Assembly: GCF_000190735.1 (NCBI RefSeq)
Contig: NC_015177.1
Location: forward strand, 4,030,001-4,094,000
Reading direction: 5' to 3'
DNA from: Pseudopedobacter saltans DSM 12145
GTDB lineage: Bacteria > Bacteroidota > Bacteroidia > Sphingobacteriales > Sphingobacteriaceae
Length of the DNA stretch: 64,000 bases
This document shows positions 1 through 64,000 of the stretch, in pieces; within the stretch, counting starts at the first letter, position 1; each line of letters begins with the position of its first letter. Both the position numbers and the translations under genes were made by a program. The notes under the pieces were generated by a model. It did not search any database. It was not told the origin of the DNA and was given only the letters and a program-made list of their open reading frames with translations.

Positions 1-1
1 C

Positions 2-1096
2 ACATTATTTAGTTTAAATACTGCGAAGCACTATGTTTTTTCCAGTTCGATACAGGATGAACTGATAAAAAAGATAAAATTCTATAAATATGGTGTCGAT
101 GATAAAGTAAAAGTCAAAGACGCCTTTTTCAACTTATTTACCTCAAAATCTTACAATATAATTCGTTTCTACAGTGAAGGATGTGCAGGTATGCTGGCAA
201 AGATATTAAGAGAAAACGATTTTGATATTGTTCAGTTTGAAGGTTTGCAGGTAACTCCTTATCTGGAAACCGTAAGGAACAACAGTAACGCAAAGGTTGT
301 TTACCGCTCCCATAATATTGAGTTTAAAATATGGAAAAGATTAGCCTTAAAAGAAGGAATGACTCCTAAAAAACTGTACCTGAATTTGTTGAGCAAGAGA
401 TTGAGGGAGTATGAGACCAATATAATCAACAAATTCGACGCACTGTTTGCAATTAGCCATCTGGACGAACATTTTTTTAAGAGTATCGGTTGTACCTCCG
501 TATTAACGAGTTTTCCCGTAGCATTAAATTTAAGCCAATATGCAGGGATACATAAGCTTACACCACACAAAAGTATTGGTTATATCGGGTCTATGGACTG
601 GCGGCCTAATGTGGAAGGTTTAAGTTGGTTTCTAGAACAGGTTTGGCCGCAAATTCAGAAGCTCACTAGCGGCATTAAATTTCATTTAGCAGGTAAAAAT
701 ATGCCAGCTCGATTCACACATCGGGATTTTCAGAATTATGTTATGGAGGGAGAGGTGGATGACGCGCTGGAGTTTATATCAAAACAACATGTTTTTGTTG
801 TTCCGTTATTCTCGGGAAGCGGGATGCGAGTTAAGATTATAGAAGCTATGGCATTAGGAAAATGTGTGATAGCTACTTCGATAGCAGCGGAGGGAATAAA
901 GTATCAACACGATAAAAATATACTGATAGCAGACCGGGCCGACGATTTTTATAAACAAATATTACGTTGCTTTACCGATAAGACATTGATATCCAGAATT
1001 GGTAAACAAGCCCGACTTTTAGTGCAGCAGCATCACGATATTGAAAAGGAGAGTAAAAGGATGCTTCTGACCTATCAAAAACTTTGTGCTAAATAG
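2..1096 (+). CDS. Glycosyltransferase family 4 protein, 5'-truncated by the window edge
   Basis: The frame is open from base 2 to the stop at 1096. The methionine at 191 is internal, because the in-frame codons before it read as normal protein, so the N-terminal donor-fold part lies outside the window. The visible part has the C-terminal Rossmann domain of GT-B family 4 enzymes: YIGSMDWRPN, then VFVVPLFSGSGMRVKIIEAMALGK, where the family places the nucleotide-sugar-binding E-x7-E-like segment. Such enzymes transfer sugars in capsule, exopolysaccharide or lipid glycan synthesis in the cytoplasm. The acceptor and sugar cannot be told. It lies 56 bases before gcvT, to which it is not functionally related. 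Confidence 0.85.
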   Translation, partial: TLFSLNTAKHYVFSSSIQDELIKKIKFYKYGVDDKVKVKDAFFNLFTSKSYNIIRFYSEGCAGMLAKILRENDFDIVQFEGLQVTPYLETVRNNSNAKVVYRSHNIEFKIWKRLALKEGMTPKKLYLNLLSKRLREYETNIINKFDALFAISHLDEHFFKSIGCTSVLTSFPVALNLSQYAGIHKLTPHKSIGYIGSMDWRPNVEGLSWFLEQVWPQIQKLTSGIKFHLAGKNMPARFTHRDFQNYVMEGEVDDALEFISKQHVFVVPLFSGSGMRVKIIEAMALGKCVIATSIAAEGIKYQHDKNILIADRADDFYKQILRCFTDKTLISRIGKQARLLVQQHHDIEKESKRMLLTYQKLCAK

Positions 1097-1152
1097 GGCC
1101 GATTTTTTCTTAATTTCGCGGCAGATTTAATTTTCATAATCTTATAGCAGAA

Positions 1153-2235
1153 ATGAAGAATACCGCGTTAACCGATAAGCATATTGCTTTAGGTGCTAAA
1201 ATGGTTCCTTTTGCCGGTTTTAATATGCCTGTACAATATGCCGGAATCAATGCCGAACATGAAGTAGTTAGAAGTAGTGTAGGAGTTTTTGATGTGAGCC
1301 ATATGGGAGAATTTATTCTTAAGGGAGAAAAAGCTCTTGATTTGATTCAAAAAATCAGTGCTAACGATGCTTCCAAACTATTCGATGGCAAAATTCAGTA
1401 TTCTTATTTTCCAAATGAAAATGGAGGAGTAATAGACGATCTGTTGGTTTATCGTATTGACGAGAAAACATACATGCTGGTTGTTAACGCTTCTAATATT
1501 GAAAAAGATTGGGACTGGATACAAAAACATAATACAGAAGGTGTAGAACTCATTGATATTTCTGACAGGACTTCTTTGTTGGCTGTGCAAGGACCAAATG
1601 CAGCAAAGGCATTGGCATCGTTGACAGATATCGAATTAGAGAATATGGAATATTACACCTTTAAAAAAGGAGTTTTTGCGGGTATTCCTAATGTGTTAAT
1701 ATCTGCAACAGGTTATACAGGAGCGGGTGGTTTCGAAATTTATTTCGATGCTGTGCATTCAGAAACAATTTGGGATACCATCTTTGAGGCAGGAAAGCCA
1801 TACGGAATTCAACCTATCGGATTAGGGGCAAGAGATACGCTAAGATTGGAAATGGGTTTTTGTCTGTACGGAAATGATATTGATGAAACGACTTGTCCGA
1901 TAGAAGCAGGTTTAGGCTGGGTAACCAAGTTCACTAAGGATTTTGTAAATTCAGAATCTTTAAAGGTAAGGAAAGAGCAGGGAGTCGAAAGAAAATTGGT
2001 TGGTTTCGAAATGGTAGAGAGAGGAATTCCACGCCATGGTTATGAAATTGTAGATGAGCATGATCAAACTATAGGAGTCGTAACATCGGGAACACAATCC
2101 CCGTCTTTGCAAAAAGCGATAGGTTTAGGATATGTTTCTAAAGCCTTTGCTAAAGCAGATTCAGATATATATATTAAAATCAGAGACAAAAAAATAAAAG
2201 CGAAAGTTGTTAAGACCCCTTTCTATAAAGGATAG
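1153..2235 (+). CDS. gcvT: Aminomethyltransferase, glycine cleavage system T protein
   Basis: This 360-residue protein has normal length for GcvT. It begins with the family pattern [24 protein letters not shown] and keeps VFDVSHMGE, the [11 protein letters not shown] substrate loop and the IPRHGY / [12 protein letters not shown] region of the C-terminal beta-barrel. GcvT takes the aminomethyl group from lipoyl-GcvH and gives it to tetrahydrofolate, forming 5,10-methylene-THF and ammonia in the cytoplasm. The other glycine-cleavage genes are not in this window, as is common in Bacteroidota. The ATG at 1153 is supported by conservation right from residue 1. Confidence 0.97.
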
Positions 2236-2298
2236 CCTGGGAAACAGTTTAACAATGCTGTTTTGAATTTTCACTCTTGAATTTTTACTTTTTAATAC

Positions 2299-3012
2299 AT
2301 GCAAAAAAGAAATTTAGAGGTTTGCTTAACACCTGTTTTGCTGCCACTTTATAATATCGAGAATTCAATCGTTGTAGTAATAGATATTTTTAGGGCCACA
2401 AGCTCTATCTGTTATGGTATTGCTAACGGAGCAGAAGCAATTATTCCGGTAGCTAAAGTTGAAGAATGTTTAAGTTATAAAGATCAAAACTGCTTGTTGG
2501 CAGCCGAACGCGATGGACAAGTAGTGGAGGGGTTTGATTTTGGAAATTCGCCATTTGCCTATACCGAAGAGAAAGTAAAAGGAAAAACTATTGTTTTGAC
2601 TACTACAAATGGTACCTACGCCATCGACGAATCCAGGAAAAGAGCGCATCAGGTTATCGTAGGATCTTTTATCAATCTGGATGCTATTTGTAACTACCTC
2701 AGAAATCAGGATAAGGATATTCTTTTACTGTGTGCGGGCTGGAAAAACCGTTTCAACTTAGAAGATACATTATTTGCAGGGGCAGTAGTAACTCAGTTGG
2801 GCTTAGACGGATTTGAACTTGATGATGCTGCCTATGCAGCTGAAGATTTGTATTTGCAGGCAAAAGAAGACTTGGCAGGATACACTTCAAAAGCGTCACA
2901 CGGAAAACGTATGCAGCGATTGAACCTGCAGGAAGATATTAAATTCTGTTTAAATCATAATTTAACCGATGCAATTCCCGTTTTGGTTAATGATAAATTG
3001 GTTAAAATGTAA
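2299..3012 (+). CDS. 2-phosphosulfolactate phosphatase family protein (ComB-like)
   Basis: The 237-residue product carries the ComB signature near its start (VVVIDIFRATSSICYGIANGAEAIIPV) and the later segment TIVLTTTNGT. Archaeal ComB is a Mg-dependent phosphatase that dephosphorylates 2-phosphosulfolactate in coenzyme M synthesis. Bacteroidota do not make coenzyme M as far as is known, so the true substrate is unclear and the name is only a family label. It ends 3 bases before the next gene and is probably cotranscribed with it. Confidence 0.85.
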   Translation: MQKRNLEVCLTPVLLPLYNIENSIVVVIDIFRATSSICYGIANGAEAIIPVAKVEECLSYKDQNCLLAAERDGQVVEGFDFGNSPFAYTEEKVKGKTIVLTTTNGTYAIDESRKRAHQVIVGSFINLDAICNYLRNQDKDILLLCAGWKNRFNLEDTLFAGAVVTQLGLDGFELDDAAYAAEDLYLQAKEDLAGYTSKASHGKRMQRLNLQEDIKFCLNHNLTDAIPVLVNDKLVKM

Positions 3013-3015
3013 TTT

Positions 3016-3915
3016 ATGATACGATTTTGGAAGAGACTGGCCCTTATGGGAATTCTGATTTTACAAGTTGGATTAAGCCAGGCGCAGGTTTCTTCTGTCG
3101 TACGTGAAGGTGCCAAACCACAACTTATTTCGCGAACATTTTCTTTTACCGAAGGTCCTGCAGTCGACAAAAAGGGAAATGTTTATTTTACAGACCAACC
3201 GAATAATAGAATCTGGCAATATGATATCCATGGAAAACTGAGTTTATTCATGGAGGATGCAGGCAGGTCGAATGGGATGTTTTTTGATACTAAAGGAAAT
3301 CTTTTAGCTTGTGCCGATGAACAAAATCAACTTTGGTCTATCCGTAAAAACAAGCAAAAAACGGTTCTGTTAGATCAAATAGAAGGGAAGCTTTTCAACG
3401 GACCTAATGATGTGTGGGTCAGTAAACAAGGAGATATCTATTTTACAGATCCTTATTACAAAAGAAATTATTGGACACGAACTCAGGATGCTCTACCAGT
3501 AAAGGGATTATATGTACTCTATAAGGATGCTGATGAGGCTGTTTTGCTGGATTCCAATTTTGTAAGACCAAACGGTATTGTAGGATTTCCCCAAGAGAAT
3601 ATCTTGTATGTGGCAGACATAGGGAACAACAAAACTTATAAATACACGATACTTCCAAATGGAAATTTGTCTCCAAGAGAGCTTTTTGTTAATAAAGGTT
3701 CTGATGGTATGACTATCGATAACGAAGGAAATGTATATACCACAGGAAAAGATGTCGTTGTATTTGATAAAAATGGCAAGCAGATCAGTTACATTCCGGT
3801 TCCCGAACCTAAAACAACTAATCTGAGTTTTTACGGTAAAAATAGAGACAAGCTATTTATTACTGCCGGAGAAGGTATTTACCTATTGGATATGCGGGTG
3901 ACAGGATTAAAATAA
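3016..3915 (+). CDS. Secreted SMP-30/gluconolactonase/LRE family protein
   Basis: 299 residues. The N-terminus is a signal peptide (hydrophobic run about residues 8-23 ending SQAQ). The rest is a six-bladed beta-propeller of the SMP-30/gluconolactonase family: FTEGPAVDKKGNVYFTD carries the metal-binding Glu, GPNDVWV the Asn, and SDGMTID the Asp. Members hydrolyse lactones or other esters with a divalent metal; here it would act in the periplasm. The exact substrate is unknown. It starts 3 bases after the ComB-like stop, so the two are probably cotranscribed. Confidence 0.85.
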   Translation: MIRFWKRLALMGILILQVGLSQAQVSSVVREGAKPQLISRTFSFTEGPAVDKKGNVYFTDQPNNRIWQYDIHGKLSLFMEDAGRSNGMFFDTKGNLLACADEQNQLWSIRKNKQKTVLLDQIEGKLFNGPNDVWVSKQGDIYFTDPYYKRNYWTRTQDALPVKGLYVLYKDADEAVLLDSNFVRPNGIVGFPQENILYVADIGNNKTYKYTILPNGNLSPRELFVNKGSDGMTIDNEGNVYTTGKDVVVFDKNGKQISYIPVPEPKTTNLSFYGKNRDKLFITAGEGIYLLDMRVTGLK

Positions 3916-3927
3916 TCCTTTTTTAAA

Positions 3928-5259
3928 TCATCTCGACTTAGCGTAAATAAATCCGTTTAGTGCGCTTACAAAGATTAATCCCATGAGAAAAAAGAAAAGG
4001 AATTCAGTTTTTTTCTGTTTATAATCTTCAAAACTTTCTGACTGGGGCTTAAAAATGTAGAGAGGTAACATATATTGCCATGTAGATTCTACGCTTTCTA
4101 AAGATAGTTTATCTTTCAAAATGCCTTCTGGGGCATAATGGACAAGTTCAAAAAATCCGATAGGATTATCCATAGTATTTTTAAATTTTTCAAAATCGCT
4201 CCGCTTCAATTCGATAAGATAATCCTGAGAAGCTTTTTTAAATGAATGTTCAAAACTTAAACTGGTCCAATAAGAATATCTTTTTCTCTTTATGTCCTGA
4301 GTTTTGAAAGGAATAGAAAAGACATTTTTTATTGTGTGGGTACCTGATTTACTGTTTTTAGAATGGGATTGATAAAATCCAACCTTATTTTTCTCGAAAC
4401 CAAATTGATCTACAACAAAAAAGCGTTCCGCTTTGTTCTTTTGAGCTTCGGTAATGTTCTTTATATGTATAGGTTTGCTTGTAACTGTATCAATAGGTTT
4501 ACTGCAAAGACCTATTAAAATAAGAGAGAAGAAAGTCATTATATAACAAGCGCCAAAAACAGAGCTCCATCGTATATTTGTAGACCATTTTCTTTTGAAA
4601 TATTTGTTGTAAAGTGACCAGATTAAGATGGTGGATATTACGATACTCAGTGGCGTAACCTGATAAATTTCATGAAGTATATGTTTGTATAAAAGAATAA
4701 TGGAAAACTGTATGAGAATAAGTGTCGTTCCAAAAAAAAGATGATCAAAAAAACTCCTTTTAAATACTTCGGAAAAACTGAAATCCGATATAAGTTTCGA
4801 ATCTTTTAATGATCTTATCCCTTCTGACTTTAGCAATTCTTCTATCTCCGTAGTAAATGTGGTTTCATTTCTTCCTAATACAATGACACAAGGCTTTTTG
4901 TCAAAAAAATAAAACACAAGATAATCATAAAGCTTAGAAGGTGTTATTTGAAAACATTTAATCTCTTCTTTTTGCAACACTTTATCTTTGATGCTATAGA
5001 TTAACGAGGTTTCAGTCGAAAAATAAAGATTTATATCATCAGAAGACAACGTTGTTTCATCATTAGATACATACGAAACAAAGAATGAGATTACTATACC
5101 ACTAGCTAATAGTATAATGGAGATTAAATATGCATTGACCCGAAATCTACCCGAAATTAGGAGTATTATCCCTATTAATGCAATAGAAAATAGTGTTCCC
5201 ACTAAAAGGTTTTTGATAACGCTTGTTGTTTTGAATTTAATTAAATTCTGTGTAGACAT
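3928..5259 (-). CDS. Hypothetical multi-pass membrane protein
   Basis: I do not recognise this 443-residue protein. Hydrophobic segments suitable for membrane spans lie at about residues 18-38, 43-63, 170-190, 198-215 and 232-252, with one more near the C-terminus (about 422-438). Between the second and third spans is a soluble stretch of about 105 residues, and a soluble region of about 170 residues precedes the last span. The gene converges on the SMP-30 gene (12 bases between stops) and is divergent from the DUF1016 gene. No enzyme motif was seen. The many Lys and Ser residues match the AT-rich local composition. Confidence 0.7.
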   Translation of the reverse strand: MSTQNLIKFKTTSVIKNLLVGTLFSIALIGIILLISGRFRVNAYLISIILLASGIVISFFVSYVSNDETTLSSDDINLYFSTETSLIYSIKDKVLQKEEIKCFQITPSKLYDYLVFYFFDKKPCVIVLGRNETTFTTEIEELLKSEGIRSLKDSKLISDFSFSEVFKRSFFDHLFFGTTLILIQFSIILLYKHILHEIYQVTPLSIVISTILIWSLYNKYFKRKWSTNIRWSSVFGACYIMTFFSLILIGLCSKPIDTVTSKPIHIKNITEAQKNKAERFFVVDQFGFEKNKVGFYQSHSKNSKSGTHTIKNVFSIPFKTQDIKRKRYSYWTSLSFEHSFKKASQDYLIELKRSDFEKFKNTMDNPIGFFELVHYAPEGILKDKLSLESVESTWQYMLPLYIFKPQSESFEDYKQKKTEFLFFFLMGLIFVSALNGFIYAKSR

Positions 5260-5385
5260 TTATTGGTGGTTTAGCGAAGTAAAGTTAAATTAAAATTCAT
5301 AAAAGAAATTTAGTAGTAGATTTTTGTTTAATTAAAAGTTGTAAGCGTTAAATTGGGGAATTGTAAATGGAATTTTGTCTTTTCA

Positions 5386-6600
5386 ATGCAGAATTATAAT
5401 CCAGATAAGAAAAAAGAGCTTTCAACTCTAGTAGAGGAAAGACATTATGGAATGCTAAGTCTTGCCTGTTATGGTATTTTAAATCTTTTTTGGAACATCG
5501 GAAAGAAGATAAATGATGAAGAACTTCACTATCAGGAAGGAAAACAATTAATTGAACGGATTTCCAATGAGTTTGTTGTTTATTATGGAACTTTATTCTC
5601 TTTGGAAAATATATCCCGGATGAAGTTGTTTGCAGATAACTTTCCCGATGTAGCCATAGTGGAAGTATTTTCATCTTTTCTTTCATGGGAGCACATCCAG
5701 CTTCTATTTGATCTTGAGGACTATGAATCAAGATGCTTACTGATGGAAGTTGCTATCAGAGAAGGGCTTAATGTCAATGAATTGAAACAGAGGCTTAACA
5801 GCATGGATTTAAATGGCAAAAAGTTCAAGGGATTCAAGAGAGGTTTTTCAAAATGGAAGTCTGATATGCTACATCACGGCTTTATTCAGAAGAAACAGGG
5901 GAAACTTTTGTTTCCTAATCTTTTTAAACCTGATTCCTCAAATGGTTACTATTTGTTAATGACTTCTGATCCTGTGAATAAAGTAGAAGAATTAGGTGTA
6001 ATATCTGATATCATAAAGATAATAGAAGAATTCAAAGCGAATCAGACACGTTTTCTTAATGGATATCTGAATATCGCTTTTTATGAAATTGGTGAATTTA
6101 TAAATTACAGATTAAAAGAAGGCAATCATAAGAAATCTGAACTTTTTAATTTGTCAAGCGATTTTGCCAAAGAATATGGTAAGAGCTTTATAGAAGGACA
6201 GATTAATTTTTTTAGTGTATTTGCAAAAAGTTTCGAAAAAGAATTAGCAGGTAAACTTGCTTATATAGTCACTTGGGAACATCTGTTAGTAATTCTCGAG
6301 TTGGAAACTGATGAATCTAAACTGTTTTTTATAAAAGCAACTGCAAGAGAAAGGCTTAGTGTGGATGGTTTAAGAGAAAAAATCAGAAATTATGTGGATG
6401 CAGGAGTTAAATTTAATAGTGATAATCTAACGGATATGACAGACATATTCAAGATAATTTTTCAAGAGCAGAAGACCCTTAAATCCAGAGGGAATATAGT
6501 TGAAGGGACCACTCAGTATATCAAATACAGCGAAGACGTTTTGATAACTAACTTACTGCCGAATATTTTTCAAAATAAATACTTTCCATTGATACAATAA
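5386..6600 (+). CDS. DUF1016-family protein with two tandem N-terminal-type domains and no nuclease domain
   Basis: 404 residues from the ATG at 5386; an upstream TTG at 5353 would add 11 residues and is less likely. The first third matches DUF1016_N (YhcG N-terminal domain): YGILNLFWNIGKKI, FSLENISRMKLFADNFPD and SSFLSWEHIQLLF. A second, more divergent copy follows at about residues 200-350 (INFFSVFAKSF, IVTWEHLLVILEL, ATARERLSVDGLREKI). Normal DUF1016 proteins carry a C-terminal PDDEXK nuclease domain; I see no PD...ExK motif here. It is therefore probably not a nuclease and may bind nucleic acid or protein. Two genes on either side are unrelated. Confidence 0.75.
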   Translation: MQNYNPDKKKELSTLVEERHYGMLSLACYGILNLFWNIGKKINDEELHYQEGKQLIERISNEFVVYYGTLFSLENISRMKLFADNFPDVAIVEVFSSFLSWEHIQLLFDLEDYESRCLLMEVAIREGLNVNELKQRLNSMDLNGKKFKGFKRGFSKWKSDMLHHGFIQKKQGKLLFPNLFKPDSSNGYYLLMTSDPVNKVEELGVISDIIKIIEEFKANQTRFLNGYLNIAFYEIGEFINYRLKEGNHKKSELFNLSSDFAKEYGKSFIEGQINFFSVFAKSFEKELAGKLAYIVTWEHLLVILELETDESKLFFIKATARERLSVDGLREKIRNYVDAGVKFNSDNLTDMTDIFKIIFQEQKTLKSRGNIVEGTTQYIKYSEDVLITNLLPNIFQNKYFPLIQ

Positions 6601-6680
6601 TGTAATTAGAGAATAGCTTAAGCCTTAGATAGTTTACTTAGAGACATTTTTCACGTGAAACTTTTTGTAAGCCAATCCCT

Positions 6681-7493
6681 TTATAATTTTCTGGATATCT
6701 TATGTCTTTTATACCTTTTGTAGATGAGGGTTAGAGCCCCAACAACAATCAAAATCGGCCATAAAGTTATTATTCCGATCAGAAGACTCTTCAGAAGATC
6801 TATGCCGTTTGAAAATGCATTGGTAATATCAGATCCGAAAGAGTTTCTGGTAATTTGACTACTTGATGAAGTGATGTTAATCTGTATTTCGCTATAGCGG
6901 ATTTGCTTTTTTAATGAGTTAAAGCGATTTTGGGAAATTTCTATAGCTGTTTTTAGCTCGCTCAATTTATTCTCTATCTCCAGCATGTCGCTCATTTTAT
7001 TTGCTTTGGCCAGCAATTGAACATATCTGTTAAGTAATTCTTTTTGTGCATTTATAGTTGTTTCCGTTTCAATATATTCTTTGGTCACATCCAACCGTTG
7101 AATATTTTTTCCTGTCATCTTTGCAGGGATACCTTCTAATCGCCCAATAAAACTTTCGAATTGAGAGGAGGGAACCCGACATTTAATCGAAGTGAATAAC
7201 TGATTATCGGAGGCATTGCTATCTTCTTGTTCCGTATAACCTTTTAGAGATTTCAGAATTTCATTTATTTTTTGAATAGCTCTGTTGCTATCCTCTGTCT
7301 CGAAAGAGAGATTGGCTGATTTTATAACTTTGAGTGTAGAGTCTATTGGTTGGGTATTATTCCCGTTTGGAATAGCAGGAGCAGCCAAAGAAATCTCCGA
7401 TTCCATTATTTTATCTTCTGATTGAGAATTAGAAGAAGGAGTATTACACGAATAAAATAAAAACAGAACCAGGATAGCAAATACACTTTTCAT
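6681..7493 (-). CDS. DUF4349-domain lipoprotein
   Basis: 270 residues. The N-terminus has a lipoprotein signal with lipobox FYSC (Cys16). The body has the DUF4349 pattern: ANLSFETEDSNRAIQKINEI, then CRVPSSQFESFIGRLEGIPAK and VTKEYIETETTINAQKELLNRY, a coiled-coil stretch (about 140-205), and a C-terminal membrane helix (about 232-258, LLIGIITLWPILIVVGALTLIY). It should sit in the envelope with the coiled coil in the periplasm. The biochemical function of DUF4349 proteins is not established. It converges on the DUF1016 gene. Confidence 0.85.
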   Translation of the reverse strand: MKSVFAILVLFLFYSCNTPSSNSQSEDKIMESEISLAAPAIPNGNNTQPIDSTLKVIKSANLSFETEDSNRAIQKINEILKSLKGYTEQEDSNASDNQLFTSIKCRVPSSQFESFIGRLEGIPAKMTGKNIQRLDVTKEYIETETTINAQKELLNRYVQLLAKANKMSDMLEIENKLSELKTAIEISQNRFNSLKKQIRYSEIQINITSSSSQITRNSFGSDITNAFSNGIDLLKSLLIGIITLWPILIVVGALTLIYKRYKRHKISRKL

Positions 7494-7682
7494 AGACTTT
7501 TTTTATATAAATACCTTTTAGGATTTAAAGGTAACCTTCCTATTGTCTGTGTCGGATTGTTTAGATCGGTTTACAATGCTAAATCTCACTTTCTCAGGAT
7601 TATTTAAATGGCATCAGTTATTTTTACTGTGTGTTTTCTGCGGATCAGGTACTACTCTGGCCTGAGATGGAGAAATACCAGT

Positions 7683-7902
7683 TCCGACATTCCTTCGAGA
7701 ATTGTTCGAGTGGGCTTCGGCAGCCGCCGAAATTGAGTCGGAGATTTTCCCAAACATAGTGCAAGATTAATGCAAGCATTTGCGAAGCAGGTACGATGCA
7801 TTTACGAAGCAAATACGAACCGGAGTGCAAGCGGACCCGAAGCATGAACGGAGTTTTACGGACTTTCATGGACTTTAGCAGACTTTCACGGACTTTTGAA
7901 AA
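7683..7902. repeat. Degenerate tandem array with 11-base period
   Basis: The 498-base gap 7494-7991 has no convincing gene, but from 7683 the sequence can be cut into 20 consecutive 11-base units without any indel: tccgacattcc, ttcgagaattg, ttcgagtgggc, ttcggcagccg and so on to tgcaagcattt, gcgaagcaggt, acgatgcattt, acgaagcaaat, acgaaccggag, and finally cggactttcat, ggactttagca, gactttcacgg. The first six bases approximate yCGAAG; the last five vary. Because 11 is not a multiple of three it does not encode a repeat peptide. Its function is unknown. The flanks (7494-7682, 7903-7991) show nothing recognisable. Confidence 0.75.
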
Positions 7903-7991
7903 TTGCAGGTATGCTATGAGAATGAATAGTGGGATTTTTCAGGAATAAAAAAACAAGAAGTTTATAATTGGTCAGTTAGGCTATATCTAAG

Positions 7992-8318
7992 TTACTTTAA
8001 TTTTTCGTTATTCTTATGTCTTTCTGCATCCCGTATAGATTTTTTTTCCAAATTCTTTTCCAGAGCTGCCGTCAGATCTATTCCGGTTTGATTGGCAAGG
8101 CATACCAGCACAAAAAGAACGTCGGCCATTTCATCTCCTAAGTCTACTTTTTTGTCTGATTCTTTAAAAGATTGTTCTCCATATTTTCTGGACATGATCC
8201 GGGCAACCTCCCCAACCTCTTCCATTAAAATAGCGGTGTTCGTCAGTTCGTTGAAATATCTGATTCCGGTGGTATTTATCCATTTGTCTACCAATTCCTG
8301 GGCTTCTTTTATTGTCAT
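7992..8318 (-). CDS. MazG-like nucleotide pyrophosphohydrolase
   Basis: 108 residues with the all-alpha NTP pyrophosphohydrolase fold. The metal-binding pattern is visible: MEEVGEVARIM gives the ExxE pair, and DLGDEMADVLFVLVCLA gives the ExxD pair. Such single-domain MazG-like enzymes hydrolyse (d)NTPs to NMP and pyrophosphate, usually as house-cleaning of damaged nucleotides. It is the last gene of a probable three-gene operon, starting 9 bases after the metallophosphoesterase stop. Confidence 0.9.
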   Translation of the reverse strand: MTIKEAQELVDKWINTTGIRYFNELTNTAILMEEVGEVARIMSRKYGEQSFKESDKKVDLGDEMADVLFVLVCLANQTGIDLTAALEKNLEKKSIRDAERHKNNEKLK

Positions 8319-8327
8319 GATTTTTGA

Positions 8328-9065
8328 TTATTCTACATCAAAAATAAAAAAAGGTTCCTGATAGCCTTCTTTTAAAAGAATATGTTTTGCAACGTTGAAT
8401 ACTCGTATTCCATTTGTTGTTTTTCCCTTGAAGGTTCCTTTATGAGCATGACCGTGAAAAACCGCAGTTACTTCGCGGCGGTTTATGGGTTCTGAAAGCC
8501 TGGAGGAACCCAAAAAAGGATAGATCGTCTCAGCTTCTCCTTTTACGGTTTCTGAAATAGGAGCATAGTGAAGAATAGCTATTTTTTTGATATCCGGTCT
8601 TTCGGATTCTATTCTTGCCAATGCCCTGTCAAGTAAAAGCGTTTCGTTGACTGCTTCCTGAACAAATTCTTTCATCGCTTTTTCACCAAACATAGAAAGC
8701 ATATGGTTATCGAATCCGCCTCCAAAGCCCTTTGTTCCGGCAAAACCGATATCATTTATAATTATTGCTTCGCCGTCGAGGATATGGACGTTTTCGTTAA
8801 TTAATGCCTGCCGGATTAATTTTTCTCTGTTCTTTTCATAATCGTGGTTTCCCAATACCATTACTACCGGAATCTTGCATGATTTTAATTCTTCGGATAA
8901 AATCACAGCTTCTGATTCGTCTCCGGTATCGGTAAGGTCTCCGGCAATGATTAAAATCTCTGCATGTTCTGAGATGTATTTAAAATGTCCCGCCCATTTT
9001 CCTTTGTCCGAATCTTTTATGTGTATATCAGCCACAGCTGCAATCCTTGTCTTTTTCTTAGCCAT
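8328..9065 (-). CDS. Calcineurin-like metallophosphoesterase
   Basis: 245 residues with the full two-metal phosphoesterase motif set in order: AVADIHIKD (D-x-H), IIAGDLTDTGDE (GDxxD), VLGNHDYE (GNHD), ILHYAPI (His) and FHGHAHKG (GHxH). No signal peptide, so it is cytoplasmic. The substrate is not predictable. It lies between the nucleotidyltransferase gene (11-base gap) and the MazG-like gene (9-base gap), so the three are probably cotranscribed and may act together on nucleotides or nucleic acid, which is an inference from spacing only. Confidence 0.92.
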   Translation of the reverse strand: MAKKKTRIAAVADIHIKDSDKGKWAGHFKYISEHAEILIIAGDLTDTGDESEAVILSEELKSCKIPVVMVLGNHDYEKNREKLIRQALINENVHILDGEAIIINDIGFAGTKGFGGGFDNHMLSMFGEKAMKEFVQEAVNETLLLDRALARIESERPDIKKIAILHYAPISETVKGEAETIYPFLGSSRLSEPINRREVTAVFHGHAHKGTFKGKTTNGIRVFNVAKHILLKEGYQEPFFIFDVE

Positions 9066-9076
9066 AATTATTCGAT

Positions 9077-9829
9077 TTACGTTGTCATAATGGTGAGTGA
9101 TTTATAGTTCCACTCTTTGATATCTATGCTGTATTGTGTTTGATCTATAATAGGCCCACGGCATACTTTTACTACTGTTGAAGGTAGTTTATATTGGCTT
9201 TCCATTCTTTTTAGCAGTTTTTTAAATATCCATTCGGGAATTATTTCCTGAAAATCGGATGGATAGACAAATTGAAAAATAACCAGCTGGGCAAGTAGCA
9301 GGTGCCAATGTTCATGTCGGTCCAATCTCTCTAAAAGACGCTCCCAGTCCAATTGTTTGCCCGTTTTTAATATAATGTGATTAATGTCGGCGGCGTCATA
9401 CCGCTCTCTGTTTTGTACATATAGTTTACACCATATCAGGTCTTCTGGAGACAAAAACAGCACTTCTTCGTCTGCATACTCACTTTTTACTGCATGGGTA
9501 AACCAAGAGTCTTCTACTGTACAGATGTTGTTTACTGAGCTGAAAATGATATCGACAAAATACTCTCCTTTAAAGATTTTGGCTAGCCACCTGATATCTG
9601 TAAGCTGTGTTTGGAAACCATGGTTTGCAAAAAGTTTAAGTATTTTATGGAAGTCTTTTGGACGGCAGAAAACATCCAAATCTTTAGTGTCGCGATGTAC
9701 GCCTGTATGCACTCTTAAAGCAAAAGCGCCTCCCAACATAAATGGAATGCCTGATTCTTTAAGAATTAATATCGCTTCTTTATAAAATAGTCGAGCTTCT
9801 TCTCTTTGTTTTTCGGTAGTTGTAATCAT
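9077..9829 (-). CDS. Nucleotidyltransferase-fold protein
   Basis: 250 residues. The N-terminal part has a nucleotidyltransferase signature: GIPFMLGGAFALRVHTGVHRDTKDLDVF, where the glycine pair and the D-L-D carboxylates match a minimal pol-beta-type fold such as those in AbiEii/DUF6036-like proteins. A segment PEDLIWCKLYVQNRERYDAADI follows, as in that group. The C-terminal 100 residues are not recognised. The molecule modified is unknown. First gene of the probable operon with the metallophosphoesterase and MazG-like enzyme. Confidence 0.75.
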   Translation of the reverse strand: MITTTEKQREEARLFYKEAILILKESGIPFMLGGAFALRVHTGVHRDTKDLDVFCRPKDFHKILKLFANHGFQTQLTDIRWLAKIFKGEYFVDIIFSSVNNICTVEDSWFTHAVKSEYADEEVLFLSPEDLIWCKLYVQNRERYDAADINHIILKTGKQLDWERLLERLDRHEHWHLLLAQLVIFQFVYPSDFQEIIPEWIFKKLLKRMESQYKLPSTVVKVCRGPIIDQTQYSIDIKEWNYKSLTIMTT

Positions 9830-10188
9830 ATATAAAGTCTAAAGTGAAAAGTAGAAAGTGAAAAACGCAATTCATTCATTTACAAATAGAATATCTTTTA
9901 TTTGTATGATTTTAAATCAGAATCCACATAGCAGATCATCATTTAGATGATTAATAACAAAAAACCGTCCTAAAATTTAATTTGGCAAGGAAGCGTTTAA
10001 GAATAGTTTAATAAGAGGATATTTTTTCTGAAGAAAACACCTACACGGAGGTGTTTTGCTGCTTAGCAATATATCTAGTTTGCAGCAGTGGTAGTGCGGC
10101 AATTAGTTGTCAGATTTAAGCATGATCGATCCCTAAGAATTAGCGTATTGGTGTTTAGAAGAGGGAGAGTATGTCTATGTTCCCTCTT
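9830..10188. other. Intergenic region of 359 bases with three stem-loops
   Basis: No gene was found. Three inverted repeats are visible: tacaaata...tatttgta (9881-9906, 10-base loop), aaaacacct...aggtgtttt (10034-10057, 6-base loop), and agaagaggga...tccctcttct (10157-10190, 14-base loop). The last overlaps the dtd stop codon. None is followed by a clear T-run on the transcribed strand, so they are weak candidates for terminators. The stretch after 9830 also has a repetitive aaagtgaaaagtagaaagtg motif. Confidence 0.5.
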
Positions 10189-10647
10189 CTAATGCCTTTC
10201 TCTATCTGCAGTATCCATAATAATAGTTACAGGGCCATCATTAACCAGGCTGATTTTCATATCGGCACCAAAAATCCCCGTTTCGATAGTTGTTTGGGTT
10301 AATATAGTAAGCTCTGCTACCATTTTTTCATACAATGGAATCGCCTTATCGGGTCTGGCAGCTTTAATGAAGCTTGGCCGGTTTCCTTTTTTTGTTTGGG
10401 CTAATAGCGTGAATTGAGAAACTAATAGAATATTGCCGTTTATATCTGAAATTGATTTATTCATTAATCCGTTTTCATCTCCGAATACACGCATATTGGC
10501 AATTTTAGCTGCTAACCATTTTAAATCTTCTTCGGTATCTTCTTCAGAAATGCCTAATAGTATTAAAAAACCGTTTTCAATAGCTCCGGTTATTTTTCCT
10601 TCAACTTTGCAGGAAGCTTCAGAAACACGTTGTATAACTGCTCTCAT
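10189..10647 (-). CDS. dtd: D-aminoacyl-tRNA deacylase
   Basis: 152 residues, close to the usual DTD length. Both diagnostic motifs are present: LLVSQFTLLAQTKKGNRPSF carries the SQFTL motif and VNDGPVTIIMDT carries the NxGPxT-type motif, which together form the dimer-interface active site. The enzyme hydrolyses D-amino acids (and glycine) from mischarged tRNAs in the cytoplasm, keeping D-residues out of proteins. The start MRAVIQRVSEASC is the standard family start. Confidence 0.97.
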   Translation of the reverse strand: MRAVIQRVSEASCKVEGKITGAIENGFLILLGISEEDTEEDLKWLAAKIANMRVFGDENGLMNKSISDINGNILLVSQFTLLAQTKKGNRPSFIKAARPDKAIPLYEKMVAELTILTQTTIETGIFGADMKISLVNDGPVTIIMDTADRERH

Positions 10648-10674
10648 AGTTTTAGTTCATGAGTTGGATAGTAT

Positions 10675-10692
10675 CAAGTATTTAGTATCAGG
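10675..10692. repeat. Short dispersed intergenic repeat, copy 1
   Basis: The 18-mer caagtatttagtatcagg occurs here between dtd and rsgA and again at 16374-16391 between thrB and mntA. Here it is followed by tatgtaga and then cagatgg; in the second copy cagatgg follows directly, so the copies differ by an 8-base gap. A shorter relative, tttagtatcagg, is at 45479-45490 between the IVP gene and metF. All copies are non-coding. Confidence 0.75.
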
Positions 10693-10808
10693 TATGTAGA
10701 CAGATGGTTATTCGTTAGTGCTTGGATTTTTATCAAAGAGTTTTCCAATGAACGATTTCATCCCGTTATTCACCATGGACCATTAATCTAACGGACTTTC
10801 GACTTTTC

Positions 10809-11729
10809 TTAATTCCTCGTCTCGTTGCCGTTATAGATGCTTAAATAACTGTCATACCTTGAAGGCTCTATTTCTCCGTCTTCAAGGGCTTTCAAAACCG
10901 CACAGCCAGGTTCGTTAATGTGTACACAATTGTTGAATTTGCAATCGTGCATACGCTCGCGGAACTCGGGGAAATAATGTGCCAGTTGCTTTTTATCGAT
11001 GTCAAAGACTCCCAGTTCTCTGATGCCGGGTGTATCAATTAATTTGCCACCAAAAGGTAAATCATACATCTCTGCGAAAGTGGTTGTATGTTTTCCACTG
11101 TCGCTCCAGTCAGAAATCTCTCCGGTTTTAATTTCAAGATTGGGAATAAGTTTGTTGATTAAACTTGACTTTCCAACACCGGAATGACCAGAGAATAACG
11201 TGGTTTTATCTTTGAGAAGATCTTCTATGAGATCTATATTGGTTCCATCGTTTGCAGAAACAGTGTAACATGGATAGCCAATGTCTTCGTAGATGGACAT
11301 AAAATCTTCCAGAATATCCAGACCTTCTTCGCTAAATAGATCTAATTTATTGAAGATAAGCGTTGCAGGAATATGATAAGCTTCTGCTGTTACTAAAAAA
11401 CGATCTATAAAGCCTAAAGAAGTTCTTGGGGAAGCCAAAGTAACTATCAAAAATGCCTGATCCATGTTGGCAGCAATAATATGTGCCTGTTTGGAAAGGT
11501 TAATGGATTTTCTGATGATATAGTTTTTACGAGGCTCGATTTTACTGATCACACCTGTCTCCTGATCAGGCTCCAATTCGAAAGTCACAATATCACCAAC
11601 GGCTACCGGATTGGTACTTACGATTCCTTTGATTCTTAGTTTTCCTTTGATTCTACATTCATAGCGTTCGCCGTTTTCAGCGATTACGCTATACCAGCTT
11701 CCGGTTGATTTTGTGACTAATCCCTGCAT
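10809..11729 (-). CDS. rsgA: Ribosome small-subunit-dependent GTPase A
   Basis: 306 residues with the circularly permuted GTPase order typical of RsgA: an N-terminal OB-fold (about 1-70), then G4 (FNKLDLF), G5-like VSAND, G1 P-loop (SGHSGVGKSSLINKL) and G3 (IDTPGIRELG), and finally the zinc knuckle C-x4-C-x-H-x5-C (CKFNNCVHINEPGC). RsgA helps the late maturation of the 30S subunit and releases with GTP hydrolysis. Gene order dtd-rsgA on the same strand suggests possible cotranscription across a 161-base spacer. Confidence 0.97.
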   Translation of the reverse strand: MQGLVTKSTGSWYSVIAENGERYECRIKGKLRIKGIVSTNPVAVGDIVTFELEPDQETGVISKIEPRKNYIIRKSINLSKQAHIIAANMDQAFLIVTLASPRTSLGFIDRFLVTAEAYHIPATLIFNKLDLFSEEGLDILEDFMSIYEDIGYPCYTVSANDGTNIDLIEDLLKDKTTLFSGHSGVGKSSLINKLIPNLEIKTGEISDWSDSGKHTTTFAEMYDLPFGGKLIDTPGIRELGVFDIDKKQLAHYFPEFRERMHDCKFNNCVHINEPGCAVLKALEDGEIEPSRYDSYLSIYNGNETRN

Positions 11730-12015
11730 TGTGGGTAAAGATACTGAAAAAGTAAAATGAGGTATTTAAAACTTTATGCTATAATTATACATTCTTAAAA
11801 AAGATCTGAATGCTTGCCTGCTCTAATCAGAGAATAAGTTTTGTGGTTTTGTTTCCATATCGGCAACCAATCAGGTTGAGTGTGACATTCCTATAGGCCT
11901 TTAAAATAGATGAGATTTGTATTTGGGAGGAAGCTTTTCTTCTCTTCTAAGGAACTTTAGAGTGTCTTCAGGTAAATTAGTTGTGCTATTGTTGTAATAG
12001 TAGGGCAAGATTTTC

Positions 12016-12588
12016 TTACCATTCTTTATACCCGATTTTTTTTCTTTCCTGTGGAGGTTGCTCTTTCCTTTCTGTTAACTCATCCAAGTATTGAAATACT
12101 AATTCTATGTTTTTGTCCTGATTATCCTGTCTTTTGTTTTGTAAAGAAATGATGTTTTTGATCTGTTCAATTTCAAGCTTGAGCTCTATATTGTTGTTTA
12201 GCATTTCTCGCATTTTAACAAAAACGTCTATGATTTTAATACTCATATTAATAGCCTGCTCACTTCTTAACACATTAGAAAGCATGAGTAGACCATGTTC
12301 TGTAAAGGCAAATGGGAGGTACTTTGAATGACTGCCATGTTTTAAGGTCGCAAAATGCGACCTTAAAACATTATTATACTCTTCTCTTGTAAGCTCCATC
12401 ATAAAATGAGGGGGGAAGCGATTAATGTTTCTGCGCACCTGTTCTTTTAATCGTTTGGTTTCTACTCCGTAAAGTTCTGCTAAATCTGTATCCAGCATTA
12501 TCTTTTGTCCTCTTATATAATATATTTTATTAAGGATAATATCTTCTGTGATAATGACTTCTTGCTTGTTTGTTGTAGATTTAGCCAT
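12016..12588 (-). CDS. ORF6N-domain DNA-binding protein
   Basis: 190 residues. The ORF6N domain covers about residues 15-115: IYYIRGQKIMLDTDLAELYGVETKRLKEQVRRN, then FPPHFMMELTREEYNNVLRS and YLPFAFTEHGLLMLSNVLRS. The C-terminal 70 residues form a charged coiled coil (MREMLNNNIELKLEIEQIK onwards). ORF6N (KilA-N-related) domains are common in phage and accessory bacterial regulators and probably bind DNA. Its role is unknown and it stands alone here, transcribed away from the thr operon. The 286-base spacer down to rsgA shows nothing recognisable. Confidence 0.88.
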   Translation of the reverse strand: MAKSTTNKQEVIITEDIILNKIYYIRGQKIMLDTDLAELYGVETKRLKEQVRRNINRFPPHFMMELTREEYNNVLRSHFATLKHGSHSKYLPFAFTEHGLLMLSNVLRSEQAINMSIKIIDVFVKMREMLNNNIELKLEIEQIKNIISLQNKRQDNQDKNIELVFQYLDELTERKEQPPQERKKIGYKEW

Positions 12589-12738
12589 ATGCGATTTTGT
12601 GATTCGGTTAGATTAAGGTTAATCTAAAAAAAGAATTAAAAACAAGAGCTATTTGTTGTATAATAATTTGATGATGAAGGATTATAGTCAACCAGATAAG
12701 TTTCTTTGTCTCCTTAAAAACGATAAAATTCAAAAATG

Positions 12739-12770
12739 TTTGCTTTTGGCAAAATGAAATCTTAGATTTG
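12739..12770 (+). promoter_or_regulatory. Promoter of the threonine operon
   Basis: TTTG at 12739-12742, a 20-base spacer, then TAGATTTG at 12763-12770. This is a perfect match to the Bacteroidota housekeeping promoter (-33 TTTG, -7 TAnnTTTG, spacing 19-21). Transcription would start near 12775, about 29 bases before the leader peptide. Confidence 0.85.
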
Positions 12771-12803
12771 GCGCATAAAATAGAAATGTTACTTAACTAA
12801 GCA

Positions 12804-12860
12804 ATGAGAAGATTTATTACAGGCACAATCATTACCACAACCATTACGCTTAATGCATAG
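12804..12860 (+). CDS. thrL: Threonine operon leader peptide
   Basis: A short open frame encodes MRRFITGTIITTTITLNA, 18 residues with six Thr and four Ile, most of them packed in positions 5-15. That is the hallmark of a thr attenuation leader (as in the enterobacterial thrL, which also mixes Thr and Ile). It lies between a strong promoter and a terminator just before thrA. Scarcity of charged Thr-tRNA or Ile-tRNA would stall the ribosome at codons 11-15. The stop at 12858-12860 directly precedes the antiterminator half-site. Too short for ordinary gene calling. Confidence 0.88.
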   Translation: MRRFITGTIITTTITLNA

Positions 12861-12861
12861 A

Positions 12862-12935
12862 GGAAGGTAGTCTTTGGCTTGAAATAAATTAAAAATATAT
12901 AGAGCGCCTTCCCTGAAACCGGAGGCGCTTTTTTT
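12862..12935 (+). terminator. Threonine attenuator: antiterminator and rho-independent terminator
   Basis: Terminator: agcgcc (12903-12908) pairs with ggcgct (12924-12929), extended by tcc/gga with one bulged T, then a T-run (12929-12935). Competing fold: ggaagg (12862-12867), just after the leader stop codon, pairs perfectly with ccttcc (12907-12912), which belongs to the 5' arm of the terminator. A ribosome that finishes the leader would cover ggaagg and let the terminator form; a ribosome stalled at the Thr codons leaves it free and opens the operon. The layout is seen; the mechanism is inferred from enteric attenuators. Confidence 0.85.
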
Positions 12936-12975
12936 ATGATTAGTTCTGGTCGCATTAAAAAGCGTAATAATAAAG

Positions 12976-15426
12976 ATGAAAGTTTTAAAATTCGGAGGTA
13001 CATCAGTAGGATCGGTAGAAGCTTTGCAAGCGTTAACCGGTGTTGTAAAATCTAATCTGGAGCAGGGAGAGCGTATTATTGTCGTGGTTTCTGCAATGGG
13101 TGGTCTAACGAACCTCTTGATTAAAACGGCGGAAGATGCGGTAAAAGGGATAGATTTCTCCAGATCTTTAATGGCTATAGAGGCAAGGCATTTTGAGGTA
13201 GTAAAGTCTTTAATTCCTATTCAACAGCAAAATAAGGTTTTCACAACGTTGAAGATCTATTTTCAGGAGCTGGAAGATCTAATGCAGGGCGTAACTGCAT
13301 TGAAAGAATTAAGTCCGAAAACCAAAGATGCCATATTGAGTTATGGTGAGAGATGCTCTGCATTTATGTTGAGCAGAATTTTACGTACGCTTCATGAGAA
13401 TACCGAATTTCTGGATGCAACTCAGTTAATAAAAACTGATAGTTCTTTTGGAAATGCGCATGTAGACTTCGATCAGACAAATCTGCTTATTCAGGATTAT
13501 TTTAACAATCATCGGGACGAATTGACGATAGTTACTGGTTTTATTGCCAGCGACAATCAAAATAGAACAACGACTTTGGGCCGTGGCGGTAGCGACTATA
13601 CTGCTGCAATTATTGGTGCGGCATTAAATGCCAACCAAATTGAAATATGGACTGATGTTAACGGTATGATGACTGCGGATCCGAGAAGGGTGAAAAAGGC
13701 ATTTTCTTTAGACGAGCTTTCTTATACTGAGGCAATGGAGCTTTCTTTCTTCGGAGCGAAAGTGATTTATCCGCCAACGATGGTTCCTGCTTTTTTGAAG
13801 AAGATTCCAATTGTCATTAAAAATACTTTTAATCCGCATTTCGAAGGAACTTTTATCCGTCATGATAATAAGCCTTCTAATACTGTTATCAGAGGTATTT
13901 CTTCCGTAGACTATGTAAGTATTCTGAATGTTCAGGGGAGTGGAATGGTTGGAAAAGCGGGTTTTAGCGGAAGATTGTTTTCTTTGTTGTCCCGCGAGCA
14001 GGTGAACGTTATTTTAATAACTCAATCTTCATCAGAGCATTCTATTACTTTTGCTGTTGCACCAGAGGATGCCATTCTTGCCAAATCATTGATAGAACAG
14101 GAGTTTGAACTGGAATTGGCAGCTAGTAAGCTGGAGCCTATACGCATAGAAAATGATTTATCTATTCTGGCAATCGTAGGAGAGAATATGAAACAAACTC
14201 CGGGGATTTCCGGAAAGCTGTTTTCCTCTTTGGGCAGAAATGGGGTTAATGTAGTTGCCATTGCGCAGGGATCTTCAGAATATAATATCTCAGTAATCAT
14301 TAATCATGATCATTTATCAAAAGCATTAAATGCAGTCCATGATGCGTTTTTTGCTGAACTGCAAAAGACTTTACATGTTTTCGTGGTAGGGGTTGGAAAT
14401 ATCGGCAAAGAGTTATTGACTCAAATCAAAAATCACCATGCTTCTTTGGTGAAGGATAACCTGATCAATATCAAGATTATTGGTTTAAGTAATTCCAGAA
14501 AAATGTTTGTTGATGCAGATGGAATAGATTTGGAAAACTGGGAGAATATTCTGAATGAAAAAGGAGAGCAAGCTAGTTTGGAAGGCTTTGTAAACCAAAT
14601 GAAATCTTTGGATTTACCAAATTGTGTCTTTGTAGATAATACGGCAACTCCGGCTCCTTCACAGTTTTATAAAGAGATATTCGAATCTAATATTTCGGTA
14701 GTAACTTGTAATAAGATTGCCAATTCTGGTGCGTACAAACAGTTTGAATTGCTGAAAACAACGGCACAAAAACATGGTGTAGATTTCTTCTACGAAACTA
14801 ATGTTGGTGCGGGGCTTCCAATTATCAAAACTTTAAACGATTTGATAATTAGTGGCGATAAAATTCTAAAAATCGAAGCTATACTTTCAGGAACGATTTC
14901 ATTCATCTTCAATAACTTCAAAGGAGATGTTACTTTCTATGATATTGTAAAACAAGCGCAGGAAAAAGGTTATACAGAACCAGATCCTCGTGATGATTTA
15001 GGTGGAATTGATTTTATGCGTAAGATGCTGATTCTGGCAAGAAATAGTGGTTTGGCTTTAGAGTCATCGGATGTTGAATTGGGAGCTATTTTACCAGAAA
15101 ATTGTGCAAAAGCACCAAGTGTAGATGCTTTTTACGAGGAGCTGAAAGTGTCTAATGATTATTTTGAGAAATTGAAAAATGATGCAGCCGCAGAAGGTAA
15201 AGTGCTGAGATATATCGGTAAACTGGAAGACGGTAAAGTGAGCATCAATCTGCAAGCAGTGGGATCGGAACATCCGTTCTACTCGCTATCTGGTAGTGAT
15301 AATATTATCGCTTTTACAACAGAGAGATATTGCGAAACGCAAATGGTTGTTAAAGGCCCTGGAGCCGGTGCTGCAGTTACAGCTGCGGGCGTATTTGCTG
15401 ATTTGGTAAAAGTTGGAGCGGAATAA
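12976..15426 (+). CDS. thrA: Bifunctional aspartate kinase / homoserine dehydrogenase I
   Basis: 816 residues, the standard length of the fused enzyme. Residues 1-290 are the aspartokinase domain (MKVLKFGGTSVGS, TLGRGGSDYTAAIIGAAL, IWTDVNGMMTADPR). Residues about 310-455 hold the tandem ACT regulatory domains (LNVQGSGMVGKAGFSG, VGENMKQTPGISGKLFSSL). Residues about 462-816 are homoserine dehydrogenase, with the NAD(P) motif VFVVGVGNIGKELL and the GGIDFMRKMLILAR segment. It catalyses the first and third steps from aspartate to threonine and methionine, and ACT domains imply feedback by threonine. The ATG lies 40 bases after the attenuator T-run. Confidence 0.98.
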   Translation: MKVLKFGGTSVGSVEALQALTGVVKSNLEQGERIIVVVSAMGGLTNLLIKTAEDAVKGIDFSRSLMAIEARHFEVVKSLIPIQQQNKVFTTLKIYFQELEDLMQGVTALKELSPKTKDAILSYGERCSAFMLSRILRTLHENTEFLDATQLIKTDSSFGNAHVDFDQTNLLIQDYFNNHRDELTIVTGFIASDNQNRTTTLGRGGSDYTAAIIGAALNANQIEIWTDVNGMMTADPRRVKKAFSLDELSYTEAMELSFFGAKVIYPPTMVPAFLKKIPIVIKNTFNPHFEGTFIRHDNKPSNTVIRGISSVDYVSILNVQGSGMVGKAGFSGRLFSLLSREQVNVILITQSSSEHSITFAVAPEDAILAKSLIEQEFELELAASKLEPIRIENDLSILAIVGENMKQTPGISGKLFSSLGRNGVNVVAIAQGSSEYNISVIINHDHLSKALNAVHDAFFAELQKTLHVFVVGVGNIGKELLTQIKNHHASLVKDNLINIKIIGLSNSRKMFVDADGIDLENWENILNEKGEQASLEGFVNQMKSLDLPNCVFVDNTATPAPSQFYKEIFESNISVVTCNKIANSGAYKQFELLKTTAQKHGVDFFYETNVGAGLPIIKTLNDLIISGDKILKIEAILSGTISFIFNNFKGDVTFYDIVKQAQEKGYTEPDPRDDLGGIDFMRKMLILARNSGLALESSDVELGAILPENCAKAPSVDAFYEELKVSNDYFEKLKNDAAAEGKVLRYIGKLEDGKVSINLQAVGSEHPFYSLSGSDNIIAFTTERYCETQMVVKGPGAGAAVTAAGVFADLVKVGAE

Positions 15427-15427
15427 T

Positions 15428-16363
15428 ATGAGCAAGAGATCTATTAGAGTTTTTTCACCGGCAACTGTTGCCAATGTGGTGTGCGGATTTGACATCCTTG
15501 GTTTTGCAGTAAACGAACCGGGTGATGAACTATATATGGAATTGTGTGATGAACCTGGTGTTGTAATCGCATCAATTGAGGGAGATGAAGGTAAACTGCC
15601 TTTAGACCCAGATAAAAATACAGTTAGCGCCTGTGTAAAAAGTATTTTAAGGCATTTAGGCAAGGAAGATTTAGGGGTAAAGTTAAAGCTAACCAAGAAG
15701 ATGCCTTTGGGAAGTGGACTGGGTTCAAGTTCGGCAAGTGCCGTGGCGGGTATTTTTGCTATTAACGAATTGTTGGGACGTCCGCTAACTAAACACGAAT
15801 TACTTCCGTTTGCGATGGAAGGCGAAGCTTTGGCTTGCGGTCACGGACATGCAGATAATGTAGCACCTGCTTTGTTTGGTGGTTTTACATTGATTAAAAG
15901 CTACGAGCCTTTAGAGGTTATCCAATTGCCTGTACCGGATTTGTATTGTGCGTTATTATATCCGCATGTGGATGTTCCTACGCGTGACGCCAGACAGATT
16001 ATCCGTTCTAAAGTCGCATTAAAAGATGCGGTTGTACAATGGGGGAATATTGCAGGGCTGGTAAGTGCTTTATATCAACATGATTATGATCTGTTGGGCA
16101 GATCAATGAAAGATGTAATTGTAGAACCGGTTAGATCGATCTTAATTCCTGAGTTTGACAGTATGAAACAACAAGCTTTAGCAAATGGCGCTTTAGGTTT
16201 TGGCATTTCAGGGTCAGGACCAACTGTTTTTTCTTTGTACAGAAATAAAGAAGATGCAGAGAAAGTCTTAAATCAATTGAAAGCGTTCTTAAAGGAAAAG
16301 GGAATCGAAAGCAATATTTATCTATCGAAAGTAAACAGCGAAGGACCGGTTGTGTTGGAATAG
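15428..16363 (+). CDS. thrB: Homoserine kinase
   Basis: 311 residues from the ATG at 15428, one base after the thrA stop; a TTG 15 bases upstream overlaps thrA and is not needed. GHMP-kinase features are clear: the N-terminal RVFSPATVANVVCGFDILGFA, the ATP loop PLGSGLGSSSASAVAG, and the C-terminal GFGISGSGPTVFSL motif. It phosphorylates homoserine to O-phosphohomoserine, the substrate of threonine synthase. The tight spacing implies translational coupling to thrA. Confidence 0.98.
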   Translation: MSKRSIRVFSPATVANVVCGFDILGFAVNEPGDELYMELCDEPGVVIASIEGDEGKLPLDPDKNTVSACVKSILRHLGKEDLGVKLKLTKKMPLGSGLGSSSASAVAGIFAINELLGRPLTKHELLPFAMEGEALACGHGHADNVAPALFGGFTLIKSYEPLEVIQLPVPDLYCALLYPHVDVPTRDARQIIRSKVALKDAVVQWGNIAGLVSALYQHDYDLLGRSMKDVIVEPVRSILIPEFDSMKQQALANGALGFGISGSGPTVFSLYRNKEDAEKVLNQLKAFLKEKGIESNIYLSKVNSEGPVVLE

Positions 16364-16373
16364 TTAAGAGTAG

Positions 16374-16391
16374 CAAGTATTTAGTATCAGG
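16374..16391. repeat. Short dispersed intergenic repeat, copy 2
   Basis: Second exact copy of the 18-mer also found at 10675-10692, here 11 bases after the thrB stop and followed at once by cagatgg. It marks the left edge of the toxin-antitoxin insertion in the thr operon. Confidence 0.75.
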
Positions 16392-16425
16392 CAGATGGTC
16401 TGGAAGCAAGGAAAATAAAATTTAG

Positions 16426-16433
16426 TATTTTTG
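16426..16433 (+). promoter_or_regulatory. Candidate -7 promoter element of the mntA-hepT pair
   Basis: TATTTTTG matches TAnnTTTG and lies 14 bases before the mntA ATG. No clear TTTG is found about 20 bases upstream, so this is a half-supported promoter. It would let the toxin-antitoxin pair be expressed apart from thr attenuation. Confidence 0.4.
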
Positions 16434-16447
16434 TTTTTAGCAGAATT

Positions 16448-16744
16448 ATGAAAGCCAAAGAGGAAATATTATATGTGTTAAGAGCAAACAAAGCAAAATT
16501 GACTCGCCTTGGTGTTAAGGCTGTTGGTTTGTTTGGTTCTTATCTCTATGGTGAACAGTCTAAAGATAGTGATATTGATTTGCTAATTGATTTTGAACCT
16601 GATCAGGAGAATTTCGATAATTATATGGCAGTTTATGACCTTTTTGAAACAGTGTTTAAAGGTAATAAAATTGATGTCGTTACGAAAAATGGTCTAAGCC
16701 CTTATATTGGTCAAAAAATTTTAAATGACGTTTTGTATGCTTAA
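16448..16744 (+). CDS. mntA: MntA-type minimal nucleotidyltransferase antitoxin
   Basis: 98 residues, the usual size for a minimal nucleotidyltransferase. The motif GS-x10-DxD is complete (Gly30-Ser31, Asp42 and Asp44 in FGSYLYGEQSKDSDIDLLIDF). In characterised MNT/HEPN pairs the MntA partner transfers AMP groups to a tyrosine of the HepT toxin and so silences it. It overlaps the hepT start, as expected for a translationally coupled pair. It sits inside the thr operon between thrB and thrC. Confidence 0.93.
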   Translation: MKAKEEILYVLRANKAKLTRLGVKAVGLFGSYLYGEQSKDSDIDLLIDFEPDQENFDNYMAVYDLFETVFKGNKIDVVTKNGLSPYIGQKILNDVLYA

Positions 16745-17066
16745 AGATCCAAAAGAATTTTTAAAGCATATTCGAGATGAATCTCTTTATGTAATTTCGG
16801 TAACAAGAGATTTAAGTTTTGATGCTTTTTTAGAGGACGAAACATTGAAAAGAGCTATAGTAAGGAGTTTAGAAATTATAGGTGAAGCCAGTAAGAAAAT
16901 TCCATCAGACTTTAAATTGCAATTTGATGCTATTGAATGGAAAAATATGGCAGGCATGAGGGATAGGTTAATACACAACTATTTCGGAATAAATTATACT
17001 ATTGTTTGGGATGTGGTGAAAAATAAAATTCCGGAACTGAATAAACAAATTGCTAGTATTCTGTAA
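16737..17066 (+). CDS. hepT: HepT-type HEPN ribonuclease toxin (DUF86)
   Basis: 109 residues from the ATG at 16737, which overlaps mntA by 8 bases; an ATG at 16725 would add four residues. The protein is helical with the HEPN catalytic motif R-x4-H-x-Y (Arg75, His80, Tyr82 in MRDRLIHNYFGI). HEPN toxins cleave RNA, and the tyrosine is the AMP-acceptor of the cognate MntA in known systems. The motif is intact, so the toxin is probably active. It has no metabolic relation to the thr genes around it. Confidence 0.93.
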   Translation: MLKDPKEFLKHIRDESLYVISVTRDLSFDAFLEDETLKRAIVRSLEIIGEASKKIPSDFKLQFDAIEWKNMAGMRDRLIHNYFGINYTIVWDVVKNKIPELNKQIASIL

Positions 17067-17238
17067 AATTGCCTCTTTATAACGAGGATTTAATAAAAAT
17101 ATATCGTTCTAGCCAATTTTACTCGTTTTAAACGAGGGCTATAATAAAAATTAAAGAACAAAGAGTAAAGAGAGATTGAGTTATGGCCTTAGCTACATTC
17201 TCATATCTCACATCTCAATACTTATATCTCAAATAAAA
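17067..17238. other. Spacer between hepT and thrC
   Basis: The 172-base spacer has two short hairpins (cctc...gagg at about 17071 and ctcgttt/aaacgag at about 17123), each followed by a similar taataaaaat stretch, so the unit looks duplicated. After it comes a repetitive tctcatatctcacatctc tract just before thrC. No convincing promoter or terminator was identified. These repeats suggest past insertion or slippage between thrB and thrC. Confidence 0.45.
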
Positions 17239-18546
17239 ATGAAACTATACAGTACCAAAAACCATAACTTATCAGTAGATTTTGAAACAGCGGTTTTCAA
17301 TAGCTTGCCAGCGGATAAAGGTTTATATATGCCTACTTTTTTACCTCAGTTAGATGCAGAAATTATAGCTAATTGGGATAAGAAATCATTGCAGGAAATT
17401 GCGTTTGATTTAGCTTACGAATTATTAAAAGATGATATTTCTGCTGAAGATCTGAAAGCAATAATAGATGAAGCTGCAAATTTCGAAGCTCCATTAGTTC
17501 CTTTGGATAAAGATGTTTTTGTGCTGGAATTGTTCCATGGCCCGTCTTTAGCTTTTAAAGATTTTGGAGCAAGATTTATGAGCCGGATTATGGCTCATTT
17601 CCTGAAACAGGAACAAAAGGAAATTCGTATTCTGGTTGCTACTTCCGGAGATACAGGAGGTGCTGTTGCTTTGGGCTTCCTGAATGTTCCGGGAATTAAA
17701 GTGACTATCCTTTATCCTAAGGGGAAAGTAAGTTTGATCCAGGAGTTGCAGTTAACTACCAACGGAAATAATATTGAAGCACTGGAAGTAGATGGAACTT
17801 TTGATGATTGTCAGGCTCTGGTTAAACAAGCCTTTCTTGATAGAGAACTGAACGAAAAATACAATCTGACTTCTGCAAACTCGATTAATATCAGCAGATT
17901 AATTCCGCAGATGTTTTATTACGCAAACAGCTATGCTCGTTTAAAAAATGAGTTTAAAGACGTAACCTTTGTTACGCCTAGCGGAAACTTTGGTAACATT
18001 GCTGCCGGAATGATTGCTCATAAAATGGGAATGCCTGTAAAGCGTTTTATCGCAGCTACAAACAGCAACGATATCGTTCCTCAGTATTTAGTAACAGGCG
18101 TTTATACTGCCCGCCCGAGTGTTCAGACATTAGCAAATGCAATGGACGTAGGCGATCCGAGTAACTTTGTACGTATCCTTGATTTGTATGGAAACGATAA
18201 AGTTGAACTGGAAAAAGAGTTTTCATCTATAGCTTTTGATGATTTGCAAATAAAGCAGGCTATCGTTAAAGTATATCAGGAAAAGGGTTACATCATGTGT
18301 CCTCATACAGCCACTGCTTATTTAGCTATAGAGGCTGATAAAGCTGCCGGCAATCAAACTGAGGGTAATGCGTACGTGATGCTGTCTACAGCGCATCCTT
18401 GTAAATTTCCTGATGTTTTTGAGGAATTGAATATCCAGTACGAAATACCTTCTTCTGTAGATGAATTATACCATAAAGAACGTCAGCAGAAACCAATGAC
18501 TAAGAGATTCGAAGATTTTAAAGCTTATTTGTTGGGAGAGGTTTGA
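17239..18546 (+). CDS. thrC: Threonine synthase
   Basis: 435 residues from the ATG at 17239 (MKLYSTKNHNLSVDFETAV), the typical family start; a longer frame from 17176 reads through the repetitive spacer and is not credible. The PLP-lysine segment FHGPSLAFKDFGARF is present, with the substrate loop ATSGDTGGAVALGF and the glycine-rich VTPSGNFGNIAAG. The enzyme converts O-phosphohomoserine to threonine, completing the pathway encoded by thrA and thrB upstream. It ends 45 bases before a strong terminator. Confidence 0.97.
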   Translation: MKLYSTKNHNLSVDFETAVFNSLPADKGLYMPTFLPQLDAEIIANWDKKSLQEIAFDLAYELLKDDISAEDLKAIIDEAANFEAPLVPLDKDVFVLELFHGPSLAFKDFGARFMSRIMAHFLKQEQKEIRILVATSGDTGGAVALGFLNVPGIKVTILYPKGKVSLIQELQLTTNGNNIEALEVDGTFDDCQALVKQAFLDRELNEKYNLTSANSINISRLIPQMFYYANSYARLKNEFKDVTFVTPSGNFGNIAAGMIAHKMGMPVKRFIAATNSNDIVPQYLVTGVYTARPSVQTLANAMDVGDPSNFVRILDLYGNDKVELEKEFSSIAFDDLQIKQAIVKVYQEKGYIMCPHTATAYLAIEADKAAGNQTEGNAYVMLSTAHPCKFPDVFEELNIQYEIPSSVDELYHKERQQKPMTKRFEDFKAYLLGEV

Positions 18547-18589
18547 GTTGTAGGTGTTAAGTTGTAAGTATTAAGTTTTAGGTTACAGC

Positions 18590-18628
18590 AAAAATCCCTT
18601 AAAGTATGAATTGCTTTAAGGGATTTTT
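18590..18628. terminator. Bidirectional terminator after thrC
   Basis: A perfect 15-base inverted repeat, aaaaatcccttaaag (18590-18604) and ctttaagggattttt (18614-18628), with a 9-base loop. A-run and T-run flank it, so it can end transcription from both thrC (+) and the convergent GH28-GH2 gene (-). Confidence 0.9.
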
Positions 18629-18702
18629 ACTTTTAGTGATAGCTATTTAGGTTTTAATAACCAGAAGAAAACACCTGTATAGATATCAGTCTAAAACTTA
18701 AA

Positions 18703-21700
18703 CTATTTTATAACTTTTTTATCTCTTATCGTGCCATCATCGTTGACAGAAAGTTTACAACGTATAGCGCTTTCATTTAGTCTAACATCATAGCTGGTAT
18801 AGCCTTTTTCTTTCTTCACCATTATTCTGGATTCATCTACAGGTACCGCGCCGATTAATTCGGCAATTACTGTTTTTACCATTTCCGGAAGGTCCACATA
18901 GTTTACCGCTCTGGCTTCTTCTTTAGCAAGCACTTCGCCTTTTTGATTAATCTTAGTTGTAGTCACCAGAAACTCATTTATATTTTTATATGAGGTTGAT
19001 TGCATGATATACACATCGTTTTCGACTGATAATCGATCCAATAATCCGCCAGCAGCTGTTTTTATTATTGTTTCTGCTACGCTAGCTGGTGGGTCGATTC
19101 CAATAAAATTTCGGATGCATGATTCTCCGTTTTCTATAGGCGTACGTTTACCTCCAAAAGCCATATAGCCATCCATCTTTTTGTCAATTTTTGAGCCGAC
19201 CATTATTCTACGCTGAGGGCCAAGTGTAATGGTTCCATCTTCAAACACTATTTCCGGCTCTAGCAGATAAGCACCTTGCTTTGCAGGAGCTTTAAAATTC
19301 ATCTTTATCGTTTCAGATGCATACTTAGGTATGCTTAATTTTGTTTGTTGATTGCTGATTTCTTTGCCATCCAACGATTTAATTTTCAGGTTGATCTGTA
19401 CATCGATATCTTTCCCGTAATCGTTCCATGCCACGACATCTTTTATATAGTTCGTACCTGGCTTGTAAATTGTTTTTTGAGCATACCATTCCCTGCATTG
19501 CAGCATGTCGACCGAAACGCCAATAGGTTCATTTAACCTGATCAGAGACAGGTTCATATTAGGTTGTGCTACCAGAGAATCGGCTATATTACCCAATAGA
19601 AAGTTTTGTCCGTTGATCCAGCCACTTAAAAGGGCAAATGGCGCCCATGCCTGCAGACGGTTCTTACGGTGGTAAGTTCCTATATCGGCATGCAAATCTG
19701 CGAGTAACTGCCCTATGATATGTTTGTCGAAATAAAACACGCCCCAACCACTAGCTGTTCTGCTTGTTTTATAATTCTCCCGTGGCTCCAAGAGTCCAAA
19801 TTCATTCGTCCACAAACGACATGATTCCAGTATGGTTGACGGCCGGTCGGTCGCTTGTTCAAAATAAGGCGCCGGAACTACCTGTTCTGAATAATCATAT
19901 ATATGCTTAGCATAAAAATCATCTTCTGACCAAAGACGGGTAGGATCATATTTTCGAAGTTCGGATTTAAGTTTTTCAAGTCTTACATGACCCTCATTTT
20001 CCTGATCCCAGGCTACTATAGACGGATGGTTGACATTTTGCTTTATCCAGCGTTTAAACTCTGTTTCAACGTCTTCAAGATCTTTTCCTACAGGCTCATC
20101 ATCATGCATATAGCGCCATTCGTCCTGTAACATGATGCCTTCCTGATCGGCGATCTCGTACCACTTACTATAGGCATGCCCTAAGTGAATACGCAGGTAG
20201 TTGAAGTTATATTTTTGAATAGCTGTACGTAAAAAATTTCGAATCCATGCTTCATCAAACATCACATCCTGCCAACGGTTTAATGCTCTTACGAAGGCTA
20301 TGTTTTCAGCCCGGAACATTACCTTTTCTCCATTCAGTAGCACATCTTTACCTTTAACCTCTATGTTTCGATAACCAAACATCGCACTTTTGTCTGAAAG
20401 GATATTTCCCTGTTTGTCTGCGATCGTCACATTCATTCGATAGAGTTTAGGCGTTCCTTCTTTGCCGGCACTCCAATACTGCAGTTTGCCGGAAGGCAGA
20501 TCCAACGATGTAGACTGATTACTATTTTTTTCACTATTGCAGTTTGCAGTTTGCTGGCTAATAATCCGGTCTCCATCAAAGATAGATGCGGTTACAATTA
20601 AATCTGTATTTGCATTGCCGTTATTTGCAATTTCTATAGCACACTGCGTAGATTTATTCTTGATGTCGGGCAGCGTTTTGATATGTTTTATGGTGATCGC
20701 GTTGCTCAGTTCGATGGAAACATCATCCCATATTCCTGGAGCTCTTGTATTACGCCACCATTCCGAACTGTTTTCTTTGGAAGGAGAGGAAGCCGTGTTC
20801 CAGCTTCCTACACGAACGACTAATTCATTGTGTCCGTTGTAATTAATAGCTTTACTGATATCAAATTCGGCATGCGAATAGGTACAATGGTTATCGAATC
20901 CTATTTCTTTGCCGTTTAGAAATACGAGGGCATTATACTTCGCTCGGATTTTAAGCAATGCGGATGGATAGCTCTCCTCATTCACATCAAATCCAAAACG
21001 ATACCATACGTAGTTGTAACCCACATTATCTGTCACATCGTTGCCATGTAAGCCATCGGCAACCAAAGGTTTGGACATAGTTAATATTCCCGGAACCGGA
21101 ACTTTGGAGCGGTAAGCATCTGGTTGTTTATCCGTCAATGCTACATCCCATATTCCGTTTAAGGAGATGGTTTTGTTTGTTCGGCTATATTTAACTTCTT
21201 TACCATTTACCGTCACCTGTTGTAACGATACCTCACGGGCATTGTTTATTTCATGACTGACCGGAGTTTTTGTTATTCTTACATTTTTTAAGGCTACATT
21301 AGTAATGGGCATATCTTTAAAGCCATTGACTTCAATCCCACTGCGGGAAGCATATGCACAGTTTATATTTTCTATGGTGAAATTATTAAAGCGTGTAGCA
21401 TAATTCTCTTTACTTTCGGACTTATAATCGGGATCGAACCGGATAGCTGTCCCCACGGAATCCATGTTTACATTGCGTATCCAAGTATTCTCCATATATC
21501 CGCCCCGGTCCAGATTGGACTTAAAGTAAATCGCATTACTGGCTTTTGGGATCTTTATGTTTTCGATAAATACATTACGTACGCCCCCGGAAATTTCACT
21601 GCCAATACATACGCCACTTGCCAGACTTTCGAAAGTAGAATTGCGTACGATTATATTTTCGGTAGGCTGACCAATTCTCCATCCATCCTGATCACGCCCT

Positions 21701-22536
21701 GATTTGATCGCTATTCCATCATCTCCGGTACGGAAGTGACAATTTTCGACTAATGCATTGGTTGTCGATTCTGGATCAAAGCCATCACTGTTCGCATTAA
21801 AGCTATCTATAGAAACATTGCGAACAGTCACATTATTACATCCGATGGGGTGTATAACCCAGAATGTAGCATCGATAATTCTAACGCCTTCAATAAGTAT
21901 ATTTCTACAATTCAAAGGTTCTATAAAAGCAGGGCGAAGCTTGTGCTTCTCGCCAAATAAACGGTTGTATACAGGAGCTCCCTCGCGTCCCATTTTGCGA
22001 ATGAGTGCCTGATCTTTTTTCTGTTCAGGTTTCCAGTTAGCGATATTTTTAGAACCCTGGCCATTCAATATACCTTTACCCGTGATTGCTATGTTCTCGA
22101 CCTGATAGGCATATATCAGCGGAGAGTAATTAAACACTTCGGTTCCTTCCCATCGGGTCAGCACAGCGGGTAGATAGTCTTTTTCATCGTGACTGAATAT
22201 CAATTCAGCACCTTCTGACAGATATAAATTAACATTGCTCTTAAATATAATTGGTCCTTTAATAAAATATTTTCCTGGAGGGACGGTGACTTGTCCTCCA
22301 CCTTCGTCGCTGCATTTAGTAATTGCTGTGTTGATAGCCGGTCGGGAGTCTTTTACTGCTCCTTTCTGCGCCCCAAAGTGAAGAATATTATAATTTCTAT
22401 TGGCAAATGTTGGCGCTTTTATATTTTTTTCAATCTCCTTCACGTAATCCCACCCGGTTTGGGTAAATCCGGCGATGGGAATAGCCAATAGCATAATAAA
22501 AAGGAGAAATAAATTTTTTAGCTTCATCATATTCAT
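18703..22536 (-). CDS. Secreted GH28-GH2 fusion glycoside hydrolase
   Basis: 1277 residues with a signal peptide (about 1-26). Residues about 45-450 are a right-handed beta-helix of the GH28 polygalacturonase type: NANSDGFDPES (249-256), RTGDDGIAIKSG (269-280) and AIYFKSNLDRGG (335-346). The usual GHG histidine is replaced: SLASGVCIGSE at 304-313. Residues about 455-1277 are a GH2 enzyme: sugar-binding domain (WYRFGFDVN), immunoglobulin-like domain, and TIM barrel with NHPSIVAWDQENEG, where Glu848 is the likely acid/base, and TNEFG, where Glu912 is the likely nucleophile. It is the last gene of the minus-strand cluster. The product would attack galacturonide and beta-glycoside bonds in the periplasm or outside. 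Confidence 0.85.
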   Translation of the reverse strand: MNMMKLKNLFLLFIMLLAIPIAGFTQTGWDYVKEIEKNIKAPTFANRNYNILHFGAQKGAVKDSRPAINTAITKCSDEGGGQVTVPPGKYFIKGPIIFKSNVNLYLSEGAELIFSHDEKDYLPAVLTRWEGTEVFNYSPLIYAYQVENIAITGKGILNGQGSKNIANWKPEQKKDQALIRKMGREGAPVYNRLFGEKHKLRPAFIEPLNCRNILIEGVRIIDATFWVIHPIGCNNVTVRNVSIDSFNANSDGFDPESTTNALVENCHFRTGDDGIAIKSGRDQDGWRIGQPTENIIVRNSTFESLASGVCIGSEISGGVRNVFIENIKIPKASNAIYFKSNLDRGGYMENTWIRNVNMDSVGTAIRFDPDYKSESKENYATRFNNFTIENINCAYASRSGIEVNGFKDMPITNVALKNVRITKTPVSHEINNAREVSLQQVTVNGKEVKYSRTNKTISLNGIWDVALTDKQPDAYRSKVPVPGILTMSKPLVADGLHGNDVTDNVGYNYVWYRFGFDVNEESYPSALLKIRAKYNALVFLNGKEIGFDNHCTYSHAEFDISKAINYNGHNELVVRVGSWNTASSPSKENSSEWWRNTRAPGIWDDVSIELSNAITIKHIKTLPDIKNKSTQCAIEIANNGNANTDLIVTASIFDGDRIISQQTANCNSEKNSNQSTSLDLPSGKLQYWSAGKEGTPKLYRMNVTIADKQGNILSDKSAMFGYRNIEVKGKDVLLNGEKVMFRAENIAFVRALNRWQDVMFDEAWIRNFLRTAIQKYNFNYLRIHLGHAYSKWYEIADQEGIMLQDEWRYMHDDEPVGKDLEDVETEFKRWIKQNVNHPSIVAWDQENEGHVRLEKLKSELRKYDPTRLWSEDDFYAKHIYDYSEQVVPAPYFEQATDRPSTILESCRLWTNEFGLLEPRENYKTSRTASGWGVFYFDKHIIGQLLADLHADIGTYHRKNRLQAWAPFALLSGWINGQNFLLGNIADSLVAQPNMNLSLIRLNEPIGVSVDMLQCREWYAQKTIYKPGTNYIKDVVAWNDYGKDIDVQINLKIKSLDGKEISNQQTKLSIPKYASETIKMNFKAPAKQGAYLLEPEIVFEDGTITLGPQRRIMVGSKIDKKMDGYMAFGGKRTPIENGESCIRNFIGIDPPASVAETIIKTAAGGLLDRLSVENDVYIMQSTSYKNINEFLVTTTKINQKGEVLAKEEARAVNYVDLPEMVKTVIAELIGAVPVDESRIMVKKEKGYTSYDVRLNESAIRCKLSVNDDGTIRDKKVIK

Positions 22537-22558
22537 AATGTTTTGTTAGATCGCGTTT

Positions 22559-25558
22559 CTATGGTAATAAATTTTCTTTGAATTCGATTTCAATAATACG
22601 GAGTTCATGGTTTGCTTTGTCTGCGTTTTCAGCCTTAACCAAATCGAGCTCGCCGGCCACAGGCTCGACGAGTTCTACAATAGCGCCAAAAGCGTCTTCA
22701 TCTTTACTTGAGCCTTTAAGCTTGATGGTTATCTCTTTCGTCATCGTTGGTTTTACCGGCAAATGTACGTATCCTAAACTACGGTCAGTTTCTCCACTCC
22801 ATATCAGCTCCTTTCCTGCATAAATTTCTAATGGATAGCTCCGTTGGCGCCAGCCTGTTAGTTTCATGCAAACCTCATCGACTCGAGCCATACGTTGTAA
22901 GTGATAGGTGATCCAGCCTGTCGACAGCTTTCCATCGTTTTTCCATTCACTCAGTTCATTGTCATCAAAACTCTTTATAGCCTGATCTGTATTGGCCCCC
23001 GCGACAGCAGATAGAATGGGCACATCAATTTTCGAATCCTTATAAGATGGTGTTTGTGGTGTCTCTCCACGTGTTAAGCGCCCCTCCAGATGGTTAGCGG
23101 GAATCCATGGCGTTAAACCGCCTTTGGTTTCAAAAGGTAAGGTGTGAAATACAATTTCGGCATCTTCCAATCCTTTCGCTTTAGCCTTTAAAATCACTTT
23201 ACCAGCTGTAGTGGTTGAACGAATTAATATCCGGTTGACTCCACATTCTACGGGCAAGTTTTTGCTCAGAATATAGTTGTCTGGACCTTGGGCAATGCCG
23301 CCACGCCATTCTGCAGGACCTTCCAAAGAAAAGCTTACCAGGTCATTAGCTAATGGACAACGACGTCCCTGTGCATCGACAACTTCTACCTGTGCAAGTA
23401 ATAAATCTGCACCGTCCGCTTTCCAGCCTTTTGGATTCTCTATGGCAGTCAGTTTCAAAGCCACCGGTTTGCCGGTTGTTTCCATCTTATAGCGAGCGAC
23501 TTCTTTCCCTTTGTTATAGCCAATAGCTTCTAAAGTTCCTGCTTGAAAAGCTACATTAGGATAGGTAAAGAGAAACTGCGCATCTTGCTTGGCACCGGAT
23601 AAGGCTTTGCCATTTAAAAAAAGTGAGACACTATCTGTATTTGCAACAACGTATACGGGTTTCACGACATCGCTTTCATAATTCCAATGCCCCACAATAT
23701 AAATACGCGGCTTTTCGATATCTACCCAGCCGTCCCACATTACCTGATGTGCAAAATAGGGATCCTTAAATATGCGCATCGGGTCGGTGACACCGCTACG
23801 ACGGTAATTCTCTTCGCCACGGAAATGGGTGTTGGTATCGGAAAAAATAATTTTCGCACCACCTGAACTTACGCGGGTGCCTGTTCCGGGACGTTCACGA
23901 AAGAACTCGAACCAGCGAAGTACATTTTCTACCGTAAACTCATCCTGATTATGATTATAAGCTTCCGGTCGATTCACTTTTTTTCGTAATGACGCATAAT
24001 AAGCCTCATTTACTACACCTTCCTTGTGATATGGATAAGAGTAATTATCCCAATATTTTCTTAATCCTTCATCACGACAATATTCCATAGCCCACATTGG
24101 GTGGCTGGCGCTTTTATTGATATAAAACATTTCGCCACCATATTCTGCTTCGGGAATATCTAACATTTCGCGGCTTCCAATAGCACGTCCACCATGCAAA
24201 TCATACAAATCACGTATTTGCTTCATCTCTATCATATGCTCGCGACTTATGGATTCATTTCCACATTCGTAGAATAGAATGCTTGGGTTATTGCGGTTAT
24301 AGATGATTGCATCACGCATGAGGAATAGCCGTTGCTCCCAATTTCGACCCTCAACGTCTTTTTCCGCATCGCCTGCAGGCATTGCTTGAATCAAACCCAC
24401 ACGATCGCAAGACTCTACATCCTGTTTCCAGGGCGTTATGTGCATCCAACGAACCAGATTGGCATTCCCTTCGACCATCAAACCGTTACTGTAATCACTT
24501 AACCATGCAGGAACAGACAAACCGATGGCGGGCCATTCGTTACTGGTACGTTGGGCAAATCCTTTCACTTGCAGTACTCGGTCATTTAGCCATATCTTTC
24601 CGTCCCCGAAGCGGGTTTTGCGAAAACCTGTACGCGTTACTACCTCGTCAATTGGTTTTCCATTGACCGTTAATGTAGTTTTTACGGTATATAAATAACC
24701 ATAACCCCAACTCCAAAAGTGCAAACCCTCAGCTTCAGCTTCCGCGGATAATAGTGCTGTTTCATTGGGTTGCATGACTTTGCTTTCTCCATTAAAAGTT
24801 TTTAGTAAAGTGCCGTCACGGTCGATAAGCTCTACCCGATATCCGACAGTCTGTACCTTACCCGTTTCATTTTTAACTTCTGATTCGGCATGTATAGTTG
24901 CTTTTTGTGACTTGATCCGGATATCTTTTGCATAGATATATACACCCGTAGTCTTTAAATTACTATAGAGCGGTAGGGTTTGATAGAGCTTATCGGTGAC
25001 ATGCAGCCATACATTCTTGGTCAGGCCTCCGTAATTGGCATTAAAGCCACGGCTACACCATTGATACATGACGCCTGTAGCACGTTCTTCATACTCCCAG
25101 TTATTGTCTACACGCACAGCAATGACGTTAGAACCTACTTTTACCAAGTCGGTTAGGTCGAAACCAAAAGCCATCGCTCCATTCTCATGTAAACCTACAT
25201 ATTTTCCATTTACGTAAACGTCTACTCCTTGCCGAGCTCCCTCAAACTCTATGAATATCTTTTTACCTTTGGCTGATTGAGGAAGAACAAAATGCTTACG
25301 ATACCACATCACCGTATCTGTCAGATCACGAATATCCACTTTAAACGCCTCGTCTTCATTAAATGCATGCGGTAGCGTTACTTTCTTCCAATCAGCGTCG
25401 GTACTATTGGACTTCTCTGCATGGGGAATATCGCCAACTTTCAATAACCAATCGGAGTTGAAATTGTATTTTTGTCGGTTTTGCGCTTGAAGCGCTGTTG
25501 ATACGACCAGCAAGATAAGTATGAGGAGGCTTGCACTCCTGTTTCTAGGATTATTCAT
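22559..25558 (-). CDS. Secreted glycoside hydrolase family 2 protein with C-terminal discoidin-like domain
   Basis: 999 residues with a signal peptide (about 1-26, ending LQAQ). The GH2 sugar-binding domain (MWYRKHFVLP, VYVNGKYVGLHENG), the immunoglobulin-like domain and the TIM barrel follow in order. NNPSILFYECGNES gives the acid/base candidate Glu435, and HPMWAMEYCRDEG the nucleophile candidate Glu492. DUF4982-like beta-sandwiches follow, and the last 200 residues resemble an F5/8-type module (IKSFDDNELSEWKNDGK). Beta-galactosidase or beta-glucuronidase activity is likely, not decidable. It overlaps the upstream chimeric gene by 8 bases, so they are translationally coupled. Confidence 0.88.
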   Translation of the reverse strand: MNNPRNRSASLLILILLVVSTALQAQNRQKYNFNSDWLLKVGDIPHAEKSNSTDADWKKVTLPHAFNEDEAFKVDIRDLTDTVMWYRKHFVLPQSAKGKKIFIEFEGARQGVDVYVNGKYVGLHENGAMAFGFDLTDLVKVGSNVIAVRVDNNWEYEERATGVMYQWCSRGFNANYGGLTKNVWLHVTDKLYQTLPLYSNLKTTGVYIYAKDIRIKSQKATIHAESEVKNETGKVQTVGYRVELIDRDGTLLKTFNGESKVMQPNETALLSAEAEAEGLHFWSWGYGYLYTVKTTLTVNGKPIDEVVTRTGFRKTRFGDGKIWLNDRVLQVKGFAQRTSNEWPAIGLSVPAWLSDYSNGLMVEGNANLVRWMHITPWKQDVESCDRVGLIQAMPAGDAEKDVEGRNWEQRLFLMRDAIIYNRNNPSILFYECGNESISREHMIEMKQIRDLYDLHGGRAIGSREMLDIPEAEYGGEMFYINKSASHPMWAMEYCRDEGLRKYWDNYSYPYHKEGVVNEAYYASLRKKVNRPEAYNHNQDEFTVENVLRWFEFFRERPGTGTRVSSGGAKIIFSDTNTHFRGEENYRRSGVTDPMRIFKDPYFAHQVMWDGWVDIEKPRIYIVGHWNYESDVVKPVYVVANTDSVSLFLNGKALSGAKQDAQFLFTYPNVAFQAGTLEAIGYNKGKEVARYKMETTGKPVALKLTAIENPKGWKADGADLLLAQVEVVDAQGRRCPLANDLVSFSLEGPAEWRGGIAQGPDNYILSKNLPVECGVNRILIRSTTTAGKVILKAKAKGLEDAEIVFHTLPFETKGGLTPWIPANHLEGRLTRGETPQTPSYKDSKIDVPILSAVAGANTDQAIKSFDDNELSEWKNDGKLSTGWITYHLQRMARVDEVCMKLTGWRQRSYPLEIYAGKELIWSGETDRSLGYVHLPVKPTMTKEITIKLKGSSKDEDAFGAIVELVEPVAGELDLVKAENADKANHELRIIEIEFKENLLP

Positions 25559-27209
25559 TGCTTTTCAATACTATATCAAATTCACCAACATAAGAATGGT
25601 CTGTACGCAGTTCCGGAAAACTATTATCTGCAGGACGTTGTTTTTCCGGACGAGCATACACGTCTGTCAATACAGAAATTTTATTAGAAGTCGCTTCTTT
25701 TAACTCGATATAACCATTATTAAATATTTGAATGCGAGCTGGACCTTCCGAAGATTCAATCCAACGTGTACGTTTTACTCCAGCCGTACCATCCCATTTC
25801 CATGTTCCGAAGATTGGCGCGGCCTGTTTATTAGGGTATGCATCATAAGGACCTAATCCTAACCACTTCAGATCGTTAATACCTGTCATTTTTATATCCA
25901 TCCCTACAAGCGGTAGTCTATTTATTTGGACTTGGGGTCGTAATTCATAATGAATATTTAATAGGCCATTACCCTTGATTGTATATTTATACTGTACAGT
26001 AAAGCGATTGTTTTGGTCTATCATGTATTCAACCTGTGCATGAATAACTTTGTCATCAGCCTTATTTTCCACATTCCATGCGGTCACTTTTTGTTGGTAC
26101 TGATTAAGATTCACTGCTTTTTTTAGCTCTGCCGCTCCAAATGCATAACGTTCATTGGGATCGAGATCGTGCCAAATAGTAGGAGAGATTCCTTCAATTA
26201 TTTTCGAGTCATCCAGCTGGGCGGCTATGAGTTGACCTAAGTTCGGATCAAATACATATTTTGTATGACCAACCGTTATAGTTAAAAGTTTACTGTTATC
26301 TACGATTGGCTTTACGCTATATGTTTCTATAGCTTCTTGCTGCTCTGGAGCACATAGTTCGACTGCACATCGTGTAATTTCAGATCCGTCTTTGCGGAGG
26401 AAAATAAACCATGAATAATAGGTTTTTCCTGGTTTTACTGTTTTTATTTTAGTAAGAGGAAGATGCATAGTGCTTGTCGCATGAGGCGCGCCATGTAGTG
26501 AAGAAAATCCTTTGTCTAAAAGTAACTCATCTTCATATATTTGCCATTGCACACGTACGTCCGAAAGATCAGTATAGTCAAAGTCGTTGCGTACAGGGAT
26601 CGGTATAGAATCCTGACCTACTATAAAACTAAGTTTTTCTACAGCTACAAACACGGGAGCATATACCGCTTTTATTTCCCAATAGTCACGGGTTGGATTT
26701 CTATAGGAGTTAACAATACCATCCCATCCATTATCCACCATACGCAGATATTTATCGTCTATATTGAACATCGGGTCTTTCTGCTTGAATACTTCCGGAA
26801 ATGACGTAAACATGCGTTTAGCAATATCACGGTGTTGCTGTTTGCCTACTAAAGATAAGTCTCCGGCACGAAGATTGGCCTCTTTCATAACTTCCTTTAA
26901 TCGTTTATAGGTGTCCTCGCCTATTGTTGTTAAAGCAGACTGTTCATGCGCTTTCGCAAATACGTTGACTATCCGAGTATAATGGACATCCTTGGTGAGA
27001 TAGCGAGACCCATGTCGACTGTAGTGACTGATATAAAACGGACTGTATCCCTTTGGAGCCTGAGTTTGCGGAATAAATTCTGTCGTATAAGCATAATAAC
27101 TGCCTCCCGCCTTATCTATATTTCTGTTAATTTCTTCACGAGCGGTCTGACTCCATAGGGAGCAAAAACTAAATAGGAACAGCGAAACAAAAAGGCCTAT
27201 TTTCTTCAT
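25551..27209 (-). CDS. Chimeric protein: truncated histidine phosphatase joined to the C-terminal part of a LacZ-like GH2
   Basis: 552 residues with a signal peptide (about 1-21). Residues about 45-142 match the N-terminal part of MINPP-type histidine phosphatases: SHYSRHGSRYL (catalytic His66), SALTTIGEDTYKRL, RAGDLSLVGKQQHRDIAKRMF. The C-terminal part of that fold, including the second catalytic motif, is absent. From about residue 160 the sequence is the post-barrel part of a LacZ-like GH2: NPTRDYWEIKAVYAPV, then a beta-sandwich, then the small-chain domain (VGHTKYVFDPNLGQL, LKWLGLGPYDAYPN). The GH2 sugar-binding and catalytic barrel domains are missing. Both activities are probably lost. 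The frame is intact and coupled to the downstream GH2 gene. Confidence 0.8.
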   Translation of the reverse strand: MKKIGLFVSLFLFSFCSLWSQTAREEINRNIDKAGGSYYAYTTEFIPQTQAPKGYSPFYISHYSRHGSRYLTKDVHYTRIVNVFAKAHEQSALTTIGEDTYKRLKEVMKEANLRAGDLSLVGKQQHRDIAKRMFTSFPEVFKQKDPMFNIDDKYLRMVDNGWDGIVNSYRNPTRDYWEIKAVYAPVFVAVEKLSFIVGQDSIPIPVRNDFDYTDLSDVRVQWQIYEDELLLDKGFSSLHGAPHATSTMHLPLTKIKTVKPGKTYYSWFIFLRKDGSEITRCAVELCAPEQQEAIETYSVKPIVDNSKLLTITVGHTKYVFDPNLGQLIAAQLDDSKIIEGISPTIWHDLDPNERYAFGAAELKKAVNLNQYQQKVTAWNVENKADDKVIHAQVEYMIDQNNRFTVQYKYTIKGNGLLNIHYELRPQVQINRLPLVGMDIKMTGINDLKWLGLGPYDAYPNKQAAPIFGTWKWDGTAGVKRTRWIESSEGPARIQIFNNGYIELKEATSNKISVLTDVYARPEKQRPADNSFPELRTDHSYVGEFDIVLKSNE

Positions 27210-27244
27210 GGTATTATGATTTACAATTAGTAATTCTAAAATAA

Positions 27245-27287
27245 GAGTCTGCAGGTTTCCGAGGGTTGTGGAAACGCTGCAGCTCTC
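27245..27287 (-). terminator. Large imperfect stem-loop between GH88 and chimera genes
   Basis: gagtctgcaggtttcc (27245-27260) pairs with ggaaacgctgcagctctc (27270-27287) across a 9-base loop with small bulges: GTTTCC/GGAAAC, CTGCAG/CTGCAG and GAG/CTC. On the minus strand it is followed by cttattttag, which is moderately T-rich. It may be a leaky terminator or an RNA-processing or stability element dividing the minus-strand cluster. Confidence 0.55.
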
Positions 27288-27304
27288 TTCTTCTTATGCC
27301 GGTA

Positions 27305-28498
27305 TTAATGGATTAAATGTTTGTATCGCAATAATGCTTCTACATAATAATAATCTGCATACGTTAAAGGAACATCCACTTCTCTATTCTCATTTAGGTT
27401 GCCGACAGAATGTTTAAGGATAAATCCTCCATTTGAACCCGGCGCCGCTAAATACTCATCGGAAGTTAGCGTTTGTAATTGCTTACGCGCCACAGAAAGG
27501 TATTCTTTTGCTAAACTTTTATCTACATATTGGCTTAACTCTATTAATGCAGATGCCATGATAGCTGCTGACGAAGCATCCCTGTATGTATTTGGTATAT
27601 TAGGGGCATTAAAATCCCAATATGGAACTTTATCTTCTGGCAGGTTAGGATGATTTAAAATGAATTTGGCAATTTTTTCAGCTTGTTCCAGATAGGTCTT
27701 GTTTTTTGTTTCTCTATACATCATGGTATAACCATAGAGACCCCAGGCCTGTCCGCGCGCCCATGCCGAGCTGCTTGAATATCCCTGATGGGTATCAACC
27801 TTTGCAACTTTGTTATTTACAGTGTCGTAATCGACAACATGGTATGAGCTGTAATCGGGACGGAAATGATTAACCATGGTCACTTTTGCATGACTATTGG
27901 AAATCTTATCATATAGTGTGTCTCCTGTCATTTTGTAGACCTCTTCTAACAGTTCAAGATTCATCATGTTATCAATAATGACCGGAAACTTCCATTTTGG
28001 TTTTTCGTCCCATGATTTGATTACCCCTAAATTAGGGTTGAAACGACTTGCCAATGATTTGGCACTTTGTATTAATACTTTTTTGTATTGCTCATCTCCT
28101 GTGATTCTAAATGCTTGTCCGTAGCTGCAATACATCATAAAACCAAGATCGTGGGTATCAAGGGAATATTGCTCTTTTTCGATACGCTTGGTATAGTTTT
28201 CGGCATATTCTTTTAGTAACGCATCTCCCGTATCTTCGTAAAGTTGCCACAATACCCCGCTGAAAAATCCGCTACACCACCAATGTGAATCTGAAGTAAC
28301 AAGCGTCCCGTCTGGAAGGACGTATCTTGGTAATTTATCCGGTTCTTCCAGTAGGCTAGTAGCTAAAAATTTCGCTTGCTCTACACTTCGGTTTAATCCC
28401 TTTTCGATAACAGCATTCATATCACTATCATCCTTTGAAGTACAGGACATAAACATGAGGCAGGTTAAAGCGCTTATAAAAAAAGTTCTCTTAATCAT
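27305..28498 (-). CDS. GH88 unsaturated glucuronyl hydrolase, lipoprotein
   Basis: 397 residues with a lipoprotein signal (MFMSC lipobox at residues 15-19). The fold is the (alpha/alpha)6 barrel of GH88: SLDTHDLGFMMYCSYGQAF carries the catalytic Asp-His pair, WKFPVIIDNMMNLELL the second Asp, and SSSAWARGQAWGLYGYTMMY the conserved RGQAW motif. GH88 enzymes release the 4,5-unsaturated uronic acid left at the non-reducing end by polysaccharide lyases. The preceding gene (13 bases) is a lyase-family protein, a natural partner. Confidence 0.93.
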   Translation of the reverse strand: MIKRTFFISALTCLMFMSCTSKDDSDMNAVIEKGLNRSVEQAKFLATSLLEEPDKLPRYVLPDGTLVTSDSHWWCSGFFSGVLWQLYEDTGDALLKEYAENYTKRIEKEQYSLDTHDLGFMMYCSYGQAFRITGDEQYKKVLIQSAKSLASRFNPNLGVIKSWDEKPKWKFPVIIDNMMNLELLEEVYKMTGDTLYDKISNSHAKVTMVNHFRPDYSSYHVVDYDTVNNKVAKVDTHQGYSSSSAWARGQAWGLYGYTMMYRETKNKTYLEQAEKIAKFILNHPNLPEDKVPYWDFNAPNIPNTYRDASSAAIMASALIELSQYVDKSLAKEYLSVARKQLQTLTSDEYLAAPGSNGGFILKHSVGNLNENREVDVPLTYADYYYVEALLRYKHLIH

Positions 28499-28511
28499 AT
28501 TGTAATTAGTT

Positions 28512-30377
28512 TTAATAATTTTTCCAATTTTTCAATTGTTGTATTTCTTGGACGTTCGAGCGATGCTCTTCAGGTATTAACTTAACTTGGAGGTTTTCCT
28601 CTGCTCCAGGAGTTAAATAAGCTTCAAAACCAACAAATGTGGTGTTTGGGTTTGCCTCATCATAACTGTTTGGAGATGTAGTACTCCATGTTTTTAGAGA
28701 AAATTTAGCAGAAGACTCTACTTTAAGTAATAATTTTTTTCCTTGTATGGAAAGCTGGATAGTATGGTCATCTAAAATCTTTGGAGTAGCCTCAGTCAGC
28801 ATATTCCAGCGCACAGTGGTTGGTTTATTCAATGCTTTAATTTCATCCCTTATGACGAAATACTTTTCATCTACCAGTGCCATCCCACGTTTTACGTTAG
28901 CCACCTGATTTTCATATACAGCGCTCATATCTAAAACAGCATACATAAAGTTGGTTTTATTACCTGATTCGGTAATTGATGCGTGATTTTCTACGTTTTG
29001 AAGTTGATTGTTAAATGTTAAAGTGTTGTGTGCCTGGTTGTTGTATCTAAAAATCTTCCATCTATCAGAATCTTGTTTTCGGCCCCATAAGTTCATACCC
29101 AATTTTTCTATTGAATCATAATCTTGAGGTCCAAAGTCCATAGCCCAACGTATATTCTGCTCTGTTATAATGAACGAACCAACATCCAGATGGGTGTGTC
29201 CTGTCTGAGCCGTACCGCCTTTGATAGCTGCGGATAAGCCTTTGTTGAAATTCCAATTAGTGCGCATTATAGCTACAGGCTGTTCAGATGTGGCAGAAAC
29301 CCACATTTTTTCACGTGGCGTTTGTATATTATCCAGTTTTATCTGTGAACCCCATATTATAGCATAGACTCCATACCGATAATCTATAATATTACTTTTG
29401 GAAGCATTTGAAAGGAAGTACTTATCTCCCCATAGGATATTGGTGTTTTTTGTTTGTTTTGCAAACCAGAACATTGGAGGATACATGCGTCCTGAACTAT
29501 TACAATCTCCATAGTTGAAAGATTTGCCATCGCCAAGTATCATATTTTGAATGAAATTACCTGTTTTTAGAAAGCCAGGCATTTGCGTTAAGCCATAGTC
29601 GGTACCCTTTACCGATTTTAGGGCCTCTATTAATAATATATTATAGGTTGTACCGAAAGCCCAATAACTATAGCCTTCGGAGTAAGCACCGTTAGGGGAA
29701 TAGATGCTCATTGGTAATTTAACCTTTTCTACCGCTCGATTTACAATTGAATCTGCAAGTTTTGGTATTCTGTCGTAAATAGCTAATGCGCCTAAAGTCA
29801 TCCCAGCGTTACAAACTTGATTCCAATTATTACGATTATCTAACCAATGGTCATAGTATTCTTTCTTAAACGATGGTCGCAATCCTTTAAGCTCGATTGC
29901 CTCTGCTACATTTTTTTTAGTTTCATCACTTATATAGTTGTAAAGCCAATCATATCCAATCGCTAACGCTGTGGTCATTTCAGCCACATCGAGAAAATGG
30001 GAAGGGTTCCAGTCAGTAAACTGTGCGGCGTTTTTCATTTCAGCCTCGGCCCGTTGTGCATATTTTCCTTGTCCAGTCATTCTGTAGGCATAGCCAAGGA
30101 GTAGCACTCTACGAAGACATTCACGAGAGACACCCAACATCCTTCTTCCAGTAACGACTCGGTCCAATATAGGTACCGACAAAATAGAGTCGGCACCTTC
30201 AATCATTAGGCCATGATAATCCCGCCACATTTTATCCGAGCTTATTACCTTTCTGATATCTTTTTCTGTTTGTGCATCCATAACTAAGTATGGATGCTTT
30301 AATGATGCAGAATTGCTCTTTGTATGGGCACAGGAAACACACAGAGTCGTCAGAATTATTAAAAACAGTTTCTTCAT
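28512..30377 (-). CDS. Heparinase II/III-like polysaccharide lyase, lipoprotein
   Basis: 621 residues with a lipoprotein signal (LCVSC, Cys16). Residues about 30-330 form an (alpha/alpha) toroid (NRNNWNQVCNAGMTLGAL, GAYSEGYSYWAFG with a candidate catalytic Tyr). The C-terminal half is the heparinase II/III beta-sandwich (TGHTHLDVGSFIIT, WAMDFGPQDY, NNQAHNTLTFN). The group includes lyases of heparin, chondroitin, alginate and ulvan; the family number and substrate cannot be told by eye. Products would carry unsaturated uronates for the adjacent GH88 and the GH105 at 41 kb. It lies 6 bases after the stop of the beta-helix lipoprotein gene. Confidence 0.85.
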   Translation of the reverse strand: MKKLFLIILTTLCVSCAHTKSNSASLKHPYLVMDAQTEKDIRKVISSDKMWRDYHGLMIEGADSILSVPILDRVVTGRRMLGVSRECLRRVLLLGYAYRMTGQGKYAQRAEAEMKNAAQFTDWNPSHFLDVAEMTTALAIGYDWLYNYISDETKKNVAEAIELKGLRPSFKKEYYDHWLDNRNNWNQVCNAGMTLGALAIYDRIPKLADSIVNRAVEKVKLPMSIYSPNGAYSEGYSYWAFGTTYNILLIEALKSVKGTDYGLTQMPGFLKTGNFIQNMILGDGKSFNYGDCNSSGRMYPPMFWFAKQTKNTNILWGDKYFLSNASKSNIIDYRYGVYAIIWGSQIKLDNIQTPREKMWVSATSEQPVAIMRTNWNFNKGLSAAIKGGTAQTGHTHLDVGSFIITEQNIRWAMDFGPQDYDSIEKLGMNLWGRKQDSDRWKIFRYNNQAHNTLTFNNQLQNVENHASITESGNKTNFMYAVLDMSAVYENQVANVKRGMALVDEKYFVIRDEIKALNKPTTVRWNMLTEATPKILDDHTIQLSIQGKKLLLKVESSAKFSLKTWSTTSPNSYDEANPNTTFVGFEAYLTPGAEENLQVKLIPEEHRSNVQEIQQLKNWKNY

Positions 30378-30383
30378 GTAAGT

Positions 30384-31679
30384 TTATTTAAGCCTCGCTC
30401 CGATAGGACCACCAGTAGTAGATGCTATAGCTGATATTGTATTAGCAGGATAATTAAATGTGTAAGTTTTTCCAAAAACTATACCTTCTTTACCATCTTC
30501 ATCAACAGCAAACGGCAAACCACTAGCATCACCCATAGAAGACGAACCTCCTTTATCAAAAAATAATTTCCAATAAGCAGTAGGCAAAGGAGGCGCATAA
30601 TCAAAGGTCAACACTTCAGAGAAATTATTTTCTTCTATAAAGCGACCGTCATTTTTCATTTTGATTGCATCTGCCGAAAGGCCAGTACGGAGTTGGAAGT
30701 TAGGATAGTTCTTCAACATATTAGAGAGTGTTGGCTCGTAAAATATGTTGTTGTTACGGATAATAATTTTAGCATTTTTAACACGAGGATCGTTTGCTTC
30801 GTTCGCCATAGCTACATCCCATAATACACCTGGTGAGCTTGTTAATTTCCAGCCGCAATCAGCAAAGATATTGTTCTCAATAAGGACATCTATTGCATAA
30901 TTGATTTCTATATGTCTTCCGATATTAAAAAAAGTATTGTTCGTTAAAGCGTAATGTGCTGTGCCGGAATTGTCAAATCTAACAATCCTGTCTGTTTGGC
31001 AATACACATAACTATTGTTAATCACAATACTTTCCTGGTTATTAGCACGGGTATCTACTATACGCCCATTATCGGGGCTGGTTGAATTTGCTGTGTTTCT
31101 AATAGTACAATTATCAATAAGCACTTTGTTTCCTACGGTGTTAAGACGGAAAAGAGCTTGTCTGACATTATCAACAAAGCAATTTTTTAGTGTTAATGTT
31201 AAGTTAGGCTGATTTGCAACCAATACGCGGTCTGGAACTTTATTTGTAGCCGCATCAACAGCATTGATATAGACATTTTCTAGCGTAACGTTTTTCTCAA
31301 TAAGAACCATGTTGGTAGAGACTGCCCCATTAGCATCGGCTAATGGTTGAAGTTGTGCTAAATTACCTTCTTCCGCATCTTCTGACTTGATAGTTACATT
31401 ACTTCTAATGGTATTATTTCCTTCAAAATAATACACTCCTCCTCGGCGTAAAATATAGGTGCCATCACCGTTTTCTGTGATTGCTTTAGTCAATGAATTG
31501 ACACGGTCTATACCGTTATCTGGTTCTACAATAATTTCCTTTCCCGGATTGTTTCCCGGATCTATTGAAATGTCGGGAAAATCTTGAAGGGTTAAAGTGT
31601 TTTCTTTTTCGCAACTGGTTAGCGAGATAGACAACAAGCCTATCCCAATTGCAACCAAATTAATTTTAATACTTTTCAT
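30384..31679 (-). CDS. Right-handed beta-helix surface lipoprotein (DUF4957-like)
   Basis: 431 residues with a lipoprotein signal (LTSC lipobox near residue 23). From about residue 90 it is a parallel beta-helix of repeated short strands: NVTLENVYINAVD, LTLKNCFVDN, VLIDNCTIRN, SIVINNSYVYC, HYALTNNTFF and DVLIENNIFADC. It resembles the DUF4957/chondroitinase-B-like proteins found beside TonB receptors in Bacteroidota. It may bind or cleave uronate polymer at the cell surface; I see no proven active site. It takes the position just after the TonB receptor gene where a SusD gene would normally be. Confidence 0.75.
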   Translation of the reverse strand: MKSIKINLVAIGIGLLSISLTSCEKENTLTLQDFPDISIDPGNNPGKEIIVEPDNGIDRVNSLTKAITENGDGTYILRRGGVYYFEGNNTIRSNVTIKSEDAEEGNLAQLQPLADANGAVSTNMVLIEKNVTLENVYINAVDAATNKVPDRVLVANQPNLTLTLKNCFVDNVRQALFRLNTVGNKVLIDNCTIRNTANSTSPDNGRIVDTRANNQESIVINNSYVYCQTDRIVRFDNSGTAHYALTNNTFFNIGRHIEINYAIDVLIENNIFADCGWKLTSSPGVLWDVAMANEANDPRVKNAKIIIRNNNIFYEPTLSNMLKNYPNFQLRTGLSADAIKMKNDGRFIEENNFSEVLTFDYAPPLPTAYWKLFFDKGGSSSMGDASGLPFAVDEDGKEGIVFGKTYTFNYPANTISAIASTTGGPIGARLK

Positions 31680-31706
31680 AATATTATAGTTTATATTAAG
31701 ATCAAA

Positions 31707-34643
31707 TTATCTGAAAATGTCATATCTAAAGCCCAAGTACGCAGCTGAGCCATAAAACTCAGTTGATGTAGGATAGTCAGTTACATTGCGACGTTTTCTA
31801 TCCGATGACATTGTGAAGTTTGATAACGTTCCGTAAAGCGATAACTTTTTAGATAGGGTGTATTTAAGTTGTGCATCCCACTTCGTAAAAGCTCTTGTCG
31901 ATTCTACGTCAGCTGCATCTGGACGATGTTGTTCTGAAATAAGCACTCCGTCTTGATAATTACATGATACCCTTCCCGAGAATTTCTTATAATCATATCC
32001 CAATGACACATTGAAAAGTAAAGAAGGTTGGTTTAATAATTTATCGGTGTAAGTAACCTCAGAATTGACAGGTAGAAAAGGCTTTTCAGTTCCCCCTTGC
32101 ACATAATCAGGATTGGCTATTCTTCCCTTCAAAGTTTCGAAATAGTCCATTTTTGAGTCCATAAATGATAAGTTTGTACTTAGTACTACCCCTCTCAGGA
32201 AATTATCTAGCTTACGAAATTGTATTTGAAGATCAAACTCTAAGCCTTTGATTGTGGCATCATTAGGGCTATTTAAAGGGTAATTGATGTTAAAGCCTGC
32301 AAGTTCAGGATAAAGTCCGTCAAAGTTTGTAGGATCTGTTACGGTACCATTTAACAAATACGCGGAACGTGTGTAAATAAAGTTTTTAATGTTTTTATAG
32401 AAACCACCAACTGTGAACAAGCCCCAATCTGGTCGATAAAAAGATAGTATCAAATCGTAGTTTGTTGAAAGCGCAGGTTTTAGATTTGTTCTGCTCCAGG
32501 TAACATCACTAGACGTTGGTTTAATTATTGTCCTAGGTGCGAGTAAGTTATAATCGGGTCTAGATAATGTTTTAGTATAGGCTAATCTAACATCCATCCA
32601 TTGGATTGGTTTTACACGTAAATGCATTTGTGGTAACCAATAGCCAAATTTCTCTGAGTCGGAAGTTTTTTCAAAATCTGCCTCGAAATGACTTGTTTCA
32701 CTTTCCGGAACATTTTGACCGCTGTAAGCCTGATAGCGTAAATAAGAATGGTCATGACGTACACCTGGGATGAACGTTACCAATTTTCCAAAGTTGATTT
32801 CACTCATAATATACTCGGCCAACATTTCTTCGTGTCCATCGTAATCATTTTGTAAAGTTGAAGAAGGGGTAGATTGATAAATACTTCTATTCACGTTATA
32901 GAAGTTTCTCATAGCATTATGATCTAAAGCGAAGTTAAAGTTCAAATCATCGTATTTGTCATTTAAGTAAGTATGTGGTTTGAAACCTGTGTCAATGAAG
33001 TTCTGAATACCTATTAAATTCTTAAATGTAGACTTCTCAAGATCAGGCATGTTTGCATTTATTACATTCAGTCCCTCTCTTAGGTCCATACGACCATAAT
33101 ATTGTGAGGTTACTAAAGACCTATCTTTTTGGCGGTATTTTCCACCAAATTTAATGTAACCGCTTATTAGGTCATTAACAGTGAATGGTTTTTTCCAATC
33201 TAACCAAGCACTATATTCTGTTTCCTTTGCTGCTTCCGTATTAAAATACCCTTCATACATATAGTACTTCGAAAGAGGGGTTTCATCTACAAATTGAGGA
33301 CTTACAGCTAAATAAGGCGGTAAATATAAAAGCGAGCTAATTGGTACTGTAAAAGGTGAGTTTATTCTAAACTGCAAGTCGTGGCTGTAAGGAGTTTTAG
33401 AGTTAGAGTTGCTACGTCCAGCTCCGACTTCTAAAGTAGAATTTAAAAGATTAAATTCACCTTGTAGCATATTGGTAATGTTGGTAGTATTAAACTCTAT
33501 GTCAGTTTGGTTGAATCTCAGGTAGTTGCCATTAAAGTCATATCTTTTTTCACGTACATCACGATCGCGATTCATTCTGCTAAAGAGGTTAGACATTTTA
33601 ATTTTAGAACCGTTTCCCAGATTCCAGTCCATATTTATATTAGCATTATAGCGTTCTCTTTTCTCAAGATTGGACTGTAAACGAGTGGTTCTTAGCCAAG
33701 GCATTGTATAATTAAGACCTTCCGTAGGAGCATTTCCACTAACGTCATAATTCCCTCTAAATGTGTCATTACTACGATCCGTTTTATCTGCACTCGCTGT
33801 GAAAATTACACCAAGACGATCATTTAAGAAACGGTTACTTGCAAAGATATTTCCTTTATAACGACCAATACCATCTATTTGAGAATGATACCCTGATTCT
33901 CCTGAAACATTTAATTTAAAACCGCTTGACGCGTCTTTTAATATCAGGTTAACTGTACCTCCCAATCCATCGGCGTCTTTATCAGCTGTACTTGCTTTCA
34001 TTACTTCCGCACCGGCGATCATTTCTGGTGAAATCATGTTTAAGTCAGTACTGCGATCTGTACTGCTGGTAGATGGAGCATTCATCCCGTTGATCGCTAT
34101 CGTGTTATATTTCGGATCCAAACCCCTGATGATGATCTTTTGACCTTCACCTCCATCACGCTGGATCATCAATCCAGGTAAACGCCCAACAGCATCAGCG
34201 ACGTTAACATCGGGTAGCTCACGTAATTTTTCTTCCGAAACTGCATTGATAATACCTGTTGCATTTAATTGTTTCTTAATAGCAGCTGTTTGCCCTTTTA
34301 CCTGAGCGCTTACAACTACCTCGTTTAACTGACGCCCATTAGGATTTAACACTAAGTCGATTTTTTTGACCTCATTAGCCTTAAGATCCACCACAAATTC
34401 TTGTGTTTGGTAACCAATAAAAGAGAATTGAATGGTTTGCTTACCTGCTGGCGCAAACAAGGTATAACCTCCATTTGCATTGGTAATAGTTCCTTTTGTT
34501 GTCCCTTTGACGGCTACAGTAGCACCTATAAGGAAGTCCTTAGTGTCACCATCTGTAACAACTCCGGTGACCGTCGCGGTCTGTGCGACAAGCTTCACAG
34601 TTATCAATGATAAGAGTGATAACATTAATAGTTTTGCTTTCAT
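31707..34643 (-). CDS. TonB-dependent outer-membrane receptor, SusD-less type
   Basis: 978 residues: signal peptide (about 1-20), an N-terminal CarboxypepD_reg-like domain (about 21-108, VTGVVTDGDTKDFLIGATVAVKGT), the plug domain (about 125-240, LPDVNVADAVGRLPGLMIQRDGG and IIIRGLDPKYNTIAINGMNAP), and the 22-strand barrel to a C-terminal aromatic (YLGFRYDIFR). It imports oligosaccharides across the outer membrane using TonB energy. First gene of the minus-strand cluster. No SusD follows it anywhere in the window, so capture of the glycan must differ from the Sus model. Confidence 0.93.
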   Translation of the reverse strand: MKAKLLMLSLLSLITVKLVAQTATVTGVVTDGDTKDFLIGATVAVKGTTKGTITNANGGYTLFAPAGKQTIQFSFIGYQTQEFVVDLKANEVKKIDLVLNPNGRQLNEVVVSAQVKGQTAAIKKQLNATGIINAVSEEKLRELPDVNVADAVGRLPGLMIQRDGGEGQKIIIRGLDPKYNTIAINGMNAPSTSSTDRSTDLNMISPEMIAGAEVMKASTADKDADGLGGTVNLILKDASSGFKLNVSGESGYHSQIDGIGRYKGNIFASNRFLNDRLGVIFTASADKTDRSNDTFRGNYDVSGNAPTEGLNYTMPWLRTTRLQSNLEKRERYNANINMDWNLGNGSKIKMSNLFSRMNRDRDVREKRYDFNGNYLRFNQTDIEFNTTNITNMLQGEFNLLNSTLEVGAGRSNSNSKTPYSHDLQFRINSPFTVPISSLLYLPPYLAVSPQFVDETPLSKYYMYEGYFNTEAAKETEYSAWLDWKKPFTVNDLISGYIKFGGKYRQKDRSLVTSQYYGRMDLREGLNVINANMPDLEKSTFKNLIGIQNFIDTGFKPHTYLNDKYDDLNFNFALDHNAMRNFYNVNRSIYQSTPSSTLQNDYDGHEEMLAEYIMSEINFGKLVTFIPGVRHDHSYLRYQAYSGQNVPESETSHFEADFEKTSDSEKFGYWLPQMHLRVKPIQWMDVRLAYTKTLSRPDYNLLAPRTIIKPTSSDVTWSRTNLKPALSTNYDLILSFYRPDWGLFTVGGFYKNIKNFIYTRSAYLLNGTVTDPTNFDGLYPELAGFNINYPLNSPNDATIKGLEFDLQIQFRKLDNFLRGVVLSTNLSFMDSKMDYFETLKGRIANPDYVQGGTEKPFLPVNSEVTYTDKLLNQPSLLFNVSLGYDYKKFSGRVSCNYQDGVLISEQHRPDAADVESTRAFTKWDAQLKYTLSKKLSLYGTLSNFTMSSDRKRRNVTDYPTSTEFYGSAAYLGFRYDIFR

Positions 34644-35312
34644 GAATTTTTAGATATTATAATTGTTAATCAAATATAGTTTGCAGGTCTTTTAAAGGAG
34701 GCTTAAAAAAAGTGCAAAAAATAGTTCTTTATTGTTTTTGTTATTATAAAATGGGATATATCTATTCAAATATGTATACATTTAGGTCAAGCCAATTTTT
34801 TGCCTGCCCAGTTTTTTTGGTCTAAAAAGGCCGTTGTTGCCTTGACAATTACATAAAATCCGATAAAGGAGATTGATATTAAGCTCAAGAACGGGTGCCA
34901 GGAGTAGGAACTAGCTTTGGGTAGCGGAGGATGTTGATGTAATAAAGAAAAGACCGAAAAAATACCAAATTGACTTGTTGACGATAGCGAAATAAAAGTT
35001 TTTATTGCTTCATTTTCAAGAGTTGCTTTTGCTAATGACTGTCTTTTTTTATATTTTTAAATTCAAATAACGAAAAGAACTTTTAATCGCTATTTGTATC
35101 GTCAAAAATTTTGGTAAGTGTTATGCCTACCGCAAGATGGAGATTTTGAAGGTTGACAAAGAAGCACTAACTAAATTAACCATAAGCCATAAAACCACTG
35201 TTTCCAAAAGCTATAAATAGGCGTGACATCTAGAATTTAGTTGATCGAAAGAATAATTTACCTTATCGAAAAGCCAGCTTATTGTGTTGGGCTCTAAAAA
35301 ATAAGATTAAGT
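34644..35312. promoter_or_regulatory. Divergent control region between receptor and regulator genes
   Basis: This 669-base gap separates the minus-strand cluster from the HTCS gene. On the minus strand TATATTTG (34671-34678, read in reverse) matches the Bacteroidota -7 element 28 bases before the receptor start; the -33 element is weak. I found no gene, no clear direct repeat and no operator I can name. A 27-codon open frame at about 35139-35219 has no recognisable family. The length suggests binding sites for the adjacent regulator, which is an inference. Confidence 0.5.
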
Positions 35313-38300
35313 ATGAAATATAAAACCATTAAACCGCCTTTATTACTACTTATTTTAGCTGGACTTTTATGGCCATTTTGTGGTCGTTCTCAAAACGTAC
35401 AACTCGGAGGTTTAAAAGTAGCATTACCACATACCACTGTTACTTCTATTGTGCAAGATTCCTTAGGTTTTATGTGGTTGGGAACCAATAGAGGCATAAG
35501 TCGATTTGATGGATATGCAGCATTGCCGTATGAAAGGGTTATTAAAGATGGAATCTATATAAATTTCGTTAAACGTGAAGGTAATAAGCTTTACATTGGG
35601 TCTAATAATGGATTGTTTAGCTATGATTATATTCAAAATAAAAGTAAGATATGCTCTGAGTTTTTGGCCGGAAAAAACATTGTATCCTACTGTTCAAATG
35701 ATAAATATAGGATTGTAGCTACTAATAATGATATCTTTCTGTTTGATCATTCCTGGAAATTTATCAATAGGTTGTTGATGCATAAAAACATATTAGACAA
35801 TCATATCATTTGTATGGTCACTGATAAAAATAAGAAAATATGGGTAGGGACGGAATCAGGATTATCAACCATTAGTATTGAGGCAAATGGAAAGATGAAT
35901 ATTGAAAATCTGTATAGGGGTAACCGTATAGCGAAGATATTCTTTGATAAATATAATAACATTTGGGTTTGTCGCGCGGAGGAAATTCTGTATGGAAATT
36001 ATCATGCCGTATCTAAAAAAGGTATGGCAGGAATGAGTCATATTGCATTTAATCATGAGGCTCTATCTATTTTTGGGTATGAAAATCAAGTATGGGTTGG
36101 GACAAGAGGGTTGGGAATATCTGTTTTTGAACGAAAGGAAGATGGAACTTTTATTTTTAAAAGCAAGCTCTTAATAGATGAGTCAAGAGAAAGTGATTTA
36201 AAAAACACTGTTTTCGATATTCATGAAGACAATGATAACAATGTTTGGATTTGTACATTAGATGGTCTCTTTTTATATGATGGAAAGGATAAGCGCAGTT
36301 TTCATACTGTTAAATTTAGTATCAACAAACACAACGTCCCATCTAGCAACATTATATCCTCAATCTACCATGATAGTAAAGATGTATTGTGGTTAGCTAC
36401 ATCAAATGGCATCAACCAACTTACGTGGAAGAACGAACAAAATTATACTTTCACTCCATACATGGATTTGAGGAATAAAAATAATTTAATAGCTAACAAC
36501 AAAATACAATACCTCACAAAATATAGGGGGGACACTTTATTAGTTGGAACAAAAAATACTATCAAATTTTTTGACACAAAAAGAAAATCTTTTTATGATG
36601 ACAAGAAGCTAAGTGATACGCTGAATACGTATGGTATGAGGTATGTACGTTCGGGATTCAGGGATCAACAACAAAATATTTGGATAGCATTTTCAGAAAG
36701 TGTCGGCGTTATTAATACTTTTAATGGCGATTTTACTAGAGTTATTTTTCCGCCAACTATAACGCCCCATTACAGAGCAATAGTTCGTGATGCAAAAGGT
36801 AACTTGTGGATTTCATCGGATAATGATGGTTTATACTCGTTGGAACTGGATAAAAATTTTCGTATTAAAAATATTCACCTATATCCTAAAAAGCAATTTG
36901 GCGATACTTGGATTACCACAATATTTATCGATCAAACTAATCGTATGTGGGTTGGTACATCTAACGGGTTATATCGTTATAAAGACGATAAAGGCGAGTT
37001 CGAAAAAGTAGAGTTTCCATATTCTCGCAAGAATGTTTACATAGGAGGTATCATTCAGGATCTACTTGGCAACATATGGGCAGTAGGGTTGCGAGGTATT
37101 TATAAAATCAATTCAAATGACACGATATATTATTACGAGCTTAACGTTGCTGAGGATATCGTTAAAACGTGGTACGTTTTAGGTAAGGAAGTTAATCAAA
37201 CAGGCGAAATATTTATAGGAGGGGTAAATGGATTGAATTTCTTCAATCCGACTAAACTGCAGTTTGATACTTATCAGCATAAAATAAATATCTCGGATGT
37301 TGAGGTTATGAATACCAGGATGTTAAATAACCCTCAGTATGAATCCAAAGAAATAAATAGCTCGGGAAAGATTATTCTTTCACATCGCGATAATCAGTTT
37401 ACGCTGAGGTTTAGCTCCATGTATTACAAAGAGCCTATGATGATAGAATATGCTTATATGCTTGAAGGCTATGACAAAGATTGGATCATAACCGACGCCT
37501 CAAAGCACTTTGCGTCGTATTCCAACTTAGAAGCAGGTAACTACATATTTAAAGTTAAATCAACCAACGCATCCGGTATTTGGCTAGATAACGTTAAATC
37601 TATAGCAATTACTATCAAAACCTCCCCATGGAAAAGCTGGTGGGCATATTTAATATACGCTAGCATTTTAATAGGAATAACGATTTTGATTGTTAGAATT
37701 TATAAACTAAAGTTTATACTCAGACGGAGAGAAGCTCTTAACAAATGGAAGATCGATTATTATACTAATCTTTCTTACGGCTTTAAAGTACCGTTAACAC
37801 TTATTTATGCTCCTTTACAGTACTTACTTAAAAAGTATGATCAACTACATGAAACAGAGATTAAACAAATGTTGTACACAATGTCAGAAAGTGTATCGAA
37901 ATTGTCTGATCAAGTTTCATATTTAGTTGATTTTAAGAAAAAATCCTCTGGGCCGAGTGATTTGCAACTCTCTAAAGTGGATATATTACCAGTTATTAAC
38001 GGCATTTTTACATTATTTACAGATCAAATGAAGGCTAAGCACATAACATATTCATTTGATTCAAATATAGATTCGGTTACCGTATATATTGATGTAACCA
38101 AGATAGAAATAGCTTTATATAATATATTAGAAGACGCTATTTCTTATACTTCCAACAATGGGCACATAGATATAATTTGCATATTAGACTCTAAAGATTA
38201 TAAATTCAAAATTAGCATCGTAGCCATAGGGGAAAAAAATATAGAAACGAACATAAGTAATTTAAATACCCGTTTTTCTATCGCTTATGATTATATAAAG

Positions 38301-39269
38301 TTGCACCATGGTGAGTTACGTATCAGCAAAAAGGAAAATGACACGGTACTTAGCTATACATTCGGTCTTTCTTTGGGTAGCTCGCACTATACTCAAAAGG
38401 AAATTAAATCATTGGATAATAGTAAACCTGTTTCATTATTGCCAATAGGTGCTTCTCTGAAGCCAATTGTCGATCATCCGTATGTATCTATTAAATCACT
38501 TCCTCTTGTTTATTTGATTGAGGGAGATCAGGAAATAGATTTGTTTATTAAAAACATATTTGCTAATCGGTTTGACGTACATATTATTTCTGAATCTGAG
38601 GGAATAAAACCAATGTTGGATAAACCTCCTTTACTGGTTATATGTGATATGATAAAAGAAGAGGAGGGAAAATTCGATATCTGTCGTCAAATTAAATCAC
38701 ATCAGTTTTTGTCGGTCATACCAGTGATATTTATATCTTCATTGACTAATACAGATGTTGAATCTAGAGCATATGAATCTGGAGCTGATATATTTATGGC
38801 TAAGCCGTTTGATATAGCTACACTTGAAACGCGTATCGATCAGTTGAACGAAACAAGGGCAGCTATTAAGGAGCATTTGAGAAAGGAACTAATTGTCAAT
38901 CCGAAAGAAGTTCTTATAACTTCTGATGATGATAAATTTATTGTAGGAGTGACAGAAGTGATTGAGGACAACATTTCCAATGTAGACTTTAATGTGGATA
39001 TTCTCGCTAGTAAATTATATATAAGCCGATCTACTTTATACCGAAAAGTATGGGAAATCTGTAATATGGCTCCCATCGATTTGATTAGGAATATCAGAAT
39101 GAAGAGAGCAGCAAATCTTTTGGAGTTGACTGATAAGCCCGTTTCAGAGGTTAGTGAACTGGTTGGTTATTCAGAACAACGTTATTTTTGCCGATGCTTT
39201 AAGAGTCAGTATGGTATCACTCCAAAAAAATATGCTAAAAATAAAAAAGTGGGTGTTCATGCTGTCTAA
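35313..39269 (+). CDS. Hybrid two-component regulator (HTCS) with degenerate kinase domain
   Basis: 1318 residues: signal peptide; Reg_prop beta-propeller repeats (about 40-690, e.g. DSLGFMWLGTNRGISRFDG, DQTNRMWVGTSNGLYRY); Y_Y_Y domain (about 700-770); one membrane helix (about 776-797); dimerisation/kinase region (about 805-1030); receiver (about 1063-1180); AraC helix-turn-helix (about 1205-1315). The phosphoacceptor motif normally SHEFRTPL reads SYGFKVPL with Tyr822, and the ATP-binding N-box and glycine motifs are not preserved. The receiver keeps an Asp (VICDM) and the KPF lysine. It should still sense a periplasmic glycan and bind DNA for the divergent cluster. Confidence 0.92.
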   Translation: MKYKTIKPPLLLLILAGLLWPFCGRSQNVQLGGLKVALPHTTVTSIVQDSLGFMWLGTNRGISRFDGYAALPYERVIKDGIYINFVKREGNKLYIGSNNGLFSYDYIQNKSKICSEFLAGKNIVSYCSNDKYRIVATNNDIFLFDHSWKFINRLLMHKNILDNHIICMVTDKNKKIWVGTESGLSTISIEANGKMNIENLYRGNRIAKIFFDKYNNIWVCRAEEILYGNYHAVSKKGMAGMSHIAFNHEALSIFGYENQVWVGTRGLGISVFERKEDGTFIFKSKLLIDESRESDLKNTVFDIHEDNDNNVWICTLDGLFLYDGKDKRSFHTVKFSINKHNVPSSNIISSIYHDSKDVLWLATSNGINQLTWKNEQNYTFTPYMDLRNKNNLIANNKIQYLTKYRGDTLLVGTKNTIKFFDTKRKSFYDDKKLSDTLNTYGMRYVRSGFRDQQQNIWIAFSESVGVINTFNGDFTRVIFPPTITPHYRAIVRDAKGNLWISSDNDGLYSLELDKNFRIKNIHLYPKKQFGDTWITTIFIDQTNRMWVGTSNGLYRYKDDKGEFEKVEFPYSRKNVYIGGIIQDLLGNIWAVGLRGIYKINSNDTIYYYELNVAEDIVKTWYVLGKEVNQTGEIFIGGVNGLNFFNPTKLQFDTYQHKINISDVEVMNTRMLNNPQYESKEINSSGKIILSHRDNQFTLRFSSMYYKEPMMIEYAYMLEGYDKDWIITDASKHFASYSNLEAGNYIFKVKSTNASGIWLDNVKSIAITIKTSPWKSWWAYLIYASILIGITILIVRIYKLKFILRRREALNKWKIDYYTNLSYGFKVPLTLIYAPLQYLLKKYDQLHETEIKQMLYTMSESVSKLSDQVSYLVDFKKKSSGPSDLQLSKVDILPVINGIFTLFTDQMKAKHITYSFDSNIDSVTVYIDVTKIEIALYNILEDAISYTSNNGHIDIICILDSKDYKFKISIVAIGEKNIETNISNLNTRFSIAYDYIKLHHGELRISKKENDTVLSYTFGLSLGSSHYTQKEIKSLDNSKPVSLLPIGASLKPIVDHPYVSIKSLPLVYLIEGDQEIDLFIKNIFANRFDVHIISESEGIKPMLDKPPLLVICDMIKEEEGKFDICRQIKSHQFLSVIPVIFISSLTNTDVESRAYESGADIFMAKPFDIATLETRIDQLNETRAAIKEHLRKELIVNPKEVLITSDDDKFIVGVTEVIEDNISNVDFNVDILASKLYISRSTLYRKVWEICNMAPIDLIRNIRMKRAANLLELTDKPVSEVSELVGYSEQRYFCRCFKSQYGITPKKYAKNKKVGVHAV

Positions 39270-39389
39270 GCAGAACAGATTTAAAATGCTTCTGATTTCT
39301 TAAACTTTATTTACACTCATAATTCAGGGAAAGCACTTAAACACGCAAATAGTACGTATCAAAAGTGAATAATTAAAATCTTAAGATTT

Positions 39390-40904
39390 ATGATAAATAA
39401 AATAAAAGATATAGTAATCTCGCTTTCAGTCCTGTTGGTTGGATATAATTCTGTATCAGCATCCCAAGTGCAGAGTAGGCCAAATGTTCTTTTTATTATT
39501 GCTGATGACTTATCCTACCCGTATGCATCAGCATATGGCAATAAAATGATTTCTACACCTGGTTTTGATTATGTTGCCAATAAAGGAGCACTATTTAAAA
39601 ATGCATTTGTTACGTCTCCCGGATGTAGCCCTTCTCGAGCAAGTATATTGACGGGTTTATATCCATGGGAATTGAAAGAAGCAGGAACACATGCCAGTTC
39701 ATTTCCTAAGGAATTTAAAGTATACCCTGATATCTTAAAAGAAACAGGATACCACACAGGCTATACGGGTAAAGGATGGGGACCGGGTGATTGGACCGTT
39801 TCTGATAGAATAACTAACCCTGCAGGGCCAGAATATAACCAGCTTAAGTTAGAGCCACCTCATTCAGGGATTTCTAATATTGATTATACTGCTAATTTTA
39901 AGGATTTTTTAGATAAGCGGAAGGAAGGACAGCCTTTTTGTTTCTGGTTGGGTACTTTAGAGCCTCACCGTCCTTTCGAGAATATGTCTTGGACTAAGGA
40001 AAATTTAAACCTAAGTAATGCTGTAGTTCCTGGTTTTTTACCAGATAATGAAATTGTTAGAGGGGATTTACTTGATTTTGCTGTGGAAGTTCAGTGGTTC
40101 GATTCTCATATAATGAAATGTATCAATGAATTAAAAAATAGAGGTTTATTCGATAATACCATAGTGATAGTAACTGCGGATAACGGTATGGCTTTTCCGA
40201 AAGCCAAAGCAAACTGTTATGACGCCGGTATTCACGTTCCTCTTGCTATTTGTTGGGGTAACAATATAAAACCTCAGCAGGTGATAGACGAATTGGTCAG
40301 TTTGGTTGATGTTGCGCCAACATTAATGGATGTGATAGGTATAAATTCAAAAATAAAATACAGTGGAACGAGTTTATTGCCGCTATTAAAAGGGGTTAAG
40401 CATCATCCTCAAAAGATGGTATTTGCTGGGAGAGAACGCCATTCGTTTTCAAGATTTGAAAATAAAGGGTATCCAATGCGGTGTATTCGAACAGAAAATT
40501 ATTTGTTGATACATAATTATGAGCCTGAGCGTTGGCCAGCGGGAGATCCTACCGAAATAAAAAATGGAAAATTAGCAAAGGCACACCAGGCTTATTATGA
40601 TATCGATGATGCTCCGTCTAAAGAGTATTTGTTGGAAAACTATAAAGATCCTGCTGTTGAAAAGTATTTTAAATCAGCTACTTCTAAAAGGCCAGAATTT
40701 GAGCTTTTTGATATAAGGAATGATGAAGATTGTATGACCAACTTGGCGTCGGAAAAGCGATATACTAAAATCCTTTATGAAATGAAAAAAATGCTTAATA
40801 ACAAACTTCAAGAAACAAAGGATATAAGAATAGGAGCGTATGCAGAGGTTTGGGAGACATATCCTCGCCTAGAAGGGAAAAGCAGAGTTTTTCCGAAGCC
40901 ATAA
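39390..40904 (+). CDS. Secreted sulfatase (S1 family)
   Basis: 504 residues with a signal peptide (about 1-25). RPNVLFIIADDLSYPY supplies the metal-binding Asp pair and CSPSRASILTG (Cys79) is the formylglycine motif C-x-P-x-R. VTADNGMAF gives the Asp-Asn pair. The enzyme removes sulfate esters from a carbohydrate in the periplasm; activity needs a maturase elsewhere in the genome. It lies 120 bases after the HTCS gene on the same strand and implies that the target glycan is sulfated. Confidence 0.93.
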   Translation: MINKIKDIVISLSVLLVGYNSVSASQVQSRPNVLFIIADDLSYPYASAYGNKMISTPGFDYVANKGALFKNAFVTSPGCSPSRASILTGLYPWELKEAGTHASSFPKEFKVYPDILKETGYHTGYTGKGWGPGDWTVSDRITNPAGPEYNQLKLEPPHSGISNIDYTANFKDFLDKRKEGQPFCFWLGTLEPHRPFENMSWTKENLNLSNAVVPGFLPDNEIVRGDLLDFAVEVQWFDSHIMKCINELKNRGLFDNTIVIVTADNGMAFPKAKANCYDAGIHVPLAICWGNNIKPQQVIDELVSLVDVAPTLMDVIGINSKIKYSGTSLLPLLKGVKHHPQKMVFAGRERHSFSRFENKGYPMRCIRTENYLLIHNYEPERWPAGDPTEIKNGKLAKAHQAYYDIDDAPSKEYLLENYKDPAVEKYFKSATSKRPEFELFDIRNDEDCMTNLASEKRYTKILYEMKKMLNNKLQETKDIRIGAYAEVWETYPRLEGKSRVFPKP

Positions 40905-41033
40905 ATTTGATCGACCATCATATATTAAAGTGACATTTGAATATCTGGATGTCAAAACTGAAGTTAATTTTATTTTGGTTGGCGTTATGGTAATTCTGTG
41001 AGAGGTCTATTATTCAATTGGAGTAAAGAAAAA

Positions 41034-41062
41034 CCCGATATTGCTCTAATAGTAATATCGGG
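41034..41062 (-). terminator. Terminator after the GH105 gene
   Basis: cccgatatt (41034-41042) and aatatcggg (41054-41062) form a 9-base stem with an 11-base loop. On the minus strand the stem is followed by TTTTTCTTT, so it ends the GH105 transcript; it lies just after that gene's stop and also before the convergent sulfatase end. Confidence 0.85.
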
Positions 41063-41069
41063 AAATAAA

Positions 41070-42161
41070 CTAATTACTCAATTTCATAACTTCTGTGGCT
41101 GCTAAAAGAAAAGCGCCAACTCCATATGGAGCGGCAGAGTCTTTGGTAACTGCTTTTGGAGCATGACCTATAGACTGTACATAACCTAATTTGCCGTCTT
41201 CATTTACATGTGATTTTAATGCATTCCAGGTTTTATAAACAATAGGCTTATATTTTTTCTTATCTAATATCCCTTTATTTATTCCCCATGCCAATCCATG
41301 TACAAAGAAGCCAGAAGCGCTGTTTTCAGGTTGTGGATAACTGTCTAAATCGAACATGCTAGCATGCCAAGATCCATTCTTATCATAACACTTAATAATG
41401 GTTTCAGACATTTCCTTGTATAAATTTAAATAATAATTGTAACTAGGATGTGATTTCGGAACGTTGTTGAGCATAAATGTTAATCCAGAATATACCCAGC
41501 CGTTTCCTCTGCTCCAGAACAAAGGTTTCCCATTATCTTCTTTGGCATTAATAAAACGCAGATCGCGAATAAATAGATGCTCGTTTTTGTTGTACAAAGA
41601 GTCGCAAGTGACTTTATATTCGGAGAAACAGAAATCGAGAAACTTTTTATCCTTATTCAGTTTATAGAGTTGAGCATACACAGGAGGTGCCATAAATAAA
41701 GCATCACACCACCCCCAACGTTCTCTGTTAGGTTTATTATTCACGGTTCGAAGCGATTCATTTAATGGGTGGTCCATGATGAATTGAACTCTGTCTACGA
41801 CAGCTTTTATCATCTCTGGTTTTTTGTGTCTTTCATAAAGTTTGATGTAAGTTTGGCCAATACATAAGTCATCAGCATCGTATACTCTGTCTAACATATT
41901 CCAATTTAGACTTTGGCCTAAGTCAAGGAGAAAACGATCAATTTTATCTGATTTTTGATATTCGCCCCATTCGATGAGACCTCGGTAAAATGCAGCATGT
42001 ACCCAACCTGCTTTTGGCCCACTTGTATCTGGAAAATTTTTAATTTGCCATTCAACTACCTTGTTTATAAGACTGTAGTCTTTTTTGTTTTGAGATTTAC
42101 AAAATGGAATGCTATAAAAAAAAGAAAATATTATAGCCAATAAAAGCGTCTTATTAGTCAT
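41070..42161 (-). CDS. GH105 unsaturated rhamnogalacturonyl-type hydrolase, secreted
   Basis: 363 residues from the start at 42161, which puts a signal peptide (MTNKTLLLAIIFSFFYSIPF) at the N-terminus; a start at 42206 would add 15 polar residues before it. The (alpha/alpha)6 barrel has the GH105/YteR pattern: DRVYDADDLCIGQTYIKLY, NRERWGWCDALFMAPPVYAQLY and FWSRGNGWVYSGL. GH105 enzymes hydrolyse the unsaturated uronic acid from lyase products. Together with GH88 it gives the locus two such activities. It converges on the sulfatase gene. Confidence 0.9.
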   Translation of the reverse strand: MTNKTLLLAIIFSFFYSIPFCKSQNKKDYSLINKVVEWQIKNFPDTSGPKAGWVHAAFYRGLIEWGEYQKSDKIDRFLLDLGQSLNWNMLDRVYDADDLCIGQTYIKLYERHKKPEMIKAVVDRVQFIMDHPLNESLRTVNNKPNRERWGWCDALFMAPPVYAQLYKLNKDKKFLDFCFSEYKVTCDSLYNKNEHLFIRDLRFINAKEDNGKPLFWSRGNGWVYSGLTFMLNNVPKSHPSYNYYLNLYKEMSETIIKCYDKNGSWHASMFDLDSYPQPENSASGFFVHGLAWGINKGILDKKKYKPIVYKTWNALKSHVNEDGKLGYVQSIGHAPKAVTKDSAAPYGVGAFLLAATEVMKLSN

Positions 42162-42206
42162 TTGTGGTTTTTTAATTGGTTGTTTATTTATTAAATTCTT
42201 ATCCAA

Positions 42207-42484
42207 AGATAATACAGTGTTCTTTAAAAGCGAAAAACTAAAGATAACTTGTCTAAGAAGTGATCCTTATCTCAATACTCCTACTTCTTCTTCAGATGAT
42301 ATGCCAAGAACGGAAAGAATGACTGATGTAATTTTACCGACAGTGATAATGTTTGCTATATTATTATTTTTGGAGGAATTGTTTTTGATATAAATCGAAA
42401 AAATAGGAATAAGTGTAATGTTCCCCCCCCCCCCTCCCTTCCTAACAATATCTCCGTTAGGATGTTATGTCATTGAAAAAACAT
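42207..42484. other. Intergenic region with a C12 homopolymer
   Basis: The 278-base gap separates the GH105 start from the DUF3050 stop. It holds a run of 12 C at 42423-42434, striking in such AT-rich DNA, and an adjacent inverted repeat tcctaac/gttagga (42440-42462) just past the DUF3050 stop. No gene is present. Confidence 0.7.
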
Positions 42485-43249
42485 CTACAAAGATTCCTCA
42501 ATAGCATCCCATAATAATTTTCTTTTCTCTAGGGCTGTTTTAGAAATGGCGATAACTTCCTGCCATTTTTCATCATCATCTTCGCAAAGCTCTAATATCA
42601 TCTTCATTGCAAGTGGTCCATGTTCATCTGCGTCCAATTCTATATGTCTTTCAAAATAATAGATCAGTTTTTCCAAATTGGAATGAGGGAAGTTAGTTTG
42701 TATTTCTGTTAATATGCTGGTGAACATATCTGGAATTAAATCTTCCCTGCCAAAAGTAAAAGCAGCTGCGATTTCATGTGTTTTACCGTTAATAATCACA
42801 TGAAAAGTGAAAGACAAAAACTCTTTTATTTTTAAAGGTAAATCACTTTTGTCAATCGTGTGCAATATATTGTCAGAGACACGTACCTGCAGAAGAAAAC
42901 TTTGTAACATGGTCGTGTCTGCTTCTAAGCTTTCCATCGCGTCTAAATACATCTCGAAATGGCTTAGTCTGCGACCATCTATATACTCATCAGATTCTTC
43001 GGCAAGAACAATTTCGTTAATCAGATAACGTGTAGTAGGAAACGGAGAAGCAAACCAAGGAACAGTGATACAGGTTAGGCGTTGTTGTAGCGCTTTTAAT
43101 AGAGACATGAAATCCCAAACAGCATACACATGACCTTCCATAAACTTTTGTAAGCCATAAACATTATTAATTTTATGATATAATGGATGATTTAATAAAA
43201 TCCCTCTTTCTATAGCTATCGCAGCATTTATTTCCTCTATCTTCCTCAT
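42485..43249 (-). CDS. DUF3050 family protein
   Basis: 254 residues. The pattern HPLYHKINNVYGLQKFMEGHVYAVWDFMSLLKALQ, together with the later conserved YFERHIELDADEHGP, is that of DUF3050, a family with a heme-oxygenase-like helical fold. The His and Glu residues of these motifs could bind a metal. Its reaction is not established. It stands alone between two terminators. Confidence 0.88.
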   Translation of the reverse strand: MRKIEEINAAIAIERGILLNHPLYHKINNVYGLQKFMEGHVYAVWDFMSLLKALQQRLTCITVPWFASPFPTTRYLINEIVLAEESDEYIDGRRLSHFEMYLDAMESLEADTTMLQSFLLQVRVSDNILHTIDKSDLPLKIKEFLSFTFHVIINGKTHEIAAAFTFGREDLIPDMFTSILTEIQTNFPHSNLEKLIYYFERHIELDADEHGPLAMKMILELCEDDDEKWQEVIAISKTALEKRKLLWDAIEESL

Positions 43250-43335
43250 TGTTTTTGACTATTTAATGATAAGGCAAAGGTAGTACAATGAACTTTGATA
43301 AAATAAATGACAGCTATTTTTTTACTAAACGACAA

Positions 43336-43370
43336 ATAAAAAAACCGAGACTTTGCTAAGCCTCGGTTTT
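43336..43370 (-). terminator. Terminator after the lactate dehydrogenase gene
   Basis: aaaaccgag (43341-43349) and ctcggtttt (43362-43370) form a 9-base stem with a 12-base loop. On the minus strand the stem is followed by a T-rich run (43334-43343 in reverse). It sits 25 bases beyond the stop of the upstream dehydrogenase gene. Confidence 0.9.
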
Positions 43371-43395
43371 CAATATAAGATCTTGATAAAGGGAA

Positions 43396-44385
43396 TTATA
43401 AGACTTCATTTAATAAAACCTCACCATTTTCTAGTACTGTCGCATTATTTAAAGTGACTGTGGCTATCTGTCCCAAAGCTTCCTTAGTAAAGAAACCCTG
43501 ATGACTAGTAATTAAAACATTAGGAAAGCTCATTAGTCTGGAAATGGTTTCGTCTTTTAAAACACTTTCAGAAAGATCTCTGAAGAATATATCTTCTTCC
43601 TGTTCGTAAACATCTAAACCTAAGTAGCCAATTTTTTGAGATTTTAATCCACCAATAACATCTTTGGTATTAATTAAAGCTCCTCGGGAAGTATTGATAA
43701 TCATTACACCATCTTTCATCTTAGAGATGTTCTCTTTGTTAATGATGTATTTAGTCTCCGGTGTTAGGGGACAGTGTAAAGAAATAATATCTGCTTGTTC
43801 AAATACCTCATCTAGAGGTAAATAGTTTATACCTAATTTTTTTAGACTTTCATTTTCATAAACATCAAATGCAATAACTTTACAGCCTAAGCCTAACATG
43901 ATTTTTGCGAAGGCTTGTCCGATTAGACCTGTTCCTATTAGTCCAACAGTTTTCTCAAATAAGTTGAAACCCACTAAGTGTTCAATGGAAAAATTATTCT
44001 CCCGCACACGGTTAAAAGCTTTATGCGTTTTACGGTTTAGCGTCATGATTAATGCCAAAGAATGCTCGGCAACTGCTTCGGGAGAATAGGCAGGTACACG
44101 TAAAACTTTAATATGATGTTCTTTCGCCGCTTCAAGATCTATATTATTATAACCGGCGCAACGCAATAAAATGCCCTTTACACCCAGTTTAGATAGAATA
44201 GCGATAGTCTCTTTGTCAACTTTATCATTAACAAATACGCATACAGCTTCGCAACCTTCTGTAAGATTGGCTGTTTTTTCGGTTAAAGCAGTTTCGAAGA
44301 AGATGATATCATGGTTATAGTTACGAGCATATTTCTTAAAATATTCTTTGTCGTATGATTTTGAGCTAAAAAAGGCGATTCTCAT
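43396..44385 (-). CDS. D-lactate dehydrogenase-like 2-hydroxyacid dehydrogenase
   Basis: 329 residues from the ATG at 44385 (MRIAFFSSKSYDKEYF), the usual family start; an ATG at 44433 would add 16 unconserved residues. NAD-binding GLIGTGLIGQAFAKI and the catalytic Arg (INTSRGALINT), Glu (LGLDVYEQEE) and His (ITSHQGFFT) are in place. The length and the start match NAD-dependent D-lactate dehydrogenase LdhA, which reduces pyruvate to D-lactate in fermentation. Substrate is inferred from family resemblance. Confidence 0.9.
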   Translation of the reverse strand: MRIAFFSSKSYDKEYFKKYARNYNHDIIFFETALTEKTANLTEGCEAVCVFVNDKVDKETIAILSKLGVKGILLRCAGYNNIDLEAAKEHHIKVLRVPAYSPEAVAEHSLALIMTLNRKTHKAFNRVRENNFSIEHLVGFNLFEKTVGLIGTGLIGQAFAKIMLGLGCKVIAFDVYENESLKKLGINYLPLDEVFEQADIISLHCPLTPETKYIINKENISKMKDGVMIINTSRGALINTKDVIGGLKSQKIGYLGLDVYEQEEDIFFRDLSESVLKDETISRLMSFPNVLITSHQGFFTKEALGQIATVTLNNATVLENGEVLLNEVL

Positions 44386-44471
44386 GATCAGGAGTGTGTT
44401 GATGTTAAAAGTTAAATATCCAAAAATCTTCAATTATAATGGTAACTGAAGTGATTTTTGTCACAAACAAA

Positions 44472-44495
44472 AAAGGCTGTTTACAAACAGCCTTT
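44472..44495 (-). terminator. Terminator of the metH-IVP-metF unit
   Basis: aaaggctgttt (44472-44482) pairs perfectly with aaacagccttt (44485-44495) across a very short loop. On the minus strand the stem runs into TTTTTTGTTTG, a classic rho-independent terminator 6 bases after the metF stop. Confidence 0.92.
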
Positions 44496-44500
44496 ATATG

Positions 44501-45457
44501 TTAGAACACAGCTTCGGCAATTTGTCTTGTTTGCTCAGGTCTGCCCATTGTGTAAAAGTGAAGTACCGGCGCGCCAAATTTAATCAGTTCTTTACATTGC
44601 TGTATCATAAATTCGGTACCTATCTGTTTTACGTCTTTTGTTGTTTTACAGCTTTGCACTGCTTCAACTAAATCTTGTGGTAAATCAATGTGGAATATCT
44701 TAGGAAGATTTATAAGTTGACTTAATGCGCTAATAGGCTTTAATCCTGGAATAATAGGGATATTTATGCCATGCTCGCGGCATTTGTTTACAAAGTCAAA
44801 ATATTTTTGATTATCGAAGAACATTTGCGTTACAATGAAATCTGCACCCATATCTACCTTTTGCTTTAAGTATCTAAAATCGGTTTCCATGTTTGGAGCC
44901 TCAAAATGTTTCTCCGGATATCCCGCTACCCCAACACAAAAGTCGCTTTTGTATTCAACCTCTATATCCTCATGTAAAAATTTCCCAGCGTTGTGATTCT
45001 TTACCTGTTGTAAAAGATCGGAGGCATAAGCATGTCCGTTTGGTGTAGGTATAAAAGAACCATCAGCTTTTCGGGCATCACCTCTTAATACCAATACGTT
45101 GTCTATACCCAGGAACTGAAGATCGATTAAAGCATTCTCGGTTTCGTCCTTGGTAAAGCCGCCGCATATCAGGTGGGGCACCGCATCTACCTTGTATTTA
45201 TTTAGAATTGCGGCACAGATTGCAATAGTTCCGGGTCTTTTTCTATAAGAAAGTTTTTCTAATAAACCATTATCCTTTTGTTTGTAGATATAGTCTTCTC
45301 TTAATGAAGTTACATCGATAAAAGGCGGTTTGAAATCTAATAAAGGCTCAATGGCATCATAAATCCACTGGATGCTCTGGCCCTTAGCGGGAGGAAGTAA
45401 CTCGAAAGAAAACAGAGTTTTTCCGTTAGCGTTTTTTATATGATCGGTGATTTTCAT
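44501..45457 (-). CDS. metF: 5,10-methylenetetrahydrofolate reductase
   Basis: 318 residues from the ATG at 45457 (MKITDHIKNANGKTLFSFELLPP); an upstream start at 45496 runs through a repeat and is not credible. The FAD-binding TIM-barrel motifs are visible: FSFELLPPAKG, VDVTSLREDY-like segment, LRGDARK, and GADFIVTQMFFDN. It reduces methylene-THF to methyl-THF, the methyl donor used by MetH, whose gene is upstream in the same unit and under the same SAM riboswitch. Confidence 0.95.
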   Translation of the reverse strand: MKITDHIKNANGKTLFSFELLPPAKGQSIQWIYDAIEPLLDFKPPFIDVTSLREDYIYKQKDNGLLEKLSYRKRPGTIAICAAILNKYKVDAVPHLICGGFTKDETENALIDLQFLGIDNVLVLRGDARKADGSFIPTPNGHAYASDLLQQVKNHNAGKFLHEDIEVEYKSDFCVGVAGYPEKHFEAPNMETDFRYLKQKVDMGADFIVTQMFFDNQKYFDFVNKCREHGINIPIIPGLKPISALSQLINLPKIFHIDLPQDLVEAVQSCKTTKDVKQIGTEFMIQQCKELIKFGAPVLHFYTMGRPEQTRQIAEAVF

Positions 45458-45478
45458 TTTTTTACAAGTATAAAGATT

Positions 45479-45490
45479 TTTAGTATCAGG
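45479..45490. repeat. Short dispersed intergenic repeat, partial copy 3
   Basis: tttagtatcagg, the core of the 18-mer found at 10675 and 16374, lies between the IVP stop and the metF start. On the other side of the IVP gene, near 45857, a related sequence occurs in the opposite orientation (cttgatacttatt). Confidence 0.55.
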
Positions 45491-45492
45491 TA

Positions 45493-45846
45493 TCAAGAAT
45501 TAAGACACTTGATAAGTCCATTAAGCATTTTTTGAATTTCTGCTGTTTTGTAAATTAATTCGGAGTACTGTTCCTGTGTTACTAAATCAACCTCTTTAGC
45601 TATAATTATTTGTGTTTCTAATTCGAAAGAAGAGCCTAATGCTATATCTAAAAAGCGTCTGAAATCCTTTTCCGACTTTCTACTACATCCTTCTGCAATA
45701 TTTGAAGGAATAGAAATTGCGGATCTGAACATTTGGCTATCCAGACTAAATTTATGTTCAGAAGGAAATGCTTTTGTGATCTCAAAAATCAACCTGGAAA
45801 GTGATATTCCTTGTAGCCAAACTTTAAGCTCTTTGAAATTATGCAT
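45493..45846 (-). CDS. Four-helix bundle protein (23S rRNA intervening-sequence/IVP family)
   Basis: 117 residues with the S23/IVP pattern: MHNFKELKVWLQGISLSRLIFEITKAFPSEHKFSLDSQM, then RSAISIPSNIAEGCSRKSEKDFRRFLDIALGSSFELETQI. These small proteins form a pentameric helix bundle and were first met in 23S rRNA intervening sequences; free-standing copies are common in Bacteroidota and have no agreed function. It is inserted between metH and metF and flanked by short repeats in opposite orientation. Confidence 0.93.
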   Translation of the reverse strand: MHNFKELKVWLQGISLSRLIFEITKAFPSEHKFSLDSQMFRSAISIPSNIAEGCSRKSEKDFRRFLDIALGSSFELETQIIIAKEVDLVTQEQYSELIYKTAEIQKMLNGLIKCLNS

Positions 45847-45886
45847 TTATTCTAATAATAGAAGTACTCTTGATACTTATTACTCT

Positions 45887-48800
45887 TTAATATCCCAAAT
45901 TAGGGCTTAACCATTTTTCTGTTGTTTCTAAATCCATTCCTTTGCGTTTTGCGTAATCTTCTACCTGATCTTTGGCTATTTTTCCAACTCCGAAGTATCT
46001 GGATTGAGGATGTGCAAAATAGTATCCGCTAACGGCTGCAGTTGGATACATAGCAAAGCTTTCCGTTAATTTTAAGCCTATTCTGTTTTCAACATCAAGC
46101 ATACTGAATAATGTTCCTTTTTCGGTATGATCTGGACAAGCCGGATATCCCGGAGCAGGGCGAATACCTTGATATTTTTCTTTGATCAATTCTTCGTTGC
46201 TCAATTTTTCTTGAGTGGCATAACCCCAATATTCGGTTCTTACCAACTCATGGAGCTTTTCTGCAAAAGCTTCAGCTAGCCTGTCAGCTAAAGCCTTGGT
46301 CATAATGCTATTGTAATCGTCAAAATCTTTTTCAAATTCTGCGACCAGCTCATCACAGCCGAATCCTGTAGAAACTGCAAAGGCTCCGAAATAATCTTGT
46401 AATCCTGTGCTTTCCGGGGCGATGAAATCGGATAATGCGTAATACGGTTCGCCAGCCGGTTTCTGATTTTGTTGCCTTAGTGTGTGGATTACAGTTTCAT
46501 TTCCTTCCACATTTAGTACTATATCGTCACCTTTACTATTAGCAGGCCATAATCCAAACACCGCTTTAGCAGTTAATAGCTTTTCTTCAATAATTCTTTT
46601 TAATAGTGTTTGTGCATCATCAAAAAGTTTTTGGGCTTCTTTGCCCACGGTTTCGTCTTGCAGGATTCGCGGATAGGCCCCTCGTAGTTCCCATGCGTGG
46701 AAGAAAGGAGTCCAGTCTATATAAGGCAGGAGCTCTTCTAAAGGGTAGCCTTCTATAGTTTTTGTTCCTATAAAATTTGGCACTTTAGGTAATCCTTCGT
46801 TCCAATCTATCTTAAACTGCTCTTCTCTAGCCGTTTTTATATCTCTCAGCGTTTTGTCTACACGCTTTTTATTATAGTTATCTCTGGTTTTGGCGTAGTC
46901 CTCTTTTATTTGTTGCTTGTATTCGGCATTGGTTTCGGTGTTCAATAAGTTACTACAAACGGTAACACTTCTAGAGGCATCTAAAACGTGAATAACCGGA
47001 CCACTATAATTAGGGTCTATTTTTACTGCAGTGTGAATTCTGGACGTAGTTGCACCACCAATCATCAAAGGAATTTTAAATCCTTCGCGTTCCATTTCTT
47101 TAGCAATGTGAACCATTTCATCTAAAGACGGGGTGATTAGCCCGCTACAGCCAATAATGTCAACATTATGTTTTCTTGCTTCTTCTAAAATGGTAGTGGC
47201 CGGAACCATTACGCCAAGATCTATAATCTCGAAGTTGTTACAAGCCAGAACAACACCTACGATATTTTTTCCGATATCATGTACATCTCCCTTTACAGTG
47301 GCCATTAAAATTTTACCAGCCGAACTGCTTTCACCTTCTACTTTTTCTGCTTCTATATAAGGGAGTAGAATAGCTACTGCCTTTTTCATCACCCTTGCCG
47401 ATTTTACCACCTGTGGTAAAAACATCTTTCCGGAACCAAAAAGATCGCCGACAACGCCCATTCCATCCATCAAAGGACCTTCTATAATTTCTAACGGCCT
47501 GGCATATTTAAGTCTAGCTTCTTCTACATCTTCATCAATATGGGCAACAATACCTTTTACCAGGGCATGAGAAAGTCTTTCTTCTACAGTTCCTTTGCGC
47601 CATTCCTCATCTTTTACTATAACTTTTCCTTTGTTTTTTACCGTTTCGGCAAAATCGACTAAAATTTCTGTGGCATCAGGTCTTCTGTTTAGGAGTACGT
47701 CTTCTACTTTAATCAATAGTTCTGGTTCTATTTCCTCGTAAACTTCCAGCATTCCTGCATTTACAATACCCATATCCAAACCTGCTTTAATGGCGTGGAA
47801 AAGAAAAGCCGAATGCATAGCCTCTCTTACTGGATTATTTCCTCTAAAAGAGAATGATATATTTGATACCCCTCCGCTTACTTTTGCATAGGGTAGATTT
47901 TCTTTTATCCAGCGTGTTGCGTTAATAAAATCTACGGCATAGTTAGCGTGTTCCTCCAAGCCGGTACCGACTGTTAGAATATTCGGGTCGAAAATGATGT
48001 CTTCTGCAGGGAAGTTAACTTCGTTAACCAATATATCATAAGACCTTTTACAAATCTCAATGCGGCGTTCGTAATTATCGGCCTGACCTTTTTCATCAAA
48101 AGCCATAACTACTGTCGCAGCACCATATTGTTTTATCTTTCTGGCAGATTCTTTAAATTTTTCTTCTCCTTCTTTTAACGAGATGGAGTTAACGATCCCT
48201 TTTCCCTGTAAGCATTTCAATCCGGCTTCGATAACTTCCCATTTGGACGAATCGACCATTACCGGTACTTTACAAATATCCGGTTCTGAACTTATCAGAT
48301 TTAGGAATTTAGTCATTGCGGCAACAGAGTCCAGCATTCCTTCGTCCATGTTAACGTCAATAACCTGAGCGCCACCTTCTACCTGTTGACGGGCAACAGA
48401 AAGTGCAGTCTCGTAATCTCCGCTTAGGATAAGTTTCGAGAATTTAGGAGAACCCGTGATATTGGTACGTTCGCCAATATTTACGAATATACTATCGGGT
48501 TTGATATTTACCGCCTCAAGACCAGACAAACGCATCCAGCGTTCTGGTTGCGCTATTTTTCTAGGCGTATATTTTGCTGCTGTTTCAGCTATTCTTTTTA
48601 TATGCTGCGGAGTTGTTCCACAACAGCCACCTACCATATTCAGGAAGCCGGAAGATAAAAAATCGTCTAAAAGACCAGCGGTTTGTTCAGCTGTTTCATC
48701 ATACTGGCCGAATTCATTTGGTAAGCCGGCATTTGGATACGCAGAAACAAAAACATCAGCCAATTCTGATAATTCCTGTATATATGGACGCATATCTTTT

Positions 48801-49537
48801 GCTCCTAAAGCACAGTTTAAGCCGATAGAAAGCAAATCTCCATGGCGCATAGAGTTCCAGAAAGCTTCGGTTGTCTGTCCGGATAATGTACGGCCGGAAG
48901 CATCGGTAATGGTACCCGAAATCATGATCTCTATTTTCCGACCGATTACCTGCTCATATTTTTTAATGGCAAATATAGCTGCCTTTGCATTCAATGTATC
49001 GAAGATGGTTTCGACTAAAAGTAAATCGGCGCCGCCATCAACCAATCCTCTCACTTGTTCGTAATAAGCGGATTCCAATTCGTCAAAAGAAATGGCTCTA
49101 AAACCAGGGTCGTTTACATTTGGCGAAATAGATAATGTTCTGTTAGTTGGGCCAATAGCTCCGGCTACGAATCTTGGTTTATCAGGGTTTAAAGCAGTAA
49201 CTTCTGTAGCAACTTCTTTGGCAATTTTTGCGCCTTCGTAACTTAGTTCATAAGACAGATCTTCCATATGATAGTCTGCCATAGAAATGCGTTGCGTACT
49301 GAAGGTGTTCGTCTCTATAATATCCGCTCCGGCGAGCAAATATTCTTTATGTATAGCCTTTATGATATCGGGGCGTGTGATATTGAGCAAATCGTTATTG
49401 CCTTTAACATCGCAAGTATGATCTTTAAATCTTTCTCCACGAAAATCCTGCTCGGTAAGTTTGTAATTCTGAATCATAGTGCCCATTGCGCCATCTATAA
49501 CCAAAATTCGTTTTTTTAATTCTTCCCTGATATCCAT
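45887..49537 (-). CDS. metH: Cobalamin-dependent methionine synthase
   Basis: 1216 residues, full length for MetH. Domains in order: homocysteine-binding with zinc cysteines ([23 protein letters not shown]; about 1-330), pterin-binding ([15 protein letters not shown]; about 350-620), B12 cap and B12-binding ([16 protein letters not shown] with the cobalt His; about 650-880), and the AdoMet-activation domain (about 900-1216, [15 protein letters not shown]). It methylates homocysteine to methionine using methyl-THF. It is first in the unit with IVP and metF and sits behind a SAM-I riboswitch. Confidence 0.98.
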
Positions 49538-49647
49538 ATCCGTAAAAATAACCAGTATTCACAACCCCACCAAATGCTATGTTGTTGTTTATCAATCTAA
49601 TTAATGCTTAGTTAGAAAAGTCGGCTGTATGAAATTGATGACTTTCA

Positions 49648-49757
49648 CTTATCTGTCCCGGGATTTCTTGTATATATTCCCAAGTAGAATTTAGCACCTT
49701 GTAAGCACAGGTTGCTAAGACTTCGTAGGGTCTAATCCCTCCGTCTTTCTTTATAAG
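49648..49757 (-). promoter_or_regulatory. SAM-I (S-box) riboswitch of metH
   Basis: Read on the minus strand the element starts CTTATAAAG and ends AGATAAG, giving the P1 helix. Between them are the conserved S-box parts in order: AGACGGAGGGATTAGACCC, TACGAAGTCTTAGCAACC (P2 with kink-turn and the GCAACC element), and AAGGTGCTAAATTC (P3-side). Binding of S-adenosylmethionine would lower metH-metF expression. I see no clear terminator between it and metH (only a weak stem at 49615-49646 without a T-run), so control may act on translation or by another route. Confidence 0.93.
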
Positions 49758-49762
49758 CGATG

Positions 49763-49794
49763 CAAAGATGCGATATAGTTTGGTGAAATGCAAA
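49763..49794 (-). promoter_or_regulatory. Promoter of the metH unit
   Basis: On the minus strand TTTG (49794-49791), a 20-base spacer and CATCTTTG (49770-49763) match the Bacteroidota promoter with one deviation (C for T at the first -7 base). Transcription would begin near 49757, exactly at the 5' end of the SAM riboswitch. Confidence 0.75.
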
Positions 49795-49870
49795 TAATTA
49801 AGACACGAGCTTTAAGCTAAAATCATTAAGCAGTTAAAGGTATGTTTCCCGATTGTAAAATTTTAGAACA

Positions 49871-49897
49871 CCTGACGTTTTTATTAAAAAAGTCAGG
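49871..49897. repeat. Inverted repeat in the metH / DUF5686 divergent region
   Basis: cctgac (49871-49876) and gtcagg (49892-49897) enclose gttttt-att-aaaaaa, giving a stem of about 11 pairs with one mismatch. No T-run follows on either strand. It may be an operator or a remnant; the function is unknown. Confidence 0.5.
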
Positions 49898-49996
49898 AAA
49901 ACTTCTCTTAACATTGCATGGAATTTTTGGATATTAAAAATGCGTTTAGTTTCAAATGGGATCTATCGCTGTTGTCGAGTTATATAAAGAGCTTCT

Positions 49997-52543
49997 ATGT
50001 TTAAATATATTTGGGGTATATTGTTTCTGAGTCTTTTTGGAATAAATAGTGTTTTTGCACAAAAAACAATTGTTAGCGGAGTAGTGAAGGATGTTACTAC
50101 AAAAGAGACCATTCCTTTTGCAAATGTTTTTTTTAACGGCACCCAAGCAGGTACCCAGGCCAATATAGATGGTGTTTTTACCATTAGTACTACCAACGCC
50201 CAATATAATATACTGAAGTTTGTTTATATGGGATATGAAACCAAATTGGTGACCATTGCAGTGGGTAAAACACAACGAATTGAAGTTTTAATGACACCTT
50301 CCGCCAAGGCACTTAAGGAGATTGTTGTTACTAAAAAGAACAAAGCAAAATACAGTAATAAGGAAAATCCAGCGGTAGAGCTTATACGAAATGTAATTGC
50401 CCATAAGGATGATAACAGAGTAAAGGAACTTAATACGGTATCTTATCGGAAGTACGAGAAAATGACTTTTTCGATGGATAACATCTCTGATAAATTCAGA
50501 AATAACAGATTGTTTAAAAATTATCAGTTTTTATTTCAGGAGCAGGATACTAGCAAGTTTGGAGGTAAGTATATTCTTCCGGTTTATATAGAAGAGCGAC
50601 TGACAGATAATTTTTATAGAAAGAATCCCAATTTTAATAAAATTATAGTACTGGGAGAGAAGCAGGCAGAGTTTGACAAAAGATATGTAGACAATAAAGG
50701 CTTACAGAACTATTTTAAGAGGATGTATGAAGATATTGATATCTATGCAAATAATATCTCTATCATCAGTAACGATTTTTTAAGCCCAATCGCCGCTTCT
50801 GCTCCAACATTCTATAAATATTTTATTACTGATACGATTAAAAATACGGAACCAAAGCTAGTTGAGCTGTCTTTCTTTGCCAGAAATAAAGGCGATATGC
50901 TTTTCAATGGAAAACTTTATGTTACGCTGGATGGGAAATATGCCGTTAAAAGAGCCCGCTTATCGGTAAATAAAGATATCAACCTGAACTTTGTGCGAGG
51001 GATGAATATTGATTTGGATTTTGATGCTGATGAAAACAGGCATTATAATTTGAGCAAAAGCCATTTATCAGTAGATTTTGGCATTAACAAAGAAAAGGGA
51101 TTCGGTTTTGTTGGGGACAGAACGGTTTCCTATAAAGATTATGCAATTAATAGACCCCTGCCGGATAGTGTTTTCATCGAAGAAAAGGTTACCAGCGCTG
51201 AGCCTAAACAAGTGCTGAAAGGAGAAGGTTTTTGGGAACAAAACAGATTGGATACCATATCATCAAACCAGTTGAGTATTTATAAAAATATCGACTCGCT
51301 GCAAAATATCCGCTCTTTCAGAAGGACTATGAAATATGGGACTTTGTTAATAGCAGGCTATCAAAATCTGGGGGGGTATGACATGGGACCTTTTAATACC
51401 TTTTATAGTTTTAATAATGTAGAGGGTTTCAGATTACGCGTTGGTGGTAGAACTACAACCGAACTCAGTAAGAAATGGTATTTTGAGAACTACCTAGCTT
51501 ATGGATTTAATGATCAAAAAATAAAATATTATTTAAGCGGAGCTTATGCTTTTAATAATAAATCCATTTATACATTCCCACAGCATTTTATAAGAGCCAG
51601 TTTTCAACGAGATACAAAGATTCCGGGGCAGGAATTGCAATTTGTACAGGAAGACAATATTTTATTGTCTTTTAAGAGAGGTGTGAACGATATGCTTTTG
51701 TATAATGATTTCTATAAACTGGAGTATATCAAAGAATTCGAAAATCATTTTTCTTACGGCTTGCAGTTGAAAAAATGGACGCAAAGTCCAGCTGGAGGTC
51801 TATATTATCAGGCATCATCGGGAGATTTTGTTAGTAAGCTAACAACGAGTGAAGTCGCTTTTAACTTGAGATATGCTCCAAATGAGAAATTTTATCAGGG
51901 TAGAGCTTACAGAACGAGTTTTGTAAATAAGTATCCGATTTTTAATTTAAGATACTCTCTGGGACTTAAAGACGTATTGGGCGGAGAATATAACTATCAT
52001 AATTTAAATGGGAGTATTGATAAGCGTTTTTATTTGTCTCAGTTGGGTTACTCTGATGTAAGGTTGGAAGGATCTTATATTTTTGGAAAACTACCCTTTC
52101 CGTTGTTAAGTATACATCGGGCAAATCAAACCTATGCTTATCAGGTGTATTCATATAACCTGATGAACTTTTTGGAGTTTGTCAGTGATCACTATGCCGG
52201 AGTATTTGTAGACCATAGCTTTAACGGATTCTTTTTAAACAAAATCCCCTTAATCAAACATCTTAAATTAAGAGAAGCGGTTTCTATTAAGGCCTTATTT
52301 GGAGGTTTACGTGATGAAAATAATCCCAATTTAACTTCAGACGGTACCTACAAATTTCCATTGTTTGATAACGGACAATCTAGAACAAATAGTTTAGGCA
52401 AGGCACCTTATCTGGAAGGAAGTGTGGGTTTATCCAATATCTTTAAGGTACTAAGAGTCGATCTGGTAAAACGCATTAATTATTTAGACCATCCGGAAGT
52501 TTCGGAATGGGGAATTAGAACTCGCATCAAATTCGATTTTTAA
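49997..52543 (+). CDS. DUF5686 outer-membrane protein with carboxypeptidase-like regulatory domain
   Basis: 848 residues with a signal peptide (about 1-22). Residues about 23-105 are a CarboxypepD_reg-like beta-sandwich (VSGVVKDVTTKETIPFANVFFNGT). The rest matches DUF5686: NPAVELIRNVIAHKDDNRV, then many amphipathic strands ending IRTRIKFDF with a C-terminal Phe, so an outer-membrane barrel is likely. The role of DUF5686 proteins is not known. It is divergent from metH. The first 50 residues are also open on the opposite strand, which is only a shadow. Confidence 0.9.
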   Translation: MFKYIWGILFLSLFGINSVFAQKTIVSGVVKDVTTKETIPFANVFFNGTQAGTQANIDGVFTISTTNAQYNILKFVYMGYETKLVTIAVGKTQRIEVLMTPSAKALKEIVVTKKNKAKYSNKENPAVELIRNVIAHKDDNRVKELNTVSYRKYEKMTFSMDNISDKFRNNRLFKNYQFLFQEQDTSKFGGKYILPVYIEERLTDNFYRKNPNFNKIIVLGEKQAEFDKRYVDNKGLQNYFKRMYEDIDIYANNISIISNDFLSPIAASAPTFYKYFITDTIKNTEPKLVELSFFARNKGDMLFNGKLYVTLDGKYAVKRARLSVNKDINLNFVRGMNIDLDFDADENRHYNLSKSHLSVDFGINKEKGFGFVGDRTVSYKDYAINRPLPDSVFIEEKVTSAEPKQVLKGEGFWEQNRLDTISSNQLSIYKNIDSLQNIRSFRRTMKYGTLLIAGYQNLGGYDMGPFNTFYSFNNVEGFRLRVGGRTTTELSKKWYFENYLAYGFNDQKIKYYLSGAYAFNNKSIYTFPQHFIRASFQRDTKIPGQELQFVQEDNILLSFKRGVNDMLLYNDFYKLEYIKEFENHFSYGLQLKKWTQSPAGGLYYQASSGDFVSKLTTSEVAFNLRYAPNEKFYQGRAYRTSFVNKYPIFNLRYSLGLKDVLGGEYNYHNLNGSIDKRFYLSQLGYSDVRLEGSYIFGKLPFPLLSIHRANQTYAYQVYSYNLMNFLEFVSDHYAGVFVDHSFNGFFLNKIPLIKHLKLREAVSIKALFGGLRDENNPNLTSDGTYKFPLFDNGQSRTNSLGKAPYLEGSVGLSNIFKVLRVDLVKRINYLDHPEVSEWGIRTRIKFDF

Positions 52544-52590
52544 GCAGCTTATAAGCAAATAAACATTTTTTCCGTTATATTATAATGGGA

Positions 52591-52598
52591 TATATTTG
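52591..52598 (+). promoter_or_regulatory. Candidate -7 element very close to the kinase start codon
   Basis: TATATTTG matches TAnnTTTG. Its end lies only 5 bases before the ATG at 52604, so a start site set by it would give an almost leaderless mRNA. No TTTG is found about 20 bases upstream. Confidence 0.4.
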
Positions 52599-52603
52599 CT
52601 ATT

Positions 52604-55093
52604 ATGGTTAAAAAACCAAAATATAAATTTCAGAAATCTATCAAGTGGAAAATTGTAGTAGCCTCTATTGTAGCTTGTGCTGCGCTTTATCTGGCGTGGC
52701 AAACAGCGAAGATAGCGTTGTATGAGATTCTTGATACGGTAGAAAATATCTCCGAGCCCACAGAGAGATTACGTCTGGTTAACAACCTTTCTTTAAAAAT
52801 GGTTCGACTGGAGCAGCTTCAGAAATCTGTAAGTTTAAAAAACAAAGCCGATTATACGCAGTTGCAAAAGGAGTCTAAAGAACTTGTTTCCATTATAGAT
52901 TCCCTTCAATATAAATATCGCAACGATTCTTTACAGCTTGTAAGAATAGCTTCTATGAAAAAGCTGCTAAAGGAACGGGATAAATTATTCAATAATTATT
53001 TAACGGACAGAAGAGGTTTTCTTGATAATAAATCAATAGAAAAGCAACTGAAATCCCTTAATGAGCTGGTTGAAGAAAATGCAAAAAAAACGGATAGTGC
53101 CATTTTAGAATCTGAAAAGCGAACTTTAACAACTACTATCTACGAGTTGGAAGAACGTCGGGAAGCAGAGGAGTCAAAAGGTTTTTTAAGCAGAATATTC
53201 GGAAAGAAAAAAGAAGCGCTCAAAAAGCCGGCATATAATATTGTAAATGAAGAGCTCAATGTAAAATTGGACACGGTTGCGCTGAACAGGCAAGACAGTA
53301 TTCTTAGGGATTTGGGCGAATCGATGCGTTCTATTGAGGAAACACAACGGAAAAAAAGCAAATCGTTTTTAAACACGGAAGCGATGTTTATTTATACCAA
53401 TGATATGCTTTTCAGTAGATTGTTGACAACCCTAAGGCAGGTGGAATTAGAAGCTGTTAATCAGATACAGGAAAGAAATGATGACGCAAAATCTGTTGTT
53501 AACTCTGGTATTAAGCAAATCAGTGTAATTATTTTGGTGTTTTTTCTGATTACTTTAATTATGCTGTATCTGATTTTAAGGGATATCAGCAAAGGAAATG
53601 AATATCGTAAACAACTGGAAAAGGCTAAAGAGGAAGCCGAATATCATAGCATGGCGAAGCAACGTTTTCTAGCAAATATGAGCCATGAAATCAGAACACC
53701 GCTACAGACAATTATCGGATTCTCTGAACTGCTTAGAAAAGAAAGAGAAATCAAACCTAAAAACATAGATGCTATATATTATTCATCTGAACATTTAATG
53801 CATATCGTTAATGAGATTTTGGATTATAATCGCATAGTTTCGGGAAAAATAGCAATAACGCCAACAGTTTTTCATATGGAAAATCTGTTACAGGAAGTTT
53901 TTACTGTTCTAAAATATCAGGCTGAAAAAAAAGGTATCAAGCTTTATGCTGATTTTGATTTTGAAGATGTTTCTTATGTAAAAGGTGACGCTTTCAGACT
54001 GAAGCAAATCTTATATAATCTATTGGGAAATGCGATAAAGTACACGGATAAAGGTCATGTTGCTTTAAATGTGTCGTGTAAGAAGAATAAAAGCGGTTTG
54101 CATTTTATGTTTGTGATTGAGGATACCGGAGTAGGAATGTCTCATGAAGATACCCAGAATATTTTTAATGAATTTGAACGGATAGATAAAATTGTCTCTG
54201 ATAAAGAAGGCGCAGGATTAGGTTTATCTATAACTAAATTGCTGATCGAGCAGCAGGAAGGACGAATTAGTGTGCGGAGTAAATTGGGTGAAGGATCGGC
54301 CTTTACGGTTTATTTAAAATATCAGGAAGTAGAAGAGGATGAATTGGCGATAGTACATGAAAATCAAATCTCGCTTATTAATTCCGATGCTAAAGTTTGG
54401 TTGCTTGATGATGATCCTTTTATTTTAGACTTGTGCTCAACTATTCTAAAAAATCATCATATCGAACATGTTTGTTTTTCCAATCCAAAATATTTGTTGA
54501 ATACCATTTGGGATGAATCTGTAACCGTAGTTTTAACAGATATAAGAATGCCGGAAATTTCGGGGATAGAGGTGTGTAAGCGTTTAAGAAGCTATGTTCC
54601 GGCAGAAGTGAAAATCTTTGCTTTAACGGCGCAGGTTTTACCGGAGGAAAGGGAATTGTTATTAAATAGTGGATTTGATGATATCATTCATAAGCCATTT
54701 CGGGAAGAGGATTTGATACGCATTTTTGGGTTAGATGCCGAGCAAATTGAAAGCCAGGAACTTGACTTTTCTGCTATTGAAAAAATGACTTTTGGAGATA
54801 GTGACCAACTTGATAAGCTATTGAAAAAGTTTGTAGTTGATGTGGAAACTGATGAAAGCTTACTTGATACTGCATTAAAAGCCGGGGATAGCGGTGAAGT
54901 TTCACTTATAATTCATCGTTTAGCTGGACGTATTGCTCAATTTGGAGGAAAGGGCTTAGGGGCTCACCTTCGGGATTTGGAATATGAACTTAATCACAGC
55001 CCTGAAATTGACGATGATTTGTTAGCCAAAATAAATGATTTGCAACAAGAGATAGCTTCTTTTAAGGAAAAAATAGAGTCCAAATTCCAATAG
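52604..55093 (+). CDS. Hybrid sensor histidine kinase with receiver and Hpt domains
   Basis: 829 residues. Membrane helices at about 14-36 and 303-324 bracket a periplasmic region with long coiled coils (KSLNELVEENAKKTDS and others). Then HisKA (NMSHEIRTPLQTIIGFSEL, His361), HATPase (NLLGNAIKYTDKG, IEDTGVGM, GAGLGLSI), receiver (VTVVLTDIRMPEISG, Asp646) and Hpt (SLIIHRLAGRIAQFGG, His771). All phosphotransfer residues are present, so a four-step relay is possible. The convergent sigma-54 regulator ending 8 bases away is a plausible output partner. The signal is unknown. Confidence 0.93.
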   Translation: MVKKPKYKFQKSIKWKIVVASIVACAALYLAWQTAKIALYEILDTVENISEPTERLRLVNNLSLKMVRLEQLQKSVSLKNKADYTQLQKESKELVSIIDSLQYKYRNDSLQLVRIASMKKLLKERDKLFNNYLTDRRGFLDNKSIEKQLKSLNELVEENAKKTDSAILESEKRTLTTTIYELEERREAEESKGFLSRIFGKKKEALKKPAYNIVNEELNVKLDTVALNRQDSILRDLGESMRSIEETQRKKSKSFLNTEAMFIYTNDMLFSRLLTTLRQVELEAVNQIQERNDDAKSVVNSGIKQISVIILVFFLITLIMLYLILRDISKGNEYRKQLEKAKEEAEYHSMAKQRFLANMSHEIRTPLQTIIGFSELLRKEREIKPKNIDAIYYSSEHLMHIVNEILDYNRIVSGKIAITPTVFHMENLLQEVFTVLKYQAEKKGIKLYADFDFEDVSYVKGDAFRLKQILYNLLGNAIKYTDKGHVALNVSCKKNKSGLHFMFVIEDTGVGMSHEDTQNIFNEFERIDKIVSDKEGAGLGLSITKLLIEQQEGRISVRSKLGEGSAFTVYLKYQEVEEDELAIVHENQISLINSDAKVWLLDDDPFILDLCSTILKNHHIEHVCFSNPKYLLNTIWDESVTVVLTDIRMPEISGIEVCKRLRSYVPAEVKIFALTAQVLPEERELLLNSGFDDIIHKPFREEDLIRIFGLDAEQIESQELDFSAIEKMTFGDSDQLDKLLKKFVVDVETDESLLDTALKAGDSGEVSLIIHRLAGRIAQFGGKGLGAHLRDLEYELNHSPEIDDDLLAKINDLQQEIASFKEKIESKFQ

Positions 55094-55101
55094 ATAAAGG
55101 A

Positions 55102-56448
55102 TTATTCTATCCCGTATCTGTCCATTTTGTTATAAAGAGTTTTGCGATCGATGTTTAATATTTTTGCAGCTTTAGATTTGTTGTGCCTAACTTTTTCCAA
55201 AGTTTCGATAATCAAAGCCTTTTCGTTTATCTCGTTAAGCTCTTTAAGATCGGTGGTTTTTGCTCCTGTTTTTTGAGGATTTTCTTTAGCCGATTCAACG
55301 GCAACTAACATTTCTTCGGGTAGAGCATAAACTTCAGCCGTATCTCCCGGAGTTAATAAAACCATTCGTTTTATTACGTTTTTAAGTTCTCTTAAATTGC
55401 CAGGCCAATCATACTTTAATAAGATATCTTTAGTTTCTGCAGTTAAATGCTCCACGTTCCTATCCAATTCTTTATTTGATTGGCTGATAAAATGGTCGAT
55501 AAAAAGTTCCAGATCTTTGCCGCGATTTCTTAAAGCGGGCATCATAATTTTAAATTCGTTAATACGGTGATAAAGATCTTCCCTGAAATTTTCATTCTTT
55601 ACGCTGTCACCCAAATCATCATTTGTAGCCGTAATAATTCGTACGTCAACTTTTAATGTTTTATTGCTACCAACGGGCTGTATTGTTTTTTCCTGCAGTG
55701 TTCTAAGCAGTTTTACCTGGATATCGTAACTTAAATTTCCAACTTCGTCTAAAAATAAGGTACCACCATTGGCTATTTCAAATTGGCCTTTCTTATCGTT
55801 AAGTGCTCCTGTAAAAGCCCCTTTAATATGACCAAATAATTCGCTGGCAGCCAATTCTTTCGAAAGTGCCCCACAATCTATTGCGATAAAAGGCTTGTTT
55901 TTTCGGTTACTTTTCAAGTGAATCGTTTTAGCGATATGTTCTTTACCAGTTCCACTTTCGCCATTAATCAATACAGACATGTCGGTTGGAGCAACCAAAT
56001 CAACATATTTATAAAGCTTTTCTGATTCAGGACTTTCTCCCTCTATAAAATCGGCACCAGTAGTTTTCTGGGGACTTTCCTTATTCTCTTTTTTGTTGAT
56101 AGCGTTTTTTATGACCATCAACAATTCATCCGGATTCACAGGCTTTGTGATATAATCTAAAGCTCCGGATTTCATGGCAGTAACAGCAGTACGAACATCG
56201 TTAAAGCTGGTCATAATAATTGTAGGGGTATGAATGCTTTGTTCGCGCATTTTAACCAGAACATCTAATCCTATTCCGTCTGGAAGTCTGTAATCAAGTA
56301 AAATTAAATCAAAAGAAGTTTCCTCTAAAAATGTCCACGCATTCTTTACCGAGTGAGCAATTGTTGTAATGAAGTTGTTCTTAGAAAGAAATCCATCTAG
56401 CAGTTGCGCAAAAGTAGAATCGTCTTCAATTATTAATATATTTTTCAT
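55102..56448 (-). CDS. Sigma-54-dependent response regulator (NtrC family)
   Basis: 448 residues: receiver (about 1-120, phosphoacceptor Asp52 in LILLDYRLPDG), AAA+ domain (about 140-375, Walker A NGESGTGKEHIAK, the sigma-54 contact loop KGAFTGA, Walker B GGTLFLDEVG) and a Fis-type helix-turn-helix at the C-terminus (KSKAAKILNIDRKTLYNKM). It activates sigma-54 promoters after phosphorylation. It converges on the hybrid kinase gene, a likely but unproven partner. Confidence 0.95.
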   Translation of the reverse strand: MKNILIIEDDSTFAQLLDGFLSKNNFITTIAHSVKNAWTFLEETSFDLILLDYRLPDGIGLDVLVKMREQSIHTPTIIMTSFNDVRTAVTAMKSGALDYITKPVNPDELLMVIKNAINKKENKESPQKTTGADFIEGESPESEKLYKYVDLVAPTDMSVLINGESGTGKEHIAKTIHLKSNRKNKPFIAIDCGALSKELAASELFGHIKGAFTGALNDKKGQFEIANGGTLFLDEVGNLSYDIQVKLLRTLQEKTIQPVGSNKTLKVDVRIITATNDDLGDSVKNENFREDLYHRINEFKIMMPALRNRGKDLELFIDHFISQSNKELDRNVEHLTAETKDILLKYDWPGNLRELKNVIKRMVLLTPGDTAEVYALPEEMLVAVESAKENPQKTGAKTTDLKELNEINEKALIIETLEKVRHNKSKAAKILNIDRKTLYNKMDRYGIE

Positions 56449-56477
56449 CGATTACTTATGGGACTGCTACAAAAATA

Positions 56478-56505
56478 CAAAAGCCGGGGGATATCCCCGG
56501 CCTTT
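56478..56505 (-). terminator. Terminator after the small secreted-protein gene
   Basis: gccgggg (56483-56489) and ccccggc (56495-56501) form a GC-rich 7-base stem with a 5-base loop, extended by caaa/tttg with one mismatch. On the minus strand TTTTGTATTTTTG follows. It separates the secreted-protein gene from the sigma-54 regulator gene. Confidence 0.88.
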
Positions 56506-56546
56506 GTAAGATAGAAGTTTTAATTGTTAATATATATATGGTGATT

Positions 56547-56999
56547 TTAGTTTACAACCTTACCATCAGTACCGATTTTAATGCTTCTTAATTCGTCACC
56601 TTTTTTTACTTCAATTACATAATGCTCCACACTACCTCCGGTTACATGATAGGCATTTGATGGAACCCACTCTTTAAATATGTCAGCAGTTAAAGTTTGC
56701 TTAACCGCATCGGGTAAATCATTAAGTGCTACTTCTGCTTTTGCTTCTGCAGGTGCAGCTTGCTCCTGAGGTTGTTGTTGCGCAGGCGCATTTGTAGTTG
56801 TATCCTGATCAGAAGTGTATTGTGCTATTGCGAAATCCTTTTTTTCTTCTTTTTTAGTGGTATCTGTAGGAGTCGTAACGGTATCTTTTTTTACAGTATC
56901 TTGTAAAGAGAAAGAAGTGTTGAATGATGATGTTTTTGCTTCTGACAAAGAAACTCCTGCGAACGCTAGTGCAACTGCTGATAAAATGAAATTTTTCAT
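56547..56999 (-). CDS. Small secreted protein with PepSY-like C-terminal region
   Basis: 150 residues from the ATG at 56999, which begins a clear signal peptide (MKNFILSAVALAFAGVSLSEA); a longer frame to 57074 is not needed. After the signal comes a low-complexity Thr/Asp/Lys/Gln/Ala-rich linker (about 35-90, with QQQPQEQAAPAEA). The last 60 residues (LPDAVKQTLTADIFKEWVPSNAYHV onward) look like the PepSY/beta-lactamase-inhibitor-like fold. It is probably exported and its function is unknown. Confidence 0.75.
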   Translation of the reverse strand: MKNFILSAVALAFAGVSLSEAKTSSFNTSFSLQDTVKKDTVTTPTDTTKKEEKKDFAIAQYTSDQDTTTNAPAQQQPQEQAAPAEAKAEVALNDLPDAVKQTLTADIFKEWVPSNAYHVTGGSVEHYVIEVKKGDELRSIKIGTDGKVVN

Positions 57000-57252
57000 A
57001 ACTCTAAATTTGAAATTTATATAAACATTTACTTTTCTGATACCCGATGCTGTCTTACATACTAAGTATGCCAAAGTATATCAAACAACAGTGCCAAATT
57101 GCGAGTTATTATTTAATTGCCTGTTTTTTAGTGTTTTATATGTTTTTTATGGATTTATAGACTGTAGAATAATTCCACACTTTGAAGAAATAATAATCAA
57201 CTAAACAGGAATTTTACCAGAGTATATAGATATTAAAATGTAATTTTAGTTC

Positions 57253-57891
57253 ATGATTACAATCAGTTCGCTTGCGCATGTTTATCCGACAGGCAAAAAG
57301 ATATATTTTGAAGATGCCAAATTTTTAGATAACGAGAATTGGTTGATACTTGGAGATTCCGGGAGTGGAAAATCCACTTTACTAAATATAATGACAGGTT
57401 TACTGTCCCCCACAAAGGGACAAGTAATGCTAAACGAGACAAATCTTTATCAGTTAGGAGGTAAATTAGATAAATTCAGGGCTAAGCATATGGGAATTGT
57501 GTTTCAGAAACCCTATTTTATTCAAAGCCTTAATGTTACTGAAAATCTCAAACTAACCCAATCTTTAGCGGGACTAAGCAAAAATCCCGAAAGAATTACC
57601 GAAGTTTTAGAAAGTTTGGGCCTTATAGATAAACGAGATGCTTTCACAAAGGAATTGAGCGTAGGACAATTACAGAGACTATCGATAGCAAGAGCGGTAC
57701 TAAATAATCCCTCTATTATTTTTGCAGATGAGCCAACAGCAAGTCTGGACGATAGAAATACAGAAAAAGTTCTGGATTTGCTTATCAACCATGCCGGGAG
57801 ACAAAATGCAAGCTTAATAGTGGCAACTCATGACAAAAGGGTCAAAGAAATGATTTCCAATATCTATTTTGTGAACGGAGGTAATTCATGA
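57253..57891 (+). CDS. ABC transporter ATP-binding protein (LolD/MacB-like)
   Basis: 212 residues with Walker A (LGDSGSGKSTLLNIM), Q-loop (GIVFQKPYF), signature (LSVGQLQRLSIARAV) and Walker B (IIFADEPTASLD) and the switch His (ATHDKR). It belongs to the LolD/MacB ATPase class. Its stop overlaps the permease start by 4 bases, so the two are coupled, and a third gene overlaps the permease by 1 base. Confidence 0.95.
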   Translation: MITISSLAHVYPTGKKIYFEDAKFLDNENWLILGDSGSGKSTLLNIMTGLLSPTKGQVMLNETNLYQLGGKLDKFRAKHMGIVFQKPYFIQSLNVTENLKLTQSLAGLSKNPERITEVLESLGLIDKRDAFTKELSVGQLQRLSIARAVLNNPSIIFADEPTASLDDRNTEKVLDLLINHAGRQNASLIVATHDKRVKEMISNIYFVNGGNS

Positions 57892-59099
57892 ATGTTTTTT
57901 TATTAAGTATCAAAAGTCTGAAACTTAAGAAACTTACCACTTTTTTAAGTGTTCTGTTAGTGACTTTTGGTATAGCAATTATATCCTCATTATTGATACT
58001 TTCTAATCAGCTGTCAAATAATCTGGAAAAAAATGCAGAAAATATAGATGCTGTTGTAGGCGCAAAAGGAAGTCCTATGCAGCTTATCCTTAGTAGCATT
58101 TATTATGTCGACTTTCCAACCGGAAATATTCCTTATCAGGATGCACTTCGGATAGCGAGAAACCCAATGGTTAAAATGGCAGTCCCATTAGCTTTAGGAG
58201 ATAATTTTAAAGGTTTTCGGATAGTAGGTACAGATATTTCCTTTACCAAATTGTATAACCTGAAGGTTAAAGCGGGAAAATTTTGGAATGCGGATTTTGA
58301 AGTGACTGTTGGTGCTGAAGTTGCCAAAAAACATAATTTGAAAATAGGCCAAACGATACATGGAGCACATGGCCTATCTTCGGATGAAGATGTACATGAA
58401 GATCATGACTATAAGGTTGTTGGTATTTTAGAAGCTCAGGGACGTGTTGTGGATCAGTTGATCTTAACCAATATTGCAAGTGTTTGGCGTATGCACGGTA
58501 TCGGAGAAGATGATCATGAGCATGCGCATGAAGAAGGACACGAAGAGGATTTGGCTGGGAAGGATATTACATCGCTGCTTATTCAATACAAATCTCCGCT
58601 ATCCGTTGTTACATTTCCTAAATTGATTAATGAGTCTACATTTATGCAGGTAGCATCTCCAGCAATGGAAAGTGCCCGTTTATTTTCTTTAGTAGGTGTA
58701 GGTATGGATGCCTTAACCTGGTTTGCTTATCTGATTATTTTAATATCAGCAATCAGCGTATTTGTTAATCTATACAATTCTTTAAAAGAACGCAAATTTG
58801 ATTTGGCGATCATGAGAACTTTGGGTTCATCAAAAGGAAAGGTTTTTTTTCTGGTTATTTTAGAGGGTACAATTATTACGCTTTTTGGCGCTTTATTGGG
58901 AATTGCATTAGGCCATGTTTTTGTAGGATTAATAGGGCGTTATCAGGAAGAGGGACAAAGTGTGTTTACGGGATTTGTTTTTTACAAGGAAGAACTTTTT
59001 CTATTGGGATTGGGAATCTTAATTGGCATATTTGCATCAGTTATTCCAGCTTTACAAGCTTATAGAACAGATATTTCAAAAGTATTATCAGATAAATAA
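57888..59099 (+). CDS. FtsX-type ABC permease with histidine-rich extracytoplasmic loop
   Basis: 403 residues with the MacB/FtsX layout: one N-terminal membrane helix (about 17-40), a large extracytoplasmic domain (about 41-275), and three C-terminal helices (about 280-305, 325-350, 365-390). Two histidine/acid clusters lie in the extracytoplasmic domain (SDEDVHEDHDYK and EDDHEHAHEEGHEED, about residues 164-220), suggesting Zn or another divalent metal. Operon with an ATPase and a DUF3299-like protein recalls the Zur-regulated Zrg transporter of Vibrio; that link is inferred. Confidence 0.9.
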   Translation: MNVFLLSIKSLKLKKLTTFLSVLLVTFGIAIISSLLILSNQLSNNLEKNAENIDAVVGAKGSPMQLILSSIYYVDFPTGNIPYQDALRIARNPMVKMAVPLALGDNFKGFRIVGTDISFTKLYNLKVKAGKFWNADFEVTVGAEVAKKHNLKIGQTIHGAHGLSSDEDVHEDHDYKVVGILEAQGRVVDQLILTNIASVWRMHGIGEDDHEHAHEEGHEEDLAGKDITSLLIQYKSPLSVVTFPKLINESTFMQVASPAMESARLFSLVGVGMDALTWFAYLIILISAISVFVNLYNSLKERKFDLAIMRTLGSSKGKVFFLVILEGTIITLFGALLGIALGHVFVGLIGRYQEEGQSVFTGFVFYKEELFLLGLGILIGIFASVIPALQAYRTDISKVLSDK

Positions 59100-59536
59100 T
59101 GAAGAAGTTTTGCACATCGATCTTATTGTTTTTCATAACATTTTCCATATATGCCCAATTACCAGATCATACTCCAATGATGAATAAGTATTGGGATTTG
59201 TTGAATACAAGAACTATAAAAAAGAATGCTTCCGGAATGTATGAGCCATATTACCCACCAGCGTTAATGGCTGTAAATAAAAAGCCCATTTATCTTTCCG
59301 GATATATGGTGCCGTTAAAAACCGGGGCTGTACATAAGACATTCCTGCTTTCGGTTTTACCGGTAGCACAGTGCCAGTTTTGTGGCGAGGGAGATATTCC
59401 GGAAATGGTAGAAGTTTTTATGGAAGAGCCCCTGAAGTTTACTTCTAAACCAATAAATATCGAAGGTGTTTTGAATATCAACCAAAATCCGGATGGAGCT
59501 AGTTTCCAACTTTTAAATGGAAAACTTAAGAAATAG
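59099..59536 (+). CDS. Secreted DUF3299-like protein
   Basis: 145 residues with a signal peptide (about 1-19, ending IYAQ). The core matches DUF3299: PIYLSGYMVPLKTG, FLLSVLPVAQCQFCGEGDIPEMVEVFM, with a Cys-x2-Cys pair (CQFC) in the conserved place. Members are exported and often accompany ABC transporters such as the Zrg zinc system. It overlaps the permease by 1 base (TAATG). Metal binding by the CxxC is plausible, unproven. Confidence 0.75.
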   Translation: MKKFCTSILLFFITFSIYAQLPDHTPMMNKYWDLLNTRTIKKNASGMYEPYYPPALMAVNKKPIYLSGYMVPLKTGAVHKTFLLSVLPVAQCQFCGEGDIPEMVEVFMEEPLKFTSKPINIEGVLNINQNPDGASFQLLNGKLKK

Positions 59537-59538
59537 AT

Positions 59539-59820
59539 TTACTGTTTCTTGTCCGAATGTCCCAATGATTTTTCAGGGTTAATGATATCACGAGCCAATT
59601 GTTTGAGTTCTTTTATTTCCGGAAACCGGCCTTCTCGTTTACGATCGAATATTACGGTTTGATCAATGCTTATTGTATATCTTCCGTTTATTGCGCTGGG
59701 AACCAGTAATATGCCGTGAATGTCGTCTGTAAAAGTAGTTAACAATTCCTGAGCCATATAAGCAGCTCGCAACATCCATCCACATTTTGGGCAATACTCA
59801 ATTTCTATTGTTGGCTTCAT
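59539..59820 (-). CDS. Rdx/SelT-SelW-SelH family protein
   Basis: 93 residues. The start MKPTIEIEYCPKCGWMLRAAYMAQELL has the CxxC redox motif (CPKC) in the thioredoxin-like fold of selenoprotein W relatives, with Cys in place of selenocysteine, and the C-terminal R-x-E-G-R-F-P-E-I-K-E-L-K motif is typical. It may act in thiol redox. It converges on the DUF3299-like gene with 2 bases between stops. Confidence 0.9.
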   Translation of the reverse strand: MKPTIEIEYCPKCGWMLRAAYMAQELLTTFTDDIHGILLVPSAINGRYTISIDQTVIFDRKREGRFPEIKELKQLARDIINPEKSLGHSDKKQ

Positions 59821-59923
59821 TTTCGTTTATTAAAAATTACTGATAACAGCAATTTTACCCTTTTATGTTCTGAATATAAAAATTATGGGCAGGATATGCG
59901 GAAAAATATTCAGATTTGTAGCC

Positions 59924-60655
59924 ATGACTGAAGTTCGTCCTGTTTTATTTGTTGTAGGAGCAGGTCCCGGAGATCCGGAACTGATAACCGTAAAAGCACA
60001 AAAGGTTTTACAGAATGCTAATGTTATTTTGTATGATAACCTGGCCAGCCGTGAACTTTTAAATTTGGCTTCCGAGGATTGTGAAAAAATATATGTTGGG
60101 AAGAGACCTTATGGAGAATATACTCCACAGGAAGATATATTAGGCTTGATTAAATCGAAAGCTTATGAAAAAGGAAATGTAGTTCGTTTAAAAGGAGGTG
60201 ATCCATTTATCTTCGGTCGCGGATTTGAGGAAGTGTTGTATGCCAGAGAGCAGGGAATCGAAACACACTTTATTCCCGGTATAAGTTCTATGCAAGCTTT
60301 GGGATTCGAAGATATTCCTCTTACCCATCGTTCTGTAAGCGAGAGTATCTGGGTAGTTACCGGTACAAAAAAGGACGGCTCTTTATCCGACGATTTAAAG
60401 CTGGCCATGCAGAGTAATGCAACGGTAATTATCTATATGGGAATGAAAAAGGCCGTTCAGATAGCAGAAACATATAGTTCAGAAGGAAGGGGAGATACTC
60501 CTGTGGCAGTAGTTCAGAATGCTTCCTTACCACATCGGAAATCTGCGAAAGGTTTAGTGAAGGATTTGGTTAAACTGATAGAAGATAATCAGCTTACTCA
60601 TCCCGCATTAATTGTCATTGGCAAGGTTGCAGATATTAATAACTTGGGATATTAA
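59924..60655 (+). CDS. cobA: Uroporphyrinogen-III C-methyltransferase
   Basis: 243 residues from the ATG at 59924, just before the conserved LFVVGAGPGDPELITVKA; an ATG at 59885 would add 13 residues not seen in the family. Family motifs are complete: YVGKRPYGEYTPQEDI, VVRLKGGDPFIFGRGFEE, IPGISSMQALG, PLTHR and VTGTKKDG. It methylates uroporphyrinogen III at C2 and C7 with two SAM to precorrin-2, the branch point to siroheme and cobalamin. The siroheme-completing gene is not in view. Confidence 0.95.
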   Translation: MTEVRPVLFVVGAGPGDPELITVKAQKVLQNANVILYDNLASRELLNLASEDCEKIYVGKRPYGEYTPQEDILGLIKSKAYEKGNVVRLKGGDPFIFGRGFEEVLYAREQGIETHFIPGISSMQALGFEDIPLTHRSVSESIWVVTGTKKDGSLSDDLKLAMQSNATVIIYMGMKKAVQIAETYSSEGRGDTPVAVVQNASLPHRKSAKGLVKDLVKLIEDNQLTHPALIVIGKVADINNLGY

Positions 60656-60666
60656 ATATCCCAAGT
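60642..60666. terminator. Perfect palindrome over the cobA stop codon
   Basis: acttgggatatt (60642-60653), one central A, and aatatcccaagt (60655-60666) form a perfect 12-base inverted repeat containing the cobA stop (60653-60655). It lies between convergent cobA and GH127 genes, so a bidirectional terminator is the simplest role, although T-runs are lacking. Confidence 0.65.
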
Positions 60667-60678
60667 GCATGTTTGTAT

Positions 60679-63027
60679 TTATTCCGTGAGCTTTACTTCG
60701 TAGATGCCACCAGCGATAGAACCTTTTTTTGCGACGAATTTTATCTCAAGATTATTTCTATTCAGTGGTTGGGGAATGTCGAATGTTATATCAAAGAAAT
60801 TATTTCCTTTGTCTCCCTTTAGATTGATTGTCCCCAGATATTTATCATTTAAAAGAATATCAAAGTTTCTGCCCGCATCCAAGCCAAAGCAAGTAATTGC
60901 CAGCTTTTTGCCACGTAAATTTTCATTTTTCAAATTATATGAAAACCAGGAAGAACTATGTCTCCAATGTCGGTCATTGTGAATTCCGTTTTCTGTATTT
61001 TCTCCTTTGAAATTATGGTCATTTTCTGGTTGTTGCTGGCCCGGATAAACAATATCTACTACCTTTTCTTTTGAAGCTAATTCCGCCGCTTCTTTTTGTT
61101 TTTCTTTTGCCTCTTCCGAATTGTATCGCTCCTGGTTTAAATATTTGAAATACACGGCATATCTTGTATCGTGTACTTTGTAAAAAGGAACCAATTCCAG
61201 ATTTTTCGAATATTTAATATTGGCGCTTTTAAAAATAAGATTATTTGATTGTTTTGTAAGATTTTTTAAAATATCGTCTTTCTTCTCTACAATAAACTGT
61301 GGAGCCGTACTTAAGGGGAGTTGTTTTCCTTTTGCAATATGTCCACCGCGGCTGTCATCAGCAAATAAGCCCTTTAAATCTATTGTGTCAGTTTTTGCAG
61401 CCAGAAGTATTGGACCATAAAAAATACTAGCGTAAGGTAAACCGTCCGGCATTTGTTCTATTCTATTGGAAAGTGGCAGATCGATATTTATTTCATCTCC
61501 CTTTTTCCATTTTTTATTCAATGTGATATATTTTCCTTCGACAATAGGCTGTATTTGTTTGCCGTTGATCTTAACGGAAATATCATTTTCACTGGCCCAA
61601 TTTGGAATCCTGATATTAATATTGAAATTTTCATTTTTAATTTCAGTAAGTTTTATAGAAGTATTTCCCTCTTCAGGAAAATTGGTGGTTTGGGTAATCT
61701 TAATTTTCTTTTCCTTCCAATCCAGCTCAGAAGGTATAAACAGATTAACAAACAAATCTTTGTCATTATGTGCATAGATAAACTCACCATACTTTGCATG
61801 ATTCTCTAAACCCGAACCTACGCAACACCACATACTGGTTTCGGGTTGCGAATAAACTCTATAATGATTTGGTCGCATAGGTGTGAAATAAACAAAGCCG
61901 CCTTTTTCTGGGTGTTGAGAAGAGAGAATATGATTATAAAGTGCCTTTTCAATATAGTCGATATATTTAGTCTCGCCAGATTGATTATAAAGCGCTTTAC
62001 TTAATTTGATCATATTGTAGGTATTACAGGTCTCCGGACCTTCGATATCCTCAATCATAGGCATGAAGTTATTTATAGGATGAAAATGTTCTCTCACGCT
62101 ATTTCCTCCAATGGCGACAGTTCTTTTATAAACTACATTATCCCAAAAGAAAGTTGCTGCTTTGTGCCAATCGTCCTTATGTTCAATTTCCGAGATTTTT
62201 TCGAACCCAATAACTTTAGGTATTTGTGTATTTGCATGTATGCCGGTTAATTTATCTTCTTGATTTCTAAGAGGATCTAGGATCGCTTTATGTGAAAATT
62301 TTAAAGCCAAATCCATGTATTTTTGCTGCCCGGTCAATTTATAGGCATCCGCAAAAGATTCATTGATTCCCCCGTGTTCACTTTTAAGCATTTGTTGAAT
62401 TTGCTGTTCGTTTAAATTGCCAAATGTTGTTGTGGCCCAATCGCATAATTTAATGAACATGTCTTTTGCAGTGTTGTTTCCTGTGTACACCCATGCGTCG
62501 TACAAGCCAGCGAACACTTTGTGTATATTATAGAGCGGAACCCATTTTTTATTCAGTGAGAAAGTTGCGGCATCAATTTTTCCATCTGATATATCACGCC
62601 ACATCGCTTTACCGTCAGGGACACCTCCTAAGTAACCATCACCATTTGCATCTTGGCATCGCTTTAATTCCGATAAATAATAGTCTATACGCTTATTAAT
62701 ATCAGGATTTTTAGTGGACGCATACATAAGAGATAAAGCACTTAAATAATGTCCTCCAATATGTCCGTCTAAACCACTGTTTTCCCAATTGCCATAGCTT
62801 TTGGCTTTTTCAGACAAGCCGGCTTCTCTTAGATATGGAGCTAAAAGCTTATCCATATCCATACTGAGTATATATTTCAAATCTACTTGTTCTGCATTCT
62901 TGAAAATCCCATCAAGTAATTTTACTTCCTGGAGAGGAAAGGTTTGTAGTGTGGTATTACTTTGCGCAAAAAGGGTAGTGTACGAAAACAGATAAAAGAT
63001 GATAAATGGTTTAATTAAGGGTTTCAT
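60679..63027 (-). CDS. GH127 beta-L-arabinofuranosidase, secreted
   Basis: 782 residues from the ATG at 63027 with a signal peptide (ending LFAQ); a TTG two codons upstream is less likely. The catalytic (alpha/alpha)6 barrel has the GH127 zinc-thiolate site: EGPETCNTYNM supplies Glu and Cys, and SMWCCVGSGLENHAKYG the adjacent two Cys, one of which is the nucleophile. A C-terminal region of about 250 residues includes a beta-sandwich. It removes arabinofuranose in the periplasm. The Nudix-type regulator gene upstream is on the same strand. Confidence 0.92.
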   Translation of the reverse strand: MKPLIKPFIIFYLFSYTTLFAQSNTTLQTFPLQEVKLLDGIFKNAEQVDLKYILSMDMDKLLAPYLREAGLSEKAKSYGNWENSGLDGHIGGHYLSALSLMYASTKNPDINKRIDYYLSELKRCQDANGDGYLGGVPDGKAMWRDISDGKIDAATFSLNKKWVPLYNIHKVFAGLYDAWVYTGNNTAKDMFIKLCDWATTTFGNLNEQQIQQMLKSEHGGINESFADAYKLTGQQKYMDLALKFSHKAILDPLRNQEDKLTGIHANTQIPKVIGFEKISEIEHKDDWHKAATFFWDNVVYKRTVAIGGNSVREHFHPINNFMPMIEDIEGPETCNTYNMIKLSKALYNQSGETKYIDYIEKALYNHILSSQHPEKGGFVYFTPMRPNHYRVYSQPETSMWCCVGSGLENHAKYGEFIYAHNDKDLFVNLFIPSELDWKEKKIKITQTTNFPEEGNTSIKLTEIKNENFNINIRIPNWASENDISVKINGKQIQPIVEGKYITLNKKWKKGDEINIDLPLSNRIEQMPDGLPYASIFYGPILLAAKTDTIDLKGLFADDSRGGHIAKGKQLPLSTAPQFIVEKKDDILKNLTKQSNNLIFKSANIKYSKNLELVPFYKVHDTRYAVYFKYLNQERYNSEEAKEKQKEAAELASKEKVVDIVYPGQQQPENDHNFKGENTENGIHNDRHWRHSSSWFSYNLKNENLRGKKLAITCFGLDAGRNFDILLNDKYLGTINLKGDKGNNFFDITFDIPQPLNRNNLEIKFVAKKGSIAGGIYEVKLTE

Positions 63028-63050
63028 TTTCAAAATAAGGTTTATATAAT

Positions 63051-63075
63051 ATTAAATGTCAATTTAACATTTAAT
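63051..63075. promoter_or_regulatory. Candidate operator upstream of GH127
   Basis: Perfect inverted repeat attaaatgt (63051-63059) and acatttaat (63067-63075) with a 7-base spacer, ending 24 bases from the GH127 start. It lies in the short spacer between the Nudix-type regulator and its probable target, so it may be its operator. Confidence 0.5.
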
Positions 63076-63124
63076 TATTGAAAACGAAAATTATTTTTCC
63101 ATATTTTGTTAAGACGGTAATCTT

Positions 63125-63835
63125 CTAAGATTGAAGTAAAGCTTGCGGATTAGGTATAAAATTTAGAAATTTTTCAAAATTATCTTTATAGCTATCCTCA
63201 TTCAGCTTGTAGTAAAAAGCGCCTTTTTTCGAGTTTAACTTATCTTTTTCCTGCAACTTTATTAGTAAACCTGTAGATAATAGCTTTCGGCTAAAATTTC
63301 TTTTATCCAATTCCGAACCGTAGACTTGTTCGTACAAGGTCTGTATTTGAGGGATAGTAAATTTATTCGGTAATAATTCAAATAAAATAGGATGTAATGC
63401 AGCTTTATATCGTAATTTATTCAATGCGACATTTACCATCTCATTATGATCAAAAATAAGTTGAGGGATAGCTTCAATATCGATCCATTCGGCATGATAA
63501 AGATCAGTAATTTGAGTTTTGTATTTATTAATCTCGATAAAGGCGTAATAACCAACACTGATGGTTCTTTCTATTGGATCACGATCTACATTACCAAAAA
63601 CTTCGGTTTGTTCCATATAAATGTCTTCTAAACCTGTAAGTTCTTTCAGAACCCTGGCAGCGGCCTGTGAAGGGCTCTCATCTGTCTGTACGAATCCCCC
63701 CATAACACTCCATTTGTCTTTTTCAGGCTCGAATCCCCTTTTTATTAAAAGGATTTTTAGCTTTTCTCCATCGAAACCAAAAATGATGCAATCAACTGCT
63801 ACGAGTATGCGGGTTTGTTTAGAATATTTTCTCAT
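63125..63835 (-). CDS. Nudix-derived transcriptional regulator (NrtR/AraR type)
   Basis: 236 residues. Residues about 1-140 have a Nudix fold (LVAVDCIIFGFDGEKLKILLIKRGFEPEKDKWSVMGGFV). The Nudix box G-x5-E-x7-R-E-U-x-E-E-x-G reads GFVQTDE...ARVLKELTGL: the first Glu after Arg is Val and the paired Glu is Leu, so hydrolysis is probably lost. Residues about 150-225 form a winged helix (TIPQIQTLYEQVYGSELDKRNFSRKLL). Bacteroides AraR, a regulator of arabinose use, has this architecture. With GH127 next door, response to L-arabinose is likely but inferred. Confidence 0.88.
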   Translation of the reverse strand: MRKYSKQTRILVAVDCIIFGFDGEKLKILLIKRGFEPEKDKWSVMGGFVQTDESPSQAAARVLKELTGLEDIYMEQTEVFGNVDRDPIERTISVGYYAFIEINKYKTQITDLYHAEWIDIEAIPQLIFDHNEMVNVALNKLRYKAALHPILFELLPNKFTIPQIQTLYEQVYGSELDKRNFSRKLLSTGLLIKLQEKDKLNSKKGAFYYKLNEDSYKDNFEKFLNFIPNPQALLQS

Positions 63836-64000
63836 TTACAGGAATGCATTGGTTTATACAATGCAGGGACAATTTTAGTTATTTTGTTTATAATATAAAC
63901 TATAGCACGCTGAATTTCTATATTTTGTATGAAGTAGCAGCTATATAAAGATAGTTATTAGAATAAATAAATTCTACAAAAGCAATTTTTATTAAATGTT
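63836..64000. promoter_or_regulatory. Upstream region of the Nudix-type regulator with two inverted repeats
   Basis: tgcattg (63845-63851) and caatgca (63859-63865) form a perfect 7-base inverted repeat with a 7-base spacer, 10 bases before the regulator start. gtttata/tataaac around a central A form a second palindrome at 63886-63900. The first has the same 7-base spacer as the repeat before GH127, though different arms. Autoregulation is possible. Nothing else is visible to the window end. Confidence 0.45.

Follow-up and report, generated by a model that had tools for sequence, protein, structure and literature searches.

An in-frame chimera of histidine phosphatase and LacZ-type GH2 sequence in a Pseudopedobacter saltans PUL, known from one genome

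Within a 64,000-nucleotide stretch of the Pseudopedobacter saltans DSM 12145 genome (the window; contig NC_015177.1, positions 4,030,001 to 4,094,000), one open reading frame begins as a phosphatase and ends as a glycoside hydrolase, raising the question of whether it is the translated remnant of a gene fusion or a protein put to use without the catalytic apparatus of either parent. The ORF, defined by ORF call and alignments, encodes 552 amino acids on the minus strand (25551..27209), with an ATG start and no internal stop, and its frame is thus intact as the first-pass annotation had stated. A signal peptide had likewise been proposed, and a putative one is placed by eye at approximately residues 1-21 (27147..27209, minus strand), where the sequence can be aligned to the N-terminal ends of the parent phosphatases. 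Pfam names the GH2 part only, with LacZ_4 at residues 206-265 and Bgal_small_N at 315-472 and no histidine phosphatase domain among the matches at E<=1, and automatic annotation could therefore miscount the chimera as a beta-galactosidase; in NCBIfam, residues 163-472 correspond to positions 593-894 of a LacZ-type beta-galactosidase model, with a score of 89.8 bits that is far under the cut-off of 999 bits. The central proposal made at first pass, a two-parent in-frame chimera lacking the catalytic apparatus of both, is upheld, and both parents exist as separate full-length genes in other Bacteroidota. The in-frame chimera is confirmed as real, the product of what would be a young fusion known from one genome, and it belongs to an already known class, chimeric genes formed by joining enzyme genes, as a single case so far.

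The N-terminal part, residues 1-146 (26772..27209, minus strand), corresponds to the first third of a histidine phosphatase of branch 2. Four full-length phosphatases of 428, 431, 424 and 423 aa (L046-L049), each a separate gene, match the chimera from residue 1/7 to 141/144 at 43-46% identity, and in the 400-genome sample of the order, which includes its own genome, the same four genes, which together with two GH2 genes rank highest after the chimera itself, align from residue 1/6 to 143/145 at 42-47%. The highest identity, 52-53%, is found with phosphatases of family f33 (probably Bacteroidaceae), and the solved structure 7r5y matches residues 21-142 with an E-value of 6.3e-25. The SRHGSRY motif with catalytic His66 that was recorded at first pass is present, as SRHGSRYL with Arg65, His66 and Arg69 kept, and RHGSRYL at residues 65-71 (26997..27017, minus strand) conforms to the RHGxRxh nucleophile motif of branch 2, His66 being the nucleophile; the nucleophile and proton-donor roles of the branch-2 motifs follow PMC3969271 and PMC7762957. 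The proton-donor HD/HAE motif, which takes the form [FL]RF[AG]HD in this clade, does not occur in the chimera, in agreement with the earlier claim that the later catalytic motif is missing, and the sole H-D/HAE past residue 146 sits in the GH2 tail (TIWHDLDP). A complete alpha/beta core and cap domain are lacking, phosphatase homology ending at approximately residue 146 of about 425. The phosphatase part breaks off inside the enzyme, shortly before a conserved arginine-bearing stretch whose arginine, judged by position, would be equivalent to the third active-site arginine described for BlMINPP in PMC7762957.

The N half had been called a MINPP-type histidine phosphatase, and while it is a histidine phosphatase, its nearest relatives are HD-type enzymes rather than HAE-type MINPPs. 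Among the nearer full-length relatives, [FL]RF[AG]HD is found in 24 of 30 rows, in which two genes are listed twice, and neither motif is found by this pattern in the other 6; HAE is found in nine of ten more distant rows. With HD-type branch-2 histidine acid phosphatases of Bacteroidota (7r5y; L017-L020, L112, L116) the chimera shares the leader, residues 21-143 and the RHGSRYL patch, but it stops at approximately residue 146, and the later arginine, the cap domain and the HD motif are gone. The MINPP of Bacteroides thetaiotaomicron (4fdt) aligns with the N half over residues 30-143 (E 1.8e-9); this enzyme has an HAE proton donor (PMC3969271), whereas the near relatives of the chimera mostly have HD and the chimera has neither.

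The remainder of the ORF matches the last approximately 408 residues of a 955-aa LacZ-type GH2. GH2 proteins of 957 and 954 aa (L044, L045) match the chimera from residue 141/151 to 548/549 at 43% identity, with alignments that run to the C-terminus of these proteins or stop two residues before it, and two GH2 genes in the 400-genome sample of the order align from residue 142/150 to 548/550 at 43-44%. In a Phocaeicola sartorii GH2 (L088:8363-11227), residues 546-953 align with the chimera from about residue 151 at 47%; compared to this enzyme, the chimera is without the N-terminal beta domains and the TIM barrel (approximately residues 1-546), a stretch that includes Glu430 (GNED) and Glu495 (TEY), which we take to be the GH2 catalytic acid/base and nucleophile glutamates. 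The description of the tail as the post-barrel domains of LacZ without the catalytic barrel is therefore accurate: parent GH2 sequence is absent before about residue 547, and both LacZ domain 4 and the Bgal_Small_N domain 5 are present. Residues 151-185 (26655..26759, minus strand) are conserved and, in the parent GH2, link the end of the barrel model to domain 4, and they are followed by the domain 4 region, residues 186-300 (26310..26654, minus strand), and the domain 5 (Bgal_small_N) region, residues 301-552 (25554..26309, minus strand), the limits of both regions being approximate. The tail is confidently predicted to fold as LacZ domains 4-5, from an alignment that has no rows for the N half, and the absence of histidine phosphatases from a listing whose rows span residues 173-550 carries no weight for that half; the predicted structure of the L088 parent has a mean pLDDT of 62.7, with the barrel and the boundary poorly predicted, and the end of the barrel is not placed by it. 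LacZ-type GH2 enzymes with a C-terminal Bgal_Small_N domain constitute architecture type 3 in PMC5145203, and the chimera shares their domains 4 and 5. According to PMC5145203, Bgal_Small_N in LacZ-type enzymes supplies loops to the catalytic site that the barrel carries, so a module of domains 4 and 5 would be expected to lack an active site when it stands alone.

Where one parent gives way to the other had been put at 26700-26790; the join does lie inside this range, and alignments with both parent sets confine it to 26757..26774 (residues 146-151, minus strand). Phosphatase homology ends at residue 143-146 and GH2 homology begins at approximately 150-152, the first aligned L088 residue being 546-547 of 955. 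The G1025 protein is nearly identical to that of L088, and Pfam assigns its barrel up to residue 539 and its domain 4 from residue 601 onwards; with the alignment beginning at 546-547, the GH2 part starts just past the barrel. The GC3 of the N half is 39.7% as compared to 28.1% in the tail. When genes of the window were split at 176 overlapping places, 1.7% of the splits gave a gap of this size, and the difference may be counted as weak evidence for two origins that are still unblended.

The chimera lies in a run of minus-strand genes. Upstream of it are a TonB-dependent-receptor-like gene (31707-34643), recognized by eye and by likeness to receptor-sized genes, a gene (30384-31679) whose product matches DUF4957 just below threshold, a heparinase II/III-like gene (28512-30377) and, immediately before the chimera, a GH88-family gene (27305..28498) that is 55% identical to a Phocaeicola sartorii PUL gene. 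Downstream is a GalA-like GH2 of 999 aa with DUF4982 and C5 domains (22559..25558), 64% identical to a gene of the same PUL, and then a GH28-GH2 fusion gene, the last of the run (18703..22536). The overlap of 8 bases that was reported at first pass between the chimera and the GH2 gene following it is present at 25551..25558 (minus strand), the stop and start codons lying in ATGAATAA. At the Phocaeicola sartorii locus (L088), the GalA-like GH2 (64%), the GH88 (55%) and the full-length parent GH2 are found together, and because a full-length GH2 and homologues of two window neighbours share this PUL, the tail probably derives from such an enzyme. The G1025 locus possesses the same gene set (64%, 54%) along with DUF2264, GH106, GH28-GH43 and receptor-like genes, and the gene content of the G1025 and L088 loci suggests a pectin-type substrate for the source PUL. 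In Mucilaginibacter rivuli, a GalA-like GH2 and a parent GH2 lie approximately 9 kb apart (L065, L045). A homologue of the downstream GH2 is present in 88 of 400 genomes at E<=1e-120, mostly at 51-62% identity with a few at 41-45%, and no match to the chimera was found in seven flanking stretches, six at homologues of this gene and one (L066) a further flank of G288. Phosphatases of the clade adjoin a receptor-like gene and a SusD-sized gene, SusD being assigned by size and position, in eight of 13 flanked loci (L046-L049, L133-L141); a phosphatase is directly behind a GH2 gene in one locus (L136) and accompanies a GH28-like gene in another (L134), and none directly adjoining a parent-type GH2 was found in the loci read.

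The chimera is in none of the 17 other genomes of the genus that were searched (18 including its own), where the matches are GH2 tails at 21-28% identity. Among the matches listed, none extends across both halves in 400 genomes of the order (140 of which pass E<=1e-6), 395 genomes of the class (four, including its own, pass E<=1e-18) or 301 genomes of family f33 (167 pass E<=1e-20), samples that overlap partly and in which a genuine chimera would be expected among the highest-ranking matches; the f33 matches listed are phosphatase-only with the exception of two that are GH2-only. A scan of 84,980 species with the tail alignment, which works by two degenerate peptide patterns, may omit very near records and is not exhaustive, returned 13 relatives, including L093 and L094, which are the same as L045 and L044. 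All 13 have the GH2 N-terminal part ahead of the tail; in 11 the two form a single ORF, and in L089 and L092 the reading frame is interrupted by an in-frame TGA. A contig search with the single chimera protein and a search of viral contigs with the tail alignment gave no relative, and the 20 records returned by a plasmid search carry LacZ-type tails or fragments of phosphatases and all cover less than 80% of the query. No paper on such a phosphatase-GH2 fusion was found in the open-licence literature. A family of full-length homologues spanning the junction, one of two observations that the first-pass annotation had named as incompatible with its proposal, was thus found in neither the genome samples nor the species scan. 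Two short open frames with tail matches that were considered as barrel-less tails, of 483 aa (G015) and 331 aa (G033), both sit at contig ends with the preceding sequence missing and carry no weight either way.

The host genome is a single contig of 4,635,236 bases with a completeness of 99.98%. A full-length phosphatase query meets the chimera alone in this genome (query residues 6-145), and the missing phosphatase part was not found elsewhere in it. A full-length parent GH2 query meets 19 places, among them the chimera at 47% over parent residues 546-953; the missing GH2 part was not found at the other 18, which are at 24-37% where at least 300 residues are aligned, and two short matches of 72 and 179 residues are at 46 and 36%.

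All 13 of the columns that do not vary among 17 phosphatases are kept in the N half of the chimera, as are all 17 of those conserved at the 90% level. Of the 68 columns that are invariant across 13 full-length parents, the tail retains 60; for the parents themselves, leave-one-out retention ranges from 68/68 to 68/82. By region, 11 of 12 such columns are retained in the barrel-end segment, which the fusion has orphaned, 12 of 16 in the domain 4 region and 37 of 40 in domain 5. Under the 11-of-13 criterion, the final 90 residues (463-552) keep 24 of 35 as compared to 93 of 109 before them; the 13 full-length comparators keep 83-100% in this stretch, where the chimera has lost more than any (p 0.044 for the drop, uncorrected, 14 sequences). 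In the tail tree the chimera has an end branch of 1.31 and groups weakly (71/94) with Phocaeicola on a stem of 0.28, in a tree whose bootstrap had not converged, and other full-length members are also long-branched (1.05, 1.35, 1.63); in the N-half tree its end branch of 0.90 lies within what full-length relatives show (up to 1.13). Among 400 neutral simulations, which ignored indels and assumed one transition bias, stop-free runs fell from 10% at 6% changed codons to 4.5% at 8% and 0.25% at 15%. Because a neutral frame seldom outlives 8% change, the ORF has been either constrained or little changed since the fusion. The RHGSRYL patch and the barrel-end segment, undecayed though seemingly useless, lean towards little change, whereas the long tail branch and the C-terminal divergence lean towards a longer history. 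Recency, as proposed at first pass, is therefore compatible with the retained orphan motifs, but sits less easily with the long tail branch and the divergent last 90 residues.

From these observations we draw a reading to which we give roughly an even chance, namely that the ORF is a young, still-translated, non-catalytic relic of a lineage-specific in-frame fusion of a phosphatase gene and a LacZ-type GH2 gene; the relic is preferred over a new component with modest confidence. The in-frame join would have arisen most simply by deletion between neighbouring genes, linking the front third of the phosphatase gene, with its start and leader, to all post-barrel sequence of what would have been a full-length LacZ-type enzyme of a plant-glycan PUL. 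Because phosphatases of the clade are found in glycan loci, in one case (L136) immediately after a GH2 gene, deletion between neighbours is plausible, and the deletion fusion suggested at first pass survives to this extent, although the exact neighbour pair was not found. The product would be exported by means of the phosphatase leader, and we expect with high confidence, from its sequence, that it is without catalysis: phosphatase activity would have gone with the proton-donor motif and the putative third arginine, and glycosidase activity with the barrel and both glutamates. The GH2 part is predicted still to fold as LacZ domains 4-5. The frame would be intact for want of time to break, perhaps helped by the 8-base overlap, as a premature stop could hurt translation of the next GH2. 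Against a relic, the long branch of the tail and the losses in its last 90 residues could mean a long post-fusion history under altered constraint, and no close relative from which the fusion might be dated was found in the searched genomes. If the fusion is young, it shows two unrelated enzyme genes as they stand in nature after joining in frame and before decay or refinement, a case for which both parent kinds and a related source PUL type are identified.

Much of the same evidence bears on a more tentative possibility, that the ORF encodes a non-catalytic protein repurposed as an accessory of the PUL, in which leader and half phosphatase would act as export signal and linker and LacZ domains 4-5 would bind a glycan or dock on another PUL enzyme. 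The frame is unbroken, has a leader of its own and lies in line with the PUL genes, all of which would suit such a role, as would a tail that is well folded in prediction and retains 60 of the 68 positions invariant in 13 full-length enzymes; a branch longer than that of its sister, with change centred on residues 463-552, might also be expected if the face that lost its active site has been freed. However, the RHGSRYL patch and the barrel-end segment, which have no obvious use there, are kept as in enzymes, the protein is found in one genome only, and the p-value of 0.044 for the regional drop is uncorrected over 14 sequences. It is unlikely, on our estimate, that this is a protein near its birth, made from enzyme fragments of unrelated superfamilies joined at a domain boundary and already kept as a secreted, non-catalytic PUL component that uses LacZ domains 4-5 barrel-free. 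Were that true, the barrel-free use of these domains in binding a glycan or a partner enzyme would be without parallel in the other loci read, and if the ORF is retained, LacZ domains 4-5 could act without a barrel.

The remaining explanations are less probable still. That the frame is open solely for ribosomes to restart at the overlapping GH2 start, the peptide itself being useless, would account for an open frame without peptide function and draws on the stop/start overlap in ATGAATAA; coupling here is without support in the data, however, and an 11-base GH88/DUF2264 overlap in the related PUL L130 indicates that such overlaps need no special reason. This reading is judged improbable. An assembly artefact or sequencing chimera, to which a single known case might point, is very improbable given a one-contig genome of 99.98% completeness in which neither missing half is found elsewhere, together with the intact frame and operon spacing. 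Least credible of all is a subunit of a split LacZ, supplying domains 4-5 in trans to a resident GH2 barrel in the manner of LacM and LacL. In PMC5145203, LacM is a free-standing Bgal_Small_N protein, and the small subunit of LacLM and the chimera have in common this domain outside a complete LacZ chain; but the chimera carries it behind a phosphatase fragment and with domain 4 as well, and no LacL-like partner was found for it. No cognate barrel was found in the genome, where other matches of at least 300 residues are at 24-37%, the neighbouring GH2 is of another architecture with its own DUF4982 and C5 domains, and the last 90 residues are the most altered.

Several further features of these gene families were observed. 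The Bacteroidota phosphatases nearest the N half (L017-L020, L112-L129 and others) mostly (24 of 30 rows) have HD[GST] where MINPPs have HAE, and genomes of family f33 yield up to four matches of this type, four being the maximum number of candidates scored for each. One clade phosphatase (L134:9108-10844) possesses an N-terminal extension of approximately 187 residues that belongs to no Pfam family, and its locus also includes GH28-like, receptor-like and HTCS-like genes. The parent GH2 is broken by one in-frame TGA in Flavobacterium alvei (L089:8381-11257, codon 511) and Epilithonimonas lactis (L092:2892-5756, codon 188), two of 13 loci; both stops could be sequencing errors. The GalA-like GH2 is in two ORFs in Phocaeicola sartorii JCM 17136 (L088:2563-5606) and intact in G1025 (L130:1410-4481). 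In the window, the DUF4957-like protein directly follows the receptor-like gene (30384-34643, minus strand), with nothing SusD-like seen by eye between them, and the gene at 18703-22536 (minus strand) encodes 1277 aa consisting of GH28, then GH2, then residues with no Pfam match. At E<=1e-100 in 59 genomes searched, this fusion gene has matches at 14 places in 12 genomes, its own included, the others being GH28-only in frames of 451-514 aa, and relatives of its post-GH28 part are at 23-32% identity among the matches listed.
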